From positions 1 to 64,000 of the forward strand of contig WRLF01000008.1 in NCBI GenBank assembly GCA_009777735.1: 64,000 nucleotides of DNA, given 5' to 3'. Within the stretch, counting starts at the first letter, position 1. Each line of letters starts with the position of its first letter. Below are positions 1 to 64,000 of the stretch, piece after piece. The position numbers and the translations under genes are program-made. This stretch comes from Treponema sp. (GTDB lineage Bacteria > Spirochaetota > Spirochaetia > Treponematales > Breznakiellaceae). The notes below the pieces were generated by a model that ran no database searches, was not told the origin of the DNA, and worked only from the letters and a program-made list of their open reading frames with translations.

Positions 1-68
1 ACCACCCCCCCCCCTTTGTAAAAAACCCCCCCCCCCCCACAAAACACTTTTTTCCCCCTTCCCCTTTT

Positions 69-92
69 CCCCCCCCCCCCCCCCCCCCCCCC
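69..92. repeat. 24-nt homopolymeric C tract
   Basis: An unbroken run of 24 C residues, with further C-rich and T-rich runs from position 5 onward. It lies about 75 bp before the first gene. Homopolymer G/C tracts upstream of treponemal surface-protein genes are known to change length and alter transcription, so a phase-variable role is possible. An assembly or sequencing artefact at a difficult region is the main alternative. Confidence 0.6.
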
Positions 93-135
93 ATATATAG
101 CGTAATTGTTTTACAAGCCACACCATATATAGCGT
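91..135. promoter_or_regulatory. Pair of NrdR-box-like motifs
   Basis: The 13-mer ccatatatagcgt occurs at 91-103 and again at 123-135, exactly 32 bp apart. It resembles one arm and core of the NrdR box (consensus close to acactatatatagtgt), and 31-32 bp is the usual spacing of paired NrdR boxes. Similar motifs stand before the nrdR gene in this window. Whether they control the gene at 167 or a gene left of the window cannot be seen. Confidence 0.45.
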
Positions 136-166
136 ATATTCCTCAAAATATAATTAAGGAGTCTCT

Positions 167-1231
167 ATGAAACGAATGATTCTCACCGCCCTCATGTGGG
201 GCGCGGCTGCGGTCTGCTTTGCGCAGACGGCAACATTGGACATCGCCATTTCACAGGCGAGAACGTACATTGAATCCCGGCTGGGCCAGGGTACGCGGCT
301 GCTCATTGCCGACCCGGCGGCACCTACCAGGCAGTTGGGCGTGTACACTGCCGAGGAACTTACATCCCGTCTGGTCAACAGTAACCGAGTGATTGTAGTT
401 GAACGCAGCACTGCGGTTTTGCAGACTCTCCGGGCTGAAAGCAGCTACCAACATTCCGGCGATGTCAGTGATGCGACCATACAGTCTCTGGGCCGCCAAT
501 CCGGCGCGGAAGCCATTGTGACCGGCAACATCAGCAGGACGGGCGACCGCTACCGGATAACCTTAAAAATTACCTCGGTGAGGACTGCAGAACTGCTTGG
601 GCAGTTTGGTGTTTTTTTTCAGCCGGATACGGTATTGAACGCCCTTTTGACAGAGGTTCGCCCGCCGAGGGCCAAACCCCGGTGGATAGACATGCCGTTA
701 AGCGCCCGCGCCGAACACGAGCAGGGGGCAGCCGGGATTTCCCAATGGTATTACGATGTGGGGATTTCCAACAGGACAACCTCGGAGCGGACTTCCCGCG
801 ACCGGGCGCGGCAGAATGTCCAGCAGGTCATAGCGGCAAATATCGCATCGGATATACGCGCGCGGATAGACATAACGGAATTTTCCATGTTCCAGGGTTC
901 AGGCATAGAAGATGTGGAAACCCGCATTGAAGCAGTACTGACCAATTCAATCAGAACAAGGGTACCCGCATTCGAAGTGCTTGAGTGGTATACCGAAACC
1001 GGCAGAACAGACGGTCGTGACTGGTACATTGCCTATGTGCTGGTACGTTTCCCCCGGCAGGAAATACTTGCGATGGTGGAACGGGTTGATACGGCAGCCA
1101 TTGCCGATGCTGCAATCAGGCAATTGCAAATCAATGCGCGCGAAGACGAGCGGGCAAAGCTGATTCAGGAAATGCAGGAAGCGGTTAATTATTCGCTTGG
1201 AATGATCCGTGACGGGTTTGGGAATAATTAA
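167..1231 (+). CDS. Secreted CsgG/LpoB-like protein with C-terminal LPP20-like domain
   Basis: 354 residues with a signal peptide (about 1-19, ending CFAQ). Residues about 40-155 look like the CsgG/LpoB/TolB-N fold: an effector that asks whether a family is present, with 'VIVVERS' followed by 'AEAIVTGNISR'. Residues 175-320 ('WYYDVGISNRTTSERTSRD') resemble the LPP20/FlgP-like domain also present in the product at 8869. The start is supported by the ribosome site aaggag nine bases upstream. It is followed 13 bp later by the lectin-like gene at 1245, so the two probably share a transcript. The role is presumably periplasmic or outer-membrane assembly; no enzyme motif is visible. Confidence 0.7.
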   Translation: MKRMILTALMWGAAAVCFAQTATLDIAISQARTYIESRLGQGTRLLIADPAAPTRQLGVYTAEELTSRLVNSNRVIVVERSTAVLQTLRAESSYQHSGDVSDATIQSLGRQSGAEAIVTGNISRTGDRYRITLKITSVRTAELLGQFGVFFQPDTVLNALLTEVRPPRAKPRWIDMPLSARAEHEQGAAGISQWYYDVGISNRTTSERTSRDRARQNVQQVIAANIASDIRARIDITEFSMFQGSGIEDVETRIEAVLTNSIRTRVPAFEVLEWYTETGRTDGRDWYIAYVLVRFPRQEILAMVERVDTAAIADAAIRQLQINAREDERAKLIQEMQEAVNYSLGMIRDGFGNN

Positions 1232-1244
1232 CAAGTGAGGAGTT

Positions 1245-2498
1245 ATGAATAAATTTTCAAGTAGCGGTTTTATGAAAAAATCATTGTTGGTTTTTGTCGG
1301 ATTGCTGGCAATCAGCGGAGGGCTGTTTGCACAGGACCTGCCACGGTTGGCGGTGGTGGAATTCAGCACAAATGTTAATACCGAGAAAGCCAGGGCGGAC
1401 GCAGTAACGGTGCGGAATCTGGTTGAGAGCCAGATGGTGGGGACGAGGCAATACCAGATAATCACCCGCAACGAGATTGACCAGCTTCTGGCAAACCAGC
1501 GGATACAGGTATCGGAAATATCCAGTACAGAAAACATCCAGCGGCTGCAACTGCAAAATATCAGCTATATCGTAACCGGCTCTGTTGATGCAATGGGCGA
1601 TGACTATGCGATAACAGTGCGGGTACTTGATGTATCCAATGGACGCTTTTCACACAGCGACAGCGATTTAATGGGCAGCAGCTCGCGTGATTTATTCAAC
1701 GGGATTGGCGCTTTGATGGCGCGGTTTGCCACCGCAATGGCAACGGACGAGCGGGGAGCCATAGTGCAGGCGGACACACTGCGGCCGTCTCCCAGCGGCA
1801 TAAGCATACAAGTAAGCACCGATACCGGCGGCGACTTGTATTTCCAGGGCGAAAGAGTCGCCACCCTGTGGGACAACGATAGCCACACGATTCCCATTGA
1901 GCGGCCGGGGACGTATTCATTAAGGCTGGTACTGGTGAACCAGTTGGAAAAAACAACTTCTGTTACGATAACAACACGGGGGGTAACAAGGGTAGATTTT
2001 GCAACTATTAATATTTCTTATAGAGTTGGTGGTCCGGGCCCGGCCGGCGGAATAATATTTTATGACAAAGGGAACGATGCAGACGGCTGGCGGTTTCTGG
2101 AAGCGGCGCCTGCCAGTACGGAGTTCAGCAGTATACAATGGGGAGCATATAATCGTGATGTTGCTGGAACTGCATTGGGCATTGGCACCGGCAGACGTAA
2201 CACGGAACTGATTGTAACACGGCTTGGGGAGTTGGGGGAAACGGGACGGGCGGCACAGTTGTGCGCCGGCCTGAATTTCGGCGGATTTAGCGACTGGTTT
2301 TTACCGAGCAGGGACGAGTTGAATTTGATGTACACAAACCTGAGACAACGAGGATTGGGCGGTTTTGGATCCGATTGGTACTGGTCCTCGTCTCAGAGCA
2401 GTGCTTCCGGCGCCTGGTACCGGCATTTCGGTTACGGCAGCCAGGACTACCTCAACAAGAACACTACACTCACAGTTCGTGCCGTCCGGGCTTTTTAG
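1245..2498 (+). CDS. Secreted CsgG-like / C-type-lectin-like protein with DGR-type variable C terminus (copy 1)
   Basis: 417 residues. Signal peptide about 1-29, CsgG/LpoB-like domain about 33-165 ('RLAVVEFSTN', 'YIVTGSVDAMGDDYAITVR'), PEGA-like beta domain about 185-255, then a DUF1566/Lcl-type lectin-like domain beginning 'GPAGGIIFYDKG' and ending RAVRAF. The ATG follows gtgaggag. The last 45 codons before the invariant tail differ sharply from the paralogue at 6810, although the sequence just before them is almost identical. DGR variable proteins such as treponemal TvpA carry their variable region at the same place in a C-type lectin fold. The likely role is a variable ligand-binding protein at the cell surface (inference). 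Confidence 0.75.
   Translation: MNKFSSSGFMKKSLLVFVGLLAISGGLFAQDLPRLAVVEFSTNVNTEKARADAVTVRNLVESQMVGTRQYQIITRNEIDQLLANQRIQVSEISSTENIQRLQLQNISYIVTGSVDAMGDDYAITVRVLDVSNGRFSHSDSDLMGSSSRDLFNGIGALMARFATAMATDERGAIVQADTLRPSPSGISIQVSTDTGGDLYFQGERVATLWDNDSHTIPIERPGTYSLRLVLVNQLEKTTSVTITTRGVTRVDFATINISYRVGGPGPAGGIIFYDKGNDADGWRFLEAAPASTEFSSIQWGAYNRDVAGTALGIGTGRRNTELIVTRLGELGETGRAAQLCAGLNFGGFSDWFLPSRDELNLMYTNLRQRGLGGFGSDWYWSSSQSSASGAWYRHFGYGSQDYLNKNTTLTVRAVRAF
2370..2465 (+). other. Putative DGR variable region (VR) of copy 1
   Basis: Compared with 7908-8006, codon pairs such as agc/gtc, tcc/aac, ggc/tac, tac/ctc, gac/ttc, tac/agc and ctc/aac change both first bases but keep the third C. Single changes such as cgg/cag, cat/cgt and agt/aat fit A-to-N change at one site. 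The bracketing blocks tactggtcctcgtctcag and ctcacagttcgtgccgt are identical. The GC-rich block at 2476-2491 is in the right place for an initiation-of-mutagenic-homing site. No template repeat or reverse transcriptase is in the window. Confidence 0.7.
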
Positions 2499-2500
2499 GT

Positions 2501-2534
2501 TGGAGAATAGGGAATAGGGAATAGGGGCTGGGGT
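2501..2534 (+). repeat. G-rich heptamer repeat, G-quadruplex-capable
   Basis: Starts 2 bp after the stop of the lectin-like gene. Three gggaata heptamers are followed by two GGGG runs, giving at least five G runs separated by 2-4 bases, which fits the usual G-quadruplex pattern. It lies between convergent genes and could end transcription or mark recombination junctions. Confidence 0.65.
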
Positions 2535-2580
2535 TGTTGTATGAAAGCTGTGCGGGTTGCCGTCGGGCGGATAGCGGAAG
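2535..2580 (+). repeat. Shared 45-bp tail element, copy 1
   Basis: Core gttgttgtatgaaagctgtg followed by cgggttgccgtcgggcgg. Near-identical blocks follow the heptamer repeats at about 3401, 4600, 6184 and 8072. Four of the five sit just downstream of the end of a minus-strand toxin-antitoxin module. It has no clear coding content. Confidence 0.65.
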
Positions 2581-2595
2581 GCAGAGAAAAATATA

Positions 2596-3006
2596 TCAGC
2601 GAAACCAGATGAAAGGAATGGGTTCATTCTCTGCAATTGGTTCAAGTTCATGATGATCAGAGGTAACAAATTGACAGGAAAGTTCAAAAGCAGTGGCAAG
2701 TCCAATACAGTCAGCAAGAGATATCCTGTATGTCGCTTTCAGACGTGCAGCTTCCTGAAAGACCTGCTCCGAAATCGTATTAATAATTTTTATGGAATAA
2801 TGCTGAACCATATCAAGTACAATCTGGGCAATATCGGCGCCTTTATCCCGCAATTCACCGTAATACACTTCAAGAAGGTTGACAATACTCATGGAAACAG
2901 AAGTCTTATTTTTAGCAGACTGTTCCAGAAATGTTTCTATTACATCGGCGCTTTCTTCGTCATTGAGAAATGCAAGAAGAGCGCAAGCATCAAGAATATA
3001 GTGCAT
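2596..3006 (-). CDS. PIN-domain toxin, VapC type (module 1)
   Basis: 136 residues, a full PIN domain. Acidic residues expected at the metal site are visible: D7 in 'YILDACALLAFL', E46 in 'VNLLEVYYGE', D98 in 'ISLADCIGLA' and D116 in 'FVTSDHHEL'. The family cleaves RNA. It lies 9 bp downstream of its antitoxin on the same strand, and its end abuts the shared tail element. Confidence 0.85.
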   Translation of the reverse strand: MHYILDACALLAFLNDEESADVIETFLEQSAKNKTSVSMSIVNLLEVYYGELRDKGADIAQIVLDMVQHYSIKIINTISEQVFQEAARLKATYRISLADCIGLATAFELSCQFVTSDHHELEPIAENEPIPFIWFR

Positions 3007-3015
3007 CTTATAAAA

Positions 3016-3291
3016 CTACCGTATTCCACGGTTTTGGCGATCATCTACCGCATCTTCCAGAGCTTTGTTTTCACGCTGCAATTCACGCAGACGCTCAATA
3101 CTAATGCCTCTACCTTTCAGTATCCCCCTGAACGATTTTACCGGTTTGACTGGTGCAATACTGCTTTGGCTTTCGAGTTCAATAGGAATGTCTATTGCAA
3201 TCCGTGCTTTTGCGCCAACTGGTATCGAGCGGGGCAAGTCAAGGAATACCCGGTAATCAGCAGGAATTTCAACAATTTGTTCAATAGTCAT
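3016..3291 (-). CDS. Antitoxin of the MTIEQIVEIP family (module 1)
   Basis: 91 residues. The N terminus 'MTIEQIVEIPADYRVFLDLP' looks like an AbrB/VapB-type swapped-hairpin DNA-binding domain, with a variable helical C terminus that would bind the toxin. The same N terminus begins the antitoxins at 5326 and 8821. The start is placed at this ATG because a promoter (TTGTTT, 17 nt, TATAGT) ends 6 nt upstream and there is no ribosome site, so the mRNA is probably leaderless. A longer in-frame extension upstream would run through repeats and is not credible. Confidence 0.75.
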   Translation of the reverse strand: MTIEQIVEIPADYRVFLDLPRSIPVGAKARIAIDIPIELESQSSIAPVKPVKSFRGILKGRGISIERLRELQRENKALEDAVDDRQNRGIR

Positions 3292-3326
3292 ACATACACT
3301 ATACCGCATAAAAACATCGTAAACAA
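3277..3326. promoter_or_regulatory. Interlocked face-to-face promoters, copy 1
   Basis: Plus strand: TTGTTC at 3277-3282, 17-nt spacer, TATACC at 3300-3305. Minus strand: AAACAA/TTGTTT at 3321-3326, 17-nt spacer, TATAGT at 3298-3303. The two -10 boxes overlap and each -35 lies beyond the other start point. The plus -35 falls inside antitoxin codons 4-5. The same layout recurs at 5312-5361 and 8807-8856. Confidence 0.7.
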
Positions 3327-3338
3327 GGAGAATCAAAC

Positions 3339-3368
3339 ATGAATGAGGAATTAGGAGGTAGGAATTAG
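3339..3368 (+). pseudogene. Stub of a lost secreted-protein gene
   Basis: The plus promoter, the ribosome site aaggag and an ATG are conserved exactly as before the genes at 5374 and 8869. The frame stops after nine codons because the heptamer repeat begins directly after the ATG. The gene body seems to have been removed between its start codon and its 3' repeat. Confidence 0.6.
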
Positions 3369-3430
3369 GAGGTAGGAGTGAGTAGTGAGTAGGGTCGTTG
3401 TACGAGGGCTGAGCGGGTTGCCATCGGAGC
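3343..3430 (+). repeat. Heptamer repeat plus tail element, copy 2
   Basis: Heptamers of the type gaattag/gaggtag and gagtgag/tagtgag run to about 3394. They are followed by gtcgttgtacgagggctgag and cgggttgccatcgg, a diverged copy of the tail seen at 2535. Unlike the other copies it is not next to a toxin gene. Confidence 0.55.
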
Positions 3431-3444
3431 TCTGTCAAAAAAAT

Positions 3445-3612
3445 GGCAGGCACCGTTTTTGTAATCCGCGAAATCCGTGGACTTCTTCCGTTCGTGAGGT
3501 TCGTGATGGTTCGTGGTAAATTCTTTTTTCTATCCCTCCGTGCAACTCCGTGTCCTCCGTGGTTATTATTCTTTGCGTTCTTCGCGATCTTTGCGCCTTG
3601 GCGTGAGTATTT
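3445..3612 (+). repeat. Intergenic 'ccgtgg / ctttgcg' repeat cluster
   Basis: Successive near-repeats: cgcgaaatccgtgg, ttcgtgatggttcgtgg, gtgtcctccgtgg and ctttgcgttcttcgcgatct, then ctttgcgccttggcgtgag. A related block precedes ilvB at 55200-55236. Both end with gtgag five bases before a possible start codon. Similar wording occurs in intergenic DNA of unrelated bacteria (recollection, not checked). Confidence 0.5.
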
Positions 3613-3639
3613 TTGAATAAATTTTTTAGGAGCGTTTTT

Positions 3640-4566
3640 ATGAAAAAAGCATTGTTGGTTTTAATCGGATTGCTGGCAATCAGCGTGGGGTTGACTGCAC
3701 AGCAGCTAACAGTAGCGGTAAGTCCGTTTGAGGCAAGGGGCGGATTTTCTGCTGATGAGGCGGATGCCATTACGGAAATACTCATATCGGAACTGGTTAC
3801 AAACGGAACGGTAAATGTAGTTGACCGCAGAAGTTTTGACTCCATTATTGCCGAGATGCAATTCCAGGCATCGGATTGGGCGGACAGCGACCGGGTAGCC
3901 CAGTTGGGGGCAGCACTTAACGCAAGCAGCATTCTACAGGGATCGGTTTCATCGCTCGGCGGCCGTGTTGTTATTACTGTCCGCATACTTGATATAAATA
4001 CCGTCCAATTTGTCTCTTCTTCAACATTGCAGTTAGCAAATATGGGCGAAATTTTTGACAAGTTTCCGCCGTTTGTACTGAGCATGTTAAGCAATCTGCC
4101 CGGTGTAATGAGAGTGTATCAGGTAGGCGAACTTGGTCCGTCAGGCGGATATGTGTTTTTTGATAAAGGGTCGTATTCAGATGGCTGGCGCTATCTTGAG
4201 GCGGCACCTGATAGCGCAGAGTTTTCGACTGGTTTTAATAATGCTGAGACTCGAGCTGGAGCGTTGAATATCAATGGAAATACTGGCTGGCGATTACCGA
4301 CACGAGAAGAGTTAAATCGCATGTATGGTACTTTAAAGCAACATAATTTGGGTAACTTTGCCAATGGATCGTATTTTTCAAATGCATCCAGTTCGAGAAA
4401 TAGAGTTTATGGCCATTCTACAATTAATATGAATCATGTGTGGATCCAGAATTTCGAAAGTGGCAATCAGAGTGAAATTGAAACTAATGACGTCACTTTT
4501 CGTGGTGAATCTGCTTCGTTAGGATCTTTTCGTTCTTTTAGAGTCCGTGCCGTCCGGCAATTTTGA
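3640..4566 (+). CDS. Secreted CsgG-like / C-type-lectin-like protein (diverged paralogue)
   Basis: 308 residues from this ATG, which has aggag seven bases upstream. An upstream TTG at 3613 aligns with the start of the paralogue at 1245 and has gtgag before it, so it remains possible. Signal peptide, then a CsgG/LpoB-like domain ('LTVAVSPFEARGGF', 'NASSILQGSVSSLGGRVVITVR'). There is no PEGA-like segment. The lectin-like domain starts 'GELGPSGGYVFFDKG' and ends FRVRAVRQF. Its C-terminal region is longer and lower in GC than in the two close paralogues and does not show their codon pattern, so it may use another template or be undiversified. Confidence 0.7.
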   Translation: MKKALLVLIGLLAISVGLTAQQLTVAVSPFEARGGFSADEADAITEILISELVTNGTVNVVDRRSFDSIIAEMQFQASDWADSDRVAQLGAALNASSILQGSVSSLGGRVVITVRILDINTVQFVSSSTLQLANMGEIFDKFPPFVLSMLSNLPGVMRVYQVGELGPSGGYVFFDKGSYSDGWRYLEAAPDSAEFSTGFNNAETRAGALNINGNTGWRLPTREELNRMYGTLKQHNLGNFANGSYFSNASSSRNRVYGHSTINMNHVWIQNFESGNQSEIETNDVTFRGESASLGSFRSFRVRAVRQF

Positions 4567-4645
4567 TATGGGGGTCGGGGACTAGGGATCAGGGGCTGGG
4601 GTTGTTGTATGAGAGCTGTGCGGGTTTCCATCGGGCGGATGGCGG
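4567..4645 (+). repeat. G-rich heptamer repeat plus tail element, copy 3
   Basis: GGGGG, GGGG, GGG, GGGG and GGGG runs between 4569 and 4600 (G-quadruplex-capable), then gttgttgtatgagagctgtg and cgggtttccatcgggcgg. It separates the lectin-like gene from the convergent PIN toxin gene. Confidence 0.65.
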
Positions 4646-4668
4646 TGAGGGAACAAGGAGATATCTTT

Positions 4669-5061
4669 TTATGATGAAAGAAGTTTTGTTCCGGAAAGTT
4701 GATTTGCCACTTTTTGGTCAAATGTCAAAAGCGGCGTGTTCCCAGACTTTCGGGCAAGCGCTTCAAGGTAACAGTCGACAAAAGAAAGTTTGGGATGACT
4801 GGAGTAAACAGGAAGGATTTCCATGAAAAGTTCCTTATTACATAAAATAGAATCTTTCTCGATAACTGCTAGTATTGCTTTATTTACCGTTTCTCTGCTA
4901 ATTTTCTTTACCTTTTCCAGGACGAAAACAGTCTCAATAAGGGCTGCATCAGCAACGGCATATTTTTTTTCGGAATCAATGAGATCAGTAATCAATGCTG
5001 TCTGCTCCGGTATATCACCTAAAAGCCAGCGCAAGATGCAATTGGTATCAAGGCTCGGCAT
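4669..5061 (-). CDS. PIN-domain toxin, VapC type (module 2)
   Basis: 130 residues from 'MPSLDTNCILRWLLGD', the normal PIN N terminus. A longer in-frame start 33 bases upstream is unlikely. Catalytic-site acids: D5, E43 in 'ALIETVFVLEK', D94 in 'LSFVDCYLEALA' and D112 in 'LLTFDQKVA'. The start overlaps the end of the antitoxin gene by 14 bp, indicating translational coupling. It is a different PIN subfamily from the toxins at 2596 and 8122, although its antitoxin shares their N terminus. Confidence 0.85.
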   Translation of the reverse strand: MPSLDTNCILRWLLGDIPEQTALITDLIDSEKKYAVADAALIETVFVLEKVKKISRETVNKAILAVIEKDSILCNKELFMEILPVYSSHPKLSFVDCYLEALARKSGNTPLLTFDQKVANQLSGTKLLSS

Positions 5062-5326
5062 AACGTTCCCTGGCATGGGCTTCCCAGCCGTCACCGCTTG
5101 CTGCCGTTACCGCCAAGGTTCCGTTTTCAGTCATTTCCTTATTCAAAAGCTGTCTGATATTTTTGATTTCGGCAGATGGCGATTTTACGGATTTGTCTTG
5201 GTCTATTATATTATCTACAGGAATGTCTATTGCAATCCGTGCTTTTGCGCCGACCGGAACCGAGTGAGGCAAGTCAAGGAATATCCGGTAATCGGCTGGG
5301 ATTTCAACAATTTGCTCAATGGTCAT
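5048..5326 (-). CDS. Antitoxin of the MTIEQIVEIP family (module 2)
   Basis: 92 residues. 'MTIEQIVEIPADYRIFLDLP' is nearly identical to module 1 through about residue 35, then diverges. The C terminus would match its own toxin. The start follows TTGTTT, 17 nt, TATAGT and 6 nt with no ribosome site, so it is probably leaderless. The conserved head and variable tail suggest DNA recognition is kept while toxin partners are swapped. Confidence 0.75.
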   Translation of the reverse strand: MTIEQIVEIPADYRIFLDLPHSVPVGAKARIAIDIPVDNIIDQDKSVKSPSAEIKNIRQLLNKEMTENGTLAVTAASGDGWEAHARERYAEP

Positions 5327-5361
5327 ACCTACACTATACCGCAAAAATACATCATAAACAA
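5312..5361. promoter_or_regulatory. Interlocked face-to-face promoters, copy 2
   Basis: Plus: TTGCTC 5312-5317, 17 nt, TATACC 5335-5340, leading to the gene at 5374. Minus: TTGTTT at 5361-5356, 17 nt, TATAGT at 5338-5333, leading to the antitoxin at 5326. Confidence 0.7.
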
Positions 5362-5373
5362 GGAGAATCAAAC

Positions 5374-6126
5374 ATGAAAAGAATACTGGTATTCATCGGC
5401 TTATGCCTCGTGTTGTGCGCGGCATTGACGGCGCAAAGCGAAGGGCAGGATTTGGCAATCCTCAACAGGATAATGCGGCTCAAAATGGACGGGCTTATCC
5501 CTCTGCGCTTTGTAAACGCGCTGGACGGAAGCCCTGTTGAAGGCGCGTCAGTTGCGGTTACAGGCATCGGGAATTTTACCACCGACATGCACGGCATTGT
5601 CACATTTCCCGAACAGGAAGACGGGTTTTATACGCTGGAATTTTCCAGACAGGGGTTCATCACTTCCCGCATGGAGTTTGAAGTAAAATTAAACAATGTT
5701 TTTACCAATCAAATTTCCGTTTCACCGGTAATGCGGGGTGATTACCTGCGTATCGTTTTGGACTGGGGGCAGCATCCGGCCGATCTGGATTTGCATTTTG
5801 TTAAAGAAGGAGACGGCGGGTATCACATTTCCTACTGGAATATGCGCAGCGCCGCAGACGGTTCCGTGCTGCTTGACCGAGACGCAATGCGCGGTTTTGG
5901 CCCTGAAACCATTACCATTATGGAAACGGATTTACGGGCAGTGTACCGCCTGTATGTGCATGATTATACAAACCGCAACAACGCATCATCCAGTAATTTA
6001 TCCCGTTCCGGCGCAATTATCCGGGTATACGGCCGTAGCGGGTTGCTGCACACTTTCCGCATACCGGAAAACCGCGCCGGTGTCAGGTGGGATGTGTTCA
6101 GGATTGTGAACGGGCAGGTTCAGTAA
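5374..6126 (+). CDS. Secreted protein with carboxypeptidase-regulatory-like and DUF2135/YfaP-like domains
   Basis: 250 residues. Signal peptide 1-20 (ends LTAQ). Residues about 45-110 ('LRFVNALDGSPVEGASVAVTG') look like a carboxypeptidase-regulatory or PEGA beta-sandwich. Residues 125-240 ('LRIVLDWGQHPADLDLHF') look like the DUF2135/YfaP beta domain. The start has aaggag eight bases upstream, shared with the genes at 3339 and 8869. It is probably periplasmic or surface-exposed; the function is unknown. Confidence 0.65.
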   Translation: MKRILVFIGLCLVLCAALTAQSEGQDLAILNRIMRLKMDGLIPLRFVNALDGSPVEGASVAVTGIGNFTTDMHGIVTFPEQEDGFYTLEFSRQGFITSRMEFEVKLNNVFTNQISVSPVMRGDYLRIVLDWGQHPADLDLHFVKEGDGGYHISYWNMRSAADGSVLLDRDAMRGFGPETITIMETDLRAVYRLYVHDYTNRNNASSSNLSRSGAIIRVYGRSGLLHTFRIPENRAGVRWDVFRIVNGQVQ

Positions 6127-6231
6127 ATGAGGAGTGAGGAATGAGAAGTGAAGAGTGAAGAGTGAGGAGGTTGGAGTGAAAAATGTTGTTGTGTGGGAGC
6201 TTGCAGGGGTTGCTGTCGGGCAGTTTGTGGC
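6127..6231 (+). repeat. Heptamer repeat plus tail element, copy 4
   Basis: About eight heptamers of the form gtgagga/atgagaa/gtgaaga follow the stop codon directly. Then comes gttgttgtgtgggagcttgc and ggggttgctgtcgggcag. Here the heptamers are A-rich rather than G-run-rich. Confidence 0.55.
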
Positions 6232-6261
6232 GAGGGAGAAAAAAGGAAAATGAAAAAGATA

Positions 6262-6504
6262 TTATACGACAGCAGCGGCAACTTTTTCACTGACCAAATC
6301 ATCAATGATCTGGACAGGGCTTTTGTTGGCAGCTTTTGCTTGAGTCAAAAGGTATTGAACGGTCATGTTCTTCAGCCCAGAAATGCGAAGTTCCCGCTGA
6401 CTCAGCCAGTCGCTTCCATCAAAAATGATTTTTGGTGGATTGCGGGTCAACTCTTCGTCGAGAGCGTCATATTCTTCATCTGTCATGTCAGTGTAATTAT
6501 TCAC
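6262..6504 (-). CDS. BrnA-like antitoxin (module 3)
   Basis: 80 residues, starting at a GTG with agga(g)aac about 6 bases upstream. 'MTDEEYDALDEELTRNPPKI' at residue 7 is the acidic head seen in BrnA-type antitoxins. The C-terminal half could be a ribbon-helix-helix ('LKNMTVQYLLTQAKAAN'). It follows its toxin by 9 bp, the toxin-first order of brnTA modules. Confidence 0.6.
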   Translation of the reverse strand: MNNYTDMTDEEYDALDEELTRNPPKIIFDGSDWLSQRELRISGLKNMTVQYLLTQAKAANKSPVQIIDDLVSEKVAAAVV

Positions 6505-6513
6505 TTTGTTCTC

Positions 6514-6762
6514 CTACTCTATTTGAGTAATTGTACTGCTTTGGCAGCCCATAGCATGAAATACCTTAATCGTATCATTACCAATGGGGTTATAAAATAT
6601 TTCAATCGGATTACCGGCACGATTGAAACCAACAAATGCGTATTTATTATCATAGCCTTCCAGCAAACCTTTGAGAATCATGGTTTTATAAGCATGGAAA
6701 ATGTCTTCTTTCGTTACCCCGTGCTTGAACGCCGAAGGAGCAAATACAATTTCCGGTTCCAC
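6514..6762 (-). CDS. BrnT-like toxin (module 3)
   Basis: 82 residues from a GTG start (VEPEIVFAPSAFKHGVTKED). The 'KHGVTKEDIFHAY' and 'GNPIEIFY...TIKVFHAMGC' segments match the layout of BrnT RNase-fold toxins, though similarity is moderate. The start is chosen because TTGCTC (6797-6792), a 17-nt spacer and TATACT (6774-6769) end 6 nt before it, as for the leaderless antitoxins. The only toxin-antitoxin pair here that lacks the MTIEQIVEIP antitoxin. Confidence 0.6.
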   Translation of the reverse strand: MEPEIVFAPSAFKHGVTKEDIFHAYKTMILKGLLEGYDNKYAFVGFNRAGNPIEIFYNPIGNDTIKVFHAMGCQSSTITQIE

Positions 6763-6768
6763 ACGTTT

Positions 6769-6797
6769 AGTATAGTAGAAAACGGATATATGAGCAA
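6769..6797 (-). promoter_or_regulatory. Promoter of the BrnT-like module
   Basis: On the minus strand: TTGCTC, 17-nt spacer, TATACT, then 6 nt to the GTG start. It overlaps the leader and ribosome site of the plus-strand gene at 6810. Confidence 0.6.
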
Positions 6798-6809
6798 GGA
6801 GAAAGAGAT

Positions 6810-8039
6810 ATGAAAAAGACACTATTGGCAATCGGTCTGACGGCGGCAATCAGCGCAGGGTTGTTTGCACAAGACCTGCCTCGTCTCGCGGTGGTGGAAT
6901 TCAGTACTAACAGCAACGCTGAAAAGGTAAGACAAGATGCCATCACGGTGAGGGATCTGGTGGAAAGTCAGATGGTGCAGACCCGCAAGTATACGATGGT
7001 AACCCGTAATGAAATAGATCACCTGATAGCAAACCAACGGATACAGATATCAGAAATTTCCAGCACGGAAAACATCCAGCGGTTGCAGCTTGCAAACATC
7101 AGTTATATTGTAACCGGATCAGTTAATGCAATGGGCGATGATTACTCAATTACGGTACGGGTGCTTGATGTATCTACGGGGCAGTTTTCCCACAGCGACA
7201 GCGATTTTATGGGCAGCGGTGGAAGGGATTTGTTCAACGGGATAGGAACTTTGATGGCGCGGTTTGCCACCGCAATGGCAACGGACGAGCGGGGAGCCAT
7301 AGTGCAGGCGGACACACTGCGGCCGTCTCCCAGCGGCATAAGCATTGAAGTAAGCACCGATACCGGCGGCGACTTGTATTTCCAGGGCGAAAGAGTCGCC
7401 ACCCTGTGGGATAATGATAGCCACACGATTCCCATTGAGCGGCCGGGGACGTATTCTTTGTTTATTAGATTGGTAAACGGGGTTTATAAAGTGACTTCCG
7501 TTACAATTTCAGCAAGGGGAACGGTACGGGTTGATTTTTCAACTATTGCTGAACTTGCAGTAGGGAATACCGGGCCTGCCGGCGGAATAATATTCTATGA
7601 CAAAGGAAACGATGCAGATGGCTGGCGGTTTCTGGAAGCGGCGCCTGCCAGTACGGAGTTCAGCAGTATACAATGGGGAGAATCTATTAGTGATAATATT
7701 GCTGGAACTGCATTGGGCATTGGCACCGGCAGGCGTAACACGGAACTGATTGTAACACGGCTTGGGGAGTTGGGGGAAACGGGACGGGCGGCACAGTTGT
7801 GCGCCGGCCTGAATTTCGGCGGTTTTAGCGACTGGTTTTTACCGAGCAGGGACGAATTGAATTTGATGTATACAAACCTGAGACAACGAGGATTGGGCGG
7901 CTTTGGAACCGGTTCGTACTGGTCCTCGTCTCAGGTCAATACTAACTACGCGTGGCTCCAGCGTTTCGGTGACGGCAGTCAGTTCAGCAACCAATTCAAG
8001 AGAAATACACTCACAGTTCGTGCCGTGCGGGCATTTTAG
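6810..8039 (+). CDS. Secreted CsgG-like / C-type-lectin-like protein with DGR-type variable C terminus (copy 2)
   Basis: 409 residues with the same domain order as the gene at 1245: signal peptide (1-20, ends GLFAQ), CsgG-like domain, PEGA-like domain, lectin-like domain ending RAVRAF. Ribosome site aaggag lies seven bases before ATG. The DNA is a mosaic against copy 1: moderately diverged over the first third, almost identical at about 7250-7440, diverged again at 7455-7570, almost identical at 7570-7905, then hypervariable. Confidence 0.75.
   Translation: MKKTLLAIGLTAAISAGLFAQDLPRLAVVEFSTNSNAEKVRQDAITVRDLVESQMVQTRKYTMVTRNEIDHLIANQRIQISEISSTENIQRLQLANISYIVTGSVNAMGDDYSITVRVLDVSTGQFSHSDSDFMGSGGRDLFNGIGTLMARFATAMATDERGAIVQADTLRPSPSGISIEVSTDTGGDLYFQGERVATLWDNDSHTIPIERPGTYSLFIRLVNGVYKVTSVTISARGTVRVDFSTIAELAVGNTGPAGGIIFYDKGNDADGWRFLEAAPASTEFSSIQWGESISDNIAGTALGIGTGRRNTELIVTRLGELGETGRAAQLCAGLNFGGFSDWFLPSRDELNLMYTNLRQRGLGGFGTGSYWSSSQVNTNYAWLQRFGDGSQFSNQFKRNTLTVRAVRAF
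7908..8006 (+). other. Putative DGR variable region (VR) of copy 2
   Basis: Counterpart of 2370-2465, one codon longer. Nearly all differences lie in codon positions 1 and 2, with third bases (mostly C or T) conserved, as expected if both derive from AAY-rich template repeats by adenine mutagenesis. Confidence 0.7.
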
Positions 8040-8117
8040 GTTGGGGAATAGGGAACAGGGAACAGGGGCTGGGGTTGTTGCATGAGAGCTGTGCGGGTTT
8101 CCATCGGGCAGTTTCCG
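8040..8117 (+). repeat. G-rich heptamer repeat plus tail element, copy 5
   Basis: GGGG, GGG, GGG, GGGG and GGGG runs at 8043-8073 in heptamer register (gggaaca), then gttgttgcatgagagctgtg and cgggtttccatcgggcag. It matches copy 1 closely, so the duplication of the lectin-like gene extends past its stop codon. Confidence 0.65.
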
Positions 8118-8121
8118 GGGT

Positions 8122-8505
8122 TTACATTACAACCCGGGCAGTATAACCAGGATATTGGAAATCACGTAAATGGGCATCAATGGAGAGGACAGTGGCATTA
8201 AGGTTAATTGCTGAAGCCGCAATAAGAGCGTCAGGGAGGCGCAATTTTTTGGATCGGCGGATTTGGATTGCTATTTCGCAAGAGGATTGGTCTATTTCTG
8301 CCCAATTAAATGAATCCAGCAATGCGCGGGCTTCGATTTCTTCTTGTTCGCTCATGTCAGCTTTGGCAAGAACTTCGATCTTTATTACCGGATTGATATA
8401 TAGTTCACAATCCGGAAAGGCATCAAAAAAATCAAGTAAGTCCAAATTGCCATTGAGAATGTTAATAATGATATTAGTGTCTAGCAGGAAACGTGACTTG
8501 TTCAT
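8122..8505 (-). CDS. PIN-domain toxin, VapC type (module 4)
   Basis: 127 residues. 'RFLLDTNIIINILNGN' (D9), E44 in 'PVIKIEVLAKA', D92 in 'LRLPDALIAASAI' and D110 in 'VLSIDAHLRDF' give the PIN metal site. It starts 1 bp after the antitoxin stop codon. Its end abuts the tail element. Confidence 0.87.
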   Translation of the reverse strand: MNKSRFLLDTNIIINILNGNLDLLDFFDAFPDCELYINPVIKIEVLAKADMSEQEEIEARALLDSFNWAEIDQSSCEIAIQIRRSKKLRLPDALIAASAINLNATVLSIDAHLRDFQYPGYTARVVM

Positions 8506-8506
8506 A

Positions 8507-8821
8507 TTAATTTTGGTGTGTCTTTACCGGATCGGGGTTCCATGGATCACGGTGTTCCCATTCATCCCGCATAGTATTGACATCTTCAATGTGGTTTCCC
8601 CAGGGGTTGTCTTTCCATGCGCCATAAGCTCTCCGAAGGGCATGGCGGAGATTTTTATTATTGCCTTGACTATTAGCTTCCGGAAGAATAGTATCGTTTA
8701 TTTGCGTGTCTTCCAATGGAAATTGAATGATTACCCGGGTTTTCCCTTCCGGAACTGCCTTCGGTACATCAAGGGTAATCCGGCGGCTGGCTGGAATTTC
8801 AACAATCTGTTCAATGGTCAT
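8507..8821 (-). CDS. Antitoxin of the MTIEQIVEIP family (module 4)
   Basis: 104 residues. 'MTIEQIVEIPASRRITLDVP' head shared with modules 1 and 2; a longer, different tail ('WEHRDPWNPDPVKTHQN'). The start follows TTGTTT, 17 nt, TATAGT and 6 nt, so it is probably leaderless. Confidence 0.75.
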   Translation of the reverse strand: MTIEQIVEIPASRRITLDVPKAVPEGKTRVIIQFPLEDTQINDTILPEANSQGNNKNLRHALRRAYGAWKDNPWGNHIEDVNTMRDEWEHRDPWNPDPVKTHQN

Positions 8822-8856
8822 ATCCATACTATACCGTATAAAAACATCGTAAACAA
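8807..8856. promoter_or_regulatory. Interlocked face-to-face promoters, copy 3
   Basis: Plus: CTGTTC 8807-8812, 17 nt, TATACC 8830-8835. Minus: TTGTTT at 8856-8851, 17 nt, TATAGT at 8833-8828. Same geometry as copies 1 and 2. Confidence 0.7.
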
Positions 8857-8868
8857 GGAGAATCAAAC

Positions 8869-10215
8869 ATGAAAAAAGTGTTTTTGTTATTCGCCATCTA
8901 TCTTGGGCTATGCACGTCACTGACAGCGCAAATCCCCTCTGACTGGGATACGAACCCGCCGCGGAATAACGCGCAGTTTATGTTTGCCGTTGGTATTTCG
9001 CAGCCGTCGGCAACGGAACAGGAAGCGCTGCGGGGAGCATGGCAGGATGCCGTGCAGCAGTTCGCCGCTTCTGTCGCGGTGCATTTTCAGGGGCAAACGG
9101 ACATTACCGTCCAATCGGAATCGTTTGCCAGCGGTATTGAAGACGCCCATACCGTTTACATGGAAACGGCTTCGTTCTCCACCAATGTCCCCATTAGCGG
9201 TGTTGTCGAACAGGCGCGGAGAATTGAGACTTCGGGCGGACGGTATGTCGCCCGTATTCTTGCGGCTATGCCGGTAGCGGATTACAACAGGGCGCGGATG
9301 TATGTGGCAAACGAAGAAGCGGCATACCTTGCGTACCGGTTTTTTGGCCAGCGGGGGTTGTTTACCCTTGCGGCAAGGCCGGCGGGGTTTGGAGACTTCA
9401 ATTCATGGCTGCGGAATACGTGCGTCATTATTTCTGTTGATGACCAGAACCCCACCCCCCTGCTTGAACAGCTAGACCAATTTACCCGAAGGCTGTACCG
9501 AAATGCTGTTGTGTTTGCGCAGATAATTGACGGGCGTGGCGCACGCATAATCTACAATTCGGGCAGGTACTATGACGGCCTGTTGCGGGCTTTGCAGAAC
9601 ACGGCGTTGTTTACCATACAGCGGGAAGGTACGCATCTGACGCTGCGGCCTGTCAGGGCAAATATCCTGAATGAACTGAGGACGGCGGTAACGACGATGA
9701 AAGATTCGGGGCGATTTGTCATCACAGGGCTGGAAACAATACAGACTCAAGGGGGCGATACAACGAACACCGGCGCAATCGTCATCGGCCAGTTCAGAAC
9801 CATTGCCTCGCGCCAGTTCAATATGCAGGCGGCGAACTATACGATTCCCGCGCAGCTTCTGTCCGGCTTTGTTGATGAAGATGCAATTATTCGGCACATC
9901 GAGAACAACCTCGCCGCTTTTCCGGCACGGTATTTGATAATCAGCCGGTCAGAGACCCGTCTGAACCGGGGGATACCGGAATATAATGTACCGCCGATTA
10001 TAACAGCTTCAACCCATTTTACGCTGTACGATGTGGTTACCGGGGAAGCTTTGCAGAGCGAGACGGCGCAGACGGCAGCCGGCGGTTTTTCGCCTTCCAG
10101 CCTTGAAGACAGGGTTGTTATCGAAGAAAGCCGGAGGGCGCTGCAATTTCTGTTCAATGCCAGAACACGCCCCGGCCTTGAAGATATCATACGGGGAGTT
10201 TTTGAGCAGTTGTAA
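8869..10215 (+). CDS. Secreted LPP20-like protein
   Basis: 448 residues. Signal peptide 1-20 (ends SLTAQ). Residues 25-140 ('MFAVGISQPSATEQEALRGAWQDAVQQFA') resemble the LPP20/FlgP-like domain, also found in the product at 167. The middle and C-terminal parts (about 165-430) hold alternating strands and helices like a CsgG/LpoB module ('FVITGLETIQ', 'HFTLYDVVTGEALQSETA') but are not recognisable with confidence. The ribosome site aaggag is shared with the gene at 5374. It ends the island on the right. The function is unknown. Confidence 0.6.
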   Translation: MKKVFLLFAIYLGLCTSLTAQIPSDWDTNPPRNNAQFMFAVGISQPSATEQEALRGAWQDAVQQFAASVAVHFQGQTDITVQSESFASGIEDAHTVYMETASFSTNVPISGVVEQARRIETSGGRYVARILAAMPVADYNRARMYVANEEAAYLAYRFFGQRGLFTLAARPAGFGDFNSWLRNTCVIISVDDQNPTPLLEQLDQFTRRLYRNAVVFAQIIDGRGARIIYNSGRYYDGLLRALQNTALFTIQREGTHLTLRPVRANILNELRTAVTTMKDSGRFVITGLETIQTQGGDTTNTGAIVIGQFRTIASRQFNMQAANYTIPAQLLSGFVDEDAIIRHIENNLAAFPARYLIISRSETRLNRGIPEYNVPPIITASTHFTLYDVVTGEALQSETAQTAAGGFSPSSLEDRVVIEESRRALQFLFNARTRPGLEDIIRGVFEQL

Positions 10216-10231
10216 TCAGTGTTTGTAATTA

Positions 10232-10792
10232 TTACTTTTTCGATGCAACTGCCGCCGCAGCGGCGGAGACCTGCTGTCTTATATTGGTAAGTTCTGACAG
10301 AGCTGTCCGGCTTAGGTTCAAGGCATCCTGATAACGATCTTCGGAAAGCGCTGTCCTTGCCTCGTCAATGGTTTGTTCGACGGAATCTAAATCCAGACCA
10401 AGCTGAGCTGAACGCATATTGTCTAAAGTTTGTTTCGTTTCATCAATTTGAGATCTTAATTCAGAAACAAGATCAGAGGCTTCGTTGCGGGCGCGGAATG
10501 CTCCGGCACTGCCTTCGGAAATGGCACGTTCGGCAGCGGCGATAGCTTCGGCAGCGTAGGCTTTTGCCGAATCATAGCGTTTTGATGCCGCTTCGGAATT
10601 CATTTGGGCAAGCGCTTCCCTGGCACGGGCAATTGAATTCCAGGCATATGTGACGGCGTCAGCATTGTTTTCGGCACGAGTTACCGCATCTGTTGCCCTT
10701 TCCATTTCTTCGATAGGCGGCTTGGCGCATGCTGCTGCCAATAATCCGAATAATAAAGCCGTACAGGCAAGAATAATTAGTTTCCGTTTCAT
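10232..10792 (-). CDS. Coiled-coil lipoprotein (DUF4398-like)
   Basis: 186 residues. Lipobox LLAAAC at about 17-22 gives a lipidated cysteine at 22. The rest is alanine- and glutamate-rich helix with heptads ('ERATDAVTRAENNADAV', 'SAKAYAAEAIAAAERAI'), matching the DUF4398 type common in spirochaetes. gaggag sits just upstream of the ATG. It is probably periplasmic and anchored to a membrane. Confidence 0.75.
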   Translation of the reverse strand: MKRKLIILACTALLFGLLAAACAKPPIEEMERATDAVTRAENNADAVTYAWNSIARAREALAQMNSEAASKRYDSAKAYAAEAIAAAERAISEGSAGAFRARNEASDLVSELRSQIDETKQTLDNMRSAQLGLDLDSVEQTIDEARTALSEDRYQDALNLSRTALSELTNIRQQVSAAAAAVASKK

Positions 10793-10848
10793 TATGATGA
10801 CTCCTCGGCATTAACTATACAGGAAATCCGCCGAGAATAATAGAGTAC

Positions 10849-12975
10849 ATGCCTATGTTTAATCAAAAAAAACGCCCTTTTTTTCATCTTATCAGCGCTG
10901 TTTTAACAGGAATTACCATTATTTTACTATTGCATTATGCTCTGGCAGGACCGGTATTAGGGAAAAGATATGATATTCTCATGAACTACCGCCGTGAAAT
11001 ACCAGCTTCATGGGAATTTCTTCTGATAGAAACCGGTGAAAATGCCGAACCGGATGATATTTTTTCTGTATTGATGACATTGAACGAAATGGGCGCGTCT
11101 GACTTTCTCATTGAAGTACCTGTTTTAGGGACAGGTATGAGCAGTGAAGGAAGGGAAACTGGTTTAATTCATCACATTAACGATGAATTTGTCCTGTTGA
11201 ACAGCAATATCCGCAATCTTTTTGATGCGATCCGCCTTGGGTTGGTGCCACCTGCGGAAACCGATAATTATGTCGATAGTTTGATTGAGCTTGCCGAACA
11301 TGGCAGATACCGAATCAACACGGCTATTATACAACAGAATGAAACAGGTTTTCGGCGGATGGCTCAAGCGGCAGCGGTTTGGGGTAAACCTCTTTCGGCT
11401 GTAGATATTCAGGCACAATTTGCACCTGACCATGACGGAATCCTCAGGCGCGCAAACACAGAACATTTAATGTACCATGTCCTTAAACCCCGCTGGACGG
11501 AATCGTTCATTGAGCAAACCGGAGCAGGGCAGGCTTTAGTAAACCGTTTCGAAAGCCAAGGAGAATCAATCGAATATCGTTTTCCGCTGGACAGGGACGG
11601 GAACCTGCTTTTTGAAAAAACACATGATTTCCGGAGACTTTCTTTGGAACTGTTCCTTGAATACGATCGTGCCGATCGTGCCTTGGCAGCACTGCTGAAA
11701 GATGCCGGAGATCTGGGTGTGTACGCAGGAACCGCACCGGAACGGATCCCGTTTATTTTATTCGATTATTCCGATGTCCTTAGGGAAGAATTGCTGCAGG
11801 CTCCCGGCGAAGAGAACCGTGCCAAATGGGTGAACGCCCGGCTGGCCTATCTTGCCAGTCTTAATGAATTTTTCAGCAGCTCTTCCGAATTGATCCCTGC
11901 CGGATTACGGGAAAAACATCATGAGTTTAATGACATACATTCTATTCTTACACGTGAGGTTAACGGATCTTTTTGTGTGATGGCTCCGGCAGCCAGACCG
12001 TCTTCTTCCGCGCTGCTTGCAAATACCCTTCTCTACGGCCGCTGCATTACCCCGGCACAAACCATTTTTAGCATAGTATTGTCCATAACCGCGAGCCTTT
12101 TCGTGCTTGTCTGTATTCATGCTCTCGCTCCCTGGGCACTTTTTTTTATTGGTTTTGCGGCAAGTTTACTGTGCGGAGCGGCTTTTGGGACAAGTTTTAT
12201 CATTGCCGGATACTGGATTGATCCGCTTATTCCCGCAGCGGCCTGCCTGGGAGGGACGATCATTTTATCAGGTTTTGGGTTCCATGCCGCTTATGGCAGG
12301 AATCTGTTGTTTAAATTTGCCTTTGCCGCTTCTGTACAGAAAAAAATGCTTAAAAAAATCCAAAAAAAGAGCAGTGATCTTCTTTCGGAAACGATGTGTG
12401 CGGAAGCTGTTTTTATCGTTGTCAAAAATTACCGGATGGCATTTGTGGAAGACAGGGAAAAACCACAAAAAGCCGCTCAGGAAACTGCTGATTTCCGGAA
12501 AACAATTTCACGTTATTTCATGCAGACTGGAGCGCAAATGCTGAGTTTTGAGGGGGACACGGCTCTTGCATGTTTCGGTTCACCGCTGGAACGGCTGATG
12601 CAGGCAAAAAATCAGGATATTCCCGTACAACAATCCATAGAACGCGCAGTACAATGTGTTACGAACCTGCTTGAAAGCCCGCTTGGCTTCAGCCACAATT
12701 CCCCCCTGTTGGGCTGTCGTATCGGAATAGCTGCGGGAGAATGCGCTTTTTTCTGGTCCGAAGAAACCGGTTATACCGCAAATGGCCGGGCAATTGTCCG
12801 CGCCAGAATATTTGCATCTCTTGCCAATCGTTTTCGCGTAAAGGCAATCATCGGTGAATCTGCAGCTTATACCACCCAGCTTATGGCACATAAACTCTCG
12901 GCACTTTCCGGTGAAAGTTTTTTTGAGCTTAGGTATACCGGCCCTCTTTCCCTTCCCGGCAGTTCTATGTTATGA
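10849..12975 (+). CDS. CHASE2-like membrane protein with degenerate class III cyclase domain
   Basis: 708 residues. TM helix about 14-34; extracytoplasmic region 35-400 resembling CHASE2; three TM helices about 405-475; cytoplasmic class III nucleotide cyclase-like domain about 510-700. In that domain 'LSFEGDTALACFGSP' keeps one metal-binding Asp. The first metal Asp site reads 'AVFIVVKNYRMAF' and the 'VN.AAR' motif reads 'GRAIVRARIF'. It is therefore probably a non-catalytic sensor or pseudo-cyclase (inference). Confidence 0.7.
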   Translation: MPMFNQKKRPFFHLISAVLTGITIILLLHYALAGPVLGKRYDILMNYRREIPASWEFLLIETGENAEPDDIFSVLMTLNEMGASDFLIEVPVLGTGMSSEGRETGLIHHINDEFVLLNSNIRNLFDAIRLGLVPPAETDNYVDSLIELAEHGRYRINTAIIQQNETGFRRMAQAAAVWGKPLSAVDIQAQFAPDHDGILRRANTEHLMYHVLKPRWTESFIEQTGAGQALVNRFESQGESIEYRFPLDRDGNLLFEKTHDFRRLSLELFLEYDRADRALAALLKDAGDLGVYAGTAPERIPFILFDYSDVLREELLQAPGEENRAKWVNARLAYLASLNEFFSSSSELIPAGLREKHHEFNDIHSILTREVNGSFCVMAPAARPSSSALLANTLLYGRCITPAQTIFSIVLSITASLFVLVCIHALAPWALFFIGFAASLLCGAAFGTSFIIAGYWIDPLIPAAACLGGTIILSGFGFHAAYGRNLLFKFAFAASVQKKMLKKIQKKSSDLLSETMCAEAVFIVVKNYRMAFVEDREKPQKAAQETADFRKTISRYFMQTGAQMLSFEGDTALACFGSPLERLMQAKNQDIPVQQSIERAVQCVTNLLESPLGFSHNSPLLGCRIGIAAGECAFFWSEETGYTANGRAIVRARIFASLANRFRVKAIIGESAAYTTQLMAHKLSALSGESFFELRYTGPLSLPGSSML

Positions 12976-13008
12976 TGATACACAGTACGAATAAAGGTTA
13001 TGGAGCAT

Positions 13009-13036
13009 TTGTTTTTTTCCGATAATTAGATATAGT
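13009..13036 (+). promoter_or_regulatory. Promoter of the acidic protein / Maf operon
   Basis: TTGTTT at 13009-13014, 16-nt spacer, TATAGT at 13031-13036, 27 bp before a start codon preceded by gggag. Confidence 0.5.
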
Positions 13037-13062
13037 ATGCGTTAATTGAATGGGAGTGGTTC

Positions 13063-14661
13063 ATGGCATTTGATAAAAAATCTTCAATGTACTCCAACAG
13101 CGGCAAGACCGGATCACCGGAAGATCTTGATGCTTATGGTGTCTGGGTAAAAAGCGAGCCGCAGGATATTTCAGCGAATTTTGCAGAAGCTATGGGTTTT
13201 GGCGGCGGTGCAGTACCTTTTGAAGCCAATATCGATTTTAATAAATTTGAAACAGGATTCGATACCGGTTTTGGCACTATGGATGCGGAATTTGATGTTG
13301 CCGGTTTTGATATAGGATTTGACGAATTTGGCGTTTCCGGTTTTCCCGGGGAAATTCCGGGTATGGAAATGGAAGGCTTTACAGTAACCGCATTTGATGA
13401 TCAAACGTCAGAAGATGTTCAGGATGCGCTTGATGAAAAATCCAGCAAACTCCTGCTTAAAATAACCGAAGAACTTTCATCAATCAGAACGGAACTTTCA
13501 ACGCTCAAACAGGAATTTTCCGAAAAACGCACAGAAAATGTTTCCGGCGGAAAGACTGAGACAGGAAAAGGCAGTGGTTTTTTTACCGAAGAAGATGATG
13601 AAAAAATTACCCTTACCGGTGATGAGATGGACAATTTTTTCTCAACTGCCGGTTTGCCCGGCGGGGAAGTTCTTGAATTCGATTCCCTTAGGGAAGAAGA
13701 CAGGGCGGCTTTGAAAAGACTCTCGGAAGAAAATGAAGCGGCAATGATTAGTGAAAGCGCAGAGAACGATTTGCAGGATCAGGATGATGAAATAATAATT
13801 GATTTTGATAATTTAGGCATAGATTTTTCTGACGATCTGACCCTGACGCAGGCCCCCGAAAAAGCGTCCGGGGGTGACCCTCTTGACAATCTTGATGAAC
13901 TGCAGGATTTTCGTCTTGAGGGAGTTGATCCTGTGTCGCCTGCGCCTGATGATATAAGTTATCTTGAAGACGAGCCTTTTCTTTTTTCTGAATCACCAAT
14001 CGATTATGATGATATTTCTTTTGATGACAGTAGTTCGTCCGATCCGGATAATCCTCTTGAAATTAACCTTGATGATTTTTCGAGCCTGAGTTCTCTTGAG
14101 CTTGATGACAGTTTTGGCGGAGATAATTATTTTGCTCCCATCGATCTTACCGGCGCAATAGACAAATCTCAACCCTTAGCCGATTCCCCCGAGGATCTGG
14201 GGTTTCTCATGGATATCCCCGCCGGGATTGATGATTTAACACAGGAATATCCTGTTATCGATGATATTTCGCTGGATCTTAATGCATTTGAGACAGGCAC
14301 CGATCCGGAAATTAGTGATAACGGCCTAGCCGAGGTAATTCCCGAAGGCTTTGAAATTAGCGCAGAGGAAGAATCAAATCCGTTCGATGATGACCTGGAT
14401 GCATTTGCCGAAGAAGACATTTCCCTTCCCGATGATAAAATTGATGTTTCGGGGCAGCCTGAGACTGCAGCTGCTAAAAGCGGGGAAAACCCTGCCGGCG
14501 GCGAACAGATCTCATCCGGTATGAAAAATGAATTGAAGGACGTACTTTCCTATATGGATCATCTTCTTGAATTTCTGCCGGATGATAAAATCAAGGAATT
14601 TGCCCGTTCTGAACATTTTGAAACGTATAGAAAATTGTTTAAGGAACTGGGACTGGTTTAG
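13063..14661 (+). CDS. Large acidic low-complexity protein
   Basis: 532 residues, no signal peptide or TM helix. Very rich in D, E, S, F and I, with many short 'DDISFDD'-like stretches. A possible coiled coil at about 125-160 ('LLLKITEELSSIRTELSTLK'). The only region that looks folded is the last 50 residues ('MKNELKDVLSYMDHLLEFLP ... LFKELGLV'). It is 19 bp upstream of two Maf genes in the same direction, so a link to flagellar or surface glycosylation is possible. I do not recognise a family. Confidence 0.6.
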   Translation: MAFDKKSSMYSNSGKTGSPEDLDAYGVWVKSEPQDISANFAEAMGFGGGAVPFEANIDFNKFETGFDTGFGTMDAEFDVAGFDIGFDEFGVSGFPGEIPGMEMEGFTVTAFDDQTSEDVQDALDEKSSKLLLKITEELSSIRTELSTLKQEFSEKRTENVSGGKTETGKGSGFFTEEDDEKITLTGDEMDNFFSTAGLPGGEVLEFDSLREEDRAALKRLSEENEAAMISESAENDLQDQDDEIIIDFDNLGIDFSDDLTLTQAPEKASGGDPLDNLDELQDFRLEGVDPVSPAPDDISYLEDEPFLFSESPIDYDDISFDDSSSSDPDNPLEINLDDFSSLSSLELDDSFGGDNYFAPIDLTGAIDKSQPLADSPEDLGFLMDIPAGIDDLTQEYPVIDDISLDLNAFETGTDPEISDNGLAEVIPEGFEISAEEESNPFDDDLDAFAEEDISLPDDKIDVSGQPETAAAKSGENPAGGEQISSGMKNELKDVLSYMDHLLEFLPDDKIKEFARSEHFETYRKLFKELGLV

Positions 14662-14680
14662 CATATATTTGAGCTGCCCG

Positions 14681-16150
14681 ATGGTTGATAGTACAGGTCA
14701 TGTTGACGTTCCTGCAGCGCGTCTTCATTCCGGATACCGGCCTCAGGCTGAAGCTGACCGTTATATTGAGGCGCTTAACCTGCGCCATGACATTGATTAT
14801 TTTATTTTAATAGAACCCGGGCTTGGTTATCTTATCTCTGCACTGTCAAAGCACCGGCCCGGAAGTAAAGTTATCATTCTTCATGCAGACAGCAGTTTTC
14901 GCAGTATAGAAGGTAATTTCCCCGGTATTCCGGCATGGTATCCCGACAGCGGCATGGGAGTGCAGGTATTCCTGGAAAACGAAATTCCCGATACAGCGAT
15001 AATTCAGATTATCGAATGGAGGCCAAGCCTTAGGGTATTTGGCGATGCCTGCGCCATCCTTGTTCGGGAAAGCGCGGAATTTATCAAACGGGCCGCCGCA
15101 AGCCGGAGAACAACTGCCGCTTTTGGCAGGAGATGGGTTCGGAATTTTTTTCGTAACCTCACCGTTATGCAAAATACGGTGATGTACAGGGTAATGGAAA
15201 TTCCGGTTGTTATTATCGGGTCGGGGCCAAGCCTTGAAGCTGCTTTACCGCAGATTAATGCCTGCCGTGATGGTATTTTTATCATTGCCGCTTCATCATC
15301 GCTGCCTGCGCTTGCAGCAGGCGGCATTACTCCGGATATGGTGATTAGCACCGACGGCGGCGGATGGGCGCTTTCTCATCTTCATGGCTGCTTCCGCGCA
15401 ATGGGCAGCAATGTACCGCCCCCGGACAACCCTGATAAATTCTTGCTGGCATGTTCTCTTTCGGCGGCAATTCCTTCCCAGTGTTCGGCCGTTCCTCTGC
15501 TGCTGATGAATGACGGCAGCCTCTGGCAGAGCATGGCCCTGAATGCAGCCGGAATTCCGTCCGTACTAATCCCCCAGCGGGGAACAGTAACCGCTTCTGC
15601 GCTGGAACTGGCAATTGTTCTGAGCAGCGGAAATATTTTTCTTGCCGGGATGGATTTTGCCGTTTCCGATATTAAAAGTCATGCCCGTCCCTACGGGTTT
15701 GATAATCTGTTTTCCGGACGGTCTTCCCGGTTCCTGCCTGTGTACTCCCAGTATTTTATGAGGTCAAACGACATTACAGCAGGGGGCAGCCATGATGTCT
15801 ATGCCGCCTGGTTTAACAGCCGCATTGCTTTATTGCCCGGCCGGATATTTTCCCTTGGCGGTAATCATGCAAATTTGGAAAACAGACTGCCTCAAAAAAC
15901 ACCGGCAGCCGGTATGCACAGGATTAACCGGCAGGAATATTTCAAAGTCATTGATACTATTCATGAAGATCGCTGCGGACGCGCTGCCGAAACCATTACC
16001 GCCGCTCTGCATGATTCCCGGTATGCCGATACGCTTTCCTCCGAACTTGCTCCGCTGTTATTTCCCCTGCAGGCAAAGGTGACCGCCGGCGAAATTGCCG
16101 GGGCTTTGCATAATTTGACACACAAGTACCGGAGAACCGGCTGTGGATAG
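14681..16150 (+). CDS. Motility-associated factor glycosyltransferase family protein (DUF115), copy 1
   Basis: 489 residues from ATG 14681; the frame is open further upstream but overlaps the previous gene. Central DUF115/MAF_flag10 domain about 165-400 with the nucleotide-binding-like motif 'VVIIGSGPSLEAALPQI' and 'PDMVISTDGGGWAL'. Family members (Maf) are linked to sugar transfer onto flagellins in several bacteria. The downstream paralogue overlaps its end. Confidence 0.75.
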   Translation: MVDSTGHVDVPAARLHSGYRPQAEADRYIEALNLRHDIDYFILIEPGLGYLISALSKHRPGSKVIILHADSSFRSIEGNFPGIPAWYPDSGMGVQVFLENEIPDTAIIQIIEWRPSLRVFGDACAILVRESAEFIKRAAASRRTTAAFGRRWVRNFFRNLTVMQNTVMYRVMEIPVVIIGSGPSLEAALPQINACRDGIFIIAASSSLPALAAGGITPDMVISTDGGGWALSHLHGCFRAMGSNVPPPDNPDKFLLACSLSAAIPSQCSAVPLLLMNDGSLWQSMALNAAGIPSVLIPQRGTVTASALELAIVLSSGNIFLAGMDFAVSDIKSHARPYGFDNLFSGRSSRFLPVYSQYFMRSNDITAGGSHDVYAAWFNSRIALLPGRIFSLGGNHANLENRLPQKTPAAGMHRINRQEYFKVIDTIHEDRCGRAAETITAALHDSRYADTLSSELAPLLFPLQAKVTAGEIAGALHNLTHKYRRTGCG

Positions 16151-17855
16151 GCGTTACTTTTTTGAACGTAACCTTCTTGCCCTCTCTGCTCAAAATCCCC
16201 GGCTTTGCTCGCGGCTTTCTGCGGCACAAACCACCCTGAACAGGTATAAATTTCTTCAGTCTGTTTCGGGGGAAATTGTCCCTGCTTTGGCTGATCATAC
16301 AGGTTCGGCGCGGCCTCTGCATTCAATGGTTGATCCCAAAAAAGAAGCTCATCGTTTAATGGCAAGTTTTATTGACAGCAGCAGCCCATCCGAAGAAAAT
16401 TTTATAGTTTTCCTCGGTCTTGGTGCGGGGCTGATTCAGGAAGCGGCTCTGCACTCAGGCAGGGTGTCGGGTGTAATGGTGATTGATTTTGATATAAACG
16501 GGATTGCGGAGCTTTTCTGTTCCCGCGAATATATTTCCCTCCTGGGTGATCCCCGTTTTACTTTACTTGTTGATCCGTCGCCGGAGTGTATCGAAAACGC
16601 TCTGTTTGAGTTCTACCGCCCGGCGATCTGCGGAGGAATTAAAGTGCTGCCGCTTCGTACCAGAACCGATGCCGACAAACACAATTTCGGCCTGGCAAGC
16701 GGCACAATACAACGAACAATAGAAAAAGTGTCTGCGGATTATTCCGTACAGGCGCATTTCGGAACACGCTGGTTTTCAAATATTATCCGTAACATTGGCG
16801 CAGCGCAGGATCAAAACCGCAGTATCCCCCCGGTCCGGGAAGCAATTATCTGTGCCGCCGGGCCTTCTTTGGACGATCAGATTCCTTATTTGCTGAAGCG
16901 GGAAAAGTCCTCAAAAAAATTTTTTATCGCTGCCGACACAGCCTTACCGGCGCTGCTGTATCACGGGCTAATGCCGGACGCGGTTGTTTCCATTGATTGC
17001 CAGCATATCAGTTACTATCACTTTATCGGGACATCGTGCAGGGACATTCCGCTTTTTCTTGATATTACCAGTCCGCCCATGCTGGCTCAGTTTTCCGAGA
17101 CTCCATTTTTTTTCTCCGGCGGACATCCGCTGGCGGCATATATTTCACAGGAATGGCGGCCGCTTCCACAGGTGGATACTTCGGGCGGCAATGTTACCTT
17201 TGCGTGTCTGTCCCTCGCGGAAAACCTGGGCGCGCAGCGGATTTCTGTGTACGGCGCTGATTTTTCTTATCCTTTGGGGAAAATGTATGCCAGGGGAACA
17301 TACATTTATCCGTATTTTGAACACAGGCAGGAACGCCGCGCTCCTCTGGAGGCCCATCTTTCTTCTTTCCTGTACCGCAGCCCTTTTATTGGAAGTGGAG
17401 AGTGTTGTGTGGGGACTCTCAATAATGGTACAGGATCAAGCAGAGAGTTTCATTCGGAAGCGAATTGTTATGTAACAGAAATTATGCATTTTTACCGCAG
17501 ATGTTTTGAGGAAAAAGCATCTGCTATGGAAGCGGAAGTAACATTAGCCCGAAGCAGGAATGAACCACTGGTATTTGGCAGAAATGCTGCCGGAACAGGT
17601 AAACGTATTACCAGTCTTTTTGCCCCGGGAAAAGCACTTATGGGAGCAGCTGAATTCCTTGAGCGGTATAAGCAGGCTATCGCGGCCCTGCCTGTCCAGA
17701 ATCTCACCGATTCCGAAAAGCGTGTTTTTACTACCCTGCTGCCGCAAGCCGCCGCAATCAAACGCCGCTGCCCGGAAATGACTGCACCCGAACTTCTTGA
17801 CGCGGTTAAATCGTATTGTATAAATAAAATAAAACAGTTAATCCCGGAACACTAG
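16143..17855 (+). CDS. Motility-associated factor glycosyltransferase family protein (DUF115), copy 2
   Basis: 570 residues from a GTG that overlaps the end of the preceding gene by 8 bp (translational coupling). N-terminal domain about 1-200 ('FIVFLGLGAGLIQEAA'), DUF115 core about 235-420 ('IICAAGPSLDDQIPYLL', 'PDAVVSIDCQHISYYHF', 'RISVYGADFSYPLG'), helical C terminus. Same family as copy 1 but only distantly similar. The stop codon lies inside the palindrome aacactagtgtt, shared with the stop of the convergent gene. Confidence 0.78.
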   Translation: MDRRYFFERNLLALSAQNPRLCSRLSAAQTTLNRYKFLQSVSGEIVPALADHTGSARPLHSMVDPKKEAHRLMASFIDSSSPSEENFIVFLGLGAGLIQEAALHSGRVSGVMVIDFDINGIAELFCSREYISLLGDPRFTLLVDPSPECIENALFEFYRPAICGGIKVLPLRTRTDADKHNFGLASGTIQRTIEKVSADYSVQAHFGTRWFSNIIRNIGAAQDQNRSIPPVREAIICAAGPSLDDQIPYLLKREKSSKKFFIAADTALPALLYHGLMPDAVVSIDCQHISYYHFIGTSCRDIPLFLDITSPPMLAQFSETPFFFSGGHPLAAYISQEWRPLPQVDTSGGNVTFACLSLAENLGAQRISVYGADFSYPLGKMYARGTYIYPYFEHRQERRAPLEAHLSSFLYRSPFIGSGECCVGTLNNGTGSSREFHSEANCYVTEIMHFYRRCFEEKASAMEAEVTLARSRNEPLVFGRNAAGTGKRITSLFAPGKALMGAAEFLERYKQAIAALPVQNLTDSEKRVFTTLLPQAAAIKRRCPEMTAPELLDAVKSYCINKIKQLIPEH

Positions 17856-18445
17856 TGTTTATCAACTTTTACTGTGGTGCTTAATCTGTTTTTTTCGGTA
17901 TGAAAAACAAGCAGCAGTTCGTCAGTATCAAACGGAACAGAAAAACGGAAAAATTCTTCCTTTTCAAGCGTGAAGAAAATTCTTTGGGGGAATATATTTT
18001 CCGCATGGATGTCTGCGGATGTTAATACGGCAATGGTCACTTCGCCGGTATACGCGGTGCTGAAAAAAGACAGCGCATTGTTTCGTATTGTTTTTGTGAT
18101 GGCTACAATAATTGTTCCCTCGTAGTTAAAAGCCTGGATGGAAAGCCTGTTTCCTTCCAGGTTCCATGTATCGCCAATCAAGTCAAGCGATGACAGGACA
18201 AATATAATCAAGCACAACACAACAATGGAGAAAAACAACAATGCGTTGGGTTTCGTGCTGACCAGGGATCGGAAAATTCCAAACCGGCGGGTCGGTTTTT
18301 CTTCGTACAGATCACGGACAGCCTGGGGTGCTTTTGCCAGCCGGTGTTCTCTGCTGTAATGGCGGACAATACCTTCAGGATCGGTAATGTCCCTGCTTAG
18401 TTTGTAATTGGCGTTTGGCCGTTTTTTTTCTTCATTGTCACTCAT
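17852..18445 (-). CDS. Single-span membrane protein
   Basis: 197 residues from 'MSDNEEKKRPNANYKLSRDI'. Cytoplasmic N terminus about 1-70, TM helix about 75-97 ('ALLFFSIVVLCLIIFVLSSL'), extracytoplasmic beta-rich C terminus ('FNYEGTIIVAITKTIRNNAL'). The start overlaps the end of the NAD(P)HX repair gene by 8 bp. I do not recognise a family. Confidence 0.65.
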   Translation of the reverse strand: MSDNEEKKRPNANYKLSRDITDPEGIVRHYSREHRLAKAPQAVRDLYEEKPTRRFGIFRSLVSTKPNALLFFSIVVLCLIIFVLSSLDLIGDTWNLEGNRLSIQAFNYEGTIIVAITKTIRNNALSFFSTAYTGEVTIAVLTSADIHAENIFPQRIFFTLEKEEFFRFSVPFDTDELLLVFHTEKNRLSTTVKVDKH

Positions 18446-20039
18446 GGTATTCCTTTGGCAGCCATGCTGCTCCGGCAATGGCAGCTGCTGCCTGTGCAAT
18501 TTCCGCCGGATCGGAGAACCGGCTGCCGGTGCTTTGACCTGCCTGTATCAGCAGCGATGCGGCGGCGCAGACGCAGGTATAACCGTCAAATGTGTCGCCC
18601 TGCCGCGCCATTCGTGCCGCTATTGCGGCGCACAACCCGGCAAGCACATCACCCATGCCGCCTGCTCCCAGCATTGGATTCATCCCGTCAATAACTCCAA
18701 CCCTGCCGTCGGGAGAAACGGCATACAGAACATGGCTCTTGAAAAGTATGGTAACTTTTTTTTCTGAGGCATAGCGGAGCAGTACGGGAACGGGGTCTGT
18801 AAGAATTGATTCTTTGGAAAGGCCGGTATAGGCAGCGAATTCTCCGGGGTGAGGAGTCAGGATGGCGTTACCATTAAAAACATGGCTTTTGGCCAGGGTA
18901 ATCGCGTCAGCGTCGAGGATCAGAGGGATTCCGTTTTTTTCCCCGGGTAAATATGCCGCAAACAGTCTTTCACGGTCTTCACCTCTGCCCCAGCCCGGCC
19001 CGAGCAATACGGCTGCATTTTGCAATGCGGAAGGGGAGAAACGGTTTTCTTCCGTTCCCTTGGGGACGCTCCCGCACGGCGCCCCTCCGGGTACTACCAT
19101 TACACCGGTACAGGCAGGGGCAATAACCCCGTACAGAGACGGATCAACAATAAGTCGCACAAGGCCGGCGCCCGCAGCCTGCGCTCCCATGGCAGCCAGC
19201 CGTGCCGCTCCTGTCGCGCCTGCCGACCCTGCCCTTATCTCAACAAGGCCGCGTTCGTATTTGTGGGCGGTTACCGGAATGCAGGGGATGCGTGCGGCTG
19301 CATGCCCCCAGGTGACAAGTTCGGCATCGCTGTACTTTTGTATAAGTTCCGGCGGAAATATACTGCCCACCGGGAGTACTGTTCCTGCATGAGGGCGCGA
19401 TAACGGAGAATATAAGCAGAGTTTTTGCGGTTCAATGGCAAGGGTTGCATGAGCGGTGATTATCGGCATACCGGGCTGCCAGCCGTCAAAATTACCCGAT
19501 GGGATATCTATGGAAACAACCAGCGGTCCGCCATGGTCATGCCGTACGTTGTTTGCTGATTCTGTCATGGAAAGAGCGGCTCCGTGCAGGGGGCCGTTAA
19601 GTCCTGTTCCGGCGATGCCGTCAATTATGATATTAGTGTTGGCAAGTGCAGCGCCGTTTTCGTTCCATACTGTAATGGGAATGCCGAGTTTTTTGACTGA
19701 CAACAGGGACAGAGACAACGGTGTCCGGCTGTTTCCTGTCTGCTCACGGGATATGTATACCATGCAGGAAGACGGCTGTACATAGCCGCTTAAAACAAGT
19801 GCTCTGAGCATTACCAGCGCGTCAGCGGCGTTGTTACCGTTTCCGGCTAAAATGGCAAATGTTAAATCTTTTCTGTTTTTTAAAAATGTATGTATAAAAA
19901 CTTCTGCGCAGACTCTGCCGGCAGCTTCCACCAGGGCGAATGGATCCAGCCCCCATTGTTCCGATGCTTCTGTGTCCATGGAACGCGCTCTTTCCGTATA
20001 GGCCAGCATAGTACCGGTCAGGCATCGCATGTTTGTCAT
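18438..20039 (-). CDS. nnr: Bifunctional NAD(P)H-hydrate epimerase / ADP-dependent dehydratase
   Basis: 533 residues. N-terminal YjeF epimerase about 1-215 ('ILAGNGNNAADALVMLRAL', 'IIDGIAGTGLNGPL'); C-terminal ribokinase-like dehydratase about 235-530 ('GSAGATGAARLAAMGAQAAG', 'VLLGPGWGRGED', 'AGGMGDVLAGLCAA'). It repairs hydrated NADH and NADPH. The ATG forms an ATGA overlap with the upstream gene. A Gly/Pro-rich stretch before the GPGWG motif ('GGAPCGSVPKGTEENRFSP') looks like an insertion. Confidence 0.88.
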   Translation of the reverse strand: MTNMRCLTGTMLAYTERARSMDTEASEQWGLDPFALVEAAGRVCAEVFIHTFLKNRKDLTFAILAGNGNNAADALVMLRALVLSGYVQPSSCMVYISREQTGNSRTPLSLSLLSVKKLGIPITVWNENGAALANTNIIIDGIAGTGLNGPLHGAALSMTESANNVRHDHGGPLVVSIDIPSGNFDGWQPGMPIITAHATLAIEPQKLCLYSPLSRPHAGTVLPVGSIFPPELIQKYSDAELVTWGHAAARIPCIPVTAHKYERGLVEIRAGSAGATGAARLAAMGAQAAGAGLVRLIVDPSLYGVIAPACTGVMVVPGGAPCGSVPKGTEENRFSPSALQNAAVLLGPGWGRGEDRERLFAAYLPGEKNGIPLILDADAITLAKSHVFNGNAILTPHPGEFAAYTGLSKESILTDPVPVLLRYASEKKVTILFKSHVLYAVSPDGRVGVIDGMNPMLGAGGMGDVLAGLCAAIAARMARQGDTFDGYTCVCAAASLLIQAGQSTGSRFSDPAEIAQAAAAIAGAAWLPKEYHE

Positions 20040-21244
20040 AAAAATCTGTCCAGCCGCCACCAGGCAACTTTTACCGTCCAGTTGTCTGCAAGAAGAGCGG
20101 AGAGTATTCCCTCCGGTGACAAATGAAAACTGTTGAATTGCAGTTCATCGGGAGATACATTGATAACCCCCCGGCGCTGCCCGTGTTCGTTTATATTCAT
20201 CCGTAAAATGGTATAGCCGGATTCAACGGGGAAATACAGTATGAATCCCCCTTCCTGGGTAAGCCCAAGCATTGAATAAAACAAGCGTATTGTTGTTGTA
20301 CTGCCTTTTTCTGAAATACTGTGTTCGTATAACGGCACTTCCAGATATTTTTCATACATCCCGTCTTCTACATTGAGTATCCATACAAGCGAATTTGCCG
20401 GTTCGGTGCTTACCCGTAATCTTGTCGATTCGTCATAAACATTACGGTAATAATCAACCTTAATGAACAATTTTCGTGCATCGGGAGCAGCCATAATCGC
20501 ATCAACGGAAGCCGAATGGTTAGACCATTCGGCTGGTACGGGGATAGTGTTGTTTCTAATCTGTATCAGGAATAATTGCTCGCCATCGGCGCTGTACCAA
20601 TACGTATCCCAGCCTGTCGACAGGCGGCAGACAACAGCTATCTCATCTTCAGCCGAGGTATACAGTCCGGTAATAAGCGGTAACGGCCCTCCTCCCTGTC
20701 CGCCCTGCCCAAGGTATTCGATAAACCGGCCATCTTCATCAAAATGGAGAATGACGCTGCTTAAAAGAGCGCGGTTTTCTTCATCAAAACCGTGCCGCTC
20801 AAGCGGCAAGCGTTCTTCGGTATAAATATGTTTTCGGGAATCCACCGCTATTTTACCGGGAGACAGCATCGGGTAGATATAAGCCCAGCGTGTTGCCTGT
20901 GCGCCGTTGTCGGCCCTGACCCGCAGGCTGATTGGTTCAGGATTTATCTCATTATTGTAGATCATGAACAGCAATTCGCCATATGAATTGTAGCGGACTA
21001 TTTTTCCGCTGTTCCTGTCTGAAATGAAAAAAAAACCATCCCGCATGGCGATTTCCGCCTGCATTATTCCCGCTGCATTGTTCTCAATATCATATAGGGC
21101 TATCTGATCCTCCATAGGCCCTATATCCAGGGAAAAATGATCTTCGCGCTGAAAAGAACCAATGTCCTGCGGCCGGCAGGTTATGAACAACATGCAGACA
21201 GCAAGAAGTAATAAGCAGATCGTATATACCGTAACGCGTTTCAT
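20036..21244 (-). CDS. Beta-propeller-like lipoprotein
   Basis: 402 residues from 'MKRVTVYTICLLLLAV'. Lipobox LFITC gives a lipidated cysteine near 22. The rest has repeated strand blocks such as 'FFFISDRNSGKIVRYNSYGE' and 'HIYTEERL', suggesting a six-bladed propeller. It resembles spirochaete LIC_12708-type lipoproteins (recollection). TATAAT on the minus strand (21256-21251) lies close to the ATG. It heads an operon with nnr. Confidence 0.65.
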   Translation of the reverse strand: MKRVTVYTICLLLLAVCMLFITCRPQDIGSFQREDHFSLDIGPMEDQIALYDIENNAAGIMQAEIAMRDGFFFISDRNSGKIVRYNSYGELLFMIYNNEINPEPISLRVRADNGAQATRWAYIYPMLSPGKIAVDSRKHIYTEERLPLERHGFDEENRALLSSVILHFDEDGRFIEYLGQGGQGGGPLPLITGLYTSAEDEIAVVCRLSTGWDTYWYSADGEQLFLIQIRNNTIPVPAEWSNHSASVDAIMAAPDARKLFIKVDYYRNVYDESTRLRVSTEPANSLVWILNVEDGMYEKYLEVPLYEHSISEKGSTTTIRLFYSMLGLTQEGGFILYFPVESGYTILRMNINEHGQRRGVINVSPDELQFNSFHLSPEGILSALLADNWTVKVAWWRLDRFL

Positions 21245-21261
21245 GTTGATGGTATTATACA

Positions 21262-21300
21262 ATTTAAGGGGGAATTGGGAATAGGGAGCAGGGAGTAGCA
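21262..21300 (+). repeat. G-rich heptamer repeat in a divergent promoter region
   Basis: gggggaattgggaataggg followed by agcagggagtag: the same heptamer type as 2501-2534, here between the divergent starts of the lipoprotein operon and mlaE. Confidence 0.5.
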
Positions 21301-21330
21301 TAGCGCCCACTGTTGAATTATACTTATTAT

Positions 21331-22101
21331 ATGACTTATTTGACTGCCGGTTTACAGGGGTTTTTCTACAATTTGGGCTTTTTTGCACGGACAGTAGTAG
21401 GAGTAAAACATTTTATCAAGCGTTGGAATGTTTCATCGAAGATCCTGGTCTTGCAGATTTTATTTACATTTGTGCAGGCTATGGGCATCTCTTGTTTGCT
21501 TGCCATGGCAATTGGCGCAGCGGTTAATATCATTGGTTTTCCTTTTCTGGAAGCTCTGGGCCAGCAAAATCTCATCTATTCCATTTTAATCATTATTATA
21601 ACCAGAGAACTTGGTCCTCTCCTCACCGCGTTTATTGTAATCGCCCGTTCAGCTACCGCTATTGCTACGGAGATAGCCGGCATGGTGATTAACCATGAAA
21701 TAGAAGCCTACATATCTGTTGGTGTTGACCCTATTGAACACCTTGCGGTACCTCGCTTCCTTGGCGTGACCATATCGGTGTTTTTGCTCAATTTGTACTT
21801 TTCCGTGTTTGGACTTGTCGGTTCGTTTCTGATTGCACAGGTATTCCATGCGATACCGGCAGACCTCTATTTTCCAAACCTGTTGAGCCATATTTCTGTC
21901 CAGGATATTTTTATTTCATCCATGAAAGGCATGGCATCCGGAATGGTCATTTCCATTGTTGCGATAACCGAAGGCCTGCGTGTAGAACGCGCCAGCACCG
22001 AAGTTCCCGTTGCAGGGTTGAAAGCAGTCAGCAATGCCTTTGCAGGCTGCATAGTATTGAATGTTATCTTTTCTGCTATATACTATATAGCACTGGTGTA
22101 A
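21331..22101 (+). CDS. mlaE: MlaE-type ABC transporter permease
   Basis: 256 residues with about five to six TM helices. Family features include 'IIITRELGPLLTAFIVIARSATAIATEIAGM' (the conserved EL.P helix) and 'HEIEAYISVGVDPIEHLAVPRFLG'. It moves phospholipid across the inner membrane with MlaF and MlaD. The start is ATG 21331, 6 nt after TATACT (21319-21324) with no ribosome site, so the transcript is probably leaderless. Confidence 0.87.
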   Translation: MTYLTAGLQGFFYNLGFFARTVVGVKHFIKRWNVSSKILVLQILFTFVQAMGISCLLAMAIGAAVNIIGFPFLEALGQQNLIYSILIIIITRELGPLLTAFIVIARSATAIATEIAGMVINHEIEAYISVGVDPIEHLAVPRFLGVTISVFLLNLYFSVFGLVGSFLIAQVFHAIPADLYFPNLLSHISVQDIFISSMKGMASGMVISIVAITEGLRVERASTEVPVAGLKAVSNAFAGCIVLNVIFSAIYYIALV

Positions 22102-22117
22102 TGGAGTGTAAACGCTG

Positions 22118-22852
22118 ATGCCGTGTATCATTGAAATGAAAAATGTTCGTTTTTCGGCACAGACACGGACGCTCGTGCAGGAAATTTCATACCAGTTCGA
22201 GGAAGGGAAGGTCACTGCCCTGGCCGGCCCCTCAGGCGGCGGAAAAAGTACAGTATTAAAACTTGCTGCCGGACTGTTCCCTCCCAATGAAGGGGAAGTG
22301 TACTTCCGGGGCAGGGATGTTTTCCGTATGAACAGGGCCGAAAACCTTGCATTCAGGAAAGAAGGGGCAGTGGTTTTTCAGGATTCGGCGCTGTGGGCAA
22401 ACCAGAACCTTTTTCAGATTTTGGAACTTCCCCTGCGCCTTCATTTTCCGTCAATGTCTCCAAAAGAGCGTGAATTGAAAGTTAAATCGGTGGCGGCGGA
22501 GGTTGGTTACAGAAAAGCGCTGGATATCCGGCCTTCCGAACTTTCCATGGGTGAACAAAAACTCATTGCCTTTGCACGGGCAATGATGTGCGGTCCAAAA
22601 CTGCTGTTCCTTGACGAATGTACCGAATCGCTGGATGAACGCGCTGCGCACCGGTTGATTGAATTGATAAAAAAAATGCACAGTAAAGGAGCATCCATTA
22701 TTCTGATTAGCCACGATGTTCGGATTATTCGGGACCTGGCCGATTTTATTGTATTGGTTGCAGATGGGCGTATTTTTCTCACTCTTGCCAAAAACGAGAT
22801 TGGCAGTGATGAAGAACTCAGTCAATTAGTTGAGAAGGGTATAGTTATATGA
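22118..22852 (+). CDS. mlaF: MlaF-type ABC transporter ATPase
   Basis: 244 residues. Walker A 'GPSGGGKST', Q-loop 'VVFQDSALW', signature 'LSMGEQ', Walker B 'LLFLDECTES' with D-loop 'LDERAAH', and switch 'LISHDVR'. The order mlaE-mlaF-mlaD and the 4-bp overlap with mlaD show one transport operon. Confidence 0.88.
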   Translation: MPCIIEMKNVRFSAQTRTLVQEISYQFEEGKVTALAGPSGGGKSTVLKLAAGLFPPNEGEVYFRGRDVFRMNRAENLAFRKEGAVVFQDSALWANQNLFQILELPLRLHFPSMSPKERELKVKSVAAEVGYRKALDIRPSELSMGEQKLIAFARAMMCGPKLLFLDECTESLDERAAHRLIELIKKMHSKGASIILISHDVRIIRDLADFIVLVADGRIFLTLAKNEIGSDEELSQLVEKGIVI

Positions 22853-23880
22853 AACTCATGATCCGTTATGCCGATAAAATCGTCGGCGCTTTTATTATTC
22901 TCGCGTTTGGTATCCTTGTTTTTGTGATATTTATGCTTGGATCGAACCAGCGCTGGTTTTCACGTGATTACAGCTATGTAACGTATTTCAACTCGGCATC
23001 CGGCCTGAGTCAGAACATGGCTGTGCAATACAAAGGGTTTACAATTGGCTCGGTTAAGTCGATACGGCTGGACGATGAAGACAGGGTGGAAGTCAGGTTT
23101 GTAATATTTGATACATACATCAACAAGGTAGTGTTCGGCTCTGTTGTGGAATTCCAGGGCAGCCCCATTGGCGGAGGATCGTTCCTGTTTCATCCCGGTC
23201 TTAGTGATGAACCGTTACCTGAGGGAGAAACCATTCCAACGGCTCATTCAAAAGAAGGGCGGCGCATGATTGATGCCGGGCTTACCGATAAACCTGATCA
23301 GGATGACAGTATCGGTGTAATAATTAATAACGTCAATTCTTTACTTGCCAATCTGAATGAGGCATTTCAGGGAACCGAACAAACCAGTTTAGGCCGTACC
23401 ATGGTAAGTATTGAAGAAACCATTGCAGGACTTCCTCAGATAGTTACTGATGTACAGGAAGCGATTTCCGGAATAATGCCGGTAATTCAAAATCTTCCCT
23501 CAGATGTAGAAAATGTTATTTCCGGTGTCATGGTTCAGATTAATCCTGTCCTTGGGGATTTACGCACACTTACCGAAAGGATCGTCGAACCGGACAGTTC
23601 CATAATGGCGCTGCTGGATTCGGAAGGCGAAATATATTCTTCGCTGGTCTCAACGCTTGACTCTGTTTCCGGCACAATCCGGAATATTGAAAGAACGACG
23701 AATTTTATTCCCGCACAGATGCCCCAGGTTGTTTCCATGCTTCTTGACGTGCATGGCATGTTATCACTTGTGGAAGATGTCCTTTACTCGTTAACAAACA
23801 ATCCCCTGTTAAGAAGGGGTGTACCTCAGAGGATCGAAACAAGGGCCGGAGGATCTCATGTCAGGAATGTGGAGTTTTAA
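22849..23880 (+). CDS. mlaD: MlaD/MCE-domain substrate-binding protein
   Basis: 343 residues. N-terminal TM anchor about 10-33; MCE domain about 38-120 ('YVTYFNSASGLSQNMAVQYKGFTIGSVKSI'); helical C-terminal region about 150-330. It presents lipid to the permease in the periplasm. Overlaps mlaF by ATGA. Confidence 0.87.
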   Translation: MKLMIRYADKIVGAFIILAFGILVFVIFMLGSNQRWFSRDYSYVTYFNSASGLSQNMAVQYKGFTIGSVKSIRLDDEDRVEVRFVIFDTYINKVVFGSVVEFQGSPIGGGSFLFHPGLSDEPLPEGETIPTAHSKEGRRMIDAGLTDKPDQDDSIGVIINNVNSLLANLNEAFQGTEQTSLGRTMVSIEETIAGLPQIVTDVQEAISGIMPVIQNLPSDVENVISGVMVQINPVLGDLRTLTERIVEPDSSIMALLDSEGEIYSSLVSTLDSVSGTIRNIERTTNFIPAQMPQVVSMLLDVHGMLSLVEDVLYSLTNNPLLRRGVPQRIETRAGGSHVRNVEF

Positions 23881-23883
23881 TTT

Positions 23884-24729
23884 ATGATGATAATGCGATT
23901 TCTTGTTTTAGTTTTGTTGTTTTCCGCCTGTTCCTCGGCTCCCAAAAACCCCGGTGATGTAAACGACCAAAGAAGGCGGGCGGAATCAAGGCTTGAACAG
24001 GGCAACAAGCATGCCGACCGGGGCAATCTTGAGGTAGCCATGTCATATTTAGAAGATGCATACCTGCTTGCCATTGCAACGGACGATCCCGGACTGAGGA
24101 TACGGGCGGGGCTCTCCCGCAGTAATACGCTTTTCTCTCAGGGGTACAATGATGAAGCCAATTACGGCTGGCGCGAGGCTCTTGACGAAGCGGAAAGAAT
24201 CGGAGACCGGGAACTGGCGGCTGTATGCCGCATCCATATTGCGCGTGGGATACTGCTTGACCAAGGCAGAGGCGCCGCTCAGTCTGTGCGCGATGATGTC
24301 AGCAGGGATTTGGCTTTTATCAGGACTGACCAACTTTACATAGCTTTTGCATGGACAGTCATCGCCCTGGCCGAAAGAGAACTTGGCCGTTATGCCGAGG
24401 CTGAGGCATCGATCCGGCGCAGCCTGGGTATCCATGAAAATAACCGTAATCTTGAGCTTGTCGCCTACAACTGGTTCCTCATTGCCTCGTTTCGTTCCCT
24501 GGCAGGTAATTACAACGGAGCGCTGCAGGCACTTGATTCGGCAATTACCTATGACCGCCGTGTTGAAAATTCCTGGGGGCTTGCCAATGACTGGCGGGCA
24601 ATAGGTGAAGTGCATACCAGAGCCGGAAATACAGGCGCCGCCCGCGCCGCTTTTCTCCGTTCCGCTGCCATTTTCCAAGCCGTAAACGCAGATGATGCCG
24701 CAGAAGAAGTTTTGGCACGGATTGAATAG
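23884..24729 (+). CDS. TPR-repeat lipoprotein
   Basis: 281 residues. Lipobox LLFSAC near 12-17. At least five TPR-like helical pairs from about 40 ('KHADRGNLEVAMSYLEDAY', 'AERELGRYAEAEASIRR', 'SLAGNYNGALQALDSAIT'). It follows mlaD by 3 bp and is likely part of the same operon, so it may be an accessory to lipid transport or envelope assembly (inference). Confidence 0.75.
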   Translation: MMIMRFLVLVLLFSACSSAPKNPGDVNDQRRRAESRLEQGNKHADRGNLEVAMSYLEDAYLLAIATDDPGLRIRAGLSRSNTLFSQGYNDEANYGWREALDEAERIGDRELAAVCRIHIARGILLDQGRGAAQSVRDDVSRDLAFIRTDQLYIAFAWTVIALAERELGRYAEAEASIRRSLGIHENNRNLELVAYNWFLIASFRSLAGNYNGALQALDSAITYDRRVENSWGLANDWRAIGEVHTRAGNTGAARAAFLRSAAIFQAVNADDAAEEVLARIE

Positions 24730-24776
24730 GGGAACCCTTTAGTTTTAATAAACTTTGGCCGATATTTTGAATAACG

Positions 24777-25217
24777 ATGCGTCTTCTGAAGTATATTGTT
24801 GTCCCTTGGACAATTTTCTTTATTTATTTTTTATTTTCCGCGATACTGGGGCAAAACGGTCTTTATGCCAGAAAGCACCTTGATGCCGAAGTGTTACAGC
24901 TTACACAAAACTTAAACGCACTGGAAAGAGAAAACGAAGAATTACTTAAAATTAAAGACAGTTTGCAAAACGACCGCGATGCGCTTATGGTGTATATGCG
25001 GAAACTCGGTTACGGCCGGGACGGAGAACAATTTATCCGCATTATGGGGCAGGGTATTGCCTTAAACTCTGATATGTTAACCGGGCAGGTTCTGTACGCC
25101 GCAAATCATGATTTTGTTCAGGATAAAACCTTAAAAATCATCGCGATTTGCATAGGTCTTGCTGTCTTTATGTTCTTATTCATCAACGATATTTATCAGT
25201 TTAAAACAAGATATTAG
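24777..25217 (+). CDS. FtsB/DivIC-like septum protein
   Basis: 146 residues. TM helix about 6-27, coiled coil about 38-72 ('AEVLQLTQNLNALERENEEL'), then a second TM helix near 118-138. The N-terminal half has the FtsB/DivIC layout, but the second TM helix is unusual for that family. The role in division is inferred from architecture. Confidence 0.6.
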   Translation: MRLLKYIVVPWTIFFIYFLFSAILGQNGLYARKHLDAEVLQLTQNLNALERENEELLKIKDSLQNDRDALMVYMRKLGYGRDGEQFIRIMGQGIALNSDMLTGQVLYAANHDFVQDKTLKIIAICIGLAVFMFLFINDIYQFKTRY

Positions 25218-25226
25218 TGTATTAAG

Positions 25227-27260
25227 CTACAAAAGACTCACCGGATCAACATCAATTTCCACGTATACTTTCGCATCACGGCCTTTGTCATAGCGTTCCA
25301 TGAGGATCCGGGCTGCCGCATGTAATGTACCCATTGATTTGCCCCGCAGGATAAGCTGGCGGCGGTGGTTGCCGTTGATTATACCGATGGGGCATTCCGA
25401 GGGGCCCAGCATGTCGGCATCGGCGGGGATGAGGGGAGCGGCAATGGAAGCAAGCCTCTCCATCGCGGTGTCGGCGCGGGCAGCTTCCCTGCTGCGGGCA
25501 TTCAAGCGGATAATGCGGGTATACGGGGGAAATTGCAGCGCCTGCCGCTGTGCCAGTTCTGCGTTAAAAAAACCATCGACATCAAGAGCACATGAGCGGG
25601 AGATCACCGTATCTCCCATGCGAAGGGTCTGTACGATGACCTTGCCATCGGGGAAATAACGTCCGGCCCTGCCCGCTACCTGCACAATCAGCGAGAATGT
25701 ACGTTCTGTGGCGCGGAAGTCCGGCATATGTAAGCCGGTGTCGGCAAGTACCACTCCCACAAGGCGGACACCGGGGAAGTTTAATCCCTTAGCGACCATC
25801 TGTGTCCCCAGTAATATATCCACTAAGCCGGCTTTAAATTGCGCTATCGTTTCTTCCAACATTCCGCTTTTTCCTACTGTATCTGCATCGGCACGGCGTA
25901 TGCGCAGTTCGGGAAATGTCCGCCGCACTTCTTCCTCAATCATTTCAGTACCAAAACCCCGGTATCCGGCTTCAAGAGATCCGCATTGCGGGCAGGCAGA
26001 TGGCGGCGGTTCGGAATAGCCGCAGTAGTGGCATAGCGCCCGCCCCTTGCTTTTGTGCCAGATAAGAGATACCGAACAGCGGCGGCATTTATGTTCGCAG
26101 CCGCAGGAAGGGCAATGGAAACAATGGGCAAACCCTCGGCGGTTGAGAAACAGGATTGTCTGCCGTCCCATGCGCGCAGTTATGCGAATTTCTTCCTTCA
26201 ATTCTTCTGTCAGGCAGCCTGCGGTTTTTGCCAGGTTTACGGCTTTTATTTCCGGCATGCTTCCTCCGGCAAGGCGCCGGGAAAGATCAAGCCGTTTTAT
26301 TGTTCCCTCCGCCATGAGTTTCCAGGCTTCTGCAGAAGGCGTAGCTGATCCCATTACCAGTTTTGCTCCTTCGACCGAGCAGCGCCGTATTGCCGTCTGC
26401 CGGGCATGGTAGCGCGGAGTGTTGCCCGATTTATATGAACCGTCATGCTCCTCATCAATGATTATCAATCCAAGGTTATGCACCGGTGCGAATACCGCGC
26501 TGCGCGGACCGACAACAATGGGAGCTTCTCCGCGCCTGATTCGCGACCATTCGGCAAATCGCGCCGAAGAAGTCATCCCCGAATGTAAAGTAGCCGCAGC
26601 GGAACCAAACCGCCTGCCAATCAATTCCGCCGTTTGATGTGTCAGTGCAATCTCCGGCACGAGGTAAATCACTGACTTACCCTGCTTCAGCATCCATTCG
26701 GCAGCACGCAGAAACACTTCGGTTTTGCCGGAACCGGTAATGCCGTAAAGGTAGAATAATTCGGGGATCGGGGATCGGGGACCGGGGATCGGGGATATAA
26801 TCGATTCCAGGGCGGTAATTTGCTCTTCCGATAGCTCCAACGGAGCGGCGGCAATGTCATCGCTGCCGCCTGACAGGGAGGGGTACGAAACCAAACGGCG
26901 GCCGGAGGGGATCATGGTTGCGATTGCCTGCCCGATGCCGCAAAGATAGTAAGCGGCAATCCATTCAGCTAGCGCAATGTCACGATCGTCAAAAACCGGA
27001 TCGGTATCAACAACGCGGCGGATTTGTTTTATTTGTGATTCGCTTAACCCTTCCGGCGGCGCTTCACGGGTTGCGACAATGAAACCTAAACTGTCCCGGC
27101 CTCTTTTTCCAAACGGAACCATGGCGCGTTTGCCGACAGCGGCTTCGCCTTTTTCATCGATGCGGTATGTGAATGCCTGGTTTGCCGGTATGTCGAAAAC
27201 CAGTTCGAACCAGGTTTCGCCATCCACAGATGGCGTGCCATCCATAGATGTCGCGCTCAT
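25227..27260 (-). CDS. priA: Primosomal helicase PriA
   Basis: 677 residues. N-terminal DNA-binding domain about 1-110; Walker A 'YGITGSGKTEV'; DEEH box 'IIIDEEHDGSYKS'; zinc region with 'CPSCGCEHKCRRC' and 'CHYCGYSEPPPSACPQC'; motif VI 'QVAGRAGR'. It restarts replication at stalled forks. Residues about 154-167 (SPIPGPRSPIPELF) are encoded by heptamer repeats like those found between genes. Overlaps the glycosylase gene by ATGA. Confidence 0.93.
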   Translation of the reverse strand: MSATSMDGTPSVDGETWFELVFDIPANQAFTYRIDEKGEAAVGKRAMVPFGKRGRDSLGFIVATREAPPEGLSESQIKQIRRVVDTDPVFDDRDIALAEWIAAYYLCGIGQAIATMIPSGRRLVSYPSLSGGSDDIAAAPLELSEEQITALESIISPIPGPRSPIPELFYLYGITGSGKTEVFLRAAEWMLKQGKSVIYLVPEIALTHQTAELIGRRFGSAAATLHSGMTSSARFAEWSRIRRGEAPIVVGPRSAVFAPVHNLGLIIIDEEHDGSYKSGNTPRYHARQTAIRRCSVEGAKLVMGSATPSAEAWKLMAEGTIKRLDLSRRLAGGSMPEIKAVNLAKTAGCLTEELKEEIRITARMGRQTILFLNRRGFAHCFHCPSCGCEHKCRRCSVSLIWHKSKGRALCHYCGYSEPPPSACPQCGSLEAGYRGFGTEMIEEEVRRTFPELRIRRADADTVGKSGMLEETIAQFKAGLVDILLGTQMVAKGLNFPGVRLVGVVLADTGLHMPDFRATERTFSLIVQVAGRAGRYFPDGKVIVQTLRMGDTVISRSCALDVDGFFNAELAQRQALQFPPYTRIIRLNARSREAARADTAMERLASIAAPLIPADADMLGPSECPIGIINGNHRRQLILRGKSMGTLHAAARILMERYDKGRDAKVYVEIDVDPVSLL
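26761..26797. repeat. G-rich heptamer repeat inside priA
   Basis: Five ggggatc-type heptamers in register (plus strand), G-quadruplex-capable. They add a Pro/Ile/Ser-rich linker to PriA just before Walker A without breaking the frame. Confidence 0.7.
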
Positions 27261-28006
27261 TGCAGCAGCCTGTCTCCCAGGTCTGCCTCCGTAATTGCCG
27301 TACGCAGCAGTTTAAGGTCTTCCCATGCGGGCCTTTTGAGATCTTCATTTCGCAGCAGGGCGCTGGGGTGATACGTAGCGATTAACGGTATAACCCTGTC
27401 TGCAGCCGGGAAGTCAATAAATTTTCCCCGTAGTTTTCCTATTGGTTCCCCTGTCGAGAGAAGAGTCTGCACAGACACTCTGCCGGCGGATAAAATAAAC
27501 CGGGGTTCAAGAATGGCAATTTGCCTTTTGAGAAATGCGGCGCAGGCGGCGGTTTCTGCCGGCTGAGGGTCACGGTTGCCGGGCGGGCGGCATTTTATTA
27601 CATTGGCGATGAAACAGTTGTTTTCCCTTGACAGCCCAATTGCAGCAAGCATTTTATCGAGAAGCTGTCCTGCTTTGCCGACAAATGGCCTGCCTGTCGC
27701 GTCTTCATCGGCGCCCGGCCCTTCACCGATTACCATCACGAGCGGTTGATGCGCTCCTTCACCGGGAACGGCATTTTTTCTCGTTGTACATAATTCGCAA
27801 GCCTCGCATGTTTTTATATCCCCGGCAATACATTCAAGGCTGTCCGTTGCTGCATTACCGGAAGCAGCACTGGTACTGTCCGGTTGAACATCATCAGTAA
27901 ATTGGTAATCCTGCTGTCTGCTGCGGAAACCGCCTTTGCAGTACGCACCGGCCAGGTCGAGAAATTGGGCAAGAGTGGTTTTTTCGGCAGCGGTCATATA
28001 TTTCAT
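27257..28006 (-). CDS. Family 4 uracil-DNA glycosylase
   Basis: 249 residues. The iron-sulphur cysteines are visible: 'CEACELC' near 62-68, and further cysteines in 'NVIKCRPPGNRDP' and 'TAACAAFL'. Motif 1 'IGEGPGADEDATGRPFVGKAG' and 'TYHPSALLRN' are typical. It removes uracil from DNA. The first 60 residues are a family-typical extension of low conservation. Confidence 0.9.
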   Translation of the reverse strand: MKYMTAAEKTTLAQFLDLAGAYCKGGFRSRQQDYQFTDDVQPDSTSAASGNAATDSLECIAGDIKTCEACELCTTRKNAVPGEGAHQPLVMVIGEGPGADEDATGRPFVGKAGQLLDKMLAAIGLSRENNCFIANVIKCRPPGNRDPQPAETAACAAFLKRQIAILEPRFILSAGRVSVQTLLSTGEPIGKLRGKFIDFPAADRVIPLIATYHPSALLRNEDLKRPAWEDLKLLRTAITEADLGDRLLQ

Positions 28007-28045
28007 TCAACCCTAATTTGACGCTGTGTTGCAATACTAGTTCAG

Positions 28046-28215
28046 AACAGAAATGTGTGCCCCTCAAATAACTTATGCGGGGCCTGTCAGTGGCCAAACG
28101 CACCGCTTGCGCGGCACGTTTGCCACTGACACCCGCCTAATCATATTTATAGGCACACATTTCTGCCTTGTTCCAAGTTGTACCACCAATCAGGGTTTGC
28201 TTTTTGATGGGGAAG
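28046..28215. repeat. Structured intergenic repeat, copy A
   Basis: Long outer stem cagaaatgtgtgc (28048) with gcacacatttctg (28153-28165). Inner stem gtcagtggc (28086-28094) with gccactgac (28122-28130), continued by caaacg/cgtttg and ccgc/gcgg. A 3' segment cagggtttgctttttgat follows. It lies between co-directional minus-strand genes. Stem changes compensate between copies. Confidence 0.7.
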
Positions 28216-28356
28216 ATCAGGCCCGTCGGCGACCAAGCGCACCGCTGCGCGGCACACTTGTCGCCGACACCCGCCTGGACATGTTTTTGGGCATTACATT
28301 GCTGCCTTATTCAATGGTGTATTACCATGTCAGGGTTTGCTTTTTGATGGGGAAGA
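28216..28356. repeat. Structured intergenic repeat, copy B (5'-truncated)
   Basis: Tandem to copy A. Inner stem gtcggcgac (28225-28233) with gtcgccgac (28260-28268). The core gcgcaccgc and the 3' segment cagggtttgctttttgat are kept. The 5' half of the outer stem is missing. Confidence 0.65.
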
Positions 28357-28387
28357 GGTTTTCCTCAGATCGGTGACTGTCACCCAA

Positions 28388-28975
28388 TTAAAGCCATGGC
28401 TCATTATTTCTGGTAAGTCGTACTCTGTCTCCGTTGAATTGCCTCAACTCAATGGTATTGCTGTTGATTACGGTATACGTATATCTTTGGGTTTCGTTTA
28501 CATCATCATATCCCATCATAGTAATATTTAATATTAGTGCGGCACCGTCCAGTCTCCATCTGCCACTGTATAGCATTGAGCTTTCCTTAAGACCAACTCC
28601 AAAATTACCATCAGGAGTATAAAAAAAGGCTAAACTCTCATCGCCTGCAACATCCCATACGCCAAGAATAACCGGTGCGCCCGATGGAAATGCCTCTGAT
28701 AAAAAACCACCAAATACCCATGTATTGTCTCTGGTTTTATACCAGTGATTGGTAATTCCACTGATTGTTTCCCGGGGGCCTTGTTCATCCACAACTACCC
28801 TTTGACCAAATACATACGCTCCCCGCCGTTCACTGCTTGCGGATGGCCGTGCCCTTTGAATGAGTCCCGAACTTGCGGTGACATACATCACTGCAGGCAG
28901 CTGGTTTGATTGTGAAAATAGATTGCTTCCGTTTACCAGAATCACAATAATCAGGATAGCTTTGAAAAATTTCAT
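28388..28975 (-). CDS. Secreted SH3b-like domain protein
   Basis: 195 residues. Signal peptide about 1-22. SH3b-like domain about 30-95 ('VTASSGLIQRARPSASSERRGAYVFGQRVVV', 'NHWYKTRDNTWVFGGFLSEAF'). The C-terminal domain about 100-190 is a beta-rich lipocalin/DUF-like block ('GVWDVAGDESLAFFYTPDG'). Probably periplasmic; function unknown. Preceded by aggtg at the usual distance. Confidence 0.65.
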   Translation of the reverse strand: MKFFKAILIIVILVNGSNLFSQSNQLPAVMYVTASSGLIQRARPSASSERRGAYVFGQRVVVDEQGPRETISGITNHWYKTRDNTWVFGGFLSEAFPSGAPVILGVWDVAGDESLAFFYTPDGNFGVGLKESSMLYSGRWRLDGAALILNITMMGYDDVNETQRYTYTVINSNTIELRQFNGDRVRLTRNNEPWL

Positions 28976-29082
28976 AAAACACCTCTGTTAAAAATCATTA
29001 TTTTACAATGTATCAAAAAATATGGAATAAATCAATAAAACGGGATAAAACGGGATAAAGCCTCAGATAGACCATCATTTCT

Positions 29083-29122
29083 AAAAAAAAGACCGCACAG
29101 AGATAAAAATCCCCGTGCGGCC
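29083..29122 (-). terminator. Rho-independent terminator after nrdR
   Basis: On the minus strand, ggccgcacgggg, a loop, ctgtgcggtc, then eight T residues. It stands about 110 nt past the nrdR stop codon. Confidence 0.7.
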
Positions 29123-29232
29123 TTAGAAAAGTACCGGGTTCATTCAGCATTACGGTGTATTGTACAACCGCAATGCGGGATCCCCACCCAAACCCGGCAG
29201 GTGCGCTCCTTAGAGCTTTCGCCTTCGGGAGC

Positions 29233-29712
29233 TCAAGGGGGCGGCACAACTGCCTGTTCCTCTCCCAATTTTGTAATTTCCTGCATAAATTCATTAAGGT
29301 CTTCAAAATGACGGTATACCGAGGCGAATCGGATATAGGCAACTTTATCAAGCGCACTCAGGCGTTCGAGTATCAAATCCCCTATAACTTTTGAGTCGAT
29401 TTCTCTGCTACCTTTGCTTGCTATTGCCGTTTCGTCTTCAATTTCATTGACCATGCTTTCAATCTGCATGCGGGATACCGGCCGTTTTTCCAGCGCCCGC
29501 TCAATGCCGCTTTCTATTTTTTCACGGGCAAAAGGTTCCCGCCTGCCGTCACGCTTGATGACCATAAGCTGGTTATCTTCGGTCCGTTCATAACTGGTAA
29601 AACGGAATTTGCATCTCTCGCACTCCCTGCGGCGGCGTATTGCCTCCCCATTGGCAAGGGTTCGGGATTCTATTACCTTATCTTCAACACTGCCGCAATG
29701 GGGGCACCGCAT
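29233..29712 (-). CDS. nrdR: Transcriptional repressor NrdR
   Basis: 159 residues, the family length. Zinc ribbon 'MRCPHCGSVEDKVIESR' and 'RRRECERCKFRFTSYER', then the ATP-cone ('VIKRDGRREPFAREKI') and 'VAYIRFASVYRHFEDLNEF'. It represses ribonucleotide reductase genes in response to ATP/dATP. No nrd gene is adjacent. NrdR-like boxes in its own leader indicate autoregulation. Confidence 0.95.
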   Translation of the reverse strand: MRCPHCGSVEDKVIESRTLANGEAIRRRRECERCKFRFTSYERTEDNQLMVIKRDGRREPFAREKIESGIERALEKRPVSRMQIESMVNEIEDETAIASKGSREIDSKVIGDLILERLSALDKVAYIRFASVYRHFEDLNEFMQEITKLGEEQAVVPPP

Positions 29713-29734
29713 ATTGTGTTACCTCTGACAATAA

Positions 29735-29800
29735 ACGCTATATGTAGCGCACTATATCTGGTGTACGCCTGTTTAAAAAATAGTACCCTATATATGGCGT
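29735..29800 (-). promoter_or_regulatory. nrdR: NrdR-like boxes before nrdR
   Basis: Three matches to the acactatatatagtgt pattern: acgctatatgtagcgc (29735-29750), gcactatatctggtgt (29749-29764) and accctatatatggcgt (29785-29800). The spacing (14 and 36 bp) is not the standard one. Confidence 0.6.
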
Positions 29801-29873
29801 TGTTGTCAAGCAGGATGCGCTATTGGTAGGGGGTGGGGTAGGAGGAAGAGGCAGGTCAGTATATACTGTTTTT

Positions 29874-30833
29874 ATGCATTCAAAAAGTGTCAGAATTTTT
29901 AATACCATCAACGGGCAGATGGATCGGTTTTTGCCTGTCTTGCCTCCCCTGGGTCTTTTGCTGGGGTTTCTCCTGCCCGGGGTGTTTATTCATCTGCGTT
30001 CATATGTTTCACTGCTCTTTGCCATGATGACCCTGTCCGGCGCACTGAAAATAAGAATTGTTGAATTTAGCAGCACCATACGCAGCCCTTTTCCCATTCT
30101 GGTTTCTTTCTTTTCTGCCCATATTGCCATGCCGCTGTTCACCCTGCTGTGTACATCTTTTTTATTCAGAGGTGACAATGAAACCATTACCGGTTTTATC
30201 CTTTTGTACTGCGGGCCAATTGCCGTATCAAGTTTTATCTGGGTAACAATTTACAACGGAAACAAAGCACTCAGCCTTATGCTGATTCTGCTTGGTACGC
30301 TCTCAGCACCGCTGCTTGTGCCGGGAACAATTTCTCTGCTGATGGGCGCCAGGGTAGTAATAAATATTTCCGGTATTGCCATATCTCTTGTTCTGATGGT
30401 GGTAATCCCAACCATTGTTGGCGTTACGCTTAATGAAACCAGCCGGGGAAAAATCCCGGATCGTATCTGTCCCTATCTTAACCCTGTATCAAAAATCTGC
30501 CTTATGCTGGTGATTGCAGCCAATACCGCTCCACTTGCGGCAATGATTCGTTTTGATGATCCCTTTTTCTGGAAACTGGCAGGGGTGAATATCATGCTTA
30601 TGGCAGGTAATTTCATGCTGGCAAAACTTGCCGGAATATTGACAAAATGCAATCCGGAAAAAAGTATTGCCCTGTTTTTTTCGGGTAGTTTGCGGAATTT
30701 TGCCGCCATTGCCACTATTGCAGTAACTTTTTTCCCGGAAGCTGTATCCTTCCCCATTATACTGGCTATCCTGCTTCAGCACAGCATTTCAGCGTTAATG
30801 GCAAAATTGGTGATACGGAAAATGGATAATTAA
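29874..30833 (+). CDS. BASS-type (bile acid:sodium symporter-like) transporter
   Basis: 319 residues with about nine to ten TM helices and a repeated layout like the BASS superfamily ('LLFAMMTLSGALKIR', 'LLYCGPIAVSSFIWV', 'GSLRNFAAIATIAVTFFPEA'). The substrate is unknown. The start is ATG 29874, 6 nt after TATACT (29862-29867), probably leaderless. An extension into the upstream G-rich DNA is unlikely. Confidence 0.7.
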   Translation: MHSKSVRIFNTINGQMDRFLPVLPPLGLLLGFLLPGVFIHLRSYVSLLFAMMTLSGALKIRIVEFSSTIRSPFPILVSFFSAHIAMPLFTLLCTSFLFRGDNETITGFILLYCGPIAVSSFIWVTIYNGNKALSLMLILLGTLSAPLLVPGTISLLMGARVVINISGIAISLVLMVVIPTIVGVTLNETSRGKIPDRICPYLNPVSKICLMLVIAANTAPLAAMIRFDDPFFWKLAGVNIMLMAGNFMLAKLAGILTKCNPEKSIALFFSGSLRNFAAIATIAVTFFPEAVSFPIILAILLQHSISALMAKLVIRKMDN

Positions 30834-30841
30834 AAAGGACA

Positions 30842-31864
30842 CTAACGCTGTACTCTTCCCGAGGCATCGCCGCCGGCAAGTTTTTGTACCTCGTCTACCG
30901 ATACCTGGTTAAAGTCACCTTCGATTGTATGTTTGAGGCAGCTTGCGGCTACGGCAAATTCAATACTTTCCTGCGGGGCAAGGCCCTTGAGATTGGCGTA
31001 GATAAGCCCTGCGCCGAAACTGTCGCCGCCGCCAACGCGGTCTACAATGTGCACCGCGTATTTCCGGGAGAAGTAAAATTTTCCTTCACAGCAGTACATG
31101 GCTGCCCAGTTATTATCATTGGCACTGATCGATTCACGTAAAGTTATGGCAACTTTTTTGAATTTGAAACGGTCAATCAATGCCTGTGCAACTTCCTTGT
31201 ACCCTTCATGGCTGATGCTGCCGGATGTGACATCGGTGTCCTGTGCGTGAATGCCGAATACATCGGCAGCGTCTTCTTCGTTGGCAATGCAAACATCCAC
31301 AAACGGCATGAGCGCACCCATTATCTCGCCGGCTTTTTCTTTTGACCAGAGGTTTTTGCGGTAATTGAGGTCGCAAGAAACAGTAATGCCTTTTTCCCTG
31401 GCTGCTTTCACGGCATTGAGGGTTATGGCCGCCGCACTGTCGGAAAGAGCAGGGGTGATGCCGGTAAAGTGAAACCAGCAAACACCGTCAAAAATGGCAT
31501 TCCAGTTAAAATCAGTTTCGGCGGCGGTGGCTATGGCAGAATTCGCCCTGTCGTAAATCACCTTGGACGGCCGTTGGGAGGCGCCTTTTTCAAGAAAGTA
31601 AATACCGACGCGGCTGCCGCCCCTGACAATGTGTGATGTGTCAACGCCAAACTGCCGCAGGCTGTTCACAGCGGCCTGTCCTATTTCATGTTTGGGTAAT
31701 TTCGTAACATAAGCGGCATCCATGCCGAAGTTTGCCAGAGATACGGCAACATTGGCTTCACCGCCGCCGTAAGTTGCGCCGAATGACTGTGATTGCACGA
31801 AACGGTAATACCCTTCAGGGGCCAGTCTCAGCATTATTTCACCGAATGTTATTATTTTTCCCAT
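30842..31864 (-). CDS. kdgK: 2-keto-3-deoxygluconate kinase (PfkB family)
   Basis: 340 residues. PfkB features: N-terminal 'GEIMLRLAPEGYYRFVQSQSFGATYGGGEANVAVSLA' and the C-terminal 'DRVGGGDSFGAGLIYA' with the catalytic Asp. It phosphorylates KDG to KDPG. The KDPG aldolase gene lies 4 bp upstream on the same strand, completing uronate/Entner-Doudoroff steps. Confidence 0.88.
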   Translation of the reverse strand: MGKIITFGEIMLRLAPEGYYRFVQSQSFGATYGGGEANVAVSLANFGMDAAYVTKLPKHEIGQAAVNSLRQFGVDTSHIVRGGSRVGIYFLEKGASQRPSKVIYDRANSAIATAAETDFNWNAIFDGVCWFHFTGITPALSDSAAAITLNAVKAAREKGITVSCDLNYRKNLWSKEKAGEIMGALMPFVDVCIANEEDAADVFGIHAQDTDVTSGSISHEGYKEVAQALIDRFKFKKVAITLRESISANDNNWAAMYCCEGKFYFSRKYAVHIVDRVGGGDSFGAGLIYANLKGLAPQESIEFAVAASCLKHTIEGDFNQVSVDEVQKLAGGDASGRVQR

Positions 31865-31868
31865 TTTG

Positions 31869-32843
31869 TTACTCCCTGTTTTTCATCTGCAGTAAATGTA
31901 CAGCAAAACCGAGAATTTCTTCCGTTAAGTATATGGCAATTGTATTGCCATTTTGATCTTTTTTTGCGTTGGCATAATCTAAAACTATGCCTTTACGCTC
32001 AAGCCAGGCTGCGGCTCTGGTGATGCTGTTTGTGCCAATGGCGATATGTCCGTGAGCACCCGGAGCTGATGTTTTTACTACTTCAACAGCATCGCCGGCA
32101 AAAATGGAACTGTTTCCGTCCTTCAGCGCAAAGCCAAACAATGCATTGAATTGCTGTGCTGCTTTCATTGCCGCTTCATCTTTTCCGGCGTTAATGCCGA
32201 TATGAGCAACGCTGAATCCCAGCACTTTCAGTACAGCTTCCTGTGACAGGGCGGTGATTTTTTCAAACTCTCCGGCGTTGATAAGGTTGGCGCCGGCCAT
32301 CCATGAACCGCCGCATGCGATGATTTTTTCAAATGAAAGATACTTGCCGATATTTCCTGCATTAATGCCGCCTGTTGGTATGAAATACAGATTAGGATAG
32401 GGGGCTGAGACAGCCTTGATGTATTCAATGCCTCCGGCCTGTTCTGCCGGGAAAAATTTAACCGCATCAAGGCCAAATTCAAGGGCTTGTTCAATATCAG
32501 AAGGGTTGGCACAGCCGGGAGTGACGGGAATCCCCTTTTTAATGCAGTATGCCACTACTTTAGGATTAAAGCCGGGACTGACAATAAATTTTGCACCGGC
32601 ATTAATTGCCCGATCAACTTGATCGGTAGTCAGAACTGTTCCTGCCCCTGCAAGCATTTCCGGCATTGCTCTGGCTATTTGCCGTATTGCTTCTTCGCCT
32701 TGAGCTGTTCTGAATGTTATTTCTATACAGGGAATTCCTCCTGCCTGTAATGCCTGTGCAAGCGGCACTGCTTTTTCAGCATCATCAATTTTTATTACCG
32801 GCACAATGCCGATTTTCCCAATGCTTTCCAAAACCGAGTGCAT
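31869..32843 (-). CDS. eda: KDPG aldolase fused to a C-terminal VOC-like domain
   Basis: 324 residues. KDPG/KHG aldolase about 1-208: 'IEITFRT' (Glu), 'AGAGTVLT', 'SPGFNP', and the Schiff-base Lys in 'LDAVKFFPAEQAGG'. Residues about 210-320 ('AHIGINAGKDEAAMKAAQQFNALFGFAL', 'GHIAIGTNSITRAAAWLERKG') look like a glyoxalase/VOC domain. The single aldolase is usually about 210 residues. Ribosome site aaggag. Cleaves KDPG to pyruvate and glyceraldehyde 3-phosphate. Confidence 0.87.
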   Translation of the reverse strand: MHSVLESIGKIGIVPVIKIDDAEKAVPLAQALQAGGIPCIEITFRTAQGEEAIRQIARAMPEMLAGAGTVLTTDQVDRAINAGAKFIVSPGFNPKVVAYCIKKGIPVTPGCANPSDIEQALEFGLDAVKFFPAEQAGGIEYIKAVSAPYPNLYFIPTGGINAGNIGKYLSFEKIIACGGSWMAGANLINAGEFEKITALSQEAVLKVLGFSVAHIGINAGKDEAAMKAAQQFNALFGFALKDGNSSIFAGDAVEVVKTSAPGAHGHIAIGTNSITRAAAWLERKGIVLDYANAKKDQNGNTIAIYLTEEILGFAVHLLQMKNRE

Positions 32844-32861
32844 ATATACTCCTTTTAGCCA

Positions 32862-32930
32862 AGGGTAATTGAGAATTGAGAAGTTAGAGATAAAGGGTAA
32901 GATGTAAGAGGTAAAGGGAAGAAGGACTAC
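32862..32930 (+). repeat. A-rich heptamer repeat region
   Basis: Degenerate heptamers (gagaatt, gagaagt, aagatgt, aagaggt) followed by a C/T-rich stretch (32955-32998) that is a partial inverted match (gtaagaggt with acctcttac). Confidence 0.4.
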
Positions 32931-33008
32931 CGGTGATTTGGAAGATTTATTACACTTCTAACCACTCACCTCTTACCTCTTCTCCCTTCTCTCTTTTCCT
33001 TTGTCAAA

Positions 33009-33290
33009 CTACCAGCTATTACCGCCGGATCGATCGCGCCGGGGTTTGTCCATTGCTTCATTGACACGAATTGCCCGTCCGTCTAATTCAGTGCCGTTTG
33101 TGCCTGCAATGGCTGCATTTGCTTCATCATCAGAGGTCATTTCGATAAAACCGAATCCCTTGGAATTACCGGTTTCTCTGTCAAAAATGATTTTGACAGA
33201 AGCAACATTACCAAAGCCGGAGAAATAGTTCCGCAGGCTGTCTTCGGTGGTGTTGTAGGAAAGGTTTCCCACATACAATTTCTTACTCAT
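33009..33290 (-). CDS. RRM-domain RNA-binding protein
   Basis: 93 residues: one RRM with RNP2 'LYVGNL' and RNP1 'KGFGFIEM', and a short basic/Gly tail. It resembles the small cold-induced RNA-binding proteins of cyanobacteria and spirochaetes. It has a long leader (about 205 nt) with the hairpin cccgctttagcggg directly before the ribosome site aaagga, which may control translation. Confidence 0.88.
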   Translation of the reverse strand: MSKKLYVGNLSYNTTEDSLRNYFSGFGNVASVKIIFDRETGNSKGFGFIEMTSDDEANAAIAGTNGTELDGRAIRVNEAMDKPRRDRSGGNSW

Positions 33291-33502
33291 CAACAAAAAT
33301 CCTTTTCCCGCTAAAGCGGGCGTGTATTTTCACCTGCTTCTGCAGATGTTCAAATCCCCCCTGGCATGCAACCGGAGAAAATAAGACGGTGTAAATGTCA
33401 GGGAGAAAATGCGAAGGAAAAGTAACAGCGAAATCCCTAAACCAGAAACCAGTACCCATTCATGGGCTTTTATGAACAATACCAATAAAATACCTTTAGC
33501 AT

Positions 33503-33532
33503 AGTATATTACGTTTTTCAAACTTTTGTCAA
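33503..33532 (-). promoter_or_regulatory. Promoter of the RRM gene
   Basis: Minus strand TTGACA (33532-33527), 18-nt spacer, TATACT (33508-33503). It overlaps the last codons of radA. Confidence 0.65.
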
Positions 33533-35016
33533 GTAGTTTTTTGTCCAAAAAGTAATTTAATTGCCGTTTTTATATCACTGGCAGACTTCATTACTGTTGT
33601 GTGCTCCTGAGCTTCCTCCCGACCACTCTCCTCGACTACTCGTGAGTGGTTTGGCGGAATTGGTCGGGTGATTTCCGGTTGGGGGCAAAGCAGGGTGTTA
33701 AAACCCAGGTTTTCTGCTGTTTTATGCCGTCCGGCAAGCCGGTTTACCGGGCGAAGTTCTCCGGTCAGTGACAATTCGCCGGTTATTACCAGGCCGGCAG
33801 GCAAAGCCAGCCCGGTTCGTGCCGAATATAAGGCGCAGGCAAGGGCAAGCTCCACCCCAACTTCGGTTATACGGATCCCTCCGGCGACATTTACATATAA
33901 ATCCTGATCTGATAGCCGTAAACCCAGGTGTTTTTCCAGTGCAGCCGACACGCGGGAAACCCTGCCTGAATCGATTTTATCGGAAAAAACCCTGCTTACC
34001 GTGCCTTTTGCCGGAATAGTCAACGCTTGAATCTCAACAAGTATGGTTCTGGTACCCTCCAGTACCGCAGCCGTAGCAACTCCGGCGGGAAGCTCGCCTT
34101 CCCGTCTGACGAGAAAGAGCGAGCCAATGTCTTCGACCGGGATGAGGCCCCGTTCTCCCATGGTAAAAATGCCGATTTCATCAACCGAGCCGAAGCGGTT
34201 TTTTGATGCACGCAGAAAACGGCAATCATGACCGCCGGAAAGCCCTGTGGTTTTATCGTTCTGCTCAAAGTACAGTACCGTATCTACCAGGTGTTCGAGC
34301 ATTTTTGGTCCGGCAATAACCCCTTCCTTGGTAACATGCGCCACAAGGAACAGGGCCGAATCATGCTCCTTGACCCACGATACCAGTTCATAAGAACAGA
34401 ATTTCATCTGGCTGACGGTGCCCGGCACCGATCCGGCTTCGGTTGAATAGAGAGTCTGCGCCGAATCAACCAGCACTAATGACGGTTTTACGGCGTTCAT
34501 CGCCATTTCAATTTCTTCAAGACTGCCGGTGCAGAGTACTTCTATCCTTTCAAGGCAGCCGGGGTTATGCGCCGGTAAACCCAACCGCTCTGCCCGGAGT
34601 TTGATTTGTGAAGCCGATTCTTCTCCGGAAACATACAGAATGCGGCCTTTGGTCTGTGCCGCACCTGCTACCTGCAAAAGCAGGGTAGACTTGCCAATGC
34701 CCGGTTCGCCGCCAATGAGCACTGCGCTGCGTTTCATGATCCCGCCGCCACCTCCGGGTGGTGAGCCCAGTACCCTGTCCAGTTCGGTTAATCCCGAAGG
34801 TATGCGCGTGTCATCCCTGCTGTCTACCGAGGCAAGCGGCCGGGACTCTGGTACTCCTGTACTCTTACTCCTGCGGCTGCCGGTTCCTTTGCTTTCAGCG
34901 GTTACGGCGGTTTCAAGCAGGGTATTCCATTCCCCGCATTCGGGGCAACGGCCCAGCCACTTTGGTTCCTCGTGGCTGCAGGAAGAACAGCGGTACACCG
35001 ATTTAATTTTTTTCAT
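33529..35016 (-). CDS. radA: DNA repair protein RadA
   Basis: 495 residues. Zinc finger 'CSSCSHEEPKWLGRCPEC', Walker A 'GGEPGIGKSTLLLQ', 'VSGEES', the RadA motif 'KNRFGSVDEIG', and a Lon-like C-terminal domain ('VNVAGGIRITEVGVELALA'). It branch-migrates recombination intermediates. Residues about 445-468 (RPIPPNHSRVVEESGREEAQ) are encoded by a palindromic insertion. TATACT lies 6 nt before the ATG, so the mRNA is probably leaderless. Confidence 0.94.
   Translation of the reverse strand: MKKIKSVYRCSSCSHEEPKWLGRCPECGEWNTLLETAVTAESKGTGSRRSKSTGVPESRPLASVDSRDDTRIPSGLTELDRVLGSPPGGGGGIMKRSAVLIGGEPGIGKSTLLLQVAGAAQTKGRILYVSGEESASQIKLRAERLGLPAHNPGCLERIEVLCTGSLEEIEMAMNAVKPSLVLVDSAQTLYSTEAGSVPGTVSQMKFCSYELVSWVKEHDSALFLVAHVTKEGVIAGPKMLEHLVDTVLYFEQNDKTTGLSGGHDCRFLRASKNRFGSVDEIGIFTMGERGLIPVEDIGSLFLVRREGELPAGVATAAVLEGTRTILVEIQALTIPAKGTVSRVFSDKIDSGRVSRVSAALEKHLGLRLSDQDLYVNVAGGIRITEVGVELALACALYSARTGLALPAGLVITGELSLTGELRPVNRLAGRHKTAENLGFNTLLCPQPEITRPIPPNHSRVVEESGREEAQEHTTVMKSASDIKTAIKLLFGQKTT
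33618..33668. repeat. Palindromic element inside radA
   Basis: Outer inverted repeat cccgacca (33618-33625) with tggtcggg (33661-33668); inner accactc (33622-33628) with gagtggt (33644-33650). Translated in frame into an extra charged segment near the RadA C terminus. Confidence 0.65.
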
Positions 35017-35185
35017 ACTGTTAGTATAAATTATTAATTAAGACCCACGCAATGCCGCATAGAATAAAAATACACTACAGAAACTAAAAAAGTTCCAGAT
35101 ACCTGTCTTTTTAAAAAGTATTTTTTTATTGGACTGATAGCTTGTATGAGCTATTTATTTTACACAATTTTCAAGGAAGGAAAAC

Positions 35186-36349
35186 ATGAAAAGAACAATT
35201 ACAACATTCATTACCGCTGTCATCATGTGCTGTACTGCCTGTTACAACAGTACTGTCACTCTCGATCCTCCGGAAGACCCAATCGCAGATGATTTTTATT
35301 TCGAAGGATTGGAGCAAATTTGGGACGGGAATCCCAAAGAGATTATAATAGTCCCCAAACCGGGAAAATCAATCGGATATATTACTGTTTTTTACAATGG
35401 TGATATATTTCCTCCTTCGGCAATCGGATCATATTCTGTTACATTTAACATAACGGCAGCGCCGGGGTTCTATGCGGCGGAAGACTTGTCAGCGGGCATC
35501 CTTGAAATTGTGCCATTCGGAAAAGCAGCAACTCCCACTATAGACCCGCCTCAGGGAATTTATACCGTAACGCAGCAAGTAGTCATTTCTACCGAAACAG
35601 CAGGTGCGGTAATCCATTTCACCATCGATGGCAGTACCCCCACAGTAAACAATGCGGTATTCAAAGATCACATCATCGTGGATAACGATATGATTATTAA
35701 GGCAATAGCCGTAAAAGAGGGCATGATCGACAGTGATATACTTGAAGCCGGTTATATCATCAAACCGGAAGACCCCGTTGTCGGGGATTTTATTATTGAT
35801 GGATTGGAGCAATTATGGGACGGCAATCCCAAACAGGTAACTATAACTCCTAAAGAAGGCAAATCAACCGGGCAGATTACTGTTTTTTACAACGGTAATA
35901 CCAATCCGCCTGCGGCAATCGGGTCATACCCAATTACCTTTAATGTAGCGGCAGCGGCGGGATTCAATGCTGCGGAAAGTTTGTCAGCGGGTGTCCTTGA
36001 AATAAAGCCATACGGAAAAGCGGCAACTCCTGTTGCAAATCCGGAGGCGGGGGAATATACCGAAACGCAGCAAGTAACCCTTACCTCGGAAACTGCAGGC
36101 GCGGCAATCCATTACACCATCGACGGCAGTACCCCTACGGTGGAAAGTCCGGAGTTCATTGGCAGCATCATCGTAGATTCCGGTATGACTATAAAAGCCA
36201 TTGCTGTTAAAGAAGGTATGACCGACAGTGATATACTGGAAGCTGTCTTTACCATCAATCCGGCTGATCCCGGCGATCCTGACGATCCTGATGATCCTGA
36301 TAATCCTGATGATCCTGATGATCCTGATGATCCTGACTTAATTGGCTGA
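35186..36349 (+). CDS. Lipoprotein with duplicated MBG-like and chitobiase-C-like domains
   Basis: 387 residues. Lipobox CCTAC (Cys about 19). Two tandem units of about 165 residues (about 30-195 and 195-355), each an MBG-like strand block ('GLEQLWDGNPKQVTITPK') followed by a CHB_HEX_C_1-like block ('AAIHYTIDGSTPTVESP'). It ends in a DPD repeat coded by nine-base tandem repeats. Likely a surface adhesin or binding protein; ribosome site aaggaagg. Confidence 0.72.
   Translation: MKRTITTFITAVIMCCTACYNSTVTLDPPEDPIADDFYFEGLEQIWDGNPKEIIIVPKPGKSIGYITVFYNGDIFPPSAIGSYSVTFNITAAPGFYAAEDLSAGILEIVPFGKAATPTIDPPQGIYTVTQQVVISTETAGAVIHFTIDGSTPTVNNAVFKDHIIVDNDMIIKAIAVKEGMIDSDILEAGYIIKPEDPVVGDFIIDGLEQLWDGNPKQVTITPKEGKSTGQITVFYNGNTNPPAAIGSYPITFNVAAAAGFNAAESLSAGVLEIKPYGKAATPVANPEAGEYTETQQVTLTSETAGAAIHYTIDGSTPTVESPEFIGSIIVDSGMTIKAIAVKEGMTDSDILEAVFTINPADPGDPDDPDDPDNPDDPDDPDDPDLIG
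36271..36334 (+). repeat. Nine-base tandem repeat (gatcctgat)
   Basis: About seven copies of gatcctgat/gac at the 3' end of the lipoprotein gene, coding DPD units. Copy number could vary without shifting the frame. Confidence 0.7.
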
Positions 36350-36360
36350 TAGTACAAAAG

Positions 36361-36432
36361 TGACAGATGCCGTCCATTTTGCTTAAACAGGCAAGTGTTT
36401 AGGCAAATCTCCCGGTGTCTGTCATTTTTTTT
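36361..36432 (+). terminator. Rho-independent terminator
   Basis: tgacaga (36361) pairs with tctgtca (36418-36424), with an internal inverted repeat, followed by eight T residues. Confidence 0.6.
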
Positions 36433-36504
36433 GTTTTATCCCGTCTCATTAATGGAATTATATATTAAAAAAAAGTATAATGATGACAGATACCGGAATA
36501 AAAT

Positions 36505-36753
36505 ATGAGTAAAATGATTGCTTTTTTAATATCTGTTTTACTGATTATATTAATTATATCCTGTTACAGTACATCTTTTACAAGAGAACCTTGTCCTCCT
36601 TGTTATGGATCCGGAAAATGTAATATTTGCCGCGGAGTTGGATACACAAGAGATGAAGGCAGATGCAGAACATGCAGCGGCAACGGAAAATGCATTGCCT
36701 GCGGCGGCTCGGGAATATATTCCCGCGTGATTGCACCATGGGATGCTTTTTGA
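36505..36753 (+). CDS. Small lipoprotein with DnaJ-type zinc-binding CxxCxGxG motifs
   Basis: 82 residues. Lipobox LIISC at about 16-20, then four cysteine pairs: 'CPPCYGSG', 'CNICRGVG', 'CRTCSGNG', 'CIACGGSG'. This is the DnaJ central zinc region alone, without J domain or C-terminal domain, attached to a membrane anchor. It could be a periplasmic redox, zinc or chaperone accessory (inference). Preceded by a terminator and so separately transcribed. Confidence 0.7.
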   Translation: MSKMIAFLISVLLIILIISCYSTSFTREPCPPCYGSGKCNICRGVGYTRDEGRCRTCSGNGKCIACGGSGIYSRVIAPWDAF

Positions 36754-36787
36754 AACGCTAATCCACAGATATCAGGCATCGCCGCCA

Positions 36788-36816
36788 TCCCTATTCCCTG
36801 TTCCCTGTTCCCTGTA
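36788..36816 (-). repeat. Heptamer repeat (reverse orientation)
   Basis: ccctattccctgttccctg then ttccctgtac: the complement of the gggaaca/gggaata heptamers, placed just before the DUF4954 gene. Confidence 0.55.
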
Positions 36817-36845
36817 CTATAATTGAACAGGGTGGTAACACAACA

Positions 36846-38999
36846 TTGTTGGAAATATTGGCTTTTGACCGTTACGGCTATGATTTTATCCCGGGCGAAT
36901 TCCTGCCCCCCGGCAAGGATGAGTACTGGCTGCGCAATTCCCGGCAGGATAAAAAATCATGGCGAAAACTCCTGCCTGATGAAATTGAATTATTAACGAA
37001 AAACGGAAACCGCTGCCCAAACTGGGATGATTTCCTTGTCTGCGATCCGTTTGATCCGGCATTGATTAGGGGTTCTAATTTTTACGGCCTGGTTCGGCTG
37101 GGGTCAATGCAGAATGTGCTGCTGAAATTTCACGATTTTTGCATTCCTGCCGGTATTCGGAACAGTACTATCATCTCGTGTGACATTGGCAATAATACCG
37201 CTATTCAGGACTGTTCTTTTATATCCCATTACATTATTGGCGATAACTGTATACTTTCCCGTATTGATGAAATGCAGACTACGAATCATGCAAAATTCGG
37301 TAATGGTGCTTTAAAAGACGGCGAGGATGAAAAAGTGCGGGTGTGGATAGACGTGATGAACGAAGCGGGCGGACGTTCAATTTTGCCGTTTGAAGACATG
37401 ATACCCGCCGACGCATTTCTCTGGGCAGCGTATCGGGACGATACCGGTCTGACAAATAGGCTCAAACATATCACTCAGGAACGCTACGGCGGATTCCGGG
37501 GTAATTACGGAACAATTGGCGGCAGTTCGGTTATTAAGAGCTGCGCCATTATTAAAGATGTGGCTGTAGGCTGCCATGCCTATATTAAGGGTGCGAATAA
37601 ACTAAAAAATCTGACCGTTCTTTCTTCCGGGGATGAACCTTCCCAGATTGGCGAAGGGGTGGAACTGGTGAACGGGATTATTGGTTATGGCTCCCATGTT
37701 TTCTACGGCGCTAAAGCAGTGCGCTTTATAATGGGCCGAAACTGCAATCTGAAATACGGAGCCCGGCTGATCCACTCGGTACTGGGCGACAATTCAACGG
37801 TGTCCTGCTGCGAAATTCTCAACAACCTTATATTCCCCATGCACGAGCAGCATCATAACAATTCATTCCTAGTTGCCGGCCTTGTTCAGGGAATGTCAAA
37901 TATGGCAGCGGCGGCTACTATTGGCAGCAATCACAACAGCAGGGCCAATGACGGAGAGATTAGCGCAAAACGGGGTTTTTGGCCCGGTCTTGCCGTAACG
38001 CTTAAACACCCAAGCTGCTTTGCTTCGTATGTGATCATTGCCAAAGGAGATTACCCGTCCGAGTTGAACATCCCATTACCTTTTTCTTTAGTGAACAACA
38101 ATACCCATAAAAACCGTCTTGAAGTGATGCCGGCCTATTTCTGGAATTATAACCTTTATGCTCTTGAGAGGAATTCATGGAAAGCAGGTTATCGCGACAG
38201 GCGTAAAATAAAAGTCCAGCATATTGAAGCGGATTACCTTGCTCCGGATACTGTTGAAGAAATACTCAACGCGCTTTCTTTACTGGAAGGATGGCTCGGC
38301 CAGGCAGGCTATTCCCAGAGAGATATGACAGGTACCGGCGGCTATATTGACAGGATTAACTGCCACGGCCTGGAAAAAGGAAAACGTAACGAGATAATCA
38401 TCAAGCCGCTTGAGGCAATAGCCGCTTACCGCCAGATGCTGCGCTGGTATGCGGCGAAAACAATTGCCATTTTTCTTCATACCAGGCCCGATTTAAAATA
38501 CCGTGAGCTGGAATCGCTGCTTGCCGGAGATCCGCAGATGAGGATTCGCGGTTGGGTGAATATGGGCGGCCAGATTGTACCTGCTTTTCGTGTAGATGCA
38601 TTACGGGAGGGTATTGTCAGCGGAAAATACAATAACTGGGATGCGATTCACGAAGTTTACGATACCTGGTACGGAGAGTATCCTCTGGACAGGGCCCGTC
38701 ATGCCTGGGCACTTCTTGCGATGCAGGCAGGCGGCACGCTCAATGCCGGTTTTTTGGCGGCGGAATTCAATGCCGCAGCTGAAACAAGCCGCTGGATAAG
38801 CAGCCGGGTACATAAAAACAGGGCAAAAGACCATCATAACTCATTTAAAAAAGCAACATTCCGCAATGAGTCTGAAATGGAACAGGTATTGGGAAAATCC
38901 GAAACCGATTCTTTTGTAAAATACGCCCGTGAGGAAACCCGGCGCTTTGAGGAATGTATTGCCGGGGTAATTGCACGGTTAAAAAATGCCGATGATTAA
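36846..38999 (+). CDS. DUF4954 family protein (hexapeptide-repeat nucleotidyltransferase-like)
   Basis: 717 residues from TTG; agggtgg lies about 12 bases upstream. Residues about 75-350 contain left-handed beta-helix hexapeptide-like repeats ('NSTIISCDIGNNTAIQDCSFISHYIIGDNCILSRI'). The family is known in Bacteroidetes and spirochaetes and lacks an assigned reaction; sugar-nucleotide or acyl transfer is a guess from the fold. The C-terminal 300 residues are helical. Confidence 0.75.
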   Translation: MLEILAFDRYGYDFIPGEFLPPGKDEYWLRNSRQDKKSWRKLLPDEIELLTKNGNRCPNWDDFLVCDPFDPALIRGSNFYGLVRLGSMQNVLLKFHDFCIPAGIRNSTIISCDIGNNTAIQDCSFISHYIIGDNCILSRIDEMQTTNHAKFGNGALKDGEDEKVRVWIDVMNEAGGRSILPFEDMIPADAFLWAAYRDDTGLTNRLKHITQERYGGFRGNYGTIGGSSVIKSCAIIKDVAVGCHAYIKGANKLKNLTVLSSGDEPSQIGEGVELVNGIIGYGSHVFYGAKAVRFIMGRNCNLKYGARLIHSVLGDNSTVSCCEILNNLIFPMHEQHHNNSFLVAGLVQGMSNMAAAATIGSNHNSRANDGEISAKRGFWPGLAVTLKHPSCFASYVIIAKGDYPSELNIPLPFSLVNNNTHKNRLEVMPAYFWNYNLYALERNSWKAGYRDRRKIKVQHIEADYLAPDTVEEILNALSLLEGWLGQAGYSQRDMTGTGGYIDRINCHGLEKGKRNEIIIKPLEAIAAYRQMLRWYAAKTIAIFLHTRPDLKYRELESLLAGDPQMRIRGWVNMGGQIVPAFRVDALREGIVSGKYNNWDAIHEVYDTWYGEYPLDRARHAWALLAMQAGGTLNAGFLAAEFNAAAETSRWISSRVHKNRAKDHHNSFKKATFRNESEMEQVLGKSETDSFVKYAREETRRFEECIAGVIARLKNADD

Positions 39000-39002
39000 T
39001 GT

Positions 39003-39443
39003 ATGCACGATACCAGTTATGAAGATACTGTGTTTATAATAAGCATGAGGATAAAGATGATTCGGGACATACTGCGTCTGAAACCTCCGCCGGAAATATT
39101 TTTGGAAAAATGCCTTGATGATCTTGAATTTATTGATAATACCCTTACTTTTTTAACAGGAGCGCTTTCCGGCAACAGCGAAAAAAACCATGAAGCAGAT
39201 CAATATAGTTATACATCAGATACCGAATGGCAATTTAGCCAGCTTTTAACCGAATTTTCTCTTGATTCCAGCCCTTTCTCTCCCCGTGATTATCCGGAAA
39301 CCCGAGCAAAAATTGCCGCATTGCGTGTAAACAGCGAGGCACGGAGAAAAACCCTGGAAGAAGCCTATATGCCAGTGGAATTGGTTAAAACAGAGCCTGT
39401 AGTAACAACCCTTGAGCTGTCAGGTCTTTTAGGAGGAAACTAA
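39003..39443 (+). CDS. Small hypothetical protein
   Basis: 146 residues, no signal or TM. Helical, with 'MRIKMIRDILRLKPPPEIFLEKCLDDLEFI' near the N terminus. It follows the DUF4954 gene by 3 bp and leads into rsmD, so the three form one transcript. Family not recognised. Confidence 0.6.
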   Translation: MHDTSYEDTVFIISMRIKMIRDILRLKPPPEIFLEKCLDDLEFIDNTLTFLTGALSGNSEKNHEADQYSYTSDTEWQFSQLLTEFSLDSSPFSPRDYPETRAKIAALRVNSEARRKTLEEAYMPVELVKTEPVVTTLELSGLLGGN

Positions 39444-39444
39444 T

Positions 39445-40005
39445 ACGCCTGGCACCCGTTTAAGGATTACCGGAGGAAACCTTAAGGGCAGACGTGTGCA
39501 AGTGCCGGATGGCGTTATCCGGCCCAGCATGGATCAAATGCGTGAATCGGTATTTGCCTGTCTTGGAAATCTTGACGGATGTTCTTTTGCCGATATTTTC
39601 GCCGGTTCAGGTATCATTGCCCTTGAAGCTGCATCACGCGGAGCAGCTTATATCGAAGCGGTTGAAAATGACCCGCTAAAACGGAAAACATTACTGCAGA
39701 ATACTGCAATTTCGCCGGTCAGGATTTATTGCCGTTTTATAAGTGCTGAACTATTTATCCAAAGATTCAAAAGGCCGTTTAACTTTTTATTTCTCGATCC
39801 ACCGTTCCCGTATCAATTTAAATGGGAACTGCTCAATCGGATCGCAATTTCCTCATTAATTTCAAATGAAAGTACCATTTTATTACACCGACCGGCTGAA
39901 GATACTAATATTACCCGCTTACATGCAAATTTAATTCAATTCGATTCCCGTGAATATGGCCGTTCAGTAGTCGATTTTTTTAGAATCAAACAGGATGAAA
40001 AGTAA
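39445..40005 (+). CDS. rsmD: 16S rRNA (guanine966-N2)-methyltransferase RsmD, apparent ACG start
   Basis: 186 residues if begun at the ACG eight bases after aggagg. The conserved N-terminal motif 'RITGGNLKGRRVQVP' lies only in this longer frame, and the first standard codon (GTG 39496) would remove it. SAM site 'FADIFAGSGIIALEAASRGA', catalytic 'FLFLDPPFP'. The start codon may be a true ACG, a sequencing error or a recent mutation. Confidence 0.82.
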   Translation, partial: TPGTRLRITGGNLKGRRVQVPDGVIRPSMDQMRESVFACLGNLDGCSFADIFAGSGIIALEAASRGAAYIEAVENDPLKRKTLLQNTAISPVRIYCRFISAELFIQRFKRPFNFLFLDPPFPYQFKWELLNRIAISSLISNESTILLHRPAEDTNITRLHANLIQFDSREYGRSVVDFFRIKQDEK

Positions 40006-40014
40006 TTATTCTTG

Positions 40015-40043
40015 TTGTATTTTTTTATTATGTATGTTATACT
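40015..40043 (+). promoter_or_regulatory. Promoter of the TPR gene pair
   Basis: TTGTAT at 40015-40020, 17-nt spacer, TATACT at 40038-40043. Confidence 0.6.
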
Positions 40044-40079
40044 GTAGGGAGGGATAGCTTCAAGAAAACAGAAAGTGGC

Positions 40080-40427
40080 ATGGACTATAAAAATCTATTT
40101 GATAAATTCGAAAAAGACAGTGTTTTTATCAAAACCACCATGCCGCCCGGTGTTGACAGTTCCCGGAAAGCGGCGTTAAACCGCAAGGGAAATATACTTT
40201 TTAATTCAGGTGATATTGAAGGAGCACGTAGGATATTCCTTACTACCGGGTACTCTGACGGCCTTTCCCGCGTAGGGGATTACTATAAATCACAGAACAG
40301 GCTTGTTGAAGCTCTCCAAATGTATTGGCTCGCTCCGGCTCGAATAAAATATGAACCGTTAATTTTGCAGCTTGCCGGTATTGTGCAAAGCCTAATCCAT
40401 GAAAAAGGGGATCTTGCCGATGAATGA
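40080..40427 (+). CDS. Small TPR-like protein
   Basis: 115 residues, cytoplasmic. Helix pairs such as 'ALNRKGNILFNSGDIEGARRIFLTTG' and 'GDYYKSQNRLVEALQMYWLA' suggest two to three TPR units. Its stop overlaps the next TPR gene by 8 bp. Confidence 0.6.
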   Translation: MDYKNLFDKFEKDSVFIKTTMPPGVDSSRKAALNRKGNILFNSGDIEGARRIFLTTGYSDGLSRVGDYYKSQNRLVEALQMYWLAPARIKYEPLILQLAGIVQSLIHEKGDLADE

Positions 40428-41553
40428 TGATGCATTGTCAAAACATCCATGTCAGGATGAACCTGTAGATTCGGATTCTACTGAAGATAAAATAGATATC
40501 TCCAGCATTTCAGAAAATGGTTACAGGTTCCTGAGGGAAAATAAAATCTCCGAAGCCATTGACTGCTTTGCGGATATTCTCAAAATAGAAGAATTTAATT
40601 ATTATGCACTGGTTGGCATGGGGGATGCGATCCGTAAAAAGGGAGGATGCCGTGAAGCGGTTACTTATTATCAGCGCTGTCTTGAGCATCATCCCGGAAA
40701 CAATTATGCGCTGTTTGGCCTTGCCGACTGTTACAAAGCGCTTAACCAGTATCATAAAGCAATAGAGATATGGGAACAGTACCTTTTGCATGACAATAAA
40801 AATATCACGGTACTTACCAGAGTAGCGGATGCCTGCCGGAAAGTCCGCGACTTTAACCATTCCAAAGCCATATACCTGCAGGTTCTGGAAATGGAACAAT
40901 CCAATCCGTATGCAATTATTGGGCTGGGACATTTGTATTACGATTTTAAGGAATACCGGGAAGCTTTGTTTTACTGGCAAAAGATGCTGGAAATTAACCC
41001 GGATAACATTGATATACGGGTACTTACATCCATCGGGAACTGTCACCGCAAATTAAAAACTTTTTCCGAAGGCATTGTTTTTTTTGAACAGGCGCTGGAT
41101 AAAGAACCGGGCAATTTTTACGCGCTTTTTGGCCTTGCCGATTGCTACAGGGGGCTTAACCAGCAGGAACGCTCGCTCGATTTTTGGAATAGTATTCTTA
41201 AGCAGGATCCGCGTAACAAGGTTATTTTAACACGTGCCGGAGACGCATATCGCGGCATGGGTGAATTTGAAATGGCCCAGGATTACTATGAACGCGCCCT
41301 GAATATTGAGTTTGACACCTATGCCGTTTTGGGACTTGCGCTTATCGCCAAAAACCTGGGGAAATTCGATGATGCTACAACATCACTCAAGAGGCTTTTC
41401 CAGCAGGATATCAAAAACAACCGGATTTCCTCGGAACTTGCCGCTTGTTATGTTAAAAAAGGGGACAGGCAGCAGGCGGTTGAATTGCTTGATGAATTCC
41501 GGCGGCTGGGAATAAGTAATGCCCATATCGCCGATATGCTGGAAAAAGTCTGA
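40420..41553 (+). CDS. TPR-repeat protein
   Basis: 377 residues from ATG 40420, which overlaps the preceding gene and has aaaggg upstream. About nine TPRs from residue 20 to 365 ('YYALVGMGDAIRKKGGCREAVTYYQRCLEHHPGN' and 'NFYALFGLADCYRGLNQQERSLDFWNSIL'). No catalytic part. A cytoplasmic scaffold; partner unknown. Confidence 0.75.
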   Translation: MNDDALSKHPCQDEPVDSDSTEDKIDISSISENGYRFLRENKISEAIDCFADILKIEEFNYYALVGMGDAIRKKGGCREAVTYYQRCLEHHPGNNYALFGLADCYKALNQYHKAIEIWEQYLLHDNKNITVLTRVADACRKVRDFNHSKAIYLQVLEMEQSNPYAIIGLGHLYYDFKEYREALFYWQKMLEINPDNIDIRVLTSIGNCHRKLKTFSEGIVFFEQALDKEPGNFYALFGLADCYRGLNQQERSLDFWNSILKQDPRNKVILTRAGDAYRGMGEFEMAQDYYERALNIEFDTYAVLGLALIAKNLGKFDDATTSLKRLFQQDIKNNRISSELAACYVKKGDRQQAVELLDEFRRLGISNAHIADMLEKV

Positions 41554-41556
41554 GCT

Positions 41557-41597
41557 ATGAACAATTAACAATTAACAATGAACAATGGACAATTGAG
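41557..41597 (+). repeat. Heptamer repeat (taacaat type) at the rlmN start
   Basis: Consecutive gaacaat/taacaat/ggacaat heptamers span the start of rlmN; the first codons are part of the repeat. Confidence 0.55.
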
Positions 41598-42714
41598 CGG
41601 ATTATCTCCTGATGAATTAGCGGATATCATTGCTCCATTGCCGCGTTTTCGGGCAGTGCAAATTTTTAAATGGATAGCTTGCGGAGTTTCCGGGTTTTAT
41701 GAAATGAGCAACCTGCCGTTATCGTTACGGGAAGATCTTTCTAACCGTTTTTCCCTGCGGCCTGACATTGTTGAAACCATACATCCGGGAGCTGACGGTA
41801 CGGTAAAACTGGCACTGCGGTTTTCTGACGGTGCGGTAATTGAAGCAGTACTGCTTAGCGATTCGAAGCAGAGAACGCGCTATACAGCGTGCCTTTCCAC
41901 GCAGGCAGGCTGCCCTTCCGGATGCGTATTCTGCAAGACCGGCTCTTTGGGTTTTCTCCGCAATCTTACTTCAGCCGAGATCGTAGAACAGTTATTACGG
42001 CTTGGAACAATTGCAAAAGAACAATCCTCCGGCGCACAGCCTGTTCCCATTGCAAACATCGTTGTTATGGGCATGGGTGAGCCGTTGTTGAATTTAACAG
42101 AATTACGCAGAGCGCTTAATATTATTACCTGCGGTGAAGGGCTTAATATTTCCGGGCGGCGTATAACCGTTTCTACGTGCGGGATTGCTGACGGCATTAT
42201 TGACATTGCCGATAACGGCCCGGCCATACGGCTCGCCCTGTCGCTGACTGCAGCCGACGAAGACCTTAGGCGGCAGCTTATGCCGATTACGGCAAACCAG
42301 CCGCTTTCACGTGTGAAAGAGGCCCTGCGTTATTTTCAGGAGCGGGGCGGCACATCACCCAGAGGTGGCTCGCCACTCAGGGGTGGCTCGCCACCTAAAG
42401 GTGGCGGGCGTGTTACTCTGGAAATGGTTTTATTGAGCGGCATTAACACCCGCAGCAAAGATGCCCAGGCACTTGCGCAATTTGCCCAAGGTTTAGACGT
42501 GGTTGTTAATCTTATCCCCTGGAACCCCGTCAAGGGTCTCATGTTTGATGGCAAACCGCTGCGGGAGCCGTCGGCTGCGGAAACTGCATCGTTTGCCCGC
42601 AGGCTGGAAGCGCTCTCCCTGAAGGTCACCCGCCGTTTCCGCCGGGGCCGCGGAGTCATGGGGGCATGCGGACAGTTAGGCTGCACCGCGAACCCTGATC
42701 AGCCGGCCTGGTAA
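41578..42714 (+). CDS. rlmN: Dual-specificity RNA methyltransferase RlmN
   Basis: 378 residues. Radical SAM cysteines 'CPSGCVFC' (about 118-125), 'GMGEPLLN', 'VSTCGIADGI', and the catalytic Cys near the end in 'GVMGACGQLG'. It methylates A2503 of 23S rRNA and A37 of tRNAs. Residues about 257-278 (GGTSPRGGSPLRGGSPPKGG) are an insertion coded by palindromic repeats, placed where other RlmN proteins have a tight turn. No clear ribosome site; the start is within heptamer repeats. Confidence 0.93.
   Translation: MNNGQLSGLSPDELADIIAPLPRFRAVQIFKWIACGVSGFYEMSNLPLSLREDLSNRFSLRPDIVETIHPGADGTVKLALRFSDGAVIEAVLLSDSKQRTRYTACLSTQAGCPSGCVFCKTGSLGFLRNLTSAEIVEQLLRLGTIAKEQSSGAQPVPIANIVVMGMGEPLLNLTELRRALNIITCGEGLNISGRRITVSTCGIADGIIDIADNGPAIRLALSLTAADEDLRRQLMPITANQPLSRVKEALRYFQERGGTSPRGGSPLRGGSPPKGGGRVTLEMVLLSGINTRSKDAQALAQFAQGLDVVVNLIPWNPVKGLMFDGKPLREPSAAETASFARRLEALSLKVTRRFRRGRGVMGACGQLGCTANPDQPAW
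42350..42411 (+). repeat. Palindromic repeats inside rlmN
   Basis: Three copies of the type ggtggctcgccac (arms ggtggc and gccacc around tc) in 60 bp, translated in frame as Gly/Ser/Pro-rich sequence. Confidence 0.7.
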
Positions 42715-42756
42715 CAAGGGTATGTGGAGCAGGGGTTGCTGGCATGGTAATGGGGG

Positions 42757-43164
42757 CTAACGATTTGGCATCGAACTTGATGCCGTCAGAGCCTGCTGTT
42801 CATTATCATATACATCAACCTGGGTTTCCCTTAACCAACCTTGGACGTTTCCTTCCGCGATTCCTTCCACAAAAACCCAGGAATCTGTTTCTCCGCTGTT
42901 TCTGACAAGCCGCCGTTCATGGATTTTTATTACCGATCCCTGCCTGAGATAGCCCTGCGAAGCGCTGCTTTCATCCGGCTCGGAATTAACGCGGGTAAAT
43001 GAGATATTGATAACGCCATATCCAATATACACCTGCGACAAGGGTGAGGTTAGCGGCGGTACTATCGGAGTATCATCCCTTCTGGCAATGCAGGCTGAAA
43101 AAACAGTCAGCAGAATTAACAGGATGAGTACTTGACCGCTGCGATAATTTAAACATATCTTCAT
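42757..43164 (-). CDS. SH3-like lipoprotein
   Basis: 135 residues. Lipobox VFSAC (Cys about 25). The SH3b-like part ('QGYLRQGSVIKIHERRLVRNSGETDSWVFVEG') spans about 65-120. Its start codon is only 3 bp from the divergent omptin-like gene. TATTCT lies 7 nt upstream of the ATG and there is no ribosome site. It probably anchors to a membrane and binds peptide or cell wall (inference). Confidence 0.65.
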   Translation of the reverse strand: MKICLNYRSGQVLILLILLTVFSACIARRDDTPIVPPLTSPLSQVYIGYGVINISFTRVNSEPDESSASQGYLRQGSVIKIHERRLVRNSGETDSWVFVEGIAEGNVQGWLRETQVDVYDNEQQALTASSSMPNR

Positions 43165-43167
43165 ATA

Positions 43168-44160
43168 ATGAAGAATATAACCGTTTTTGCGGTTTTAGTC
43201 ATCATTCTTTTTTGTACTCAGCATGTTCCGGCGCAGGAACAGCGGGCTTATGCGGTTTCGGTACGTCCTTTGTTCGGCCTGGTGTCAGGTCATGCGGAAG
43301 AACTTGTGTACCCTGCCGGAGATACGAAAGCTCCTCTGCTCAGCGAGCTGCTTTGGAATATGAAGCCGGTTTTTTTCTATGGTGTTTTACTGGATTTCTC
43401 ACAAATCAGGCCGATTGAAAGATGGGGTTTTTTCTCAAACATTTCGGTAAAAAACGGTATTCCCGGCCCAAGCGGGAATCATGAAAACAGGGATTGGATG
43501 TCTGTTGAAAATACTAATATAACCCACTATTCCAAACACGATAATTATACCAGAGAGCTTCTATTACTGGATGCTTCAGCCGGTTTTTCGTTTCCGCATA
43601 AAAAGTTACTCTTTAAAACGTATGTCAATGTATCATATATGCGTTTCAGTTTTTACGGCAAAGACGGCCAGGGAACATACGCCCGCCAACAGATGGATTC
43701 TTTTAATAATCCTGTTCCGGGTTTATTTTACCCCATTACCAGCAATCCCTATGTGGTGCCGTGGGAAGGGAAAGTAATCAGCTATTCACAGGATTGGCTG
43801 TATGTTGCCCCGGGTATTTCTGCAGGTTATTATTTTTTTGATAAATTTTTTGCAGAGTTATCTTTTATTGCAAGCCCTCTGGTTTTTTGCGTTGGTTTAG
43901 ATGAGCATAAAACAACAAATGTCCAATATAAGGATAATATGCGGGGAGGCATTTTGCTTGAACCGGGCTTACGGCTTTCATATACCGCCGGTAGATGGCT
44001 GGGTATTTTCTGGGATATATCATGGCGTTTTGCCAACGGGACAAGAGGTGCTAGTTATAACAGATCTCCGATTGGTACGGGAGCATATATTAAAGAGGGC
44101 GAAGCAGGCGCCGGATTGTCAATCATGACTACCGGCTTTGGCCTTAATGTAAGGCTGTAA
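43168..44160 (+). CDS. Omptin-family outer-membrane protein
   Basis: 330 residues. Signal peptide 1-22 (ends VPAQ); beta-barrel ending in L. Aligned by eye to OmpT: 'RPLFGLVSGHAEELVY' to the first strand, 'NRDWMSVEN' to the Asp83/Asp85 site, and 'GLDEHKTTN' to the Asp210-x-His212 site. The DxH pair and Asp85 are present, but the Asp83 position is Asn. It is either an omptin with altered activity or a non-proteolytic relative. Promoter TTGACC, 18 nt, TATCTT, 6 nt, ATG. Confidence 0.75.
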   Translation: MKNITVFAVLVIILFCTQHVPAQEQRAYAVSVRPLFGLVSGHAEELVYPAGDTKAPLLSELLWNMKPVFFYGVLLDFSQIRPIERWGFFSNISVKNGIPGPSGNHENRDWMSVENTNITHYSKHDNYTRELLLLDASAGFSFPHKKLLFKTYVNVSYMRFSFYGKDGQGTYARQQMDSFNNPVPGLFYPITSNPYVVPWEGKVISYSQDWLYVAPGISAGYYFFDKFFAELSFIASPLVFCVGLDEHKTTNVQYKDNMRGGILLEPGLRLSYTAGRWLGIFWDISWRFANGTRGASYNRSPIGTGAYIKEGEAGAGLSIMTTGFGLNVRL

Positions 44161-44163
44161 ACC

Positions 44164-44961
44164 TTACCTTTTCCTCTTCCACCTGATGTACACCTGTCTG
44201 CCGGTGCCGCCTGCCTGGGGGCGTTCTTCGGTTTCAAATTGAGGGATGGCGCGGAACATGTCGCCGAGTTTTTTGAATCCATAGTTGCGTGGGTCAAAAT
44301 CCGCCGAGCGGTTGTTTATTTTATTGCCTATACTTCCAAGGTATGCCCAGCCGGACTCCTCGGCAAGATCATCAACTGTTTCCCGCAGCAGCTTGAGAAG
44401 TTTGCGATCAACCTTGAAATCCTTTCTGGGTTTTGCGGCAGGCCTGGAATCTTCATCATCCGATTCTTCCTGGCTGTCCCTTAGTATTTCGGTGTAGATA
44501 AATTTATCACACACGGAAACAAAGGCACGCGGGGTTTTCTTTTCACCAAAGCCGTAAACAATTCTGCCGCTTTCCCTCAGCCGTGCTGCAAGCCGGGTAA
44601 AATCAGAATCGCTTGAGACGATACAGAATCCGTCAAGCTTTTCGGTGTACAAAAGATCCATTGCATCAATGATCATGGCCGAGTCGGTGGCGTTTTTTCC
44701 CGATGTGTATGAAAATTGCTGTATGGGCTGGATGGCATATTCCAGCAGCCTGTCTTTCCATGAACGAAGACTCGTACTGGTCCAGTCGCCGTAAATTCGC
44801 TTAACGCTGGCGATGCCGTATTTGGCTATCTCGTCCAGCAGTCCCTCAATGATGCTGGGCTGGGTATTATCGGCATCTATGAGGACGGCGAGTTTTGCCT
44901 GACGCAGTTCCGCCGGCTGATGTCCCGTAACAGGAAAACCGGATAATGGCAATAATGGCAT
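44164..44961 (-). CDS. NYN-domain protein with C-terminal OST-HTH/LOTUS domain
   Basis: 265 residues from ATG 44961 (ggag upstream). NYN/PIN-like ribonuclease domain about 18-160: 'KLAVLIDADNTQPSIIEGLL', 'DSAMIIDAMDLL', 'CIVSSDSDFTRLAARLRE'. Acidic linker about 165-185, then OST-HTH/LOTUS about 190-262. The family is thought to act on RNA. The stop is 3 bp from that of the convergent omptin-like gene. Confidence 0.85.
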   Translation of the reverse strand: MPLLPLSGFPVTGHQPAELRQAKLAVLIDADNTQPSIIEGLLDEIAKYGIASVKRIYGDWTSTSLRSWKDRLLEYAIQPIQQFSYTSGKNATDSAMIIDAMDLLYTEKLDGFCIVSSDSDFTRLAARLRESGRIVYGFGEKKTPRAFVSVCDKFIYTEILRDSQEESDDEDSRPAAKPRKDFKVDRKLLKLLRETVDDLAEESGWAYLGSIGNKINNRSADFDPRNYGFKKLGDMFRAIPQFETEERPQAGGTGRQVYIRWKRKR

Positions 44962-44997
44962 AATAAACAACTCCTTCGTTTAATTCATTTTATCTCA

Positions 44998-47121
44998 TCA
45001 ATACATTACACTTTCAAAGATCGATTTTTTTATCCGCCGCAGCATACTGATCTTTCCCAGGGGAATACGCATATCTCCTTCTGCTGTCTCAATAACTAAT
45101 ATGCTTTCGCCTCCGGTTTTTTCCAGCGCTTTTGGAAATCCGTATATACTTTCCTGCTTCTGCCGTCCCGGCAGTAATACTTCTGTCTGCGCCTGCATGG
45201 CAATTGCCTGTTTTACAATCAAGGATTTGCCTGCATAATCCAGCCCCCGCGCTTCAAGCTTTTCGTAACGGATATGCGCGTCTTTGAGCTGGGATTCGCA
45301 CAATACCAGCCTTCGGTCAATACGGGCCGAAAGTTCATTCCGTTCTTCGGATCCGAGATTCATCCGGTTTAGTATAGAGTGAAACTCCTCTTTAAGGACA
45401 GTATCTGCAGAATCGGCAGGAGAATAATTTTTTTTGCCTGGGTTCGGATTATTTTTTCCTATTGGCATGATCCCCGAAGTAAGATGTGAAAATAAATTGT
45501 GTGATGCGGCGGAATACGTATTAACGGCAGTTTCCGGCAGGTGATATCCTGCGGAATCTCCCCGGCGCGCAATGATGGTTACACCGGCTTTTCCCAGTAC
45601 CCTGGAGACTTTGTCTTCCGCCGTTTCCGGCAGGAGGTAAATTCCCGGCGCAAGAGTTTCCGTTATCAAAGCCGCCAGCGGTTTTGTTTCAACAAGATAG
45701 CGGCGCTCGGGCGAGAGGGTTAGTATCAGCCCTTTGTGCAGGACAACTTCTTTATGGCTTTTTTCCCAGTCGCGTAAAGTAAAGATTAAATTATTATCAA
45801 TGCGGTTATTTGACAGCTTCTGTAAAAGTTTAATTATCTCTTCTGCGGTAATGCCCCGGTTAAATGCAGAAACAGCCGAGTCCCTGTTCATTTCAAACCG
45901 TATATTCATACCTGTTTCAGTTACCAGTGATACGGCGGCAAGATCAACCGCATCTTTATATTCAATTTCTTTATGCAGCACTATTGAAAAGGAAGAATCC
46001 ATTACGATAGATGCCCCTGACTGTTGCATATTGTCAGGCCCGGATGCGGCATCCGCCGCAGATGATTTTTGCCAATGCTCGTTTTTATTTAAAATTAACA
46101 ACCCGGTTTGCTTCATAGCGTTAAGCAATTTGCCGCAGAGAATATATTCACTCTCCTGTATGATACTCAGCCTGTTAAGGGTTGCGGCAGGATAAAGCCG
46201 GTTTTCTTCCAGTGATGATAAAAAATGATGAATAAAAACCGCGCAGCTGCGGACTTTGGAGCGGAACAGCCAGGGTGAAATTCCTGTACCCCGGAATTCT
46301 CCGGATGACTCGTCTTCCTTTAATGGCAAATGTTCCCGGGAAATGTAATCCTGATAACAGTAAATCCCGGCAGCGCAATATTCCATTCGTTCCCGGCAGT
46401 TCAGGTTACCAAAAGCGCGGAAACGATGGTAATCGGGTATTAGCTTATCTTCTTTGGGAATAAACAGCCCCAAAGCTGTTAAGCTTCCAATGATCGTTTC
46501 CATCGGAAGCCCGGGAAATAATGTTTTTGAGTCGTTATGTATTTTTTTCCGAATGCTGCCGCCGGAGTTGAAAAATGTTTCGTTATGCGAAACGAATGAA
46601 AGCAGTGCTGCCAGAATCCTGTCGTCAAACCGGTACTCTCCCGAAGAATTTCCGGTCATGGGGTCTTCTTCTGCCGGAAATGACGGAAACAACAGGGATG
46701 TATCTGTAATTAACGGCGTCAAAACCTGCATTAAAACAGGGTTAAGAGCAAGCCGCATTTTTTCACTGTCCGGAAAACGGTATAGTATAAACCGTTCTTC
46801 AAGATTTACGACAATATCGTTGAGTTCAGCGGAAGTAAACTCTCCGAAGAAAAATGATTCCAGCGTCTCCCTCTCTGGTTCATTGAGAATGGCAACGGCT
46901 GCTATAATGCGATTATCATTCGAGTCAATATAACGGGCAATATTTTTTTTTATATCATTGCGTGATAAAAATTTTTCAAGATCGGCCATTAATAACTGCT
47001 TGTTAAAAGGGGTTTTTATTTTACCGAAAACGGTCCGCAGCAGTTCAAATAAAGCATTATCGGGCAGAGCCACCAATGATGTCTTCCAGAAATCTACAGA
47101 ACGAAAAAAGTTTTTTTTCAT
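44998..47121 (-). CDS. XPB-helicase partner protein (helicase-associated)
   Basis: 707 residues, no TM. Helical wHTH-like N-terminal half; a domain near 395-480 ('AVDLAAVSLVTETGMNIRFEMNRDSAVSAFNRGITAEEII') resembles the XPB/Ssl2-type helicase-associated domain. Its start overlaps the XPB-like helicase by ATGA, and the same two-gene arrangement occurs in T. pallidum (recollection). Likely a complex with the helicase in DNA repair or transcription. Confidence 0.7.
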   Translation of the reverse strand: MKKNFFRSVDFWKTSLVALPDNALFELLRTVFGKIKTPFNKQLLMADLEKFLSRNDIKKNIARYIDSNDNRIIAAVAILNEPERETLESFFFGEFTSAELNDIVVNLEERFILYRFPDSEKMRLALNPVLMQVLTPLITDTSLLFPSFPAEEDPMTGNSSGEYRFDDRILAALLSFVSHNETFFNSGGSIRKKIHNDSKTLFPGLPMETIIGSLTALGLFIPKEDKLIPDYHRFRAFGNLNCRERMEYCAAGIYCYQDYISREHLPLKEDESSGEFRGTGISPWLFRSKVRSCAVFIHHFLSSLEENRLYPAATLNRLSIIQESEYILCGKLLNAMKQTGLLILNKNEHWQKSSAADAASGPDNMQQSGASIVMDSSFSIVLHKEIEYKDAVDLAAVSLVTETGMNIRFEMNRDSAVSAFNRGITAEEIIKLLQKLSNNRIDNNLIFTLRDWEKSHKEVVLHKGLILTLSPERRYLVETKPLAALITETLAPGIYLLPETAEDKVSRVLGKAGVTIIARRGDSAGYHLPETAVNTYSAASHNLFSHLTSGIMPIGKNNPNPGKKNYSPADSADTVLKEEFHSILNRMNLGSEERNELSARIDRRLVLCESQLKDAHIRYEKLEARGLDYAGKSLIVKQAIAMQAQTEVLLPGRQKQESIYGFPKALEKTGGESILVIETAEGDMRIPLGKISMLRRIKKSIFESVMY

Positions 47122-48806
47122 TTGCCGATATCCCAGTGTTGAATGGAGTATTTGTAACCTTGTTCCGCAAGGAATTTTTGACGGTTTGCCGCGAAATCTT
47201 CTTCTACGGTTTGCCGCGAAACCAGTGTATAAAACAATGCATTATATTTTTTGGGGCGCAGGATACGTCCCAGCCGCTGCGCTTCTTCCTGCCGTGAACC
47301 GAATGATCCTGAAACCTGTACAGCCATGGAGGCATCCGGCAGGTCAATGGCAAAATTCGCGACTCGTGAAACAACGATAAGTTTTGTTTCGCCGCGCTTA
47401 AAGTTTTTGTAGATTTTCTCCCTTTCCGCATTCGGTGTCTGACCTGTAATCAGCGGCGCATTAAGCAATTTTGCCAGCGAGCCCAGCTGCGTAAGGTACT
47501 GCCCGATAATCAGAATTTGATCATCGCTGTGGTTTTCCACAAGCTGCACAACAATATCTTCCTTCAGCGGATTTTCGCTGGCAATACGGTATTTTTCACG
47601 GGATGATGCGACGGCATACGGTATTTTCAGACTCTGCGGCAAATCCAGACGGATTTCCGTGCAGATTGCTTCGGCAATCCAGCCTTTGCCTTCAAGATCT
47701 TTCCATGGCACATCGTAGCGTTTTGGCCCCACAAGGCTGAACACTGCGTTCTCGGCCCCGTCTTCGCGGATGAGGGTTGCGGTTAACCCCAGACGTCGTA
47801 CTGCCTGCAATTCCGCCGTTACACGAAACACCGGGGCGGGAAGCAGGTGTACTTCATCATATATAATAAGCCCCCATTGCCTTTCCCGGAAAATTTTAAA
47901 GTGAGGAAAATCCGCTTTACGGTCAGGACGCCAGGTTATAATCTGATACGTGGCAATGGTTACCGGAGCGACGGATTTAGAGTCTCCCGAATACTCGGCA
48001 ATTTCTTCACTGCTTAATGTGGTTTTATCCATCAATTCATCGATCCATTGATGTACCGCCGCAACATTCGTTGTCAGGATAAGGGTATTGGTCTGCAGCA
48101 TTGACATGATAATCATGCCAACAATGGTTTTGCCTGATCCGCATGGCAATGATACCACCCCGTACCCGGTGCCGGGACTGCAGTCTCCCAATACGGCGCG
48201 TGCAGCCTCATGCTGATAATCTCTGGGAGAAAAAGCCTTTCCTGACAGACATTGATCCCTCAGCGTGACGGTAAGGCTGTCTCCTTTTACCAGCGGCGCT
48301 TCGTCCTTTACAGGCCAGCCTTGTTGAATGAGTTCCTGTTTGACAGTACCTCTGTTTACCAGCTTTAGAAAAAAGCCGTTTGTTGTTTTTGTTAAATATT
48401 TCTCAAGCGATTTAACCGCTTCAACTTCCGAATATACTGCCGGATCTTCAATTATCAGCAGCAAGCCGCTGTCATCAAATGACAGGTCATTTGACGTATC
48501 TCCTGCCGCAATCATCCGTATCTTCCCGTAGCGGGACATTGTGTCGGAAAAACTTTCAACTATTCCCGAAGGAATTTGATAACGGCTGTACCGGACAAGG
48601 GTTGCCGCTATCTCTTCGGGCTTCAGACCCGCGCTTGCCGCATTCCACAGGGAAAGCGGGGTGATGCGGTATGTATGGATGTGCTCCGGTGATTTTTCCA
48701 GTTCTGCAAAAGGAAGTATGGCCGAGCGGGCTTCTTCGGCTTTTTCCGCATGGACATCCAGCAGTATGGTACGGTCACTTTGCACTATCAGCGGGTTTTC
48801 GGGCAT
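47118..48806 (-). CDS. XPB-type superfamily 2 DNA helicase
   Basis: 562 residues. N-terminal XPB-like damage/regulatory domain about 1-190; Walker A 'LPCGSGKTIVG', DEVH box 'IIYDEVHLLPA', motif III 'GLTATLIREDG', motif VI 'QRLGRILRP'. ATG 48806 sits 9 nt after TATACT on the minus strand. It unwinds DNA, by analogy with archaeal and bacterial XPB, in repair or promoter opening. Confidence 0.88.
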   Translation of the reverse strand: MPENPLIVQSDRTILLDVHAEKAEEARSAILPFAELEKSPEHIHTYRITPLSLWNAASAGLKPEEIAATLVRYSRYQIPSGIVESFSDTMSRYGKIRMIAAGDTSNDLSFDDSGLLLIIEDPAVYSEVEAVKSLEKYLTKTTNGFFLKLVNRGTVKQELIQQGWPVKDEAPLVKGDSLTVTLRDQCLSGKAFSPRDYQHEAARAVLGDCSPGTGYGVVSLPCGSGKTIVGMIIMSMLQTNTLILTTNVAAVHQWIDELMDKTTLSSEEIAEYSGDSKSVAPVTIATYQIITWRPDRKADFPHFKIFRERQWGLIIYDEVHLLPAPVFRVTAELQAVRRLGLTATLIREDGAENAVFSLVGPKRYDVPWKDLEGKGWIAEAICTEIRLDLPQSLKIPYAVASSREKYRIASENPLKEDIVVQLVENHSDDQILIIGQYLTQLGSLAKLLNAPLITGQTPNAEREKIYKNFKRGETKLIVVSRVANFAIDLPDASMAVQVSGSFGSRQEEAQRLGRILRPKKYNALFYTLVSRQTVEEDFAANRQKFLAEQGYKYSIQHWDIGK

Positions 48807-48896
48807 AATCGACCCAGTATACCAGAAAAACAGTGAAAAAGTAAATAACTGAGCTTCCCTTTTCACTATAAAGCCTAATTTTCCGCTATTTATCGC

Positions 48897-48924
48897 TTGA
48901 CTTTTTTCTGTTTTGTGATACTAT
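48897..48924 (+). promoter_or_regulatory. Promoter of the RCC1-repeat lipoprotein gene
   Basis: TTGACT at 48897-48902 and TACTAT at 48919-48924 with a 16-nt spacer. The leader of about 105 nt holds a short hairpin ccggtatcaaaaccgg. Confidence 0.5.
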
Positions 48925-49035
48925 CTACATTAAAGCCTCCGGTATCAAAACCGGATCTTAGGATCACTGAATGGTATTCGGAATGGGTTTTGAACAAGAG
49001 GCTTTTGGTTTTAGTCCTAAGGAGGGGCCAGTACC

Positions 49036-50181
49036 ATGAAACATCAATTACCATTGGGAGTACTAGCCATAATGCTGGTATTCGGACTGGTTTTTACCGG
49101 ATGCGAAATAGGCATAACAGATAATGACACAACAGGAAGCGGATCAATCGGTCAAGTTACATTCGTCTCAGCGGGCAATTATCATAGCCTGGTCATTGGA
49201 GCAAATGGCAACCTCTGGAGTTGGGGGTTTAACAATCATGGTCAATTGGGCAACAGCACAACCGCTAACAGAAACTTTCCCGTCAGGGTAAGTACAGCTA
49301 CCAATTGGATATCTGTCTCAGCAGGCCGTGTCCAAAGCCTTGGTGTCAGGGCAGACGGCAGTTTATGGGCCTGGGGCGCTACCGAGATTGGCGATCCAAG
49401 CATTGACAGAATCTATCCCATCAGATTAGGGACAGCTAACGATTGGGCGTTTGTCTCAGCAGGTACCACGCATAACATAGCCATTAAAACGGATGGCAGC
49501 CTATGGGCCTGGGGTGATAATGCAAACAGTCAACTGGGTGACAAAACAACTACCATTAGGCGTATTCCCTACAAGATAGGGACAAGTGATGATTGGGCAT
49601 ACGTCTCAGCGGGTCATGACTATAACCTTGCTATCAAGACAAACGGCACTCTCTGGGCTTGGGGGATTAATGATAAAGGCCAACTGGGCAACAATTCAAC
49701 CGCTACCATAGACGAACCCACCCAGATAGGGACAAGAAATGATTGGGTATCTGTCTCAGCAGGTAGAAATCACAGTCTGGGTGTCATGACGGATGGCAGC
49801 CTTTGGGCCTGGGGAGATAATGAACACGGTCAGTTAGGCTTGGGTGACAACATTGAGATGCGTATTCCCACTTGGGTAGAGCCAGATCTCAATTGGAAGT
49901 CAGTCTCAGCAGGCGAAGGTCATAGTGTGGCTGTTAGAACAACCGGCTGTTTATGGGCTTGGGGTGCTGTCTGGACCAGCCAATCAGGGTTAAATATACC
50001 CGCTAACCTGGAACCTGTTAAAGTAGGGACAGATACAAATTGGACATCTGTTTCAGCCGGTCACAGGCACAGTTTTGGTGTCAAAACGAACGGTACTCTC
50101 TGGGCCTGGGGGGTTAATTCAGAAGGACAACTGGGCGACGGCACAAACATCCGCAAATTCGATCCTGTCAGAATTAATTAA
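49036..50181 (+). CDS. RCC1-repeat lipoprotein
   Basis: 381 residues. Lipobox FTGC (Cys 23). About seven RCC1-type repeats of about 49 residues ('DWAYVSAGHDYNLAIKTNGTLWAWGINDKGQLG') predicted to form one seven-bladed propeller. Ribosome site aaggagg. The repeats are closely similar in DNA, so length change by recombination is possible. Probably surface-exposed and binding, with unknown partner. Confidence 0.85.
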   Translation: MKHQLPLGVLAIMLVFGLVFTGCEIGITDNDTTGSGSIGQVTFVSAGNYHSLVIGANGNLWSWGFNNHGQLGNSTTANRNFPVRVSTATNWISVSAGRVQSLGVRADGSLWAWGATEIGDPSIDRIYPIRLGTANDWAFVSAGTTHNIAIKTDGSLWAWGDNANSQLGDKTTTIRRIPYKIGTSDDWAYVSAGHDYNLAIKTNGTLWAWGINDKGQLGNNSTATIDEPTQIGTRNDWVSVSAGRNHSLGVMTDGSLWAWGDNEHGQLGLGDNIEMRIPTWVEPDLNWKSVSAGEGHSVAVRTTGCLWAWGAVWTSQSGLNIPANLEPVKVGTDTNWTSVSAGHRHSFGVKTNGTLWAWGVNSEGQLGDGTNIRKFDPVRIN

Positions 50182-50194
50182 ATAAGTTATTTTA

Positions 50195-50230
50195 CGGCAT
50201 CTGAGGGGTTAGTTTACCCCTCAGAGTGCA
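50195..50230. terminator. Bidirectional hairpin between convergent genes
   Basis: ctgagggg (50201-50208) with cccctcag (50217-50224) between the ends of the RCC1 and phosphatase genes. T runs are weak. Confidence 0.5.
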
Positions 50231-50239
50231 TCTGTTACA

Positions 50240-51784
50240 TTACTTAACTCTAATGTTCATCGCTCTTGCAAGTTTGAAGAAAGTATCCGTGTTATCGTAA
50301 TAGCCGCCAAATAAATCCTGATGTACGCCATACGCGAAAGTGATAACAGGAGCGGCTGTGTGTGAATATGATGTCCAGCCGATACCTGCTGTCTGGTTCA
50401 ATATTTGAGTTAATTTTACTGTTAAAGGTTCATAACTGCCATGAAACACCCGCCAACCTTCCTGCGGTTCTTCTACCGGTTGTGCCATTGAACGCCTGAA
50501 GGCAATTTCAATCTGATTTCTCTGAAACTCTGAAATGTTCAGATTGCCGGGACGCAAATCAATACCGAATGATTCTAAAATATCAGAATAAAGATCCTCA
50601 AGTCTTCTTTGTGCGGTATTGGTAACCCGTGCTTTATAAGGATTAACCACTTCTGCATTAAACGCAACATGGGACCTTGTTTGTCTGGCAATTCTGTCAA
50701 AATACATGGAATAACCTGTACCCAGGTTTGCGGACACTCCGGGCTGAGCCGGGATTCCGGCGGTTCCTGCCCAGCCAATCGTCATACCGCCTGTTTCATG
50801 ATCGCCGTTTACTACAATGAGAGTTTCATTTGGATATCTTCTGTAAAACTCCAAAGCTGCTGCAATTGCCTCATCAAATGCAAGAATATCATGAATAAGC
50901 GCACCGGCATCATTGGCATGTGCTGCCCAGTCAATCTTTCCGCCTTCCACCATCATAAAAAATCCATTGGGATTTTCCAGTAATTCAATTCCCTTTCTGG
51001 TAAAATCGGCAAGGGAGAGGTCTGTCGGCAGGCGGTCAATTGCATAATGCATTGCCCCTGAATCCTGTACTCTTTCCGCAAGGGCGATTACTTTACCGCT
51101 GTTCCTGTTCAATGCGCTAAAGTCCGCCGGGGTGCGGGTAACCGTATACCCCAATTGCCGTGCATTTTCCAAATGCCTGTCGTTATTTTCGCTGTTTTCT
51201 GTTATCCAACCGCCTCCAAAATAGTCAAAACCGCTTTCGATAAGCTGCTGAGCCAACCCTTTTTCAGTAACAGTCCCCTCTGAATTATTCCTGTTGGAAA
51301 CTTTTCCGTAGAAAGCTGCCGGGGTAGCATGGGTCAGGGTAACCGTTGACACTATGCCAATTTTCCTGCCCGAATCTTTCGCATATTCGGCAATTGTTTT
51401 AAACGGTGTTCTTCTGTCTCTTGGGTCTACATTGATCATGCTTGACAATGTTTTTCTGCCTGTGGCAAATGCGGTAGCCGCAGAGGCTGAGTCGGTAATT
51501 ATTGATCCGGCATCATGGGTGTTTGTAAGGCCCGCCGCCGGAAACCGGGTAAAGTTAAGACGGGTAATGCCATAGTTTGTAATATTGTCTTTTGTCGCAA
51601 GGTAATATTCAGCGGCGGTAAACTGCGAGAGACCCATGCCGTCGCCGACAAAAAGGAACACGAATTTTGCCGGCCCCTGTCCGGAACTGTCATTCCGGGA
51701 GGTTCTTTCAGCGCCTCCTCCGGCAAACACCGGCTGGAAAACAAACGCCAATGCTATTAACACAAATAAAACTTTCTTTTTCAT
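50240..51784 (-). CDS. Secreted alkaline phosphatase
   Basis: 514 residues from 'MKKKVLFVLIALAFVFQPV' (signal peptide, about 22). Alkaline-phosphatase signature: metal Asp in 'FLFVGDGMGLSQ', catalytic Ser in 'ITDSASAATAFATG', 'GGKIDWAAHAND' and 'GDHETGGMTIGW'. A periplasmic phosphomonoesterase. The frame stays open for another 355 codons upstream but that part is in the leuA shadow. Confidence 0.9.
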   Translation of the reverse strand: MKKKVLFVLIALAFVFQPVFAGGGAERTSRNDSSGQGPAKFVFLFVGDGMGLSQFTAAEYYLATKDNITNYGITRLNFTRFPAAGLTNTHDAGSIITDSASAATAFATGRKTLSSMINVDPRDRRTPFKTIAEYAKDSGRKIGIVSTVTLTHATPAAFYGKVSNRNNSEGTVTEKGLAQQLIESGFDYFGGGWITENSENNDRHLENARQLGYTVTRTPADFSALNRNSGKVIALAERVQDSGAMHYAIDRLPTDLSLADFTRKGIELLENPNGFFMMVEGGKIDWAAHANDAGALIHDILAFDEAIAAALEFYRRYPNETLIVVNGDHETGGMTIGWAGTAGIPAQPGVSANLGTGYSMYFDRIARQTRSHVAFNAEVVNPYKARVTNTAQRRLEDLYSDILESFGIDLRPGNLNISEFQRNQIEIAFRRSMAQPVEEPQEGWRVFHGSYEPLTVKLTQILNQTAGIGWTSYSHTAAPVITFAYGVHQDLFGGYYDNTDTFFKLARAMNIRVK

Positions 51785-51928
51785 GATTAATAAACCTCCT
51801 GATATAGTATTTCCTGAAAAGCAGGAATTTTCAAGAGCAAACCCTGTTTTGTTGGTCCGTAGCATGGGCGCCGCGCGGAATCCTTGAACAAGTGGACAAA
51901 AAACAAGGCAAAGTAGTACTATAACTAT

Positions 51929-53476
51929 ATGACTACTGCCTCTAAACGCCGTATTTATATTCTGGATACCACCCTGCGTGATGGAGAACAGGCACCGGGG
52001 TTCTCCATGAATCTGCCTGAAAAAATCGAAGTGGCAAAGCGGCTGGAAAAACTTGGTGTTGATATAATCGAAGCAGGTTTCCCTGCGTCCAGCCCCGGTG
52101 ACCTTGAAGCGGTAAAAACCATTGCCGGTATCGTCACGAACAGCACGGTGGCGGCGTTGTGCCGCTGTCTTGAAAAAGACATTGATGCGGCATGGGAAGC
52201 ATTGGCAAACGCGGCGGCAAATCCGAGGATCCACGTGTTCCTCGCAACATCGCCGGTTCACATGGAACACAAACTCAAAATGACTCAGGAACAGGTGCTG
52301 GATCAAGCTGCGGCATCGGTGAGATATGCAAAACATTTCTGCGCCGATGTTGAATTTTCCGCCGAGGACGCTTTCCGCAGCGATCCTGATTTTGTCTGTA
52401 ATGTTTTCGGCGCTGTGATTGAAGCCGGTGCGCTTACGGTAAATTTTCCCGATACGGTTGGTTATGCGATGCCTGCCGAATTCGGCGAGCGTATCCGTTA
52501 TGTGAAGGAGCATACGCCGGGCATGGAAAAGGCGTGTCTTTCCGTGCATTGCCACAACGATTTGGGTCTGGCAGTGGCAAACAGCATAGCTGCAATTGCT
52601 AACGGCGCGGATCAGGTTGAGTGTACCGTTAACGGCATCGGCGAGCGGGCGGGGAATGCATCGCTGGAAGAGCTGGTCATGAGCTTGCGGGTACGGAATG
52701 ATTATTTTACTGCAGATACCGGAATTGACAGTACCCGTCTTTACCCGGCAAGCCGCCTTGTGGCAAAGGTAACGGGAGTAAAAGTTCAGCCGAACAAGGC
52801 AATTGTCGGCGCCAATGCCTTTGTTCACCAGGCGGGGATTCACCAGCACGGGGTTCTCATAAACCGCGAAACTTACGAAATCATGACCCCCGAATCAATC
52901 GGTTTACCCAGGGAAATGCTTGAAGCGCCTAACCGTATAGTTTTGGGAAAACATTCAGGCCGTCATGCTTTTGAAGATCGGTTAAGTGAACTGGGGCTCA
53001 CTGTAGACCCGGAAATTCTTGAAAAAGTCTTTGTCGAATTTAAAAACCTTGCCAATAAAAAGAAAATTGTAGGCGATCGCGATCTTGAAGCGCTCGTGAT
53101 GTACAATACCGTGTCTGTACCCGAGACCTGGGTACTCGATCACTGGGCAGTGAATACCGGATCGGCCCTGGGAGCGTCAGGCGTAATTCGATTGCAGCAC
53201 AAAGATGGCAGGTTTGAAAAACTTGTTTCAATGGGCGACGGCCCCATTGACGCAATTTTCAAGGCAATCAATCAGATAATCGGCAGGGAGCCGGAACTGG
53301 AACTTTACGAAATCGGCGCGATTACCGGCGGATCATCATCGCAGGGAGAGACAATGGTCAGAATAGGGATGAACGGAAAACACTGGAATGGCAGAGGTAT
53401 TTCCACCGATATAATAGAGTCCTCAATCAATGCATACCTTTCGGCGGTTAATGTGATGGAATGGGATTTAAGGTAA
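51929..53476 (+). CDS. leuA: 2-isopropylmalate synthase
   Basis: 515 residues. HMGL-like barrel ('DTTLRDGEQAPGFSM', 'HCHNDLGLAVANSIAA', 'VNGIGERAGN'), and a C-terminal LeuA dimerisation/leucine-binding domain about 390-510. First step of leucine synthesis. TACTAT lies 6 nt before the ATG, so it is probably leaderless. It heads leuA-cimA-ilvB. Confidence 0.93.
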   Translation: MTTASKRRIYILDTTLRDGEQAPGFSMNLPEKIEVAKRLEKLGVDIIEAGFPASSPGDLEAVKTIAGIVTNSTVAALCRCLEKDIDAAWEALANAAANPRIHVFLATSPVHMEHKLKMTQEQVLDQAAASVRYAKHFCADVEFSAEDAFRSDPDFVCNVFGAVIEAGALTVNFPDTVGYAMPAEFGERIRYVKEHTPGMEKACLSVHCHNDLGLAVANSIAAIANGADQVECTVNGIGERAGNASLEELVMSLRVRNDYFTADTGIDSTRLYPASRLVAKVTGVKVQPNKAIVGANAFVHQAGIHQHGVLINRETYEIMTPESIGLPREMLEAPNRIVLGKHSGRHAFEDRLSELGLTVDPEILEKVFVEFKNLANKKKIVGDRDLEALVMYNTVSVPETWVLDHWAVNTGSALGASGVIRLQHKDGRFEKLVSMGDGPIDAIFKAINQIIGREPELELYEIGAITGGSSSQGETMVRIGMNGKHWNGRGISTDIIESSINAYLSAVNVMEWDLR

Positions 53477-53509
53477 AAGTTAATAAGTAAAAATTAAAAG
53501 GTGTAAAAG

Positions 53510-55135
53510 ATGAGAGACTTGGATATTGAGGTGTTAGATACAACATTGCGGGATGGAGCGCAGGGAAACGGCATCTCGTTTTCGGTGAGGGATAAACTTG
53601 CCGTTGCCGAGGCGCTTGATGAACTGGGTGTCGCATGGATCGAAGCAGGCAATCCGGGGAGCAACCCCAAGGACATGGAATTTTTCCGGCGCACCGCTTC
53701 CCTCAGACTTACAAACGCTCGGCTGTGTGCCTTTGGGCCGACCCGGAAAAAGGGAGTGAAAACGACAGAGGACAAGCAGCTTCGCAGCCTGCTTTTGGCA
53801 CAAACAGAAGCCGTGGTGATATTTGGCAAGAGCTGGGATTTACATGTAGATAAAGTGCTGAAGGCTGAAAAAAAAGAAAATATTGCCATGATTGCCGAGA
53901 CAGTTGCTTTTCTCAAAAGCGAAGGCCGTCTGGTAATGTATGATGCCGAGCATTTTTTTGACGGGTGGGCAGCGAATCCCGCTTATGCCTTATCGACGGT
54001 TAATGCAGCACGGGATGCAGGCGCTGACGTGATAGTGTTATGCGACACAAACGGCGGAGCGTTCCCCAATGCCGTAATTGCCGGGGTGAAAGCTGTAAGA
54101 GAAATGCTTCCCAATGTAAAGCTGGGTATTCACGCGCACAACGATTCCGGTCTTGCGCTGGCAAACACCATCGGTGCGGTGCAGTCCGGCGCTACCCACG
54201 TGCAGGGAACCCTGGTTGGTTTTGGAGAACGATGCGGCAACACCGCGCTGGCGGCATTGCTTCCCGGCATGGAACTCAAAATGGGGCTGCGCTGCCTGCC
54301 GGATGGAAATCTCGTCCGCATATCGGAACTGACCCGGAGGGTGGCTGAAATTGCCAATGTCACAATAAACGATGATATGCCATACATTGGATCGTACGCT
54401 TTTTCCCACAAGGCGGGGATGCATGCTGACGGTATTCTGAAAATCAAGCAATCTTTTGAACATGTTAATCCGGCAGCGGTGGGCAATGAACGGCATTTTC
54501 TGGTAAGCGAAGTAGGCGGAAGGGCGGCTATTGCCGATCGAATAAAAAAAATTGACAAAACCATCGGCAAAGATCATCCGGTAACGGCCCAGCTGTCCGA
54601 AAAGATCAAAAACCTTGAAGCTGAAGGCTGGTCTTTTGAAGGCGCCGATGCAAGTTTTGAACTCCTGGTTCGGCGGGAACTGGCCTCCCTGAAGAGACCG
54701 GCCTCACTGGGAGGGAAGGCTGCCATCCCAAGGGTGGCTTACAAACCCCTGTTTCGCATTGTGGCATACCGTGTAATGAGCGAGCACCCCACCGGAAAAA
54801 CCCTTGCCTGTTCCCATGCCTGGGTAAAAGTACTCGTTAAAGGCCAGCATGAAATAGCCGCCGCCGAAGGTGACGGTCCGGTGAATGCTCTGGACTCCGC
54901 GCTTCGCCGGGCATTGATCCGTTTTTATCCCGGCCTTGCAAAAGTGCGGCTGGAAGATTACAAGGTTCGTGTGATTGACGGCAAAGATGCAACTGCCGCT
55001 CAAGTCAGGGTTCTCATTGAAACAACGGACGGGCATCGGAGCTGGAGTACAGTTGGTGTTTCGGCGGATATTATTGACGCAAGCCGCTCCGCGCTGGTAG
55101 ATTCGATTGAGTATATGTTAATAAATGAGAAATGA
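53510..55135 (+). CDS. cimA: (R)-citramalate synthase
   Basis: 541 residues. 'DTTLRDGAQGNGISFSV', 'LCDTNGGAFPNAV', 'GIHAHNDSGLALANT', 'GFGERCGN' mark the CimA branch of the family rather than LeuA; C-terminal LeuA-dimer domain present. It condenses pyruvate with acetyl-CoA, giving isoleucine without threonine deaminase. Ribosome site aaggtg. Lies 33 bp after leuA. Confidence 0.9.
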   Translation: MRDLDIEVLDTTLRDGAQGNGISFSVRDKLAVAEALDELGVAWIEAGNPGSNPKDMEFFRRTASLRLTNARLCAFGPTRKKGVKTTEDKQLRSLLLAQTEAVVIFGKSWDLHVDKVLKAEKKENIAMIAETVAFLKSEGRLVMYDAEHFFDGWAANPAYALSTVNAARDAGADVIVLCDTNGGAFPNAVIAGVKAVREMLPNVKLGIHAHNDSGLALANTIGAVQSGATHVQGTLVGFGERCGNTALAALLPGMELKMGLRCLPDGNLVRISELTRRVAEIANVTINDDMPYIGSYAFSHKAGMHADGILKIKQSFEHVNPAAVGNERHFLVSEVGGRAAIADRIKKIDKTIGKDHPVTAQLSEKIKNLEAEGWSFEGADASFELLVRRELASLKRPASLGGKAAIPRVAYKPLFRIVAYRVMSEHPTGKTLACSHAWVKVLVKGQHEIAAAEGDGPVNALDSALRRALIRFYPGLAKVRLEDYKVRVIDGKDATAAQVRVLIETTDGHRSWSTVGVSADIIDASRSALVDSIEYMLINEK

Positions 55136-55172
55136 AAAATGAGAAAGGAACAATGAACAATGAACAATGAAA
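55124..55172 (+). repeat. Heptamer repeat between cimA and ilvB
   Basis: gagaaat, gaaaaat, gagaaag, then three gaacaat units and gaaaaaa, starting within the last cimA codons. Confidence 0.55.
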
Positions 55173-55194
55173 AAAAAATAATCCATAACATCAC

Positions 55195-55239
55195 TTTTTT
55201 TCGTGTCCTTTGTGCCTCCGTGCCTCTGTGTGAGATTTT
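55195..55239 (+). repeat. 'ccgtgcctctgtg' repeat in the ilvB leader
   Basis: cgtgtcctttgtgcctccgt then gcctctgtgtgagatttt directly before ATG; related to 3445-3612. The terminal gtgag may serve as the ribosome site. Confidence 0.5.
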
Positions 55240-56940
55240 ATGATGAAAATTACCGGGGCGCGGGTTTTAATTGAGTCGCTCATTGAACAGGGGGTGGATA
55301 CGATTTTTGGTTATCCGGGAGGGGCGGTTCTGCATATATACGATGAATTATACCGGCAGGAGGAGCGGATCCGTCATATCCTTGTTAGCCATGAACAGCA
55401 TGCGGCACACGCAGCAGACGGATATTCCCGGTCAAGCGGCAGGGTTGGAGTATGCCTTGCTACCTCCGGTCCCGGAGCAACAAACCTGGTAACCGGAATT
55501 GCCGCTGCCAACATAGATTCGATCCCCATTGTCGCCATAACCGGTAATGTGAGTGTTCCCCTTCTGGGCAAGGATAGTTTTCAGGAAGTTGACATTGCCG
55601 GGGTCACCATGCCCATTGTGAAGCACAACTGGATTGTAAAAAAGGCAGACGATCTTGCTGAAATTATCCGTGAAGCATTTATCGTTGCAGTATCCGGCAG
55701 ACCCGGCCCGGTGTTAATCGACATTCCCAAAGACATTACCACAGCACTTTGCGAATGGGAGCCGATGGCAGGCCGTTTACCCATTGACGGATATATCGGG
55801 AAAAAGATCTTTGCCAATACCGCTCCCGGCATAGCCGGGATAGAACATGCCGCATCATTGATCGGGGAAGCGAAATGGCCGGTGATATACGCAGGCGGCG
55901 GCGTGATCCATTCCGATGCGGCGGATGAACTGAAAAAATTCGCCGAACGGTTAAATGCGCCGGTCGCCTTAAGCCTCATGGGAATGGGCGCTATTCCCCA
56001 CAATCACCGGCTGAACACCGGGCTGATTGGAATGCATGGAACCGCCGCATCCAACAAAGCGGTGCAAAAATCTGATCTGTTAATTGCCATTGGAGCCCGT
56101 TTTTCCGATCGCGTTACGAGCCAGGTTGAAAAATTCGCCCGCAAGGCAAAAATCATACACATAGATATTGATCCTGCCGAAATAAATAAAAACATTCAAT
56201 CAGATGCTTTTGTCGCAGGCGATGCAAAAAAAGCGCTTTCCCTTTTAATCCGGAAAATCCCGAAAAAATTAACAACCGGCTGGAATGATGAACTAAATCA
56301 ATGGAAGGCGGTAATTCCCAACGATCATCATCGCACAATTGCGCTGCATCCTCGTTTTATCATTCAGGAAACGGCCAAAGCCCTGGGCAGCGAAGCAATA
56401 GCAGTAACCGATGTGGGCCAGCATCAGATTTGGACAGCGCAATTTTTCCCGTTTAACCGCCCCCGGTCTTTTTTAAGTTCAGGCGGCATGGGGGCCATGG
56501 GTTACGGCCTGGGCGCGGCGTTAGGTGCAAAAATTGCAAAACCCCTGTCTCCCGTGGTGCTTTTTACCGGGGACGGGTGCTTCAGAATGAACTGCACGGA
56601 AATGGCAACATTGGTTCATTACAAATTGCCCGTGCTTATCATCATTTTTAACAATAAAACACTGGGAATGGTACGGCAGTGGCAGAACTTTTTTTACGGA
56701 AAACGCTACAGTGAAACCGACCTTGATACACGCGGCCCGGATTTCATGAAACTTGCCGATGCCTACGGGGTAAACGCAAACCGCGTCGGCGATGAAGATT
56801 CTTTTCTTGATGCATTGCGGAAAAGCCTTGAATCCCTTGCGGCCGGAAGACCTGCGTTAATTGAAACTATCATAGACAAAAATGAACGCGTTCTCCCCAT
56901 GGTACCCGGCGGCAAACCCATTGATGAGCAAATAATGTAA
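55240..56940 (+). CDS. ilvB: Acetolactate synthase, large subunit
   Basis: 566 residues. ThDP enzyme: catalytic Glu in 'LVSHEQHAAHAADGY', FAD/central domain, and ThDP motif 'GDGCFRMNCTEMATLVHYKLPVLIIIFNN'. Makes acetolactate and acetohydroxybutyrate for valine, leucine and isoleucine. No ilvN-type regulatory subunit follows; the next gene is a convergent chemoreceptor. Confidence 0.93.
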   Translation: MMKITGARVLIESLIEQGVDTIFGYPGGAVLHIYDELYRQEERIRHILVSHEQHAAHAADGYSRSSGRVGVCLATSGPGATNLVTGIAAANIDSIPIVAITGNVSVPLLGKDSFQEVDIAGVTMPIVKHNWIVKKADDLAEIIREAFIVAVSGRPGPVLIDIPKDITTALCEWEPMAGRLPIDGYIGKKIFANTAPGIAGIEHAASLIGEAKWPVIYAGGGVIHSDAADELKKFAERLNAPVALSLMGMGAIPHNHRLNTGLIGMHGTAASNKAVQKSDLLIAIGARFSDRVTSQVEKFARKAKIIHIDIDPAEINKNIQSDAFVAGDAKKALSLLIRKIPKKLTTGWNDELNQWKAVIPNDHHRTIALHPRFIIQETAKALGSEAIAVTDVGQHQIWTAQFFPFNRPRSFLSSGGMGAMGYGLGAALGAKIAKPLSPVVLFTGDGCFRMNCTEMATLVHYKLPVLIIIFNNKTLGMVRQWQNFFYGKRYSETDLDTRGPDFMKLADAYGVNANRVGDEDSFLDALRKSLESLAAGRPALIETIIDKNERVLPMVPGGKPIDEQIM

Positions 56941-56951
56941 GGGCAAGTTGG

Positions 56952-58784
56952 TTAAGTCACTTTAAATCTCGATACTTCAACAAACAGGGATTCAATATAT
57001 TCACTTGTTTTTACGCTGATCTCACTTAGATGGTTTATAGCATCGTTTATTTCCTTAGTGCCGCTTGCCATTTCGTTCATGCTGAGGGAAATTTCCACTG
57101 TGGCCCTTTCTGAATTAATGCTTTCCGTGATGATTTCCTTGCTGCCGCTCTTCATTTCATCAGATCCCTTTTTAACCATTTGGGTTGTTTCATTTAACTC
57201 AGATACCGCCTGAAGGATTCTCTGGCTGCCCTGACCCTGTTCTTCCATGGCATTACGGATATTAGTTTCCTGATCGGAGACAATCCGTACCCGTTCGTCA
57301 ATGGCCTGAAATTGCGCCAAAACATTGTTGGTAGAAACAGTGATGGTATCAATGGCAGTTTTAATTTTCCTTAATACCTCGGAAATGGTCTGTGATTGTT
57401 CCGAGGAATTGGTAGCAAGCTTGCGGATTTCACCGGCGACTACGGCAAATCCTTTTCCGGCCTCCCCGGCATGAGCGGCTTCAATGGCTGCGTTCATGGA
57501 AAGAAGGTTTGTTTGACTTGCAATGTTTTCCATGACCGTGTTGATTTCCAGCAGCCCTTCAGACTCACGGGCAATTTCCTGAATGTCCTGGATAACTTTC
57601 TGCAAACTGACGCGCCCCGCATCGGAAACCCTGATCAATTCCTGCACATTTTGTGCATTGCGGACAAGAGTTTGGGTAACGCTGTGTATATTAGCAAGCA
57701 TTTCTTCGATTGCAGAAGAGGATTCTGTGACACTGTTTGTTTGGGCTTCCACATTTTTTCCAAGTTTTTCAATATTGCCTGTTACCTTTTCCATGGTGGC
57801 ATGGGTTTGGGAAACCGATGCTGACTGGCTGGTAACTTTTTGCTTTATGGTCTGAATGTTATCGGTAATATGATGAACCGCTCCCGCAGTCTTCTGCATA
57901 TTTGATGTCAGATCATTACTAATATTGTGCAAATTAACCGATTCTTCCTTGATGGCCACAATGAGATTCATTATTTTATCCAGGGTCATATTGAAATAGG
58001 TCGACAATTCCCCAATCTCATCCTCCTTGTCGATTTTTATCCGTTTGGTCAGATCGCCTTCGCCAAGGGATATTTCCTTGAGAATGATATTGATTTTATG
58101 CAGTCGTGTAAAAATCATCCGTGAAAATAATAACAGCAAGGCAAGGCCAATGATGAGCGAAACTATGCCGATGATGATTTTTTGGGTTCGTCCCTTTACA
58201 ATCGCCTGATGAAGCGGCTCTCCGTCAAAATCGACGCCAACTATACCTACTGTTTTTCCGGCGGAATTTTTTATGGGGGAGTACACTGAAATGAGCCATC
58301 CCCATTCACCCTGATGCGACAATTGGGCTGTTTCTGTTCTTCCGGAAATCAAGGCGTTCCTGAATGCATCTTCATAAGTCATGGAATCATCTTCATCTCC
58401 CAGTTCGGAGAACTCTTCGCCGCCCGGTTCGTCGCTGCCGTCAATAATAAACTGCCAGAGAGTCTGCTGGAGATCTCCTCCCGGCGGTGCCATAGTATAT
58501 AAATACAGGCAGCCGGAAAGCTCTTTTAAATCCAGGAGTTTAATTCTGGCTTCTTCATAATAGGGATCATTAATGTCCATGGTTCTGGCCAGTCTCTCGA
58601 AAGAGTTGCCGTCAATGATCGAAACCGCCTTTTCGGCAATATAAACGCCCTTTTCGGCAAATGTTTCTTCCACTGCGCTTGCCAGCTGCCGAATCCCCAG
58701 GACAGCCGTTATCAAAATAAGGATAACAATAAAAAAGGAAAATCCCAATATAAATTGAAATTTCAGCGATCGAAGTATCTTCAT
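56952..58784 (-). CDS. Methyl-accepting chemotaxis protein
   Basis: 610 residues from ATG 58784. TM1 about 8-30, extracytoplasmic single-Cache-like domain about 35-200, TM2 about 205-225, HAMP about 226-280, signalling tip '[23 protein letters not shown]'. A C-terminal receptor tail peptide for CheR docking is not seen. The ligand is unknown. Confidence 0.9.
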
Positions 58785-58865
58785 ATTGAACAATTATATA
58801 TATTTTTTTCGGTTTTATTCAATATGCTGTTCAAATTTTACCGCAAATAGTATAATTGATGCATC

Positions 58866-60857
58866 ATGCGCCCGTTTGAAGTAGTATCGCCTTTTGAGCC
58901 TGCCGGTGACCAGGGCGAAGCCATTGCCGCGCTGGCAGCCGGAATCAAGGCTGGAGACCAATACCAAACCCTGCAAGGCGTTACCGGATCGGGAAAAACA
59001 TTTACCATGGCAAAGCTCATAGAGGCCGTACAAATGCCCACCCTTGTTGTCAGCCACAATAAAACCCTTGCCGCCCAGCTTTTCCGCGAGTTCAAGGGGT
59101 TTTTCCCCCATAATGCAGTCGAATATTTTGTATCATATTACGATTACTACCAGCCGGAGGCGTATGTCGCCAGCCGGGATTTGTATATCGAAAAAGATAC
59201 TTCGATAAACGATGAAATTGAGCGGATGCGGCTTTCGGCAGCTCGCAGCATGATGGAACGGGAAGATGTGATCATTGTTGCCACAGTTTCCTGTATTTAC
59301 GGCATGGTAACGCCCGATGTGTATAAAAAAATGACATCAACATTTGCAAAAGGCGAAACCGTTGATGTTGACTCTTTGATGCGCCGTTTTGTAGAGCTGC
59401 AGTATGAGCGCAATGATGCAGTGCTTGAACGGGGGCGTTTTCGCCGCCGGGGGGATACCCTGGAAATTTTTCCCGCATACATGGAAGAAGCTTATCGTGT
59501 TGATCTTGACTGGGATTGTGTTGAAAGAATCCGGCGTTTCAACCCCGTATCGGGCGAAATTCTGGAAGAACTTGACCGTGCGTTAATCTACCCCGCCAGG
59601 CAGTTTGTCATGCCCGCCGACATGGTGCAAAACGCAATGGGCGCCATTAAACAGGAACTTGCAGACAGGCTGGAATACTTCAGAAACGAAGGCAAAATAA
59701 TGGAGGCAGAGCGGCTCAAGACCCGTGTCGAGTACGACATTGAAATGCTCACCGAAATGGGACACTGCCCCGGTATTGAAAATTACTCGGCGCTCCTTGC
59801 CGGACGCAAGCCGGGTGAGTCCCCGGACACACTGGTAGACTACCTCCCGAAAGAACACCTCACATTTATTGACGAAAGCCATGTTACCCTTTCCCAAATT
59901 GGGGCCATGTACTCGGGGGATCGCAGCCGCAAGCAGAGCCTTGTGGACTATGGTTTCCGCCTGCCCTGCGCCCTGGACAACCGCCCCCTGCGCTACGATG
60001 AATTTGTTGAGCGGCTGGACAAGACCATTTTTGTATCCGCCACTCCCGGTAAAACCGAGGTTGAGCAATCGGCGCGTGTGGTACAGCAGCTAATCCGGCC
60101 GACCGGTTTGCTCGACCCGGAAATCGAAGTGCGTCCCAGTGACGGCCAGATGGAAGACATTTACGGCGAAGTACAAAAACGGATCAAAGCCGGTGAGCGT
60201 TCACTCATCCTCACCCTGACGAAAAAAATGGCCGAAGACCTGACAGATTACCTTACCGGCCTGGGATTAAAAGTCCGTTACATTCACAGCGAAGTTGAAA
60301 CCATTGAGCGTGTTGAGATTCTTACTCAACTGCGGCAGGGAGAGTTTGATATTCTTGTGGGAATCAATCTGCTGCGTGAAGGAATCGACCTGCCGGAAGT
60401 GTCGTTTATCGCGATCCTTGATGCCGATAAAATCGGATTTCTGCGCTCGCTTACCAGCCTGGTGCAGATAATCGGGCGGGCGGCACGGAATGCGGCGGGG
60501 AAAGTAATCATGTACGCCGACCGGATGAGCGAAGCGATGGAAAAAGCCATTGCCGAAACCGCCCGCCGCCGCGAAATTCAAATCGCCTACAATAAAAAGC
60601 ACGGCATTACGCCCGCAACCGTAAAAAAAGCCATCGCCGACATTCTTACCCGCCACGCGGAAGAAGCGCATGATGAGGCGGCTGCTTCCATAGATGTGTT
60701 GAAAAAATCCCATAACTTAATGATTCCCGCCCAACGTAAACAATTAATCAAAGCCCTGGAAAACGAAATGCTCGAATATGCCAAAAAACTTGAATTTGAA
60801 CAGGCTGCAGCAATGCGCGATGAGATACAGCGGATAAAGGATATCGGGAAATTATAG
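58866..60857 (+). CDS. uvrB: UvrABC excinuclease subunit B
   Basis: 663 residues, family length. Walker A 'GVTGSGKTFTMA', beta-hairpin region 'YFVSYYDYYQPEAYV', 'TFIDESHVTL', motif VI 'QIIGRAARN', C-terminal UVR motif. Nucleotide excision repair. TATAAT lies 9 nt before the ATG. Confidence 0.95.
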   Translation: MRPFEVVSPFEPAGDQGEAIAALAAGIKAGDQYQTLQGVTGSGKTFTMAKLIEAVQMPTLVVSHNKTLAAQLFREFKGFFPHNAVEYFVSYYDYYQPEAYVASRDLYIEKDTSINDEIERMRLSAARSMMEREDVIIVATVSCIYGMVTPDVYKKMTSTFAKGETVDVDSLMRRFVELQYERNDAVLERGRFRRRGDTLEIFPAYMEEAYRVDLDWDCVERIRRFNPVSGEILEELDRALIYPARQFVMPADMVQNAMGAIKQELADRLEYFRNEGKIMEAERLKTRVEYDIEMLTEMGHCPGIENYSALLAGRKPGESPDTLVDYLPKEHLTFIDESHVTLSQIGAMYSGDRSRKQSLVDYGFRLPCALDNRPLRYDEFVERLDKTIFVSATPGKTEVEQSARVVQQLIRPTGLLDPEIEVRPSDGQMEDIYGEVQKRIKAGERSLILTLTKKMAEDLTDYLTGLGLKVRYIHSEVETIERVEILTQLRQGEFDILVGINLLREGIDLPEVSFIAILDADKIGFLRSLTSLVQIIGRAARNAAGKVIMYADRMSEAMEKAIAETARRREIQIAYNKKHGITPATVKKAIADILTRHAEEAHDEAAASIDVLKKSHNLMIPAQRKQLIKALENEMLEYAKKLEFEQAAAMRDEIQRIKDIGKL

Positions 60858-60887
60858 TTCCGTAAATGAAAAAATATGTGTCCCTGC

Positions 60888-60916
60888 TTGTCAAAAAAAC
60901 TAAACTAATGTATAGT
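60888..60916 (+). promoter_or_regulatory. Promoter of the DUF4130 gene
   Basis: TTGTCA (60888-60893), 17-nt spacer, TATAGT (60911-60916), then 7 nt to ATG: a leaderless arrangement. Confidence 0.65.
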
Positions 60917-60923
60917 ATTCGGT

Positions 60924-61787
60924 ATGCACATAAGCCTTGTTCAATTATTTGCATACATCAGCGGATCATCTGAATACACGAACGCTCAATCCTTGTGCGT
61001 GAGTACCGGCAGTAACAACTCGGGAGAGCTGTTTGGTGAATATATTAAGAACACCGGATATCTTTCCAATGACGGAGAAACAGATTGCGCTATCGTTGCC
61101 GGCCTGCATTCGGAAACCGGTATTAATTTCAATGTACTGCCGCCGGATGTTTACCGTTTGTATGAACATTCTGCAGACGCTTTTGATGTCATTGTTCATG
61201 CCTGGATGAGTGAACTGCCGGTTACTGCGGCAATTATCCGTTTTGGGCGAAAAACGCTTGCGGCAGCTGATGCTGTTGACAGTAACGGCGCAACTGAACG
61301 CAACGAGCTTGAATCAAGGCAGCGGCAGGCAGCGCATCATGCCGCCACCGACCGGGGCGATCTTGATGTACAGGCTGTGCACGATTCGGCATACAAGGTC
61401 TGGCACGAAATTCACCGGCTCATGGGGTTATTACGGTTTTGCCCGAATGACGGCGTGTATACTGCTCATTGTGAACCGGATCATTTTATTTTACCGGCTT
61501 TAGGCCCGCATTTTAAAGCACGTTTTGGAGAAACCCCCTGGGAAATAATCGACGAAAAACGCCGTCTGTGTATGCGCTGTGTATCGGGAGAAATGGTTAA
61601 TATTATTAACAAGGATAATAATGCTGTTTTTACAGGAACATCACAGGACGGTATGTGGGAAAACCTCTGGCGCAATTATCATAAAACCATTAACAATCCA
61701 GGCAGGAACAACCCTGATTTGCAGAAACAGTTCATGCCAAAGCGGTATTGGAAATATTTAACTGAGATGAAGCCCGGTAACCCCTGA
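60924..61787 (+). CDS. DUF4130 / TIGR03915-type putative DNA-metabolism protein
   Basis: 287 residues. 'YKVWHEIHRLMGLLRFCP' and 'YTAHCEPDHFILPALGPHFKARF', 'WIIDEKRR'-like ('PWEIIDEKRRLCM') match the DUF4130 type, which usually sits beside a radical-SAM protein thought to act in DNA repair. No partner gene is in this window. It has no ribosome site, in line with a leaderless start. Confidence 0.78.
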   Translation: MHISLVQLFAYISGSSEYTNAQSLCVSTGSNNSGELFGEYIKNTGYLSNDGETDCAIVAGLHSETGINFNVLPPDVYRLYEHSADAFDVIVHAWMSELPVTAAIIRFGRKTLAAADAVDSNGATERNELESRQRQAAHHAATDRGDLDVQAVHDSAYKVWHEIHRLMGLLRFCPNDGVYTAHCEPDHFILPALGPHFKARFGETPWEIIDEKRRLCMRCVSGEMVNIINKDNNAVFTGTSQDGMWENLWRNYHKTINNPGRNNPDLQKQFMPKRYWKYLTEMKPGNP

Positions 61788-61815
61788 TTGGCTGCCGTGC
61801 TGAAAAAATTGTTAA

Positions 61816-61992
61816 AACAGAAATGTATGCCCCAAAAGATATACTTATGCGGGGCCTGTCAGCGGCCAATCGCACCGCACGGGGGCGGCACGATTGCCAC
61901 TGACACCCGCCTAATCATATTTAGGTGCATACATTTTTGCCGTTACTCAAAGTTATACCATCATATCAAGGGTTGATTCTTGATAGTTAAAG
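61816..61992. repeat. Structured intergenic repeat, copy C
   Basis: Outer stem cagaaatgtatgc (61818-61830) with gcatacatttttg (61927-61939). Inner stem gtcagcggc (61858-61866) with gccactgac (61896-61904), caatcg/cgattg and ccgc/gcgg. 3' hairpin tatcaag/cttgata. It is between convergent genes. Confidence 0.7.
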
Positions 61993-62024
61993 AAGAATAC
62001 AGGCAGTGTTACCGGGCCGGCAGT

Positions 62025-63998
62025 TCAGGGGCTGCGATCAAATAACACTGTCATTGAGATCGGCGGCAAGGTAATTAAGTCTGAAAACTCCGCAAGTGTT
62101 TTTGTTCCCGCGCACTGTGCATCTACCACTTGCTGCCATTTCCGGTTATCCGGCAGTGCGGGAAGAGTAAATTTTTTTGGTTCAAGGCTGCCGTTGTATG
62201 CGGTAAAAATCGTGCGCCATGAATCGCCGCAATTACCACCGCTGAGGGTAAATGATACGCCCATATCTTCCGCGCAGAGAATTTCAAGGCTTTTTTCAAT
62301 ATCGGCCCTGAGCGTTTGCCGGAAAGCAGGATGTTCTTTTCGAAGCCGGATGAGTCCTGCGTAATAATCAACAACATTCCGGTAGATACCGGCATTCTCC
62401 CAGCGGATTTTATTGATGCTGTCCGGGCTTTTATAGCTGTTGTGATCGCCGAACTTACTGCGGAGAAATTCATCGCCGGCCTGGAAAAAGGGGATGCCCT
62501 GCGAAGTAAAAATAATACCGTTGGCAAGCAGGGCGGATTTGACATTTTCAGGCAGCACGGCTTTTGTGCCTTCAGTCACCTTGGCATCTGACACATTTTG
62601 AGAGCAGGTAATCTTGTCCCACAGGTTGAGATTGTCATGAGCAGTAACATAGTTGATACTTTCGTTTGCCTGTTCGGTGAAATAATTGATAGAACCCGTT
62701 ACACCGCAGGCAATGCCTGCCTCCATGGAAGGCTCGCCGGTGGCAAACCCGCGTGAATTATCATCGCTGCCGCCTTTTATTGCTGTTCTGAGCTGGTCGT
62801 TAAAAACCGCAAAACCGCGTCCTTTTTGTGCGCCGGTAATGGTTTGCAGATGCTCCGGCAGAACAGAATCGCCGGCCTGCCAGGGTTCGCCGTAAATGAT
62901 AAATGCGGGATCAATGTCACGGCGCAGTTCCATTGTTAACTGTTCCATGGTGGGAGTATCGATAAGACCCATGAGATCAAAGCGGAATCCGTCAACACAA
63001 TACTCTTCTGCCCAGTAGCGGCAGGAATCGATAATGAATTTTCGCACCATGGGACGTTCAGATGCAACTTCATTGCCGCAGCCTGATCCGTTGGCATAAT
63101 TACCGTCATCAGCAGTGCGGTAGTAATAACCGGGGACAATGCTGTCAAATGGCCAGCCGCTGGTTTCGTAGGTATGATTAAAGACCATATCCAGGATGAT
63201 CCGAATGCCTGCATCATGCAGGGCTTGTACCATGCGCTTGAATTCGATAATCCGGGCTGCGGGATTTGCCGGATCGGTTGCATAAGAACCTTCGGGTACA
63301 TTGTAGTGCATCGGGTCGTAGCCCCAGTTGAATTTTGGATATGCAGAATCGGGATCATCAACGGCAAGCTCGTTTACCGATGCAAAATCAAATGTGGGCA
63401 AAAGATGTACATGGGTAATACCCAGATTGACAAGGTGATCGACACCGGTTGGAATGCCGTCTTTTGTTGTTGTACCCCGTTCGGTAAAAGCAAGGTATTT
63501 CCCCTTGTGCTTCATGCCGGAATTATCGTCTATGGAAAAATCCCTGACGTGCAGCTCATAAATCACCGCATCCTGCCATGCGCCTGCGGTGAACGGGGGC
63601 TTGGGCTTTTCGCGCCAATGCGGGGGATTTGTTTTTGCCGGGTCAACAATCGCCATACGCTGGCCGTTAGCCGACACTGCCTTTGCATAAGGGTCGGCTG
63701 ACCACGTTTTTGTTTTATCGGCAAATTCGATACGGTACAGGTAGAATCGGCCTTGAAGGTCTCCGTTAATAATGCCGGACCATACCCCGGTTACCGGATC
63801 TTTTTCCATGCGGTGCAGATTACCGGTTTCCTGGCTGACAACTTTTCCTTCGGTATTGTATTCACCGGCATTGTCGTATAACGCGATGGAAACATACTCC
63901 GCTGTCGGCGCCCATACCTTAAAGAGGCACTTTTCGGCGCTGTACGTGAGGCCAAGGTCGTTACCGGTATAGCAATAACCGTCCAGAATACGCCGCAT
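62025..63998 (-). CDS. pulA: Pullulanase type I (GH13)
   Basis: 657 residues visible. N-terminal CBM48-like domain about 5-110, pullulanase box 'YNWGYDPMHYNVPEG'-type ('FNWGYDPMHYNVPEGSYAT'), catalytic Asp in 'VDGFRFDLMGLID' and Glu in 'IIYGEPWQAG', 'NYVTAHDNLNLWD'. It debranches alpha-1,6 links in glycogen or pullulan. No signal peptide is seen. The start may lie further left of the reading, beyond the window edge. Confidence 0.9.
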   Translation of the reverse strand: MRRILDGYCYTGNDLGLTYSAEKCLFKVWAPTAEYVSIALYDNAGEYNTEGKVVSQETGNLHRMEKDPVTGVWSGIINGDLQGRFYLYRIEFADKTKTWSADPYAKAVSANGQRMAIVDPAKTNPPHWREKPKPPFTAGAWQDAVIYELHVRDFSIDDNSGMKHKGKYLAFTERGTTTKDGIPTGVDHLVNLGITHVHLLPTFDFASVNELAVDDPDSAYPKFNWGYDPMHYNVPEGSYATDPANPAARIIEFKRMVQALHDAGIRIILDMVFNHTYETSGWPFDSIVPGYYYRTADDGNYANGSGCGNEVASERPMVRKFIIDSCRYWAEEYCVDGFRFDLMGLIDTPTMEQLTMELRRDIDPAFIIYGEPWQAGDSVLPEHLQTITGAQKGRGFAVFNDQLRTAIKGGSDDNSRGFATGEPSMEAGIACGVTGSINYFTEQANESINYVTAHDNLNLWDKITCSQNVSDAKVTEGTKAVLPENVKSALLANGIIFTSQGIPFFQAGDEFLRSKFGDHNSYKSPDSINKIRWENAGIYRNVVDYYAGLIRLRKEHPAFRQTLRADIEKSLEILCAEDMGVSFTLSGGNCGDSWRTIFTAYNGSLEPKKFTLPALPDNRKWQQVVDAQCAGTKTLAEFSDLITLPPISMTVLFDRSP

Positions 63999-64000
63999 GG

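Follow-up and report, generated by a model that had tools for sequence, protein, structure and literature searches.

The closest described system is the diversity-generating retroelement (DGR) of Treponema denticola, which acts on TvpA and on remote target genes, several per genome, whose products carry a C-terminal C-type-lectin fold (PMC4891356). The same study records isolates without the reverse transcriptase (RT) and the template repeat (TR) that retain target genes (PMC4891356). DGR targets with a DUF1566 domain are also known from two further studies, where 4EPS served as the structural template (PMC4159848, PMC6642488), and one large DGR survey states that remote targets would escape its detection (PMC8144416). 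Literature searches on DGRs in termite Treponema or spirochaete RTs, on DGRs with Lcl, and on HbP1/8Q4E yielded nothing useful.

The window, meaning the whole stretch of 64,000 nucleotides analysed, comes from an uncultured spirochaete (Treponema sp.) and contains two genes for lectin-like, presumably secreted proteins that very probably bear the scars of a DGR. Target gene A (1245–2498, forward strand) encodes an N-terminus that looks by eye like a signal peptide, a CsgG-like domain, a linker and a C-terminal, C-type-lectin-like Lcl_C domain; it scores 48.3 bits for Lcl_C and 19.9 bits for CsgG, the latter slightly below the cut-off of 20.8. Target gene B (6810–8039, forward strand) has the same architecture, with 83% protein identity to A and scores of 45.2 bits for Lcl_C and 22 bits for CsgG. 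We take Lcl_C (PF07603) to be the Pfam name of DUF1566. Between A and B lies a third forward-strand gene (3613–4566), which is CsgG/FlgO-like with a diverged Lcl_C-like end of 31.7 bits, below the cut-off, and in which no variable region (VR) was found with the sequence pattern used. The locus holds three Lcl_C-type genes, and a same-strand run of seven occurs in the congener G006. Within A and B, long near-identical tracts adjoin divergent N-terminal parts, and gene conversion has probably taken place between the two genes outside the VR.

The VR sits at the 3' end of both genes, in a part predicted to adopt the C-type-lectin fold. Modelling of the lectin fold, suggested in the initial annotation, gave a pLDDT of 90.3, and the only PDB matches of the fold search with E <= 0.001 were 8q4e, the Legionella Lcl C-terminal domain (5.9e-6), and 4eps (1.4e-4). 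The variable columns probably correspond to binding-face positions. Two phage records were matched by the Lcl_C domain of B.

The initial annotation described near-identical 3' ends interrupted by a hypervariable stretch, and this description holds: the amino acid is altered in 15 of the 25 aligned core codons, whereas the upstream flank (2163–2378 in A, 7701–7916 in B; 72 codons) has 8 differences in 216 bases, of which 1 falls on the first, 2 on the second and 5 on the third base of the codon. The limits needed revision, as homology to the TRs of sister species extends VR A over 2379–2495 (forward strand, 39 codons) and VR B over 7917–8036 (forward strand, 40 codons, one more than A). The changed codons (2397–2465 in A, 7935–8006 in B) precede a conserved, IMH-like forward-strand end at 2466–2495 in A and 8007–8036 in B, the latter with two third-base differences from A. 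This end carries a C (GGGC) in the window VRs and in the cis VRs of three congeners and a G (GGGG) in the three congener TRs, which are the only TRs behind this IMH versus IMH* comparison for the window. The flanks are 96% identical (3.7% divergence), with 5 synonymous changes in 72 codons, so the divergence of the core is more recent than the last sharing or homogenisation of the flanks. A hairpin downstream of the VR is a recognised DGR feature; none with a perfect stem of at least 6 bp and a loop of 3–8 bases was found within 110 bases after VR A or VR B. Such a hairpin follows the three cis VRs of the congeners and is absent after the well-mutated remote VRs L168 and L177.

The codon signature on which the annotation relied, in which the first two bases change and a third C or T stays, is present. 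Twelve codon pairs alter base 1 and/or 2 and keep the third C or T, both first bases being altered in seven of them (codons 6, 9, 10, 13, 22, 23 and 24). Across the 39 aligned codons of the TR-homologous segment there are 10, 12 and 6 differences at codon positions 1, 2 and 3, a skew that yields p=0.04 with the 72-codon flank as reference and p=0.02 with residues 262–374, and is not significant against equal use of the three positions (P=0.13). Change at positions 1 and 2 is far more frequent in the VR than in the flank (22/78 versus 3/144 sites, p=1e-8). Third-base change is not significantly higher there (6/39 versus 5/72, p=0.19). One of the four pairs that the annotation had set aside as misfits, TGG/TCG (2376/7914), falls just outside the VR; third-base changes do exist within it (GCC/GCG, AGC/AGT, AAC/CAA, AAC/AGA, GTC/GTG and GCT/GCA), and either drift or a second template can account for them. 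Taken alone, the codon-position skew is only modest evidence for a DGR and too weak to settle the case, so the argument is carried by a comparison with templates.

Such templates are available in three species of the same genus. The TRs of G020 (L079), G012 (L078) and G038 (L086) read FWSSSQNN.NNAWNQ... and align codon by codon, collinearly, with the window VRs. A and B differ at 20 of the 32 columns that have adenine in all three TRs and at 6 of the 74 columns that have adenine in none (odds ratio (OR) 18.9, p=1.1e-8); with five gap placements tried, p lay between 5e-10 and 5e-8. These are congener TRs and not that of the species itself, and the TRs of sister species predict which columns vary between A and B. 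DGR mutagenesis of two C-terminal lectin-like domains, as the annotation proposed, is hence the best reading of the locus.

The three congeners possess DGR loci with an Lcl_C-type target, an Avd-like gene, a TR and an RT carrying the IGNLTSQ motif. The Avd-like gene encodes a 113-aa protein and sits between VR and TR; we take it to be Avd-like from its position and size. Mismatches between TR and cis VR fall at TR adenines in 19/20, 19/21 and 14/16 cases (G020, G012 and G038), counts that come from a listing filtered for A/T bias, the same three alignments having also been inspected unfiltered. Remote VRs follow the same rule: in one on contig 18 of G012, 15/41 TR adenines and 1/79 other TR bases are changed, and in one on contig 42 of G020, 20/40 and 2/77. 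A match to phrog_1423 was obtained for seven RT stretches of congeners, each at 2.3e-59 or better. With a congener RT as query 13 of 39 genus genomes were matched, and with the Avd-like query 4 of 39, three of them strongly. A congener RT gave two matches in viral contigs, at 47% identity, and 99 in phage records, all below 60% identity.

These loci resemble the window in that their VRs are read in the same frame, are 39 or 40 codons long and finish in an IMH-like sequence. Unlike the window genes, the cis targets of G020 and G012 (252 and 290 aa) gave no match to CsgG and score close to the Lcl_C cut-off of 34.9 bits, at 32.9 and 35.2 bits; the G038 cis target is cut by the contig start. The VRs listed derive from fetched loci and one sequence pattern rather than from all Lcl_C genes of the genus, and the pair tests were restricted to those 39 or 40 codons long, so that for example L169 (38) and L171 (43) fell outside. 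Non-adenine changes are numerous in some copies of RT-bearing congeners (for example 18 in G020 L179; 6, 9 and 12 in three G038 copies). G006 has an RT of a different type, LGSQVSQ, with its own TR/VR-like pair on contig 9. None of the three congener TRs matched this RT locus, which by this test rules it out as the template source for the Lcl_C genes of G006.

Whereas G012, G020 and G038 keep the DGR core, it was not found in the assembly to which the window belongs, which is 83% complete. That assembly yielded no RT with PF00078, phrog_1423 or the congener RT, no Avd-like gene, and no TR when searched with the congener TRs or with the window VR; the window locus is therefore not filed as a complete DGR. 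The genome search for a DGR-type RT or AAY-rich template proposed in the annotation thus came back empty in the assembled 83%, which by the annotation's own standard counts against the reading. This does not refute a DGR origin, since T. denticola targets without RT and TR are documented (PMC4891356). A 22-bp match at position 125823 of contig 4 was rejected as a candidate TR, its likeness to the template, judged by eye, being confined to the AAC-rich stretch, and viral contigs scanned with exact patterns of the two conserved VR ends gave no match. It also counts against the DGR reading that the skew is weaker for the other copies in the same genome, on contigs 2 and 11, with OR 2.0 (p=0.09) between themselves and 2.7 to 6.6 against A or B.

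It is highly probable that the two segments are DGR variable regions whose core is either lost or dormant, or else resides in sequence missing from the assembly or on an element left out of the bin. A DGR RT would have copied a non-coding, AAY-rich TR with misincorporation at adenines, and the cDNA would have replaced the 3' ends of A and B by mutagenic retrohoming, leaving differing putative ligand-binding faces on the Lcl_C domains. Such an RT and TR presumably belonged, or still belong, to this lineage. Two readings without a retroelement fare far worse. Ordinary diversifying selection on paralogous binding sites is very improbable: it would suit columns that are probably on the binding face, and 28 VR pairs of G006, whose DGR-type RT has another template, also vary more at these columns (OR 1.9 to 8.2), but in seven core codons the first two bases are replaced and the third is retained, next to flanks that diverge by 3.7%, and actual templates exist in congeners. 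The least credible explanation of all is that silent donors supply segments by gene conversion, in the manner of the vls and TprK systems. The near-identical tracts beside divergent N-terminal parts are of the kind such conversion would leave, and conversion outside the VR is probable, yet a search of the assembly with VR-end DNA gave three matches, namely B, A and the terminal part of the contig-11 gene, and no separate donor fragment, and a concentration on TR-adenine columns is not predicted.

Given a DGR origin, there is a little better than an even chance that the core is lost or dormant in this lineage and a little less than an even chance that it was missed by the assembly or the binning. 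The fuller version of the former, in which A and B are fossil VRs now evolving as ordinary paralogues, is about an even bet overall. It accords with the missing RT, Avd and TR, with a VR-bearing Lcl_C-type gene in G032 that is followed by a 41-residue C-terminal RT stub, with a VR pair in G026 (94% complete, no RT match) that differs at 15/32 adenine columns and 2/74 others, and with the T. denticola isolates that keep targets without RT and TR (PMC4891356). Against it, the core could reside in the 17% of the genome that is absent, and silent change in the core (2/25 codons) is about the same as in the flank (5/72). That a core in the living cell still rewrites A and B in trans, as the annotation supposed, is plausible, with a chance clearly short of even. 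The incomplete assembly leaves room for it, G012 and G020 provide cases of a TR rewriting VRs at a distance, and A and B have kept intact reading frames and VRs of intact length. Loss is at least as likely. G026 has VRs and no RT match, and very recent rewriting from one TR sits poorly with 6/74 non-adenine differences between A and B, against 0/75 and 1/74 in the best TR-matching cis and remote pairs (G012, G020). The last rewriting of A and of B probably did not use one and the same template, as judged from the one-codon length difference, these six differences and the existence of congener templates of both lengths. A genus-wide extension of the DGR reading is speculative and rather doubtful: the mutator core would be transient, repeatedly lost and perhaps regained, while arrays of lectin targets persist, their repertoire being rewritten in bursts and A and B last rewritten from two templates.

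With the present data, DGRs gain a lineage from a genus of uncultured spirochaetes in which templates, remote targets and orphan targets are distributed among related species. Orphan targets of this kind can escape RT-centred surveys, and the genus set makes it possible to test directly for how long lectin repertoires survive their mutator. The window targets differ from the DUF1566 DGR targets (PMC4159848, PMC6642488) in that no accompanying RT or TR was found and in that their domain is joined to an N-terminal CsgG-like part within a repeated locus; 4EPS, the template for those targets, is the second fold match here. The T. denticola targets are described as FGE-sulfatase-type, 62% of them with lipoprotein signals, and the accessory gene there is of the HRDC type (PMC4891356). 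The window targets instead unite Lcl_C (PF07603) and an N-terminal CsgG-like part, and the congeners have the gene for a 113-aa protein between VR and TR. In its main features the window locus is nonetheless like the T. denticola DGR, being treponemal, with C-terminal C-type-lectin-fold targets, with several remote target genes per genome, and with targets in isolates or assemblies that lack RT and TR.

The genome assembly that carries the variable genes comprises 2.69 Mb in 39 contigs and is 83% complete, with contig 8 accounting for 119,850 bases, of which the window takes up the first 64,000. Gene A (1245–2498) and gene B (6810–8039) both encode a CsgG-like N-terminal part, for which the match in A falls just under the cut-off, followed by a C-terminal Lcl_C domain. 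The N-terminal parts of the two differ most at third codon positions (for example 14, 9 and 25 changes at positions 1, 2 and 3 over 51 codons) and the 72 codons directly upstream of the variable stretch differ at only 8 of 216 bases. The variable core, with 25 aligned codons, has 15 non-synonymous codon changes and 2 synonymous ones. The initial annotation, which had described a hypervariable stretch between almost identical flanks, was correct, save that its borders are slightly shifted. It is very likely that these variable regions (VRs) originated through a diversity-generating retroelement (DGR). A poly-C-rich low-complexity stretch at the contig start (1–95), some 1.1 kb upstream of gene A, is possibly an assembly end artefact.

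By themselves the codon-position counts are modest evidence; the decisive test is the comparison of the A/B variation with the template repeats (TRs) of other species. Of the 32 columns that hold adenine in all three congener TRs (G012, G020 and G038), 20 differ between A and B, as do 6 of the 74 where no TR has adenine and 2 of the 11 mixed columns. When the one-codon gap is shifted across five placements, the p value stays between 5e-10 and 5e-8. The two further copies in this genome, on contigs 11 and 2, give an odds ratio (OR) of 2.0 (p=0.09) against each other and of 2.7 to 6.6 against A or B, and the 28 internal pairs of another congener, G006, range from 1.9 to 8.2, so that the same columns are more variable there too, though below the A/B degree. 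The 12 internal pairs of the three template-bearing congeners extend from an OR of 4.1 up to zero non-adenine changes. The VR of A has 39 codons and that of B 40, and the TRs of G020 and G038 likewise have 39 and that of G012 has 40. The A/B length difference, together with the six non-adenine differences, suggests from sequence that two templates, one changed template or drift after the last rewriting may lie behind the pair.

A PF00078 search of 98 genomes, including this one, returned a reverse transcriptase (RT) match in 29. Among 30 RT loci fetched for motif reading, 19 carry xGxxxSQ, which we take to be the DGR-type motif, 6 carry QGGxxSP and neither was seen in 5. TR/VR-like pairs whose mismatches favour A (or T where the opposite strand is read) were found in 14 of 21 genome sets examined, with script output restricted to pairs passing this bias filter. 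Protein searches of named genomes found 11 loci, eight in Treponema, Spirochaetales or Spirochaetia and three in other bacteria; isolate names of this kind may point to a termite-gut source. The locus type matching the window occurs in the three template-bearing congeners. In G012 and G020 the order is target, a 113-aa Avd-like ORF, TR and RT; these parts also occur in G038, where a short contig truncates the target. Relative to the G020 RT, those of G012 and G038 show 79% and 71% identity.

Rewriting at a distance occurs in the genus, as indicated by a contig-18 VR of G012, in which 15 of the 41 adenines of the contig-1 TR are changed against 1 of its 79 other bases, and a contig-42 VR of G020, with 20 of 40 adenines and 2 of 77 other bases changed. 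One non-adenine change common to both is a G-to-C at the 3' end, the expected difference between IMH* and IMH, the conserved ends of TR and VR. A pattern as clean as this is not common to all congener copies: three further G038 copies have 6, 9 and 12 non-adenine changes beside 19, 21 and 17 adenine changes, and a G020 copy (L179) has 18 beside 25.

The lectin-like fold anticipated for the target is supported by prediction. For the Lcl_C domain of B, a model made with 11 other sequences reached a mean pLDDT of 90.3, and only the Legionella Lcl C-terminal domain (the best) and 4eps matched it in the PDB at E <= 0.001, with many C-type lectins among the weaker matches. A PDB sequence profile search likewise placed the Legionella domain, 8q4e, first (E 1.4e-13). 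TvpA is absent among the 50 matches listed. Within the model, the VR takes up the last strands.

The window locus looks to have been built by repeated duplication. Its cassettes are framed by two three-copy repeat families, with 63–89% identity to the reference copy. The first family ends close to a start codon (3179–3343, 5214–5378 and 8709–8873, the latter two by the genes at 5374 and 8869) and the second lies across the 3' ends of the Lcl_C-type genes (2456–2577, 4524–4645 and 7997–8118). Each of these three genes is followed, on the opposite strand, by a toxin-antitoxin-like PIN-domain gene (2596–3006, 4669–5094 and 8122–8505). The third Lcl_C-like gene has kept a template-like stretch (4426–4471; 78% over 46 bases), as if it were an unrewritten relative. 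On contig 20 of G006 (L068:262–8595), seven Lcl_C-type ORFs stand in a row on one strand; by sequence pattern six of them end in a VR-like segment of 39 to 45 codons, the one ORF tested has a CsgG match, and the closest match to gene B among the congeners is in this row.

The initial annotation proposed that RT and template would act from elsewhere in the genome. G012, G020 and G038 have both; the 83% complete own assembly yielded no RT match by PF00078, phrog_1423 or congener RT, no Avd match and no TR. As 17% of the genome is missing, this is no proof of true absence, and a core (RT, Avd and TR) that is present yet unassembled is a real possibility, if somewhat short of an even chance. That the core has been lost or lies dormant in this lineage is about evenly balanced. 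Within the genus, genomes in which the core is absent are common: 3 of 39 combine a close RT with the matching Avd, and 13 show any match to a congener RT. The G012 TR has matches in 21, some of them just short AAC-rich stretches; this genome does not reach that threshold, its VR A being picked up by the G020 TR instead. In G026, which is 94% complete, there is no RT match by PF00078 or congener RT, and its VR pair differs at 15 of 32 adenine columns versus 2 of 74 others. On contig 10 of G032 (L195:1784–2143), a VR-bearing Lcl_C-type gene precedes a 41-residue remnant of an RT C-terminus, which is 59–66% identical to the congener RTs; this locus is a decayed DGR. T. denticola is similar in that part of its isolates are without the core and have kept their target genes: complete DGRs are reported in 9 of 17 isolates, and the eight listed with 0 TR and 0 RT retain 2 to 6 target genes (PMC4891356).
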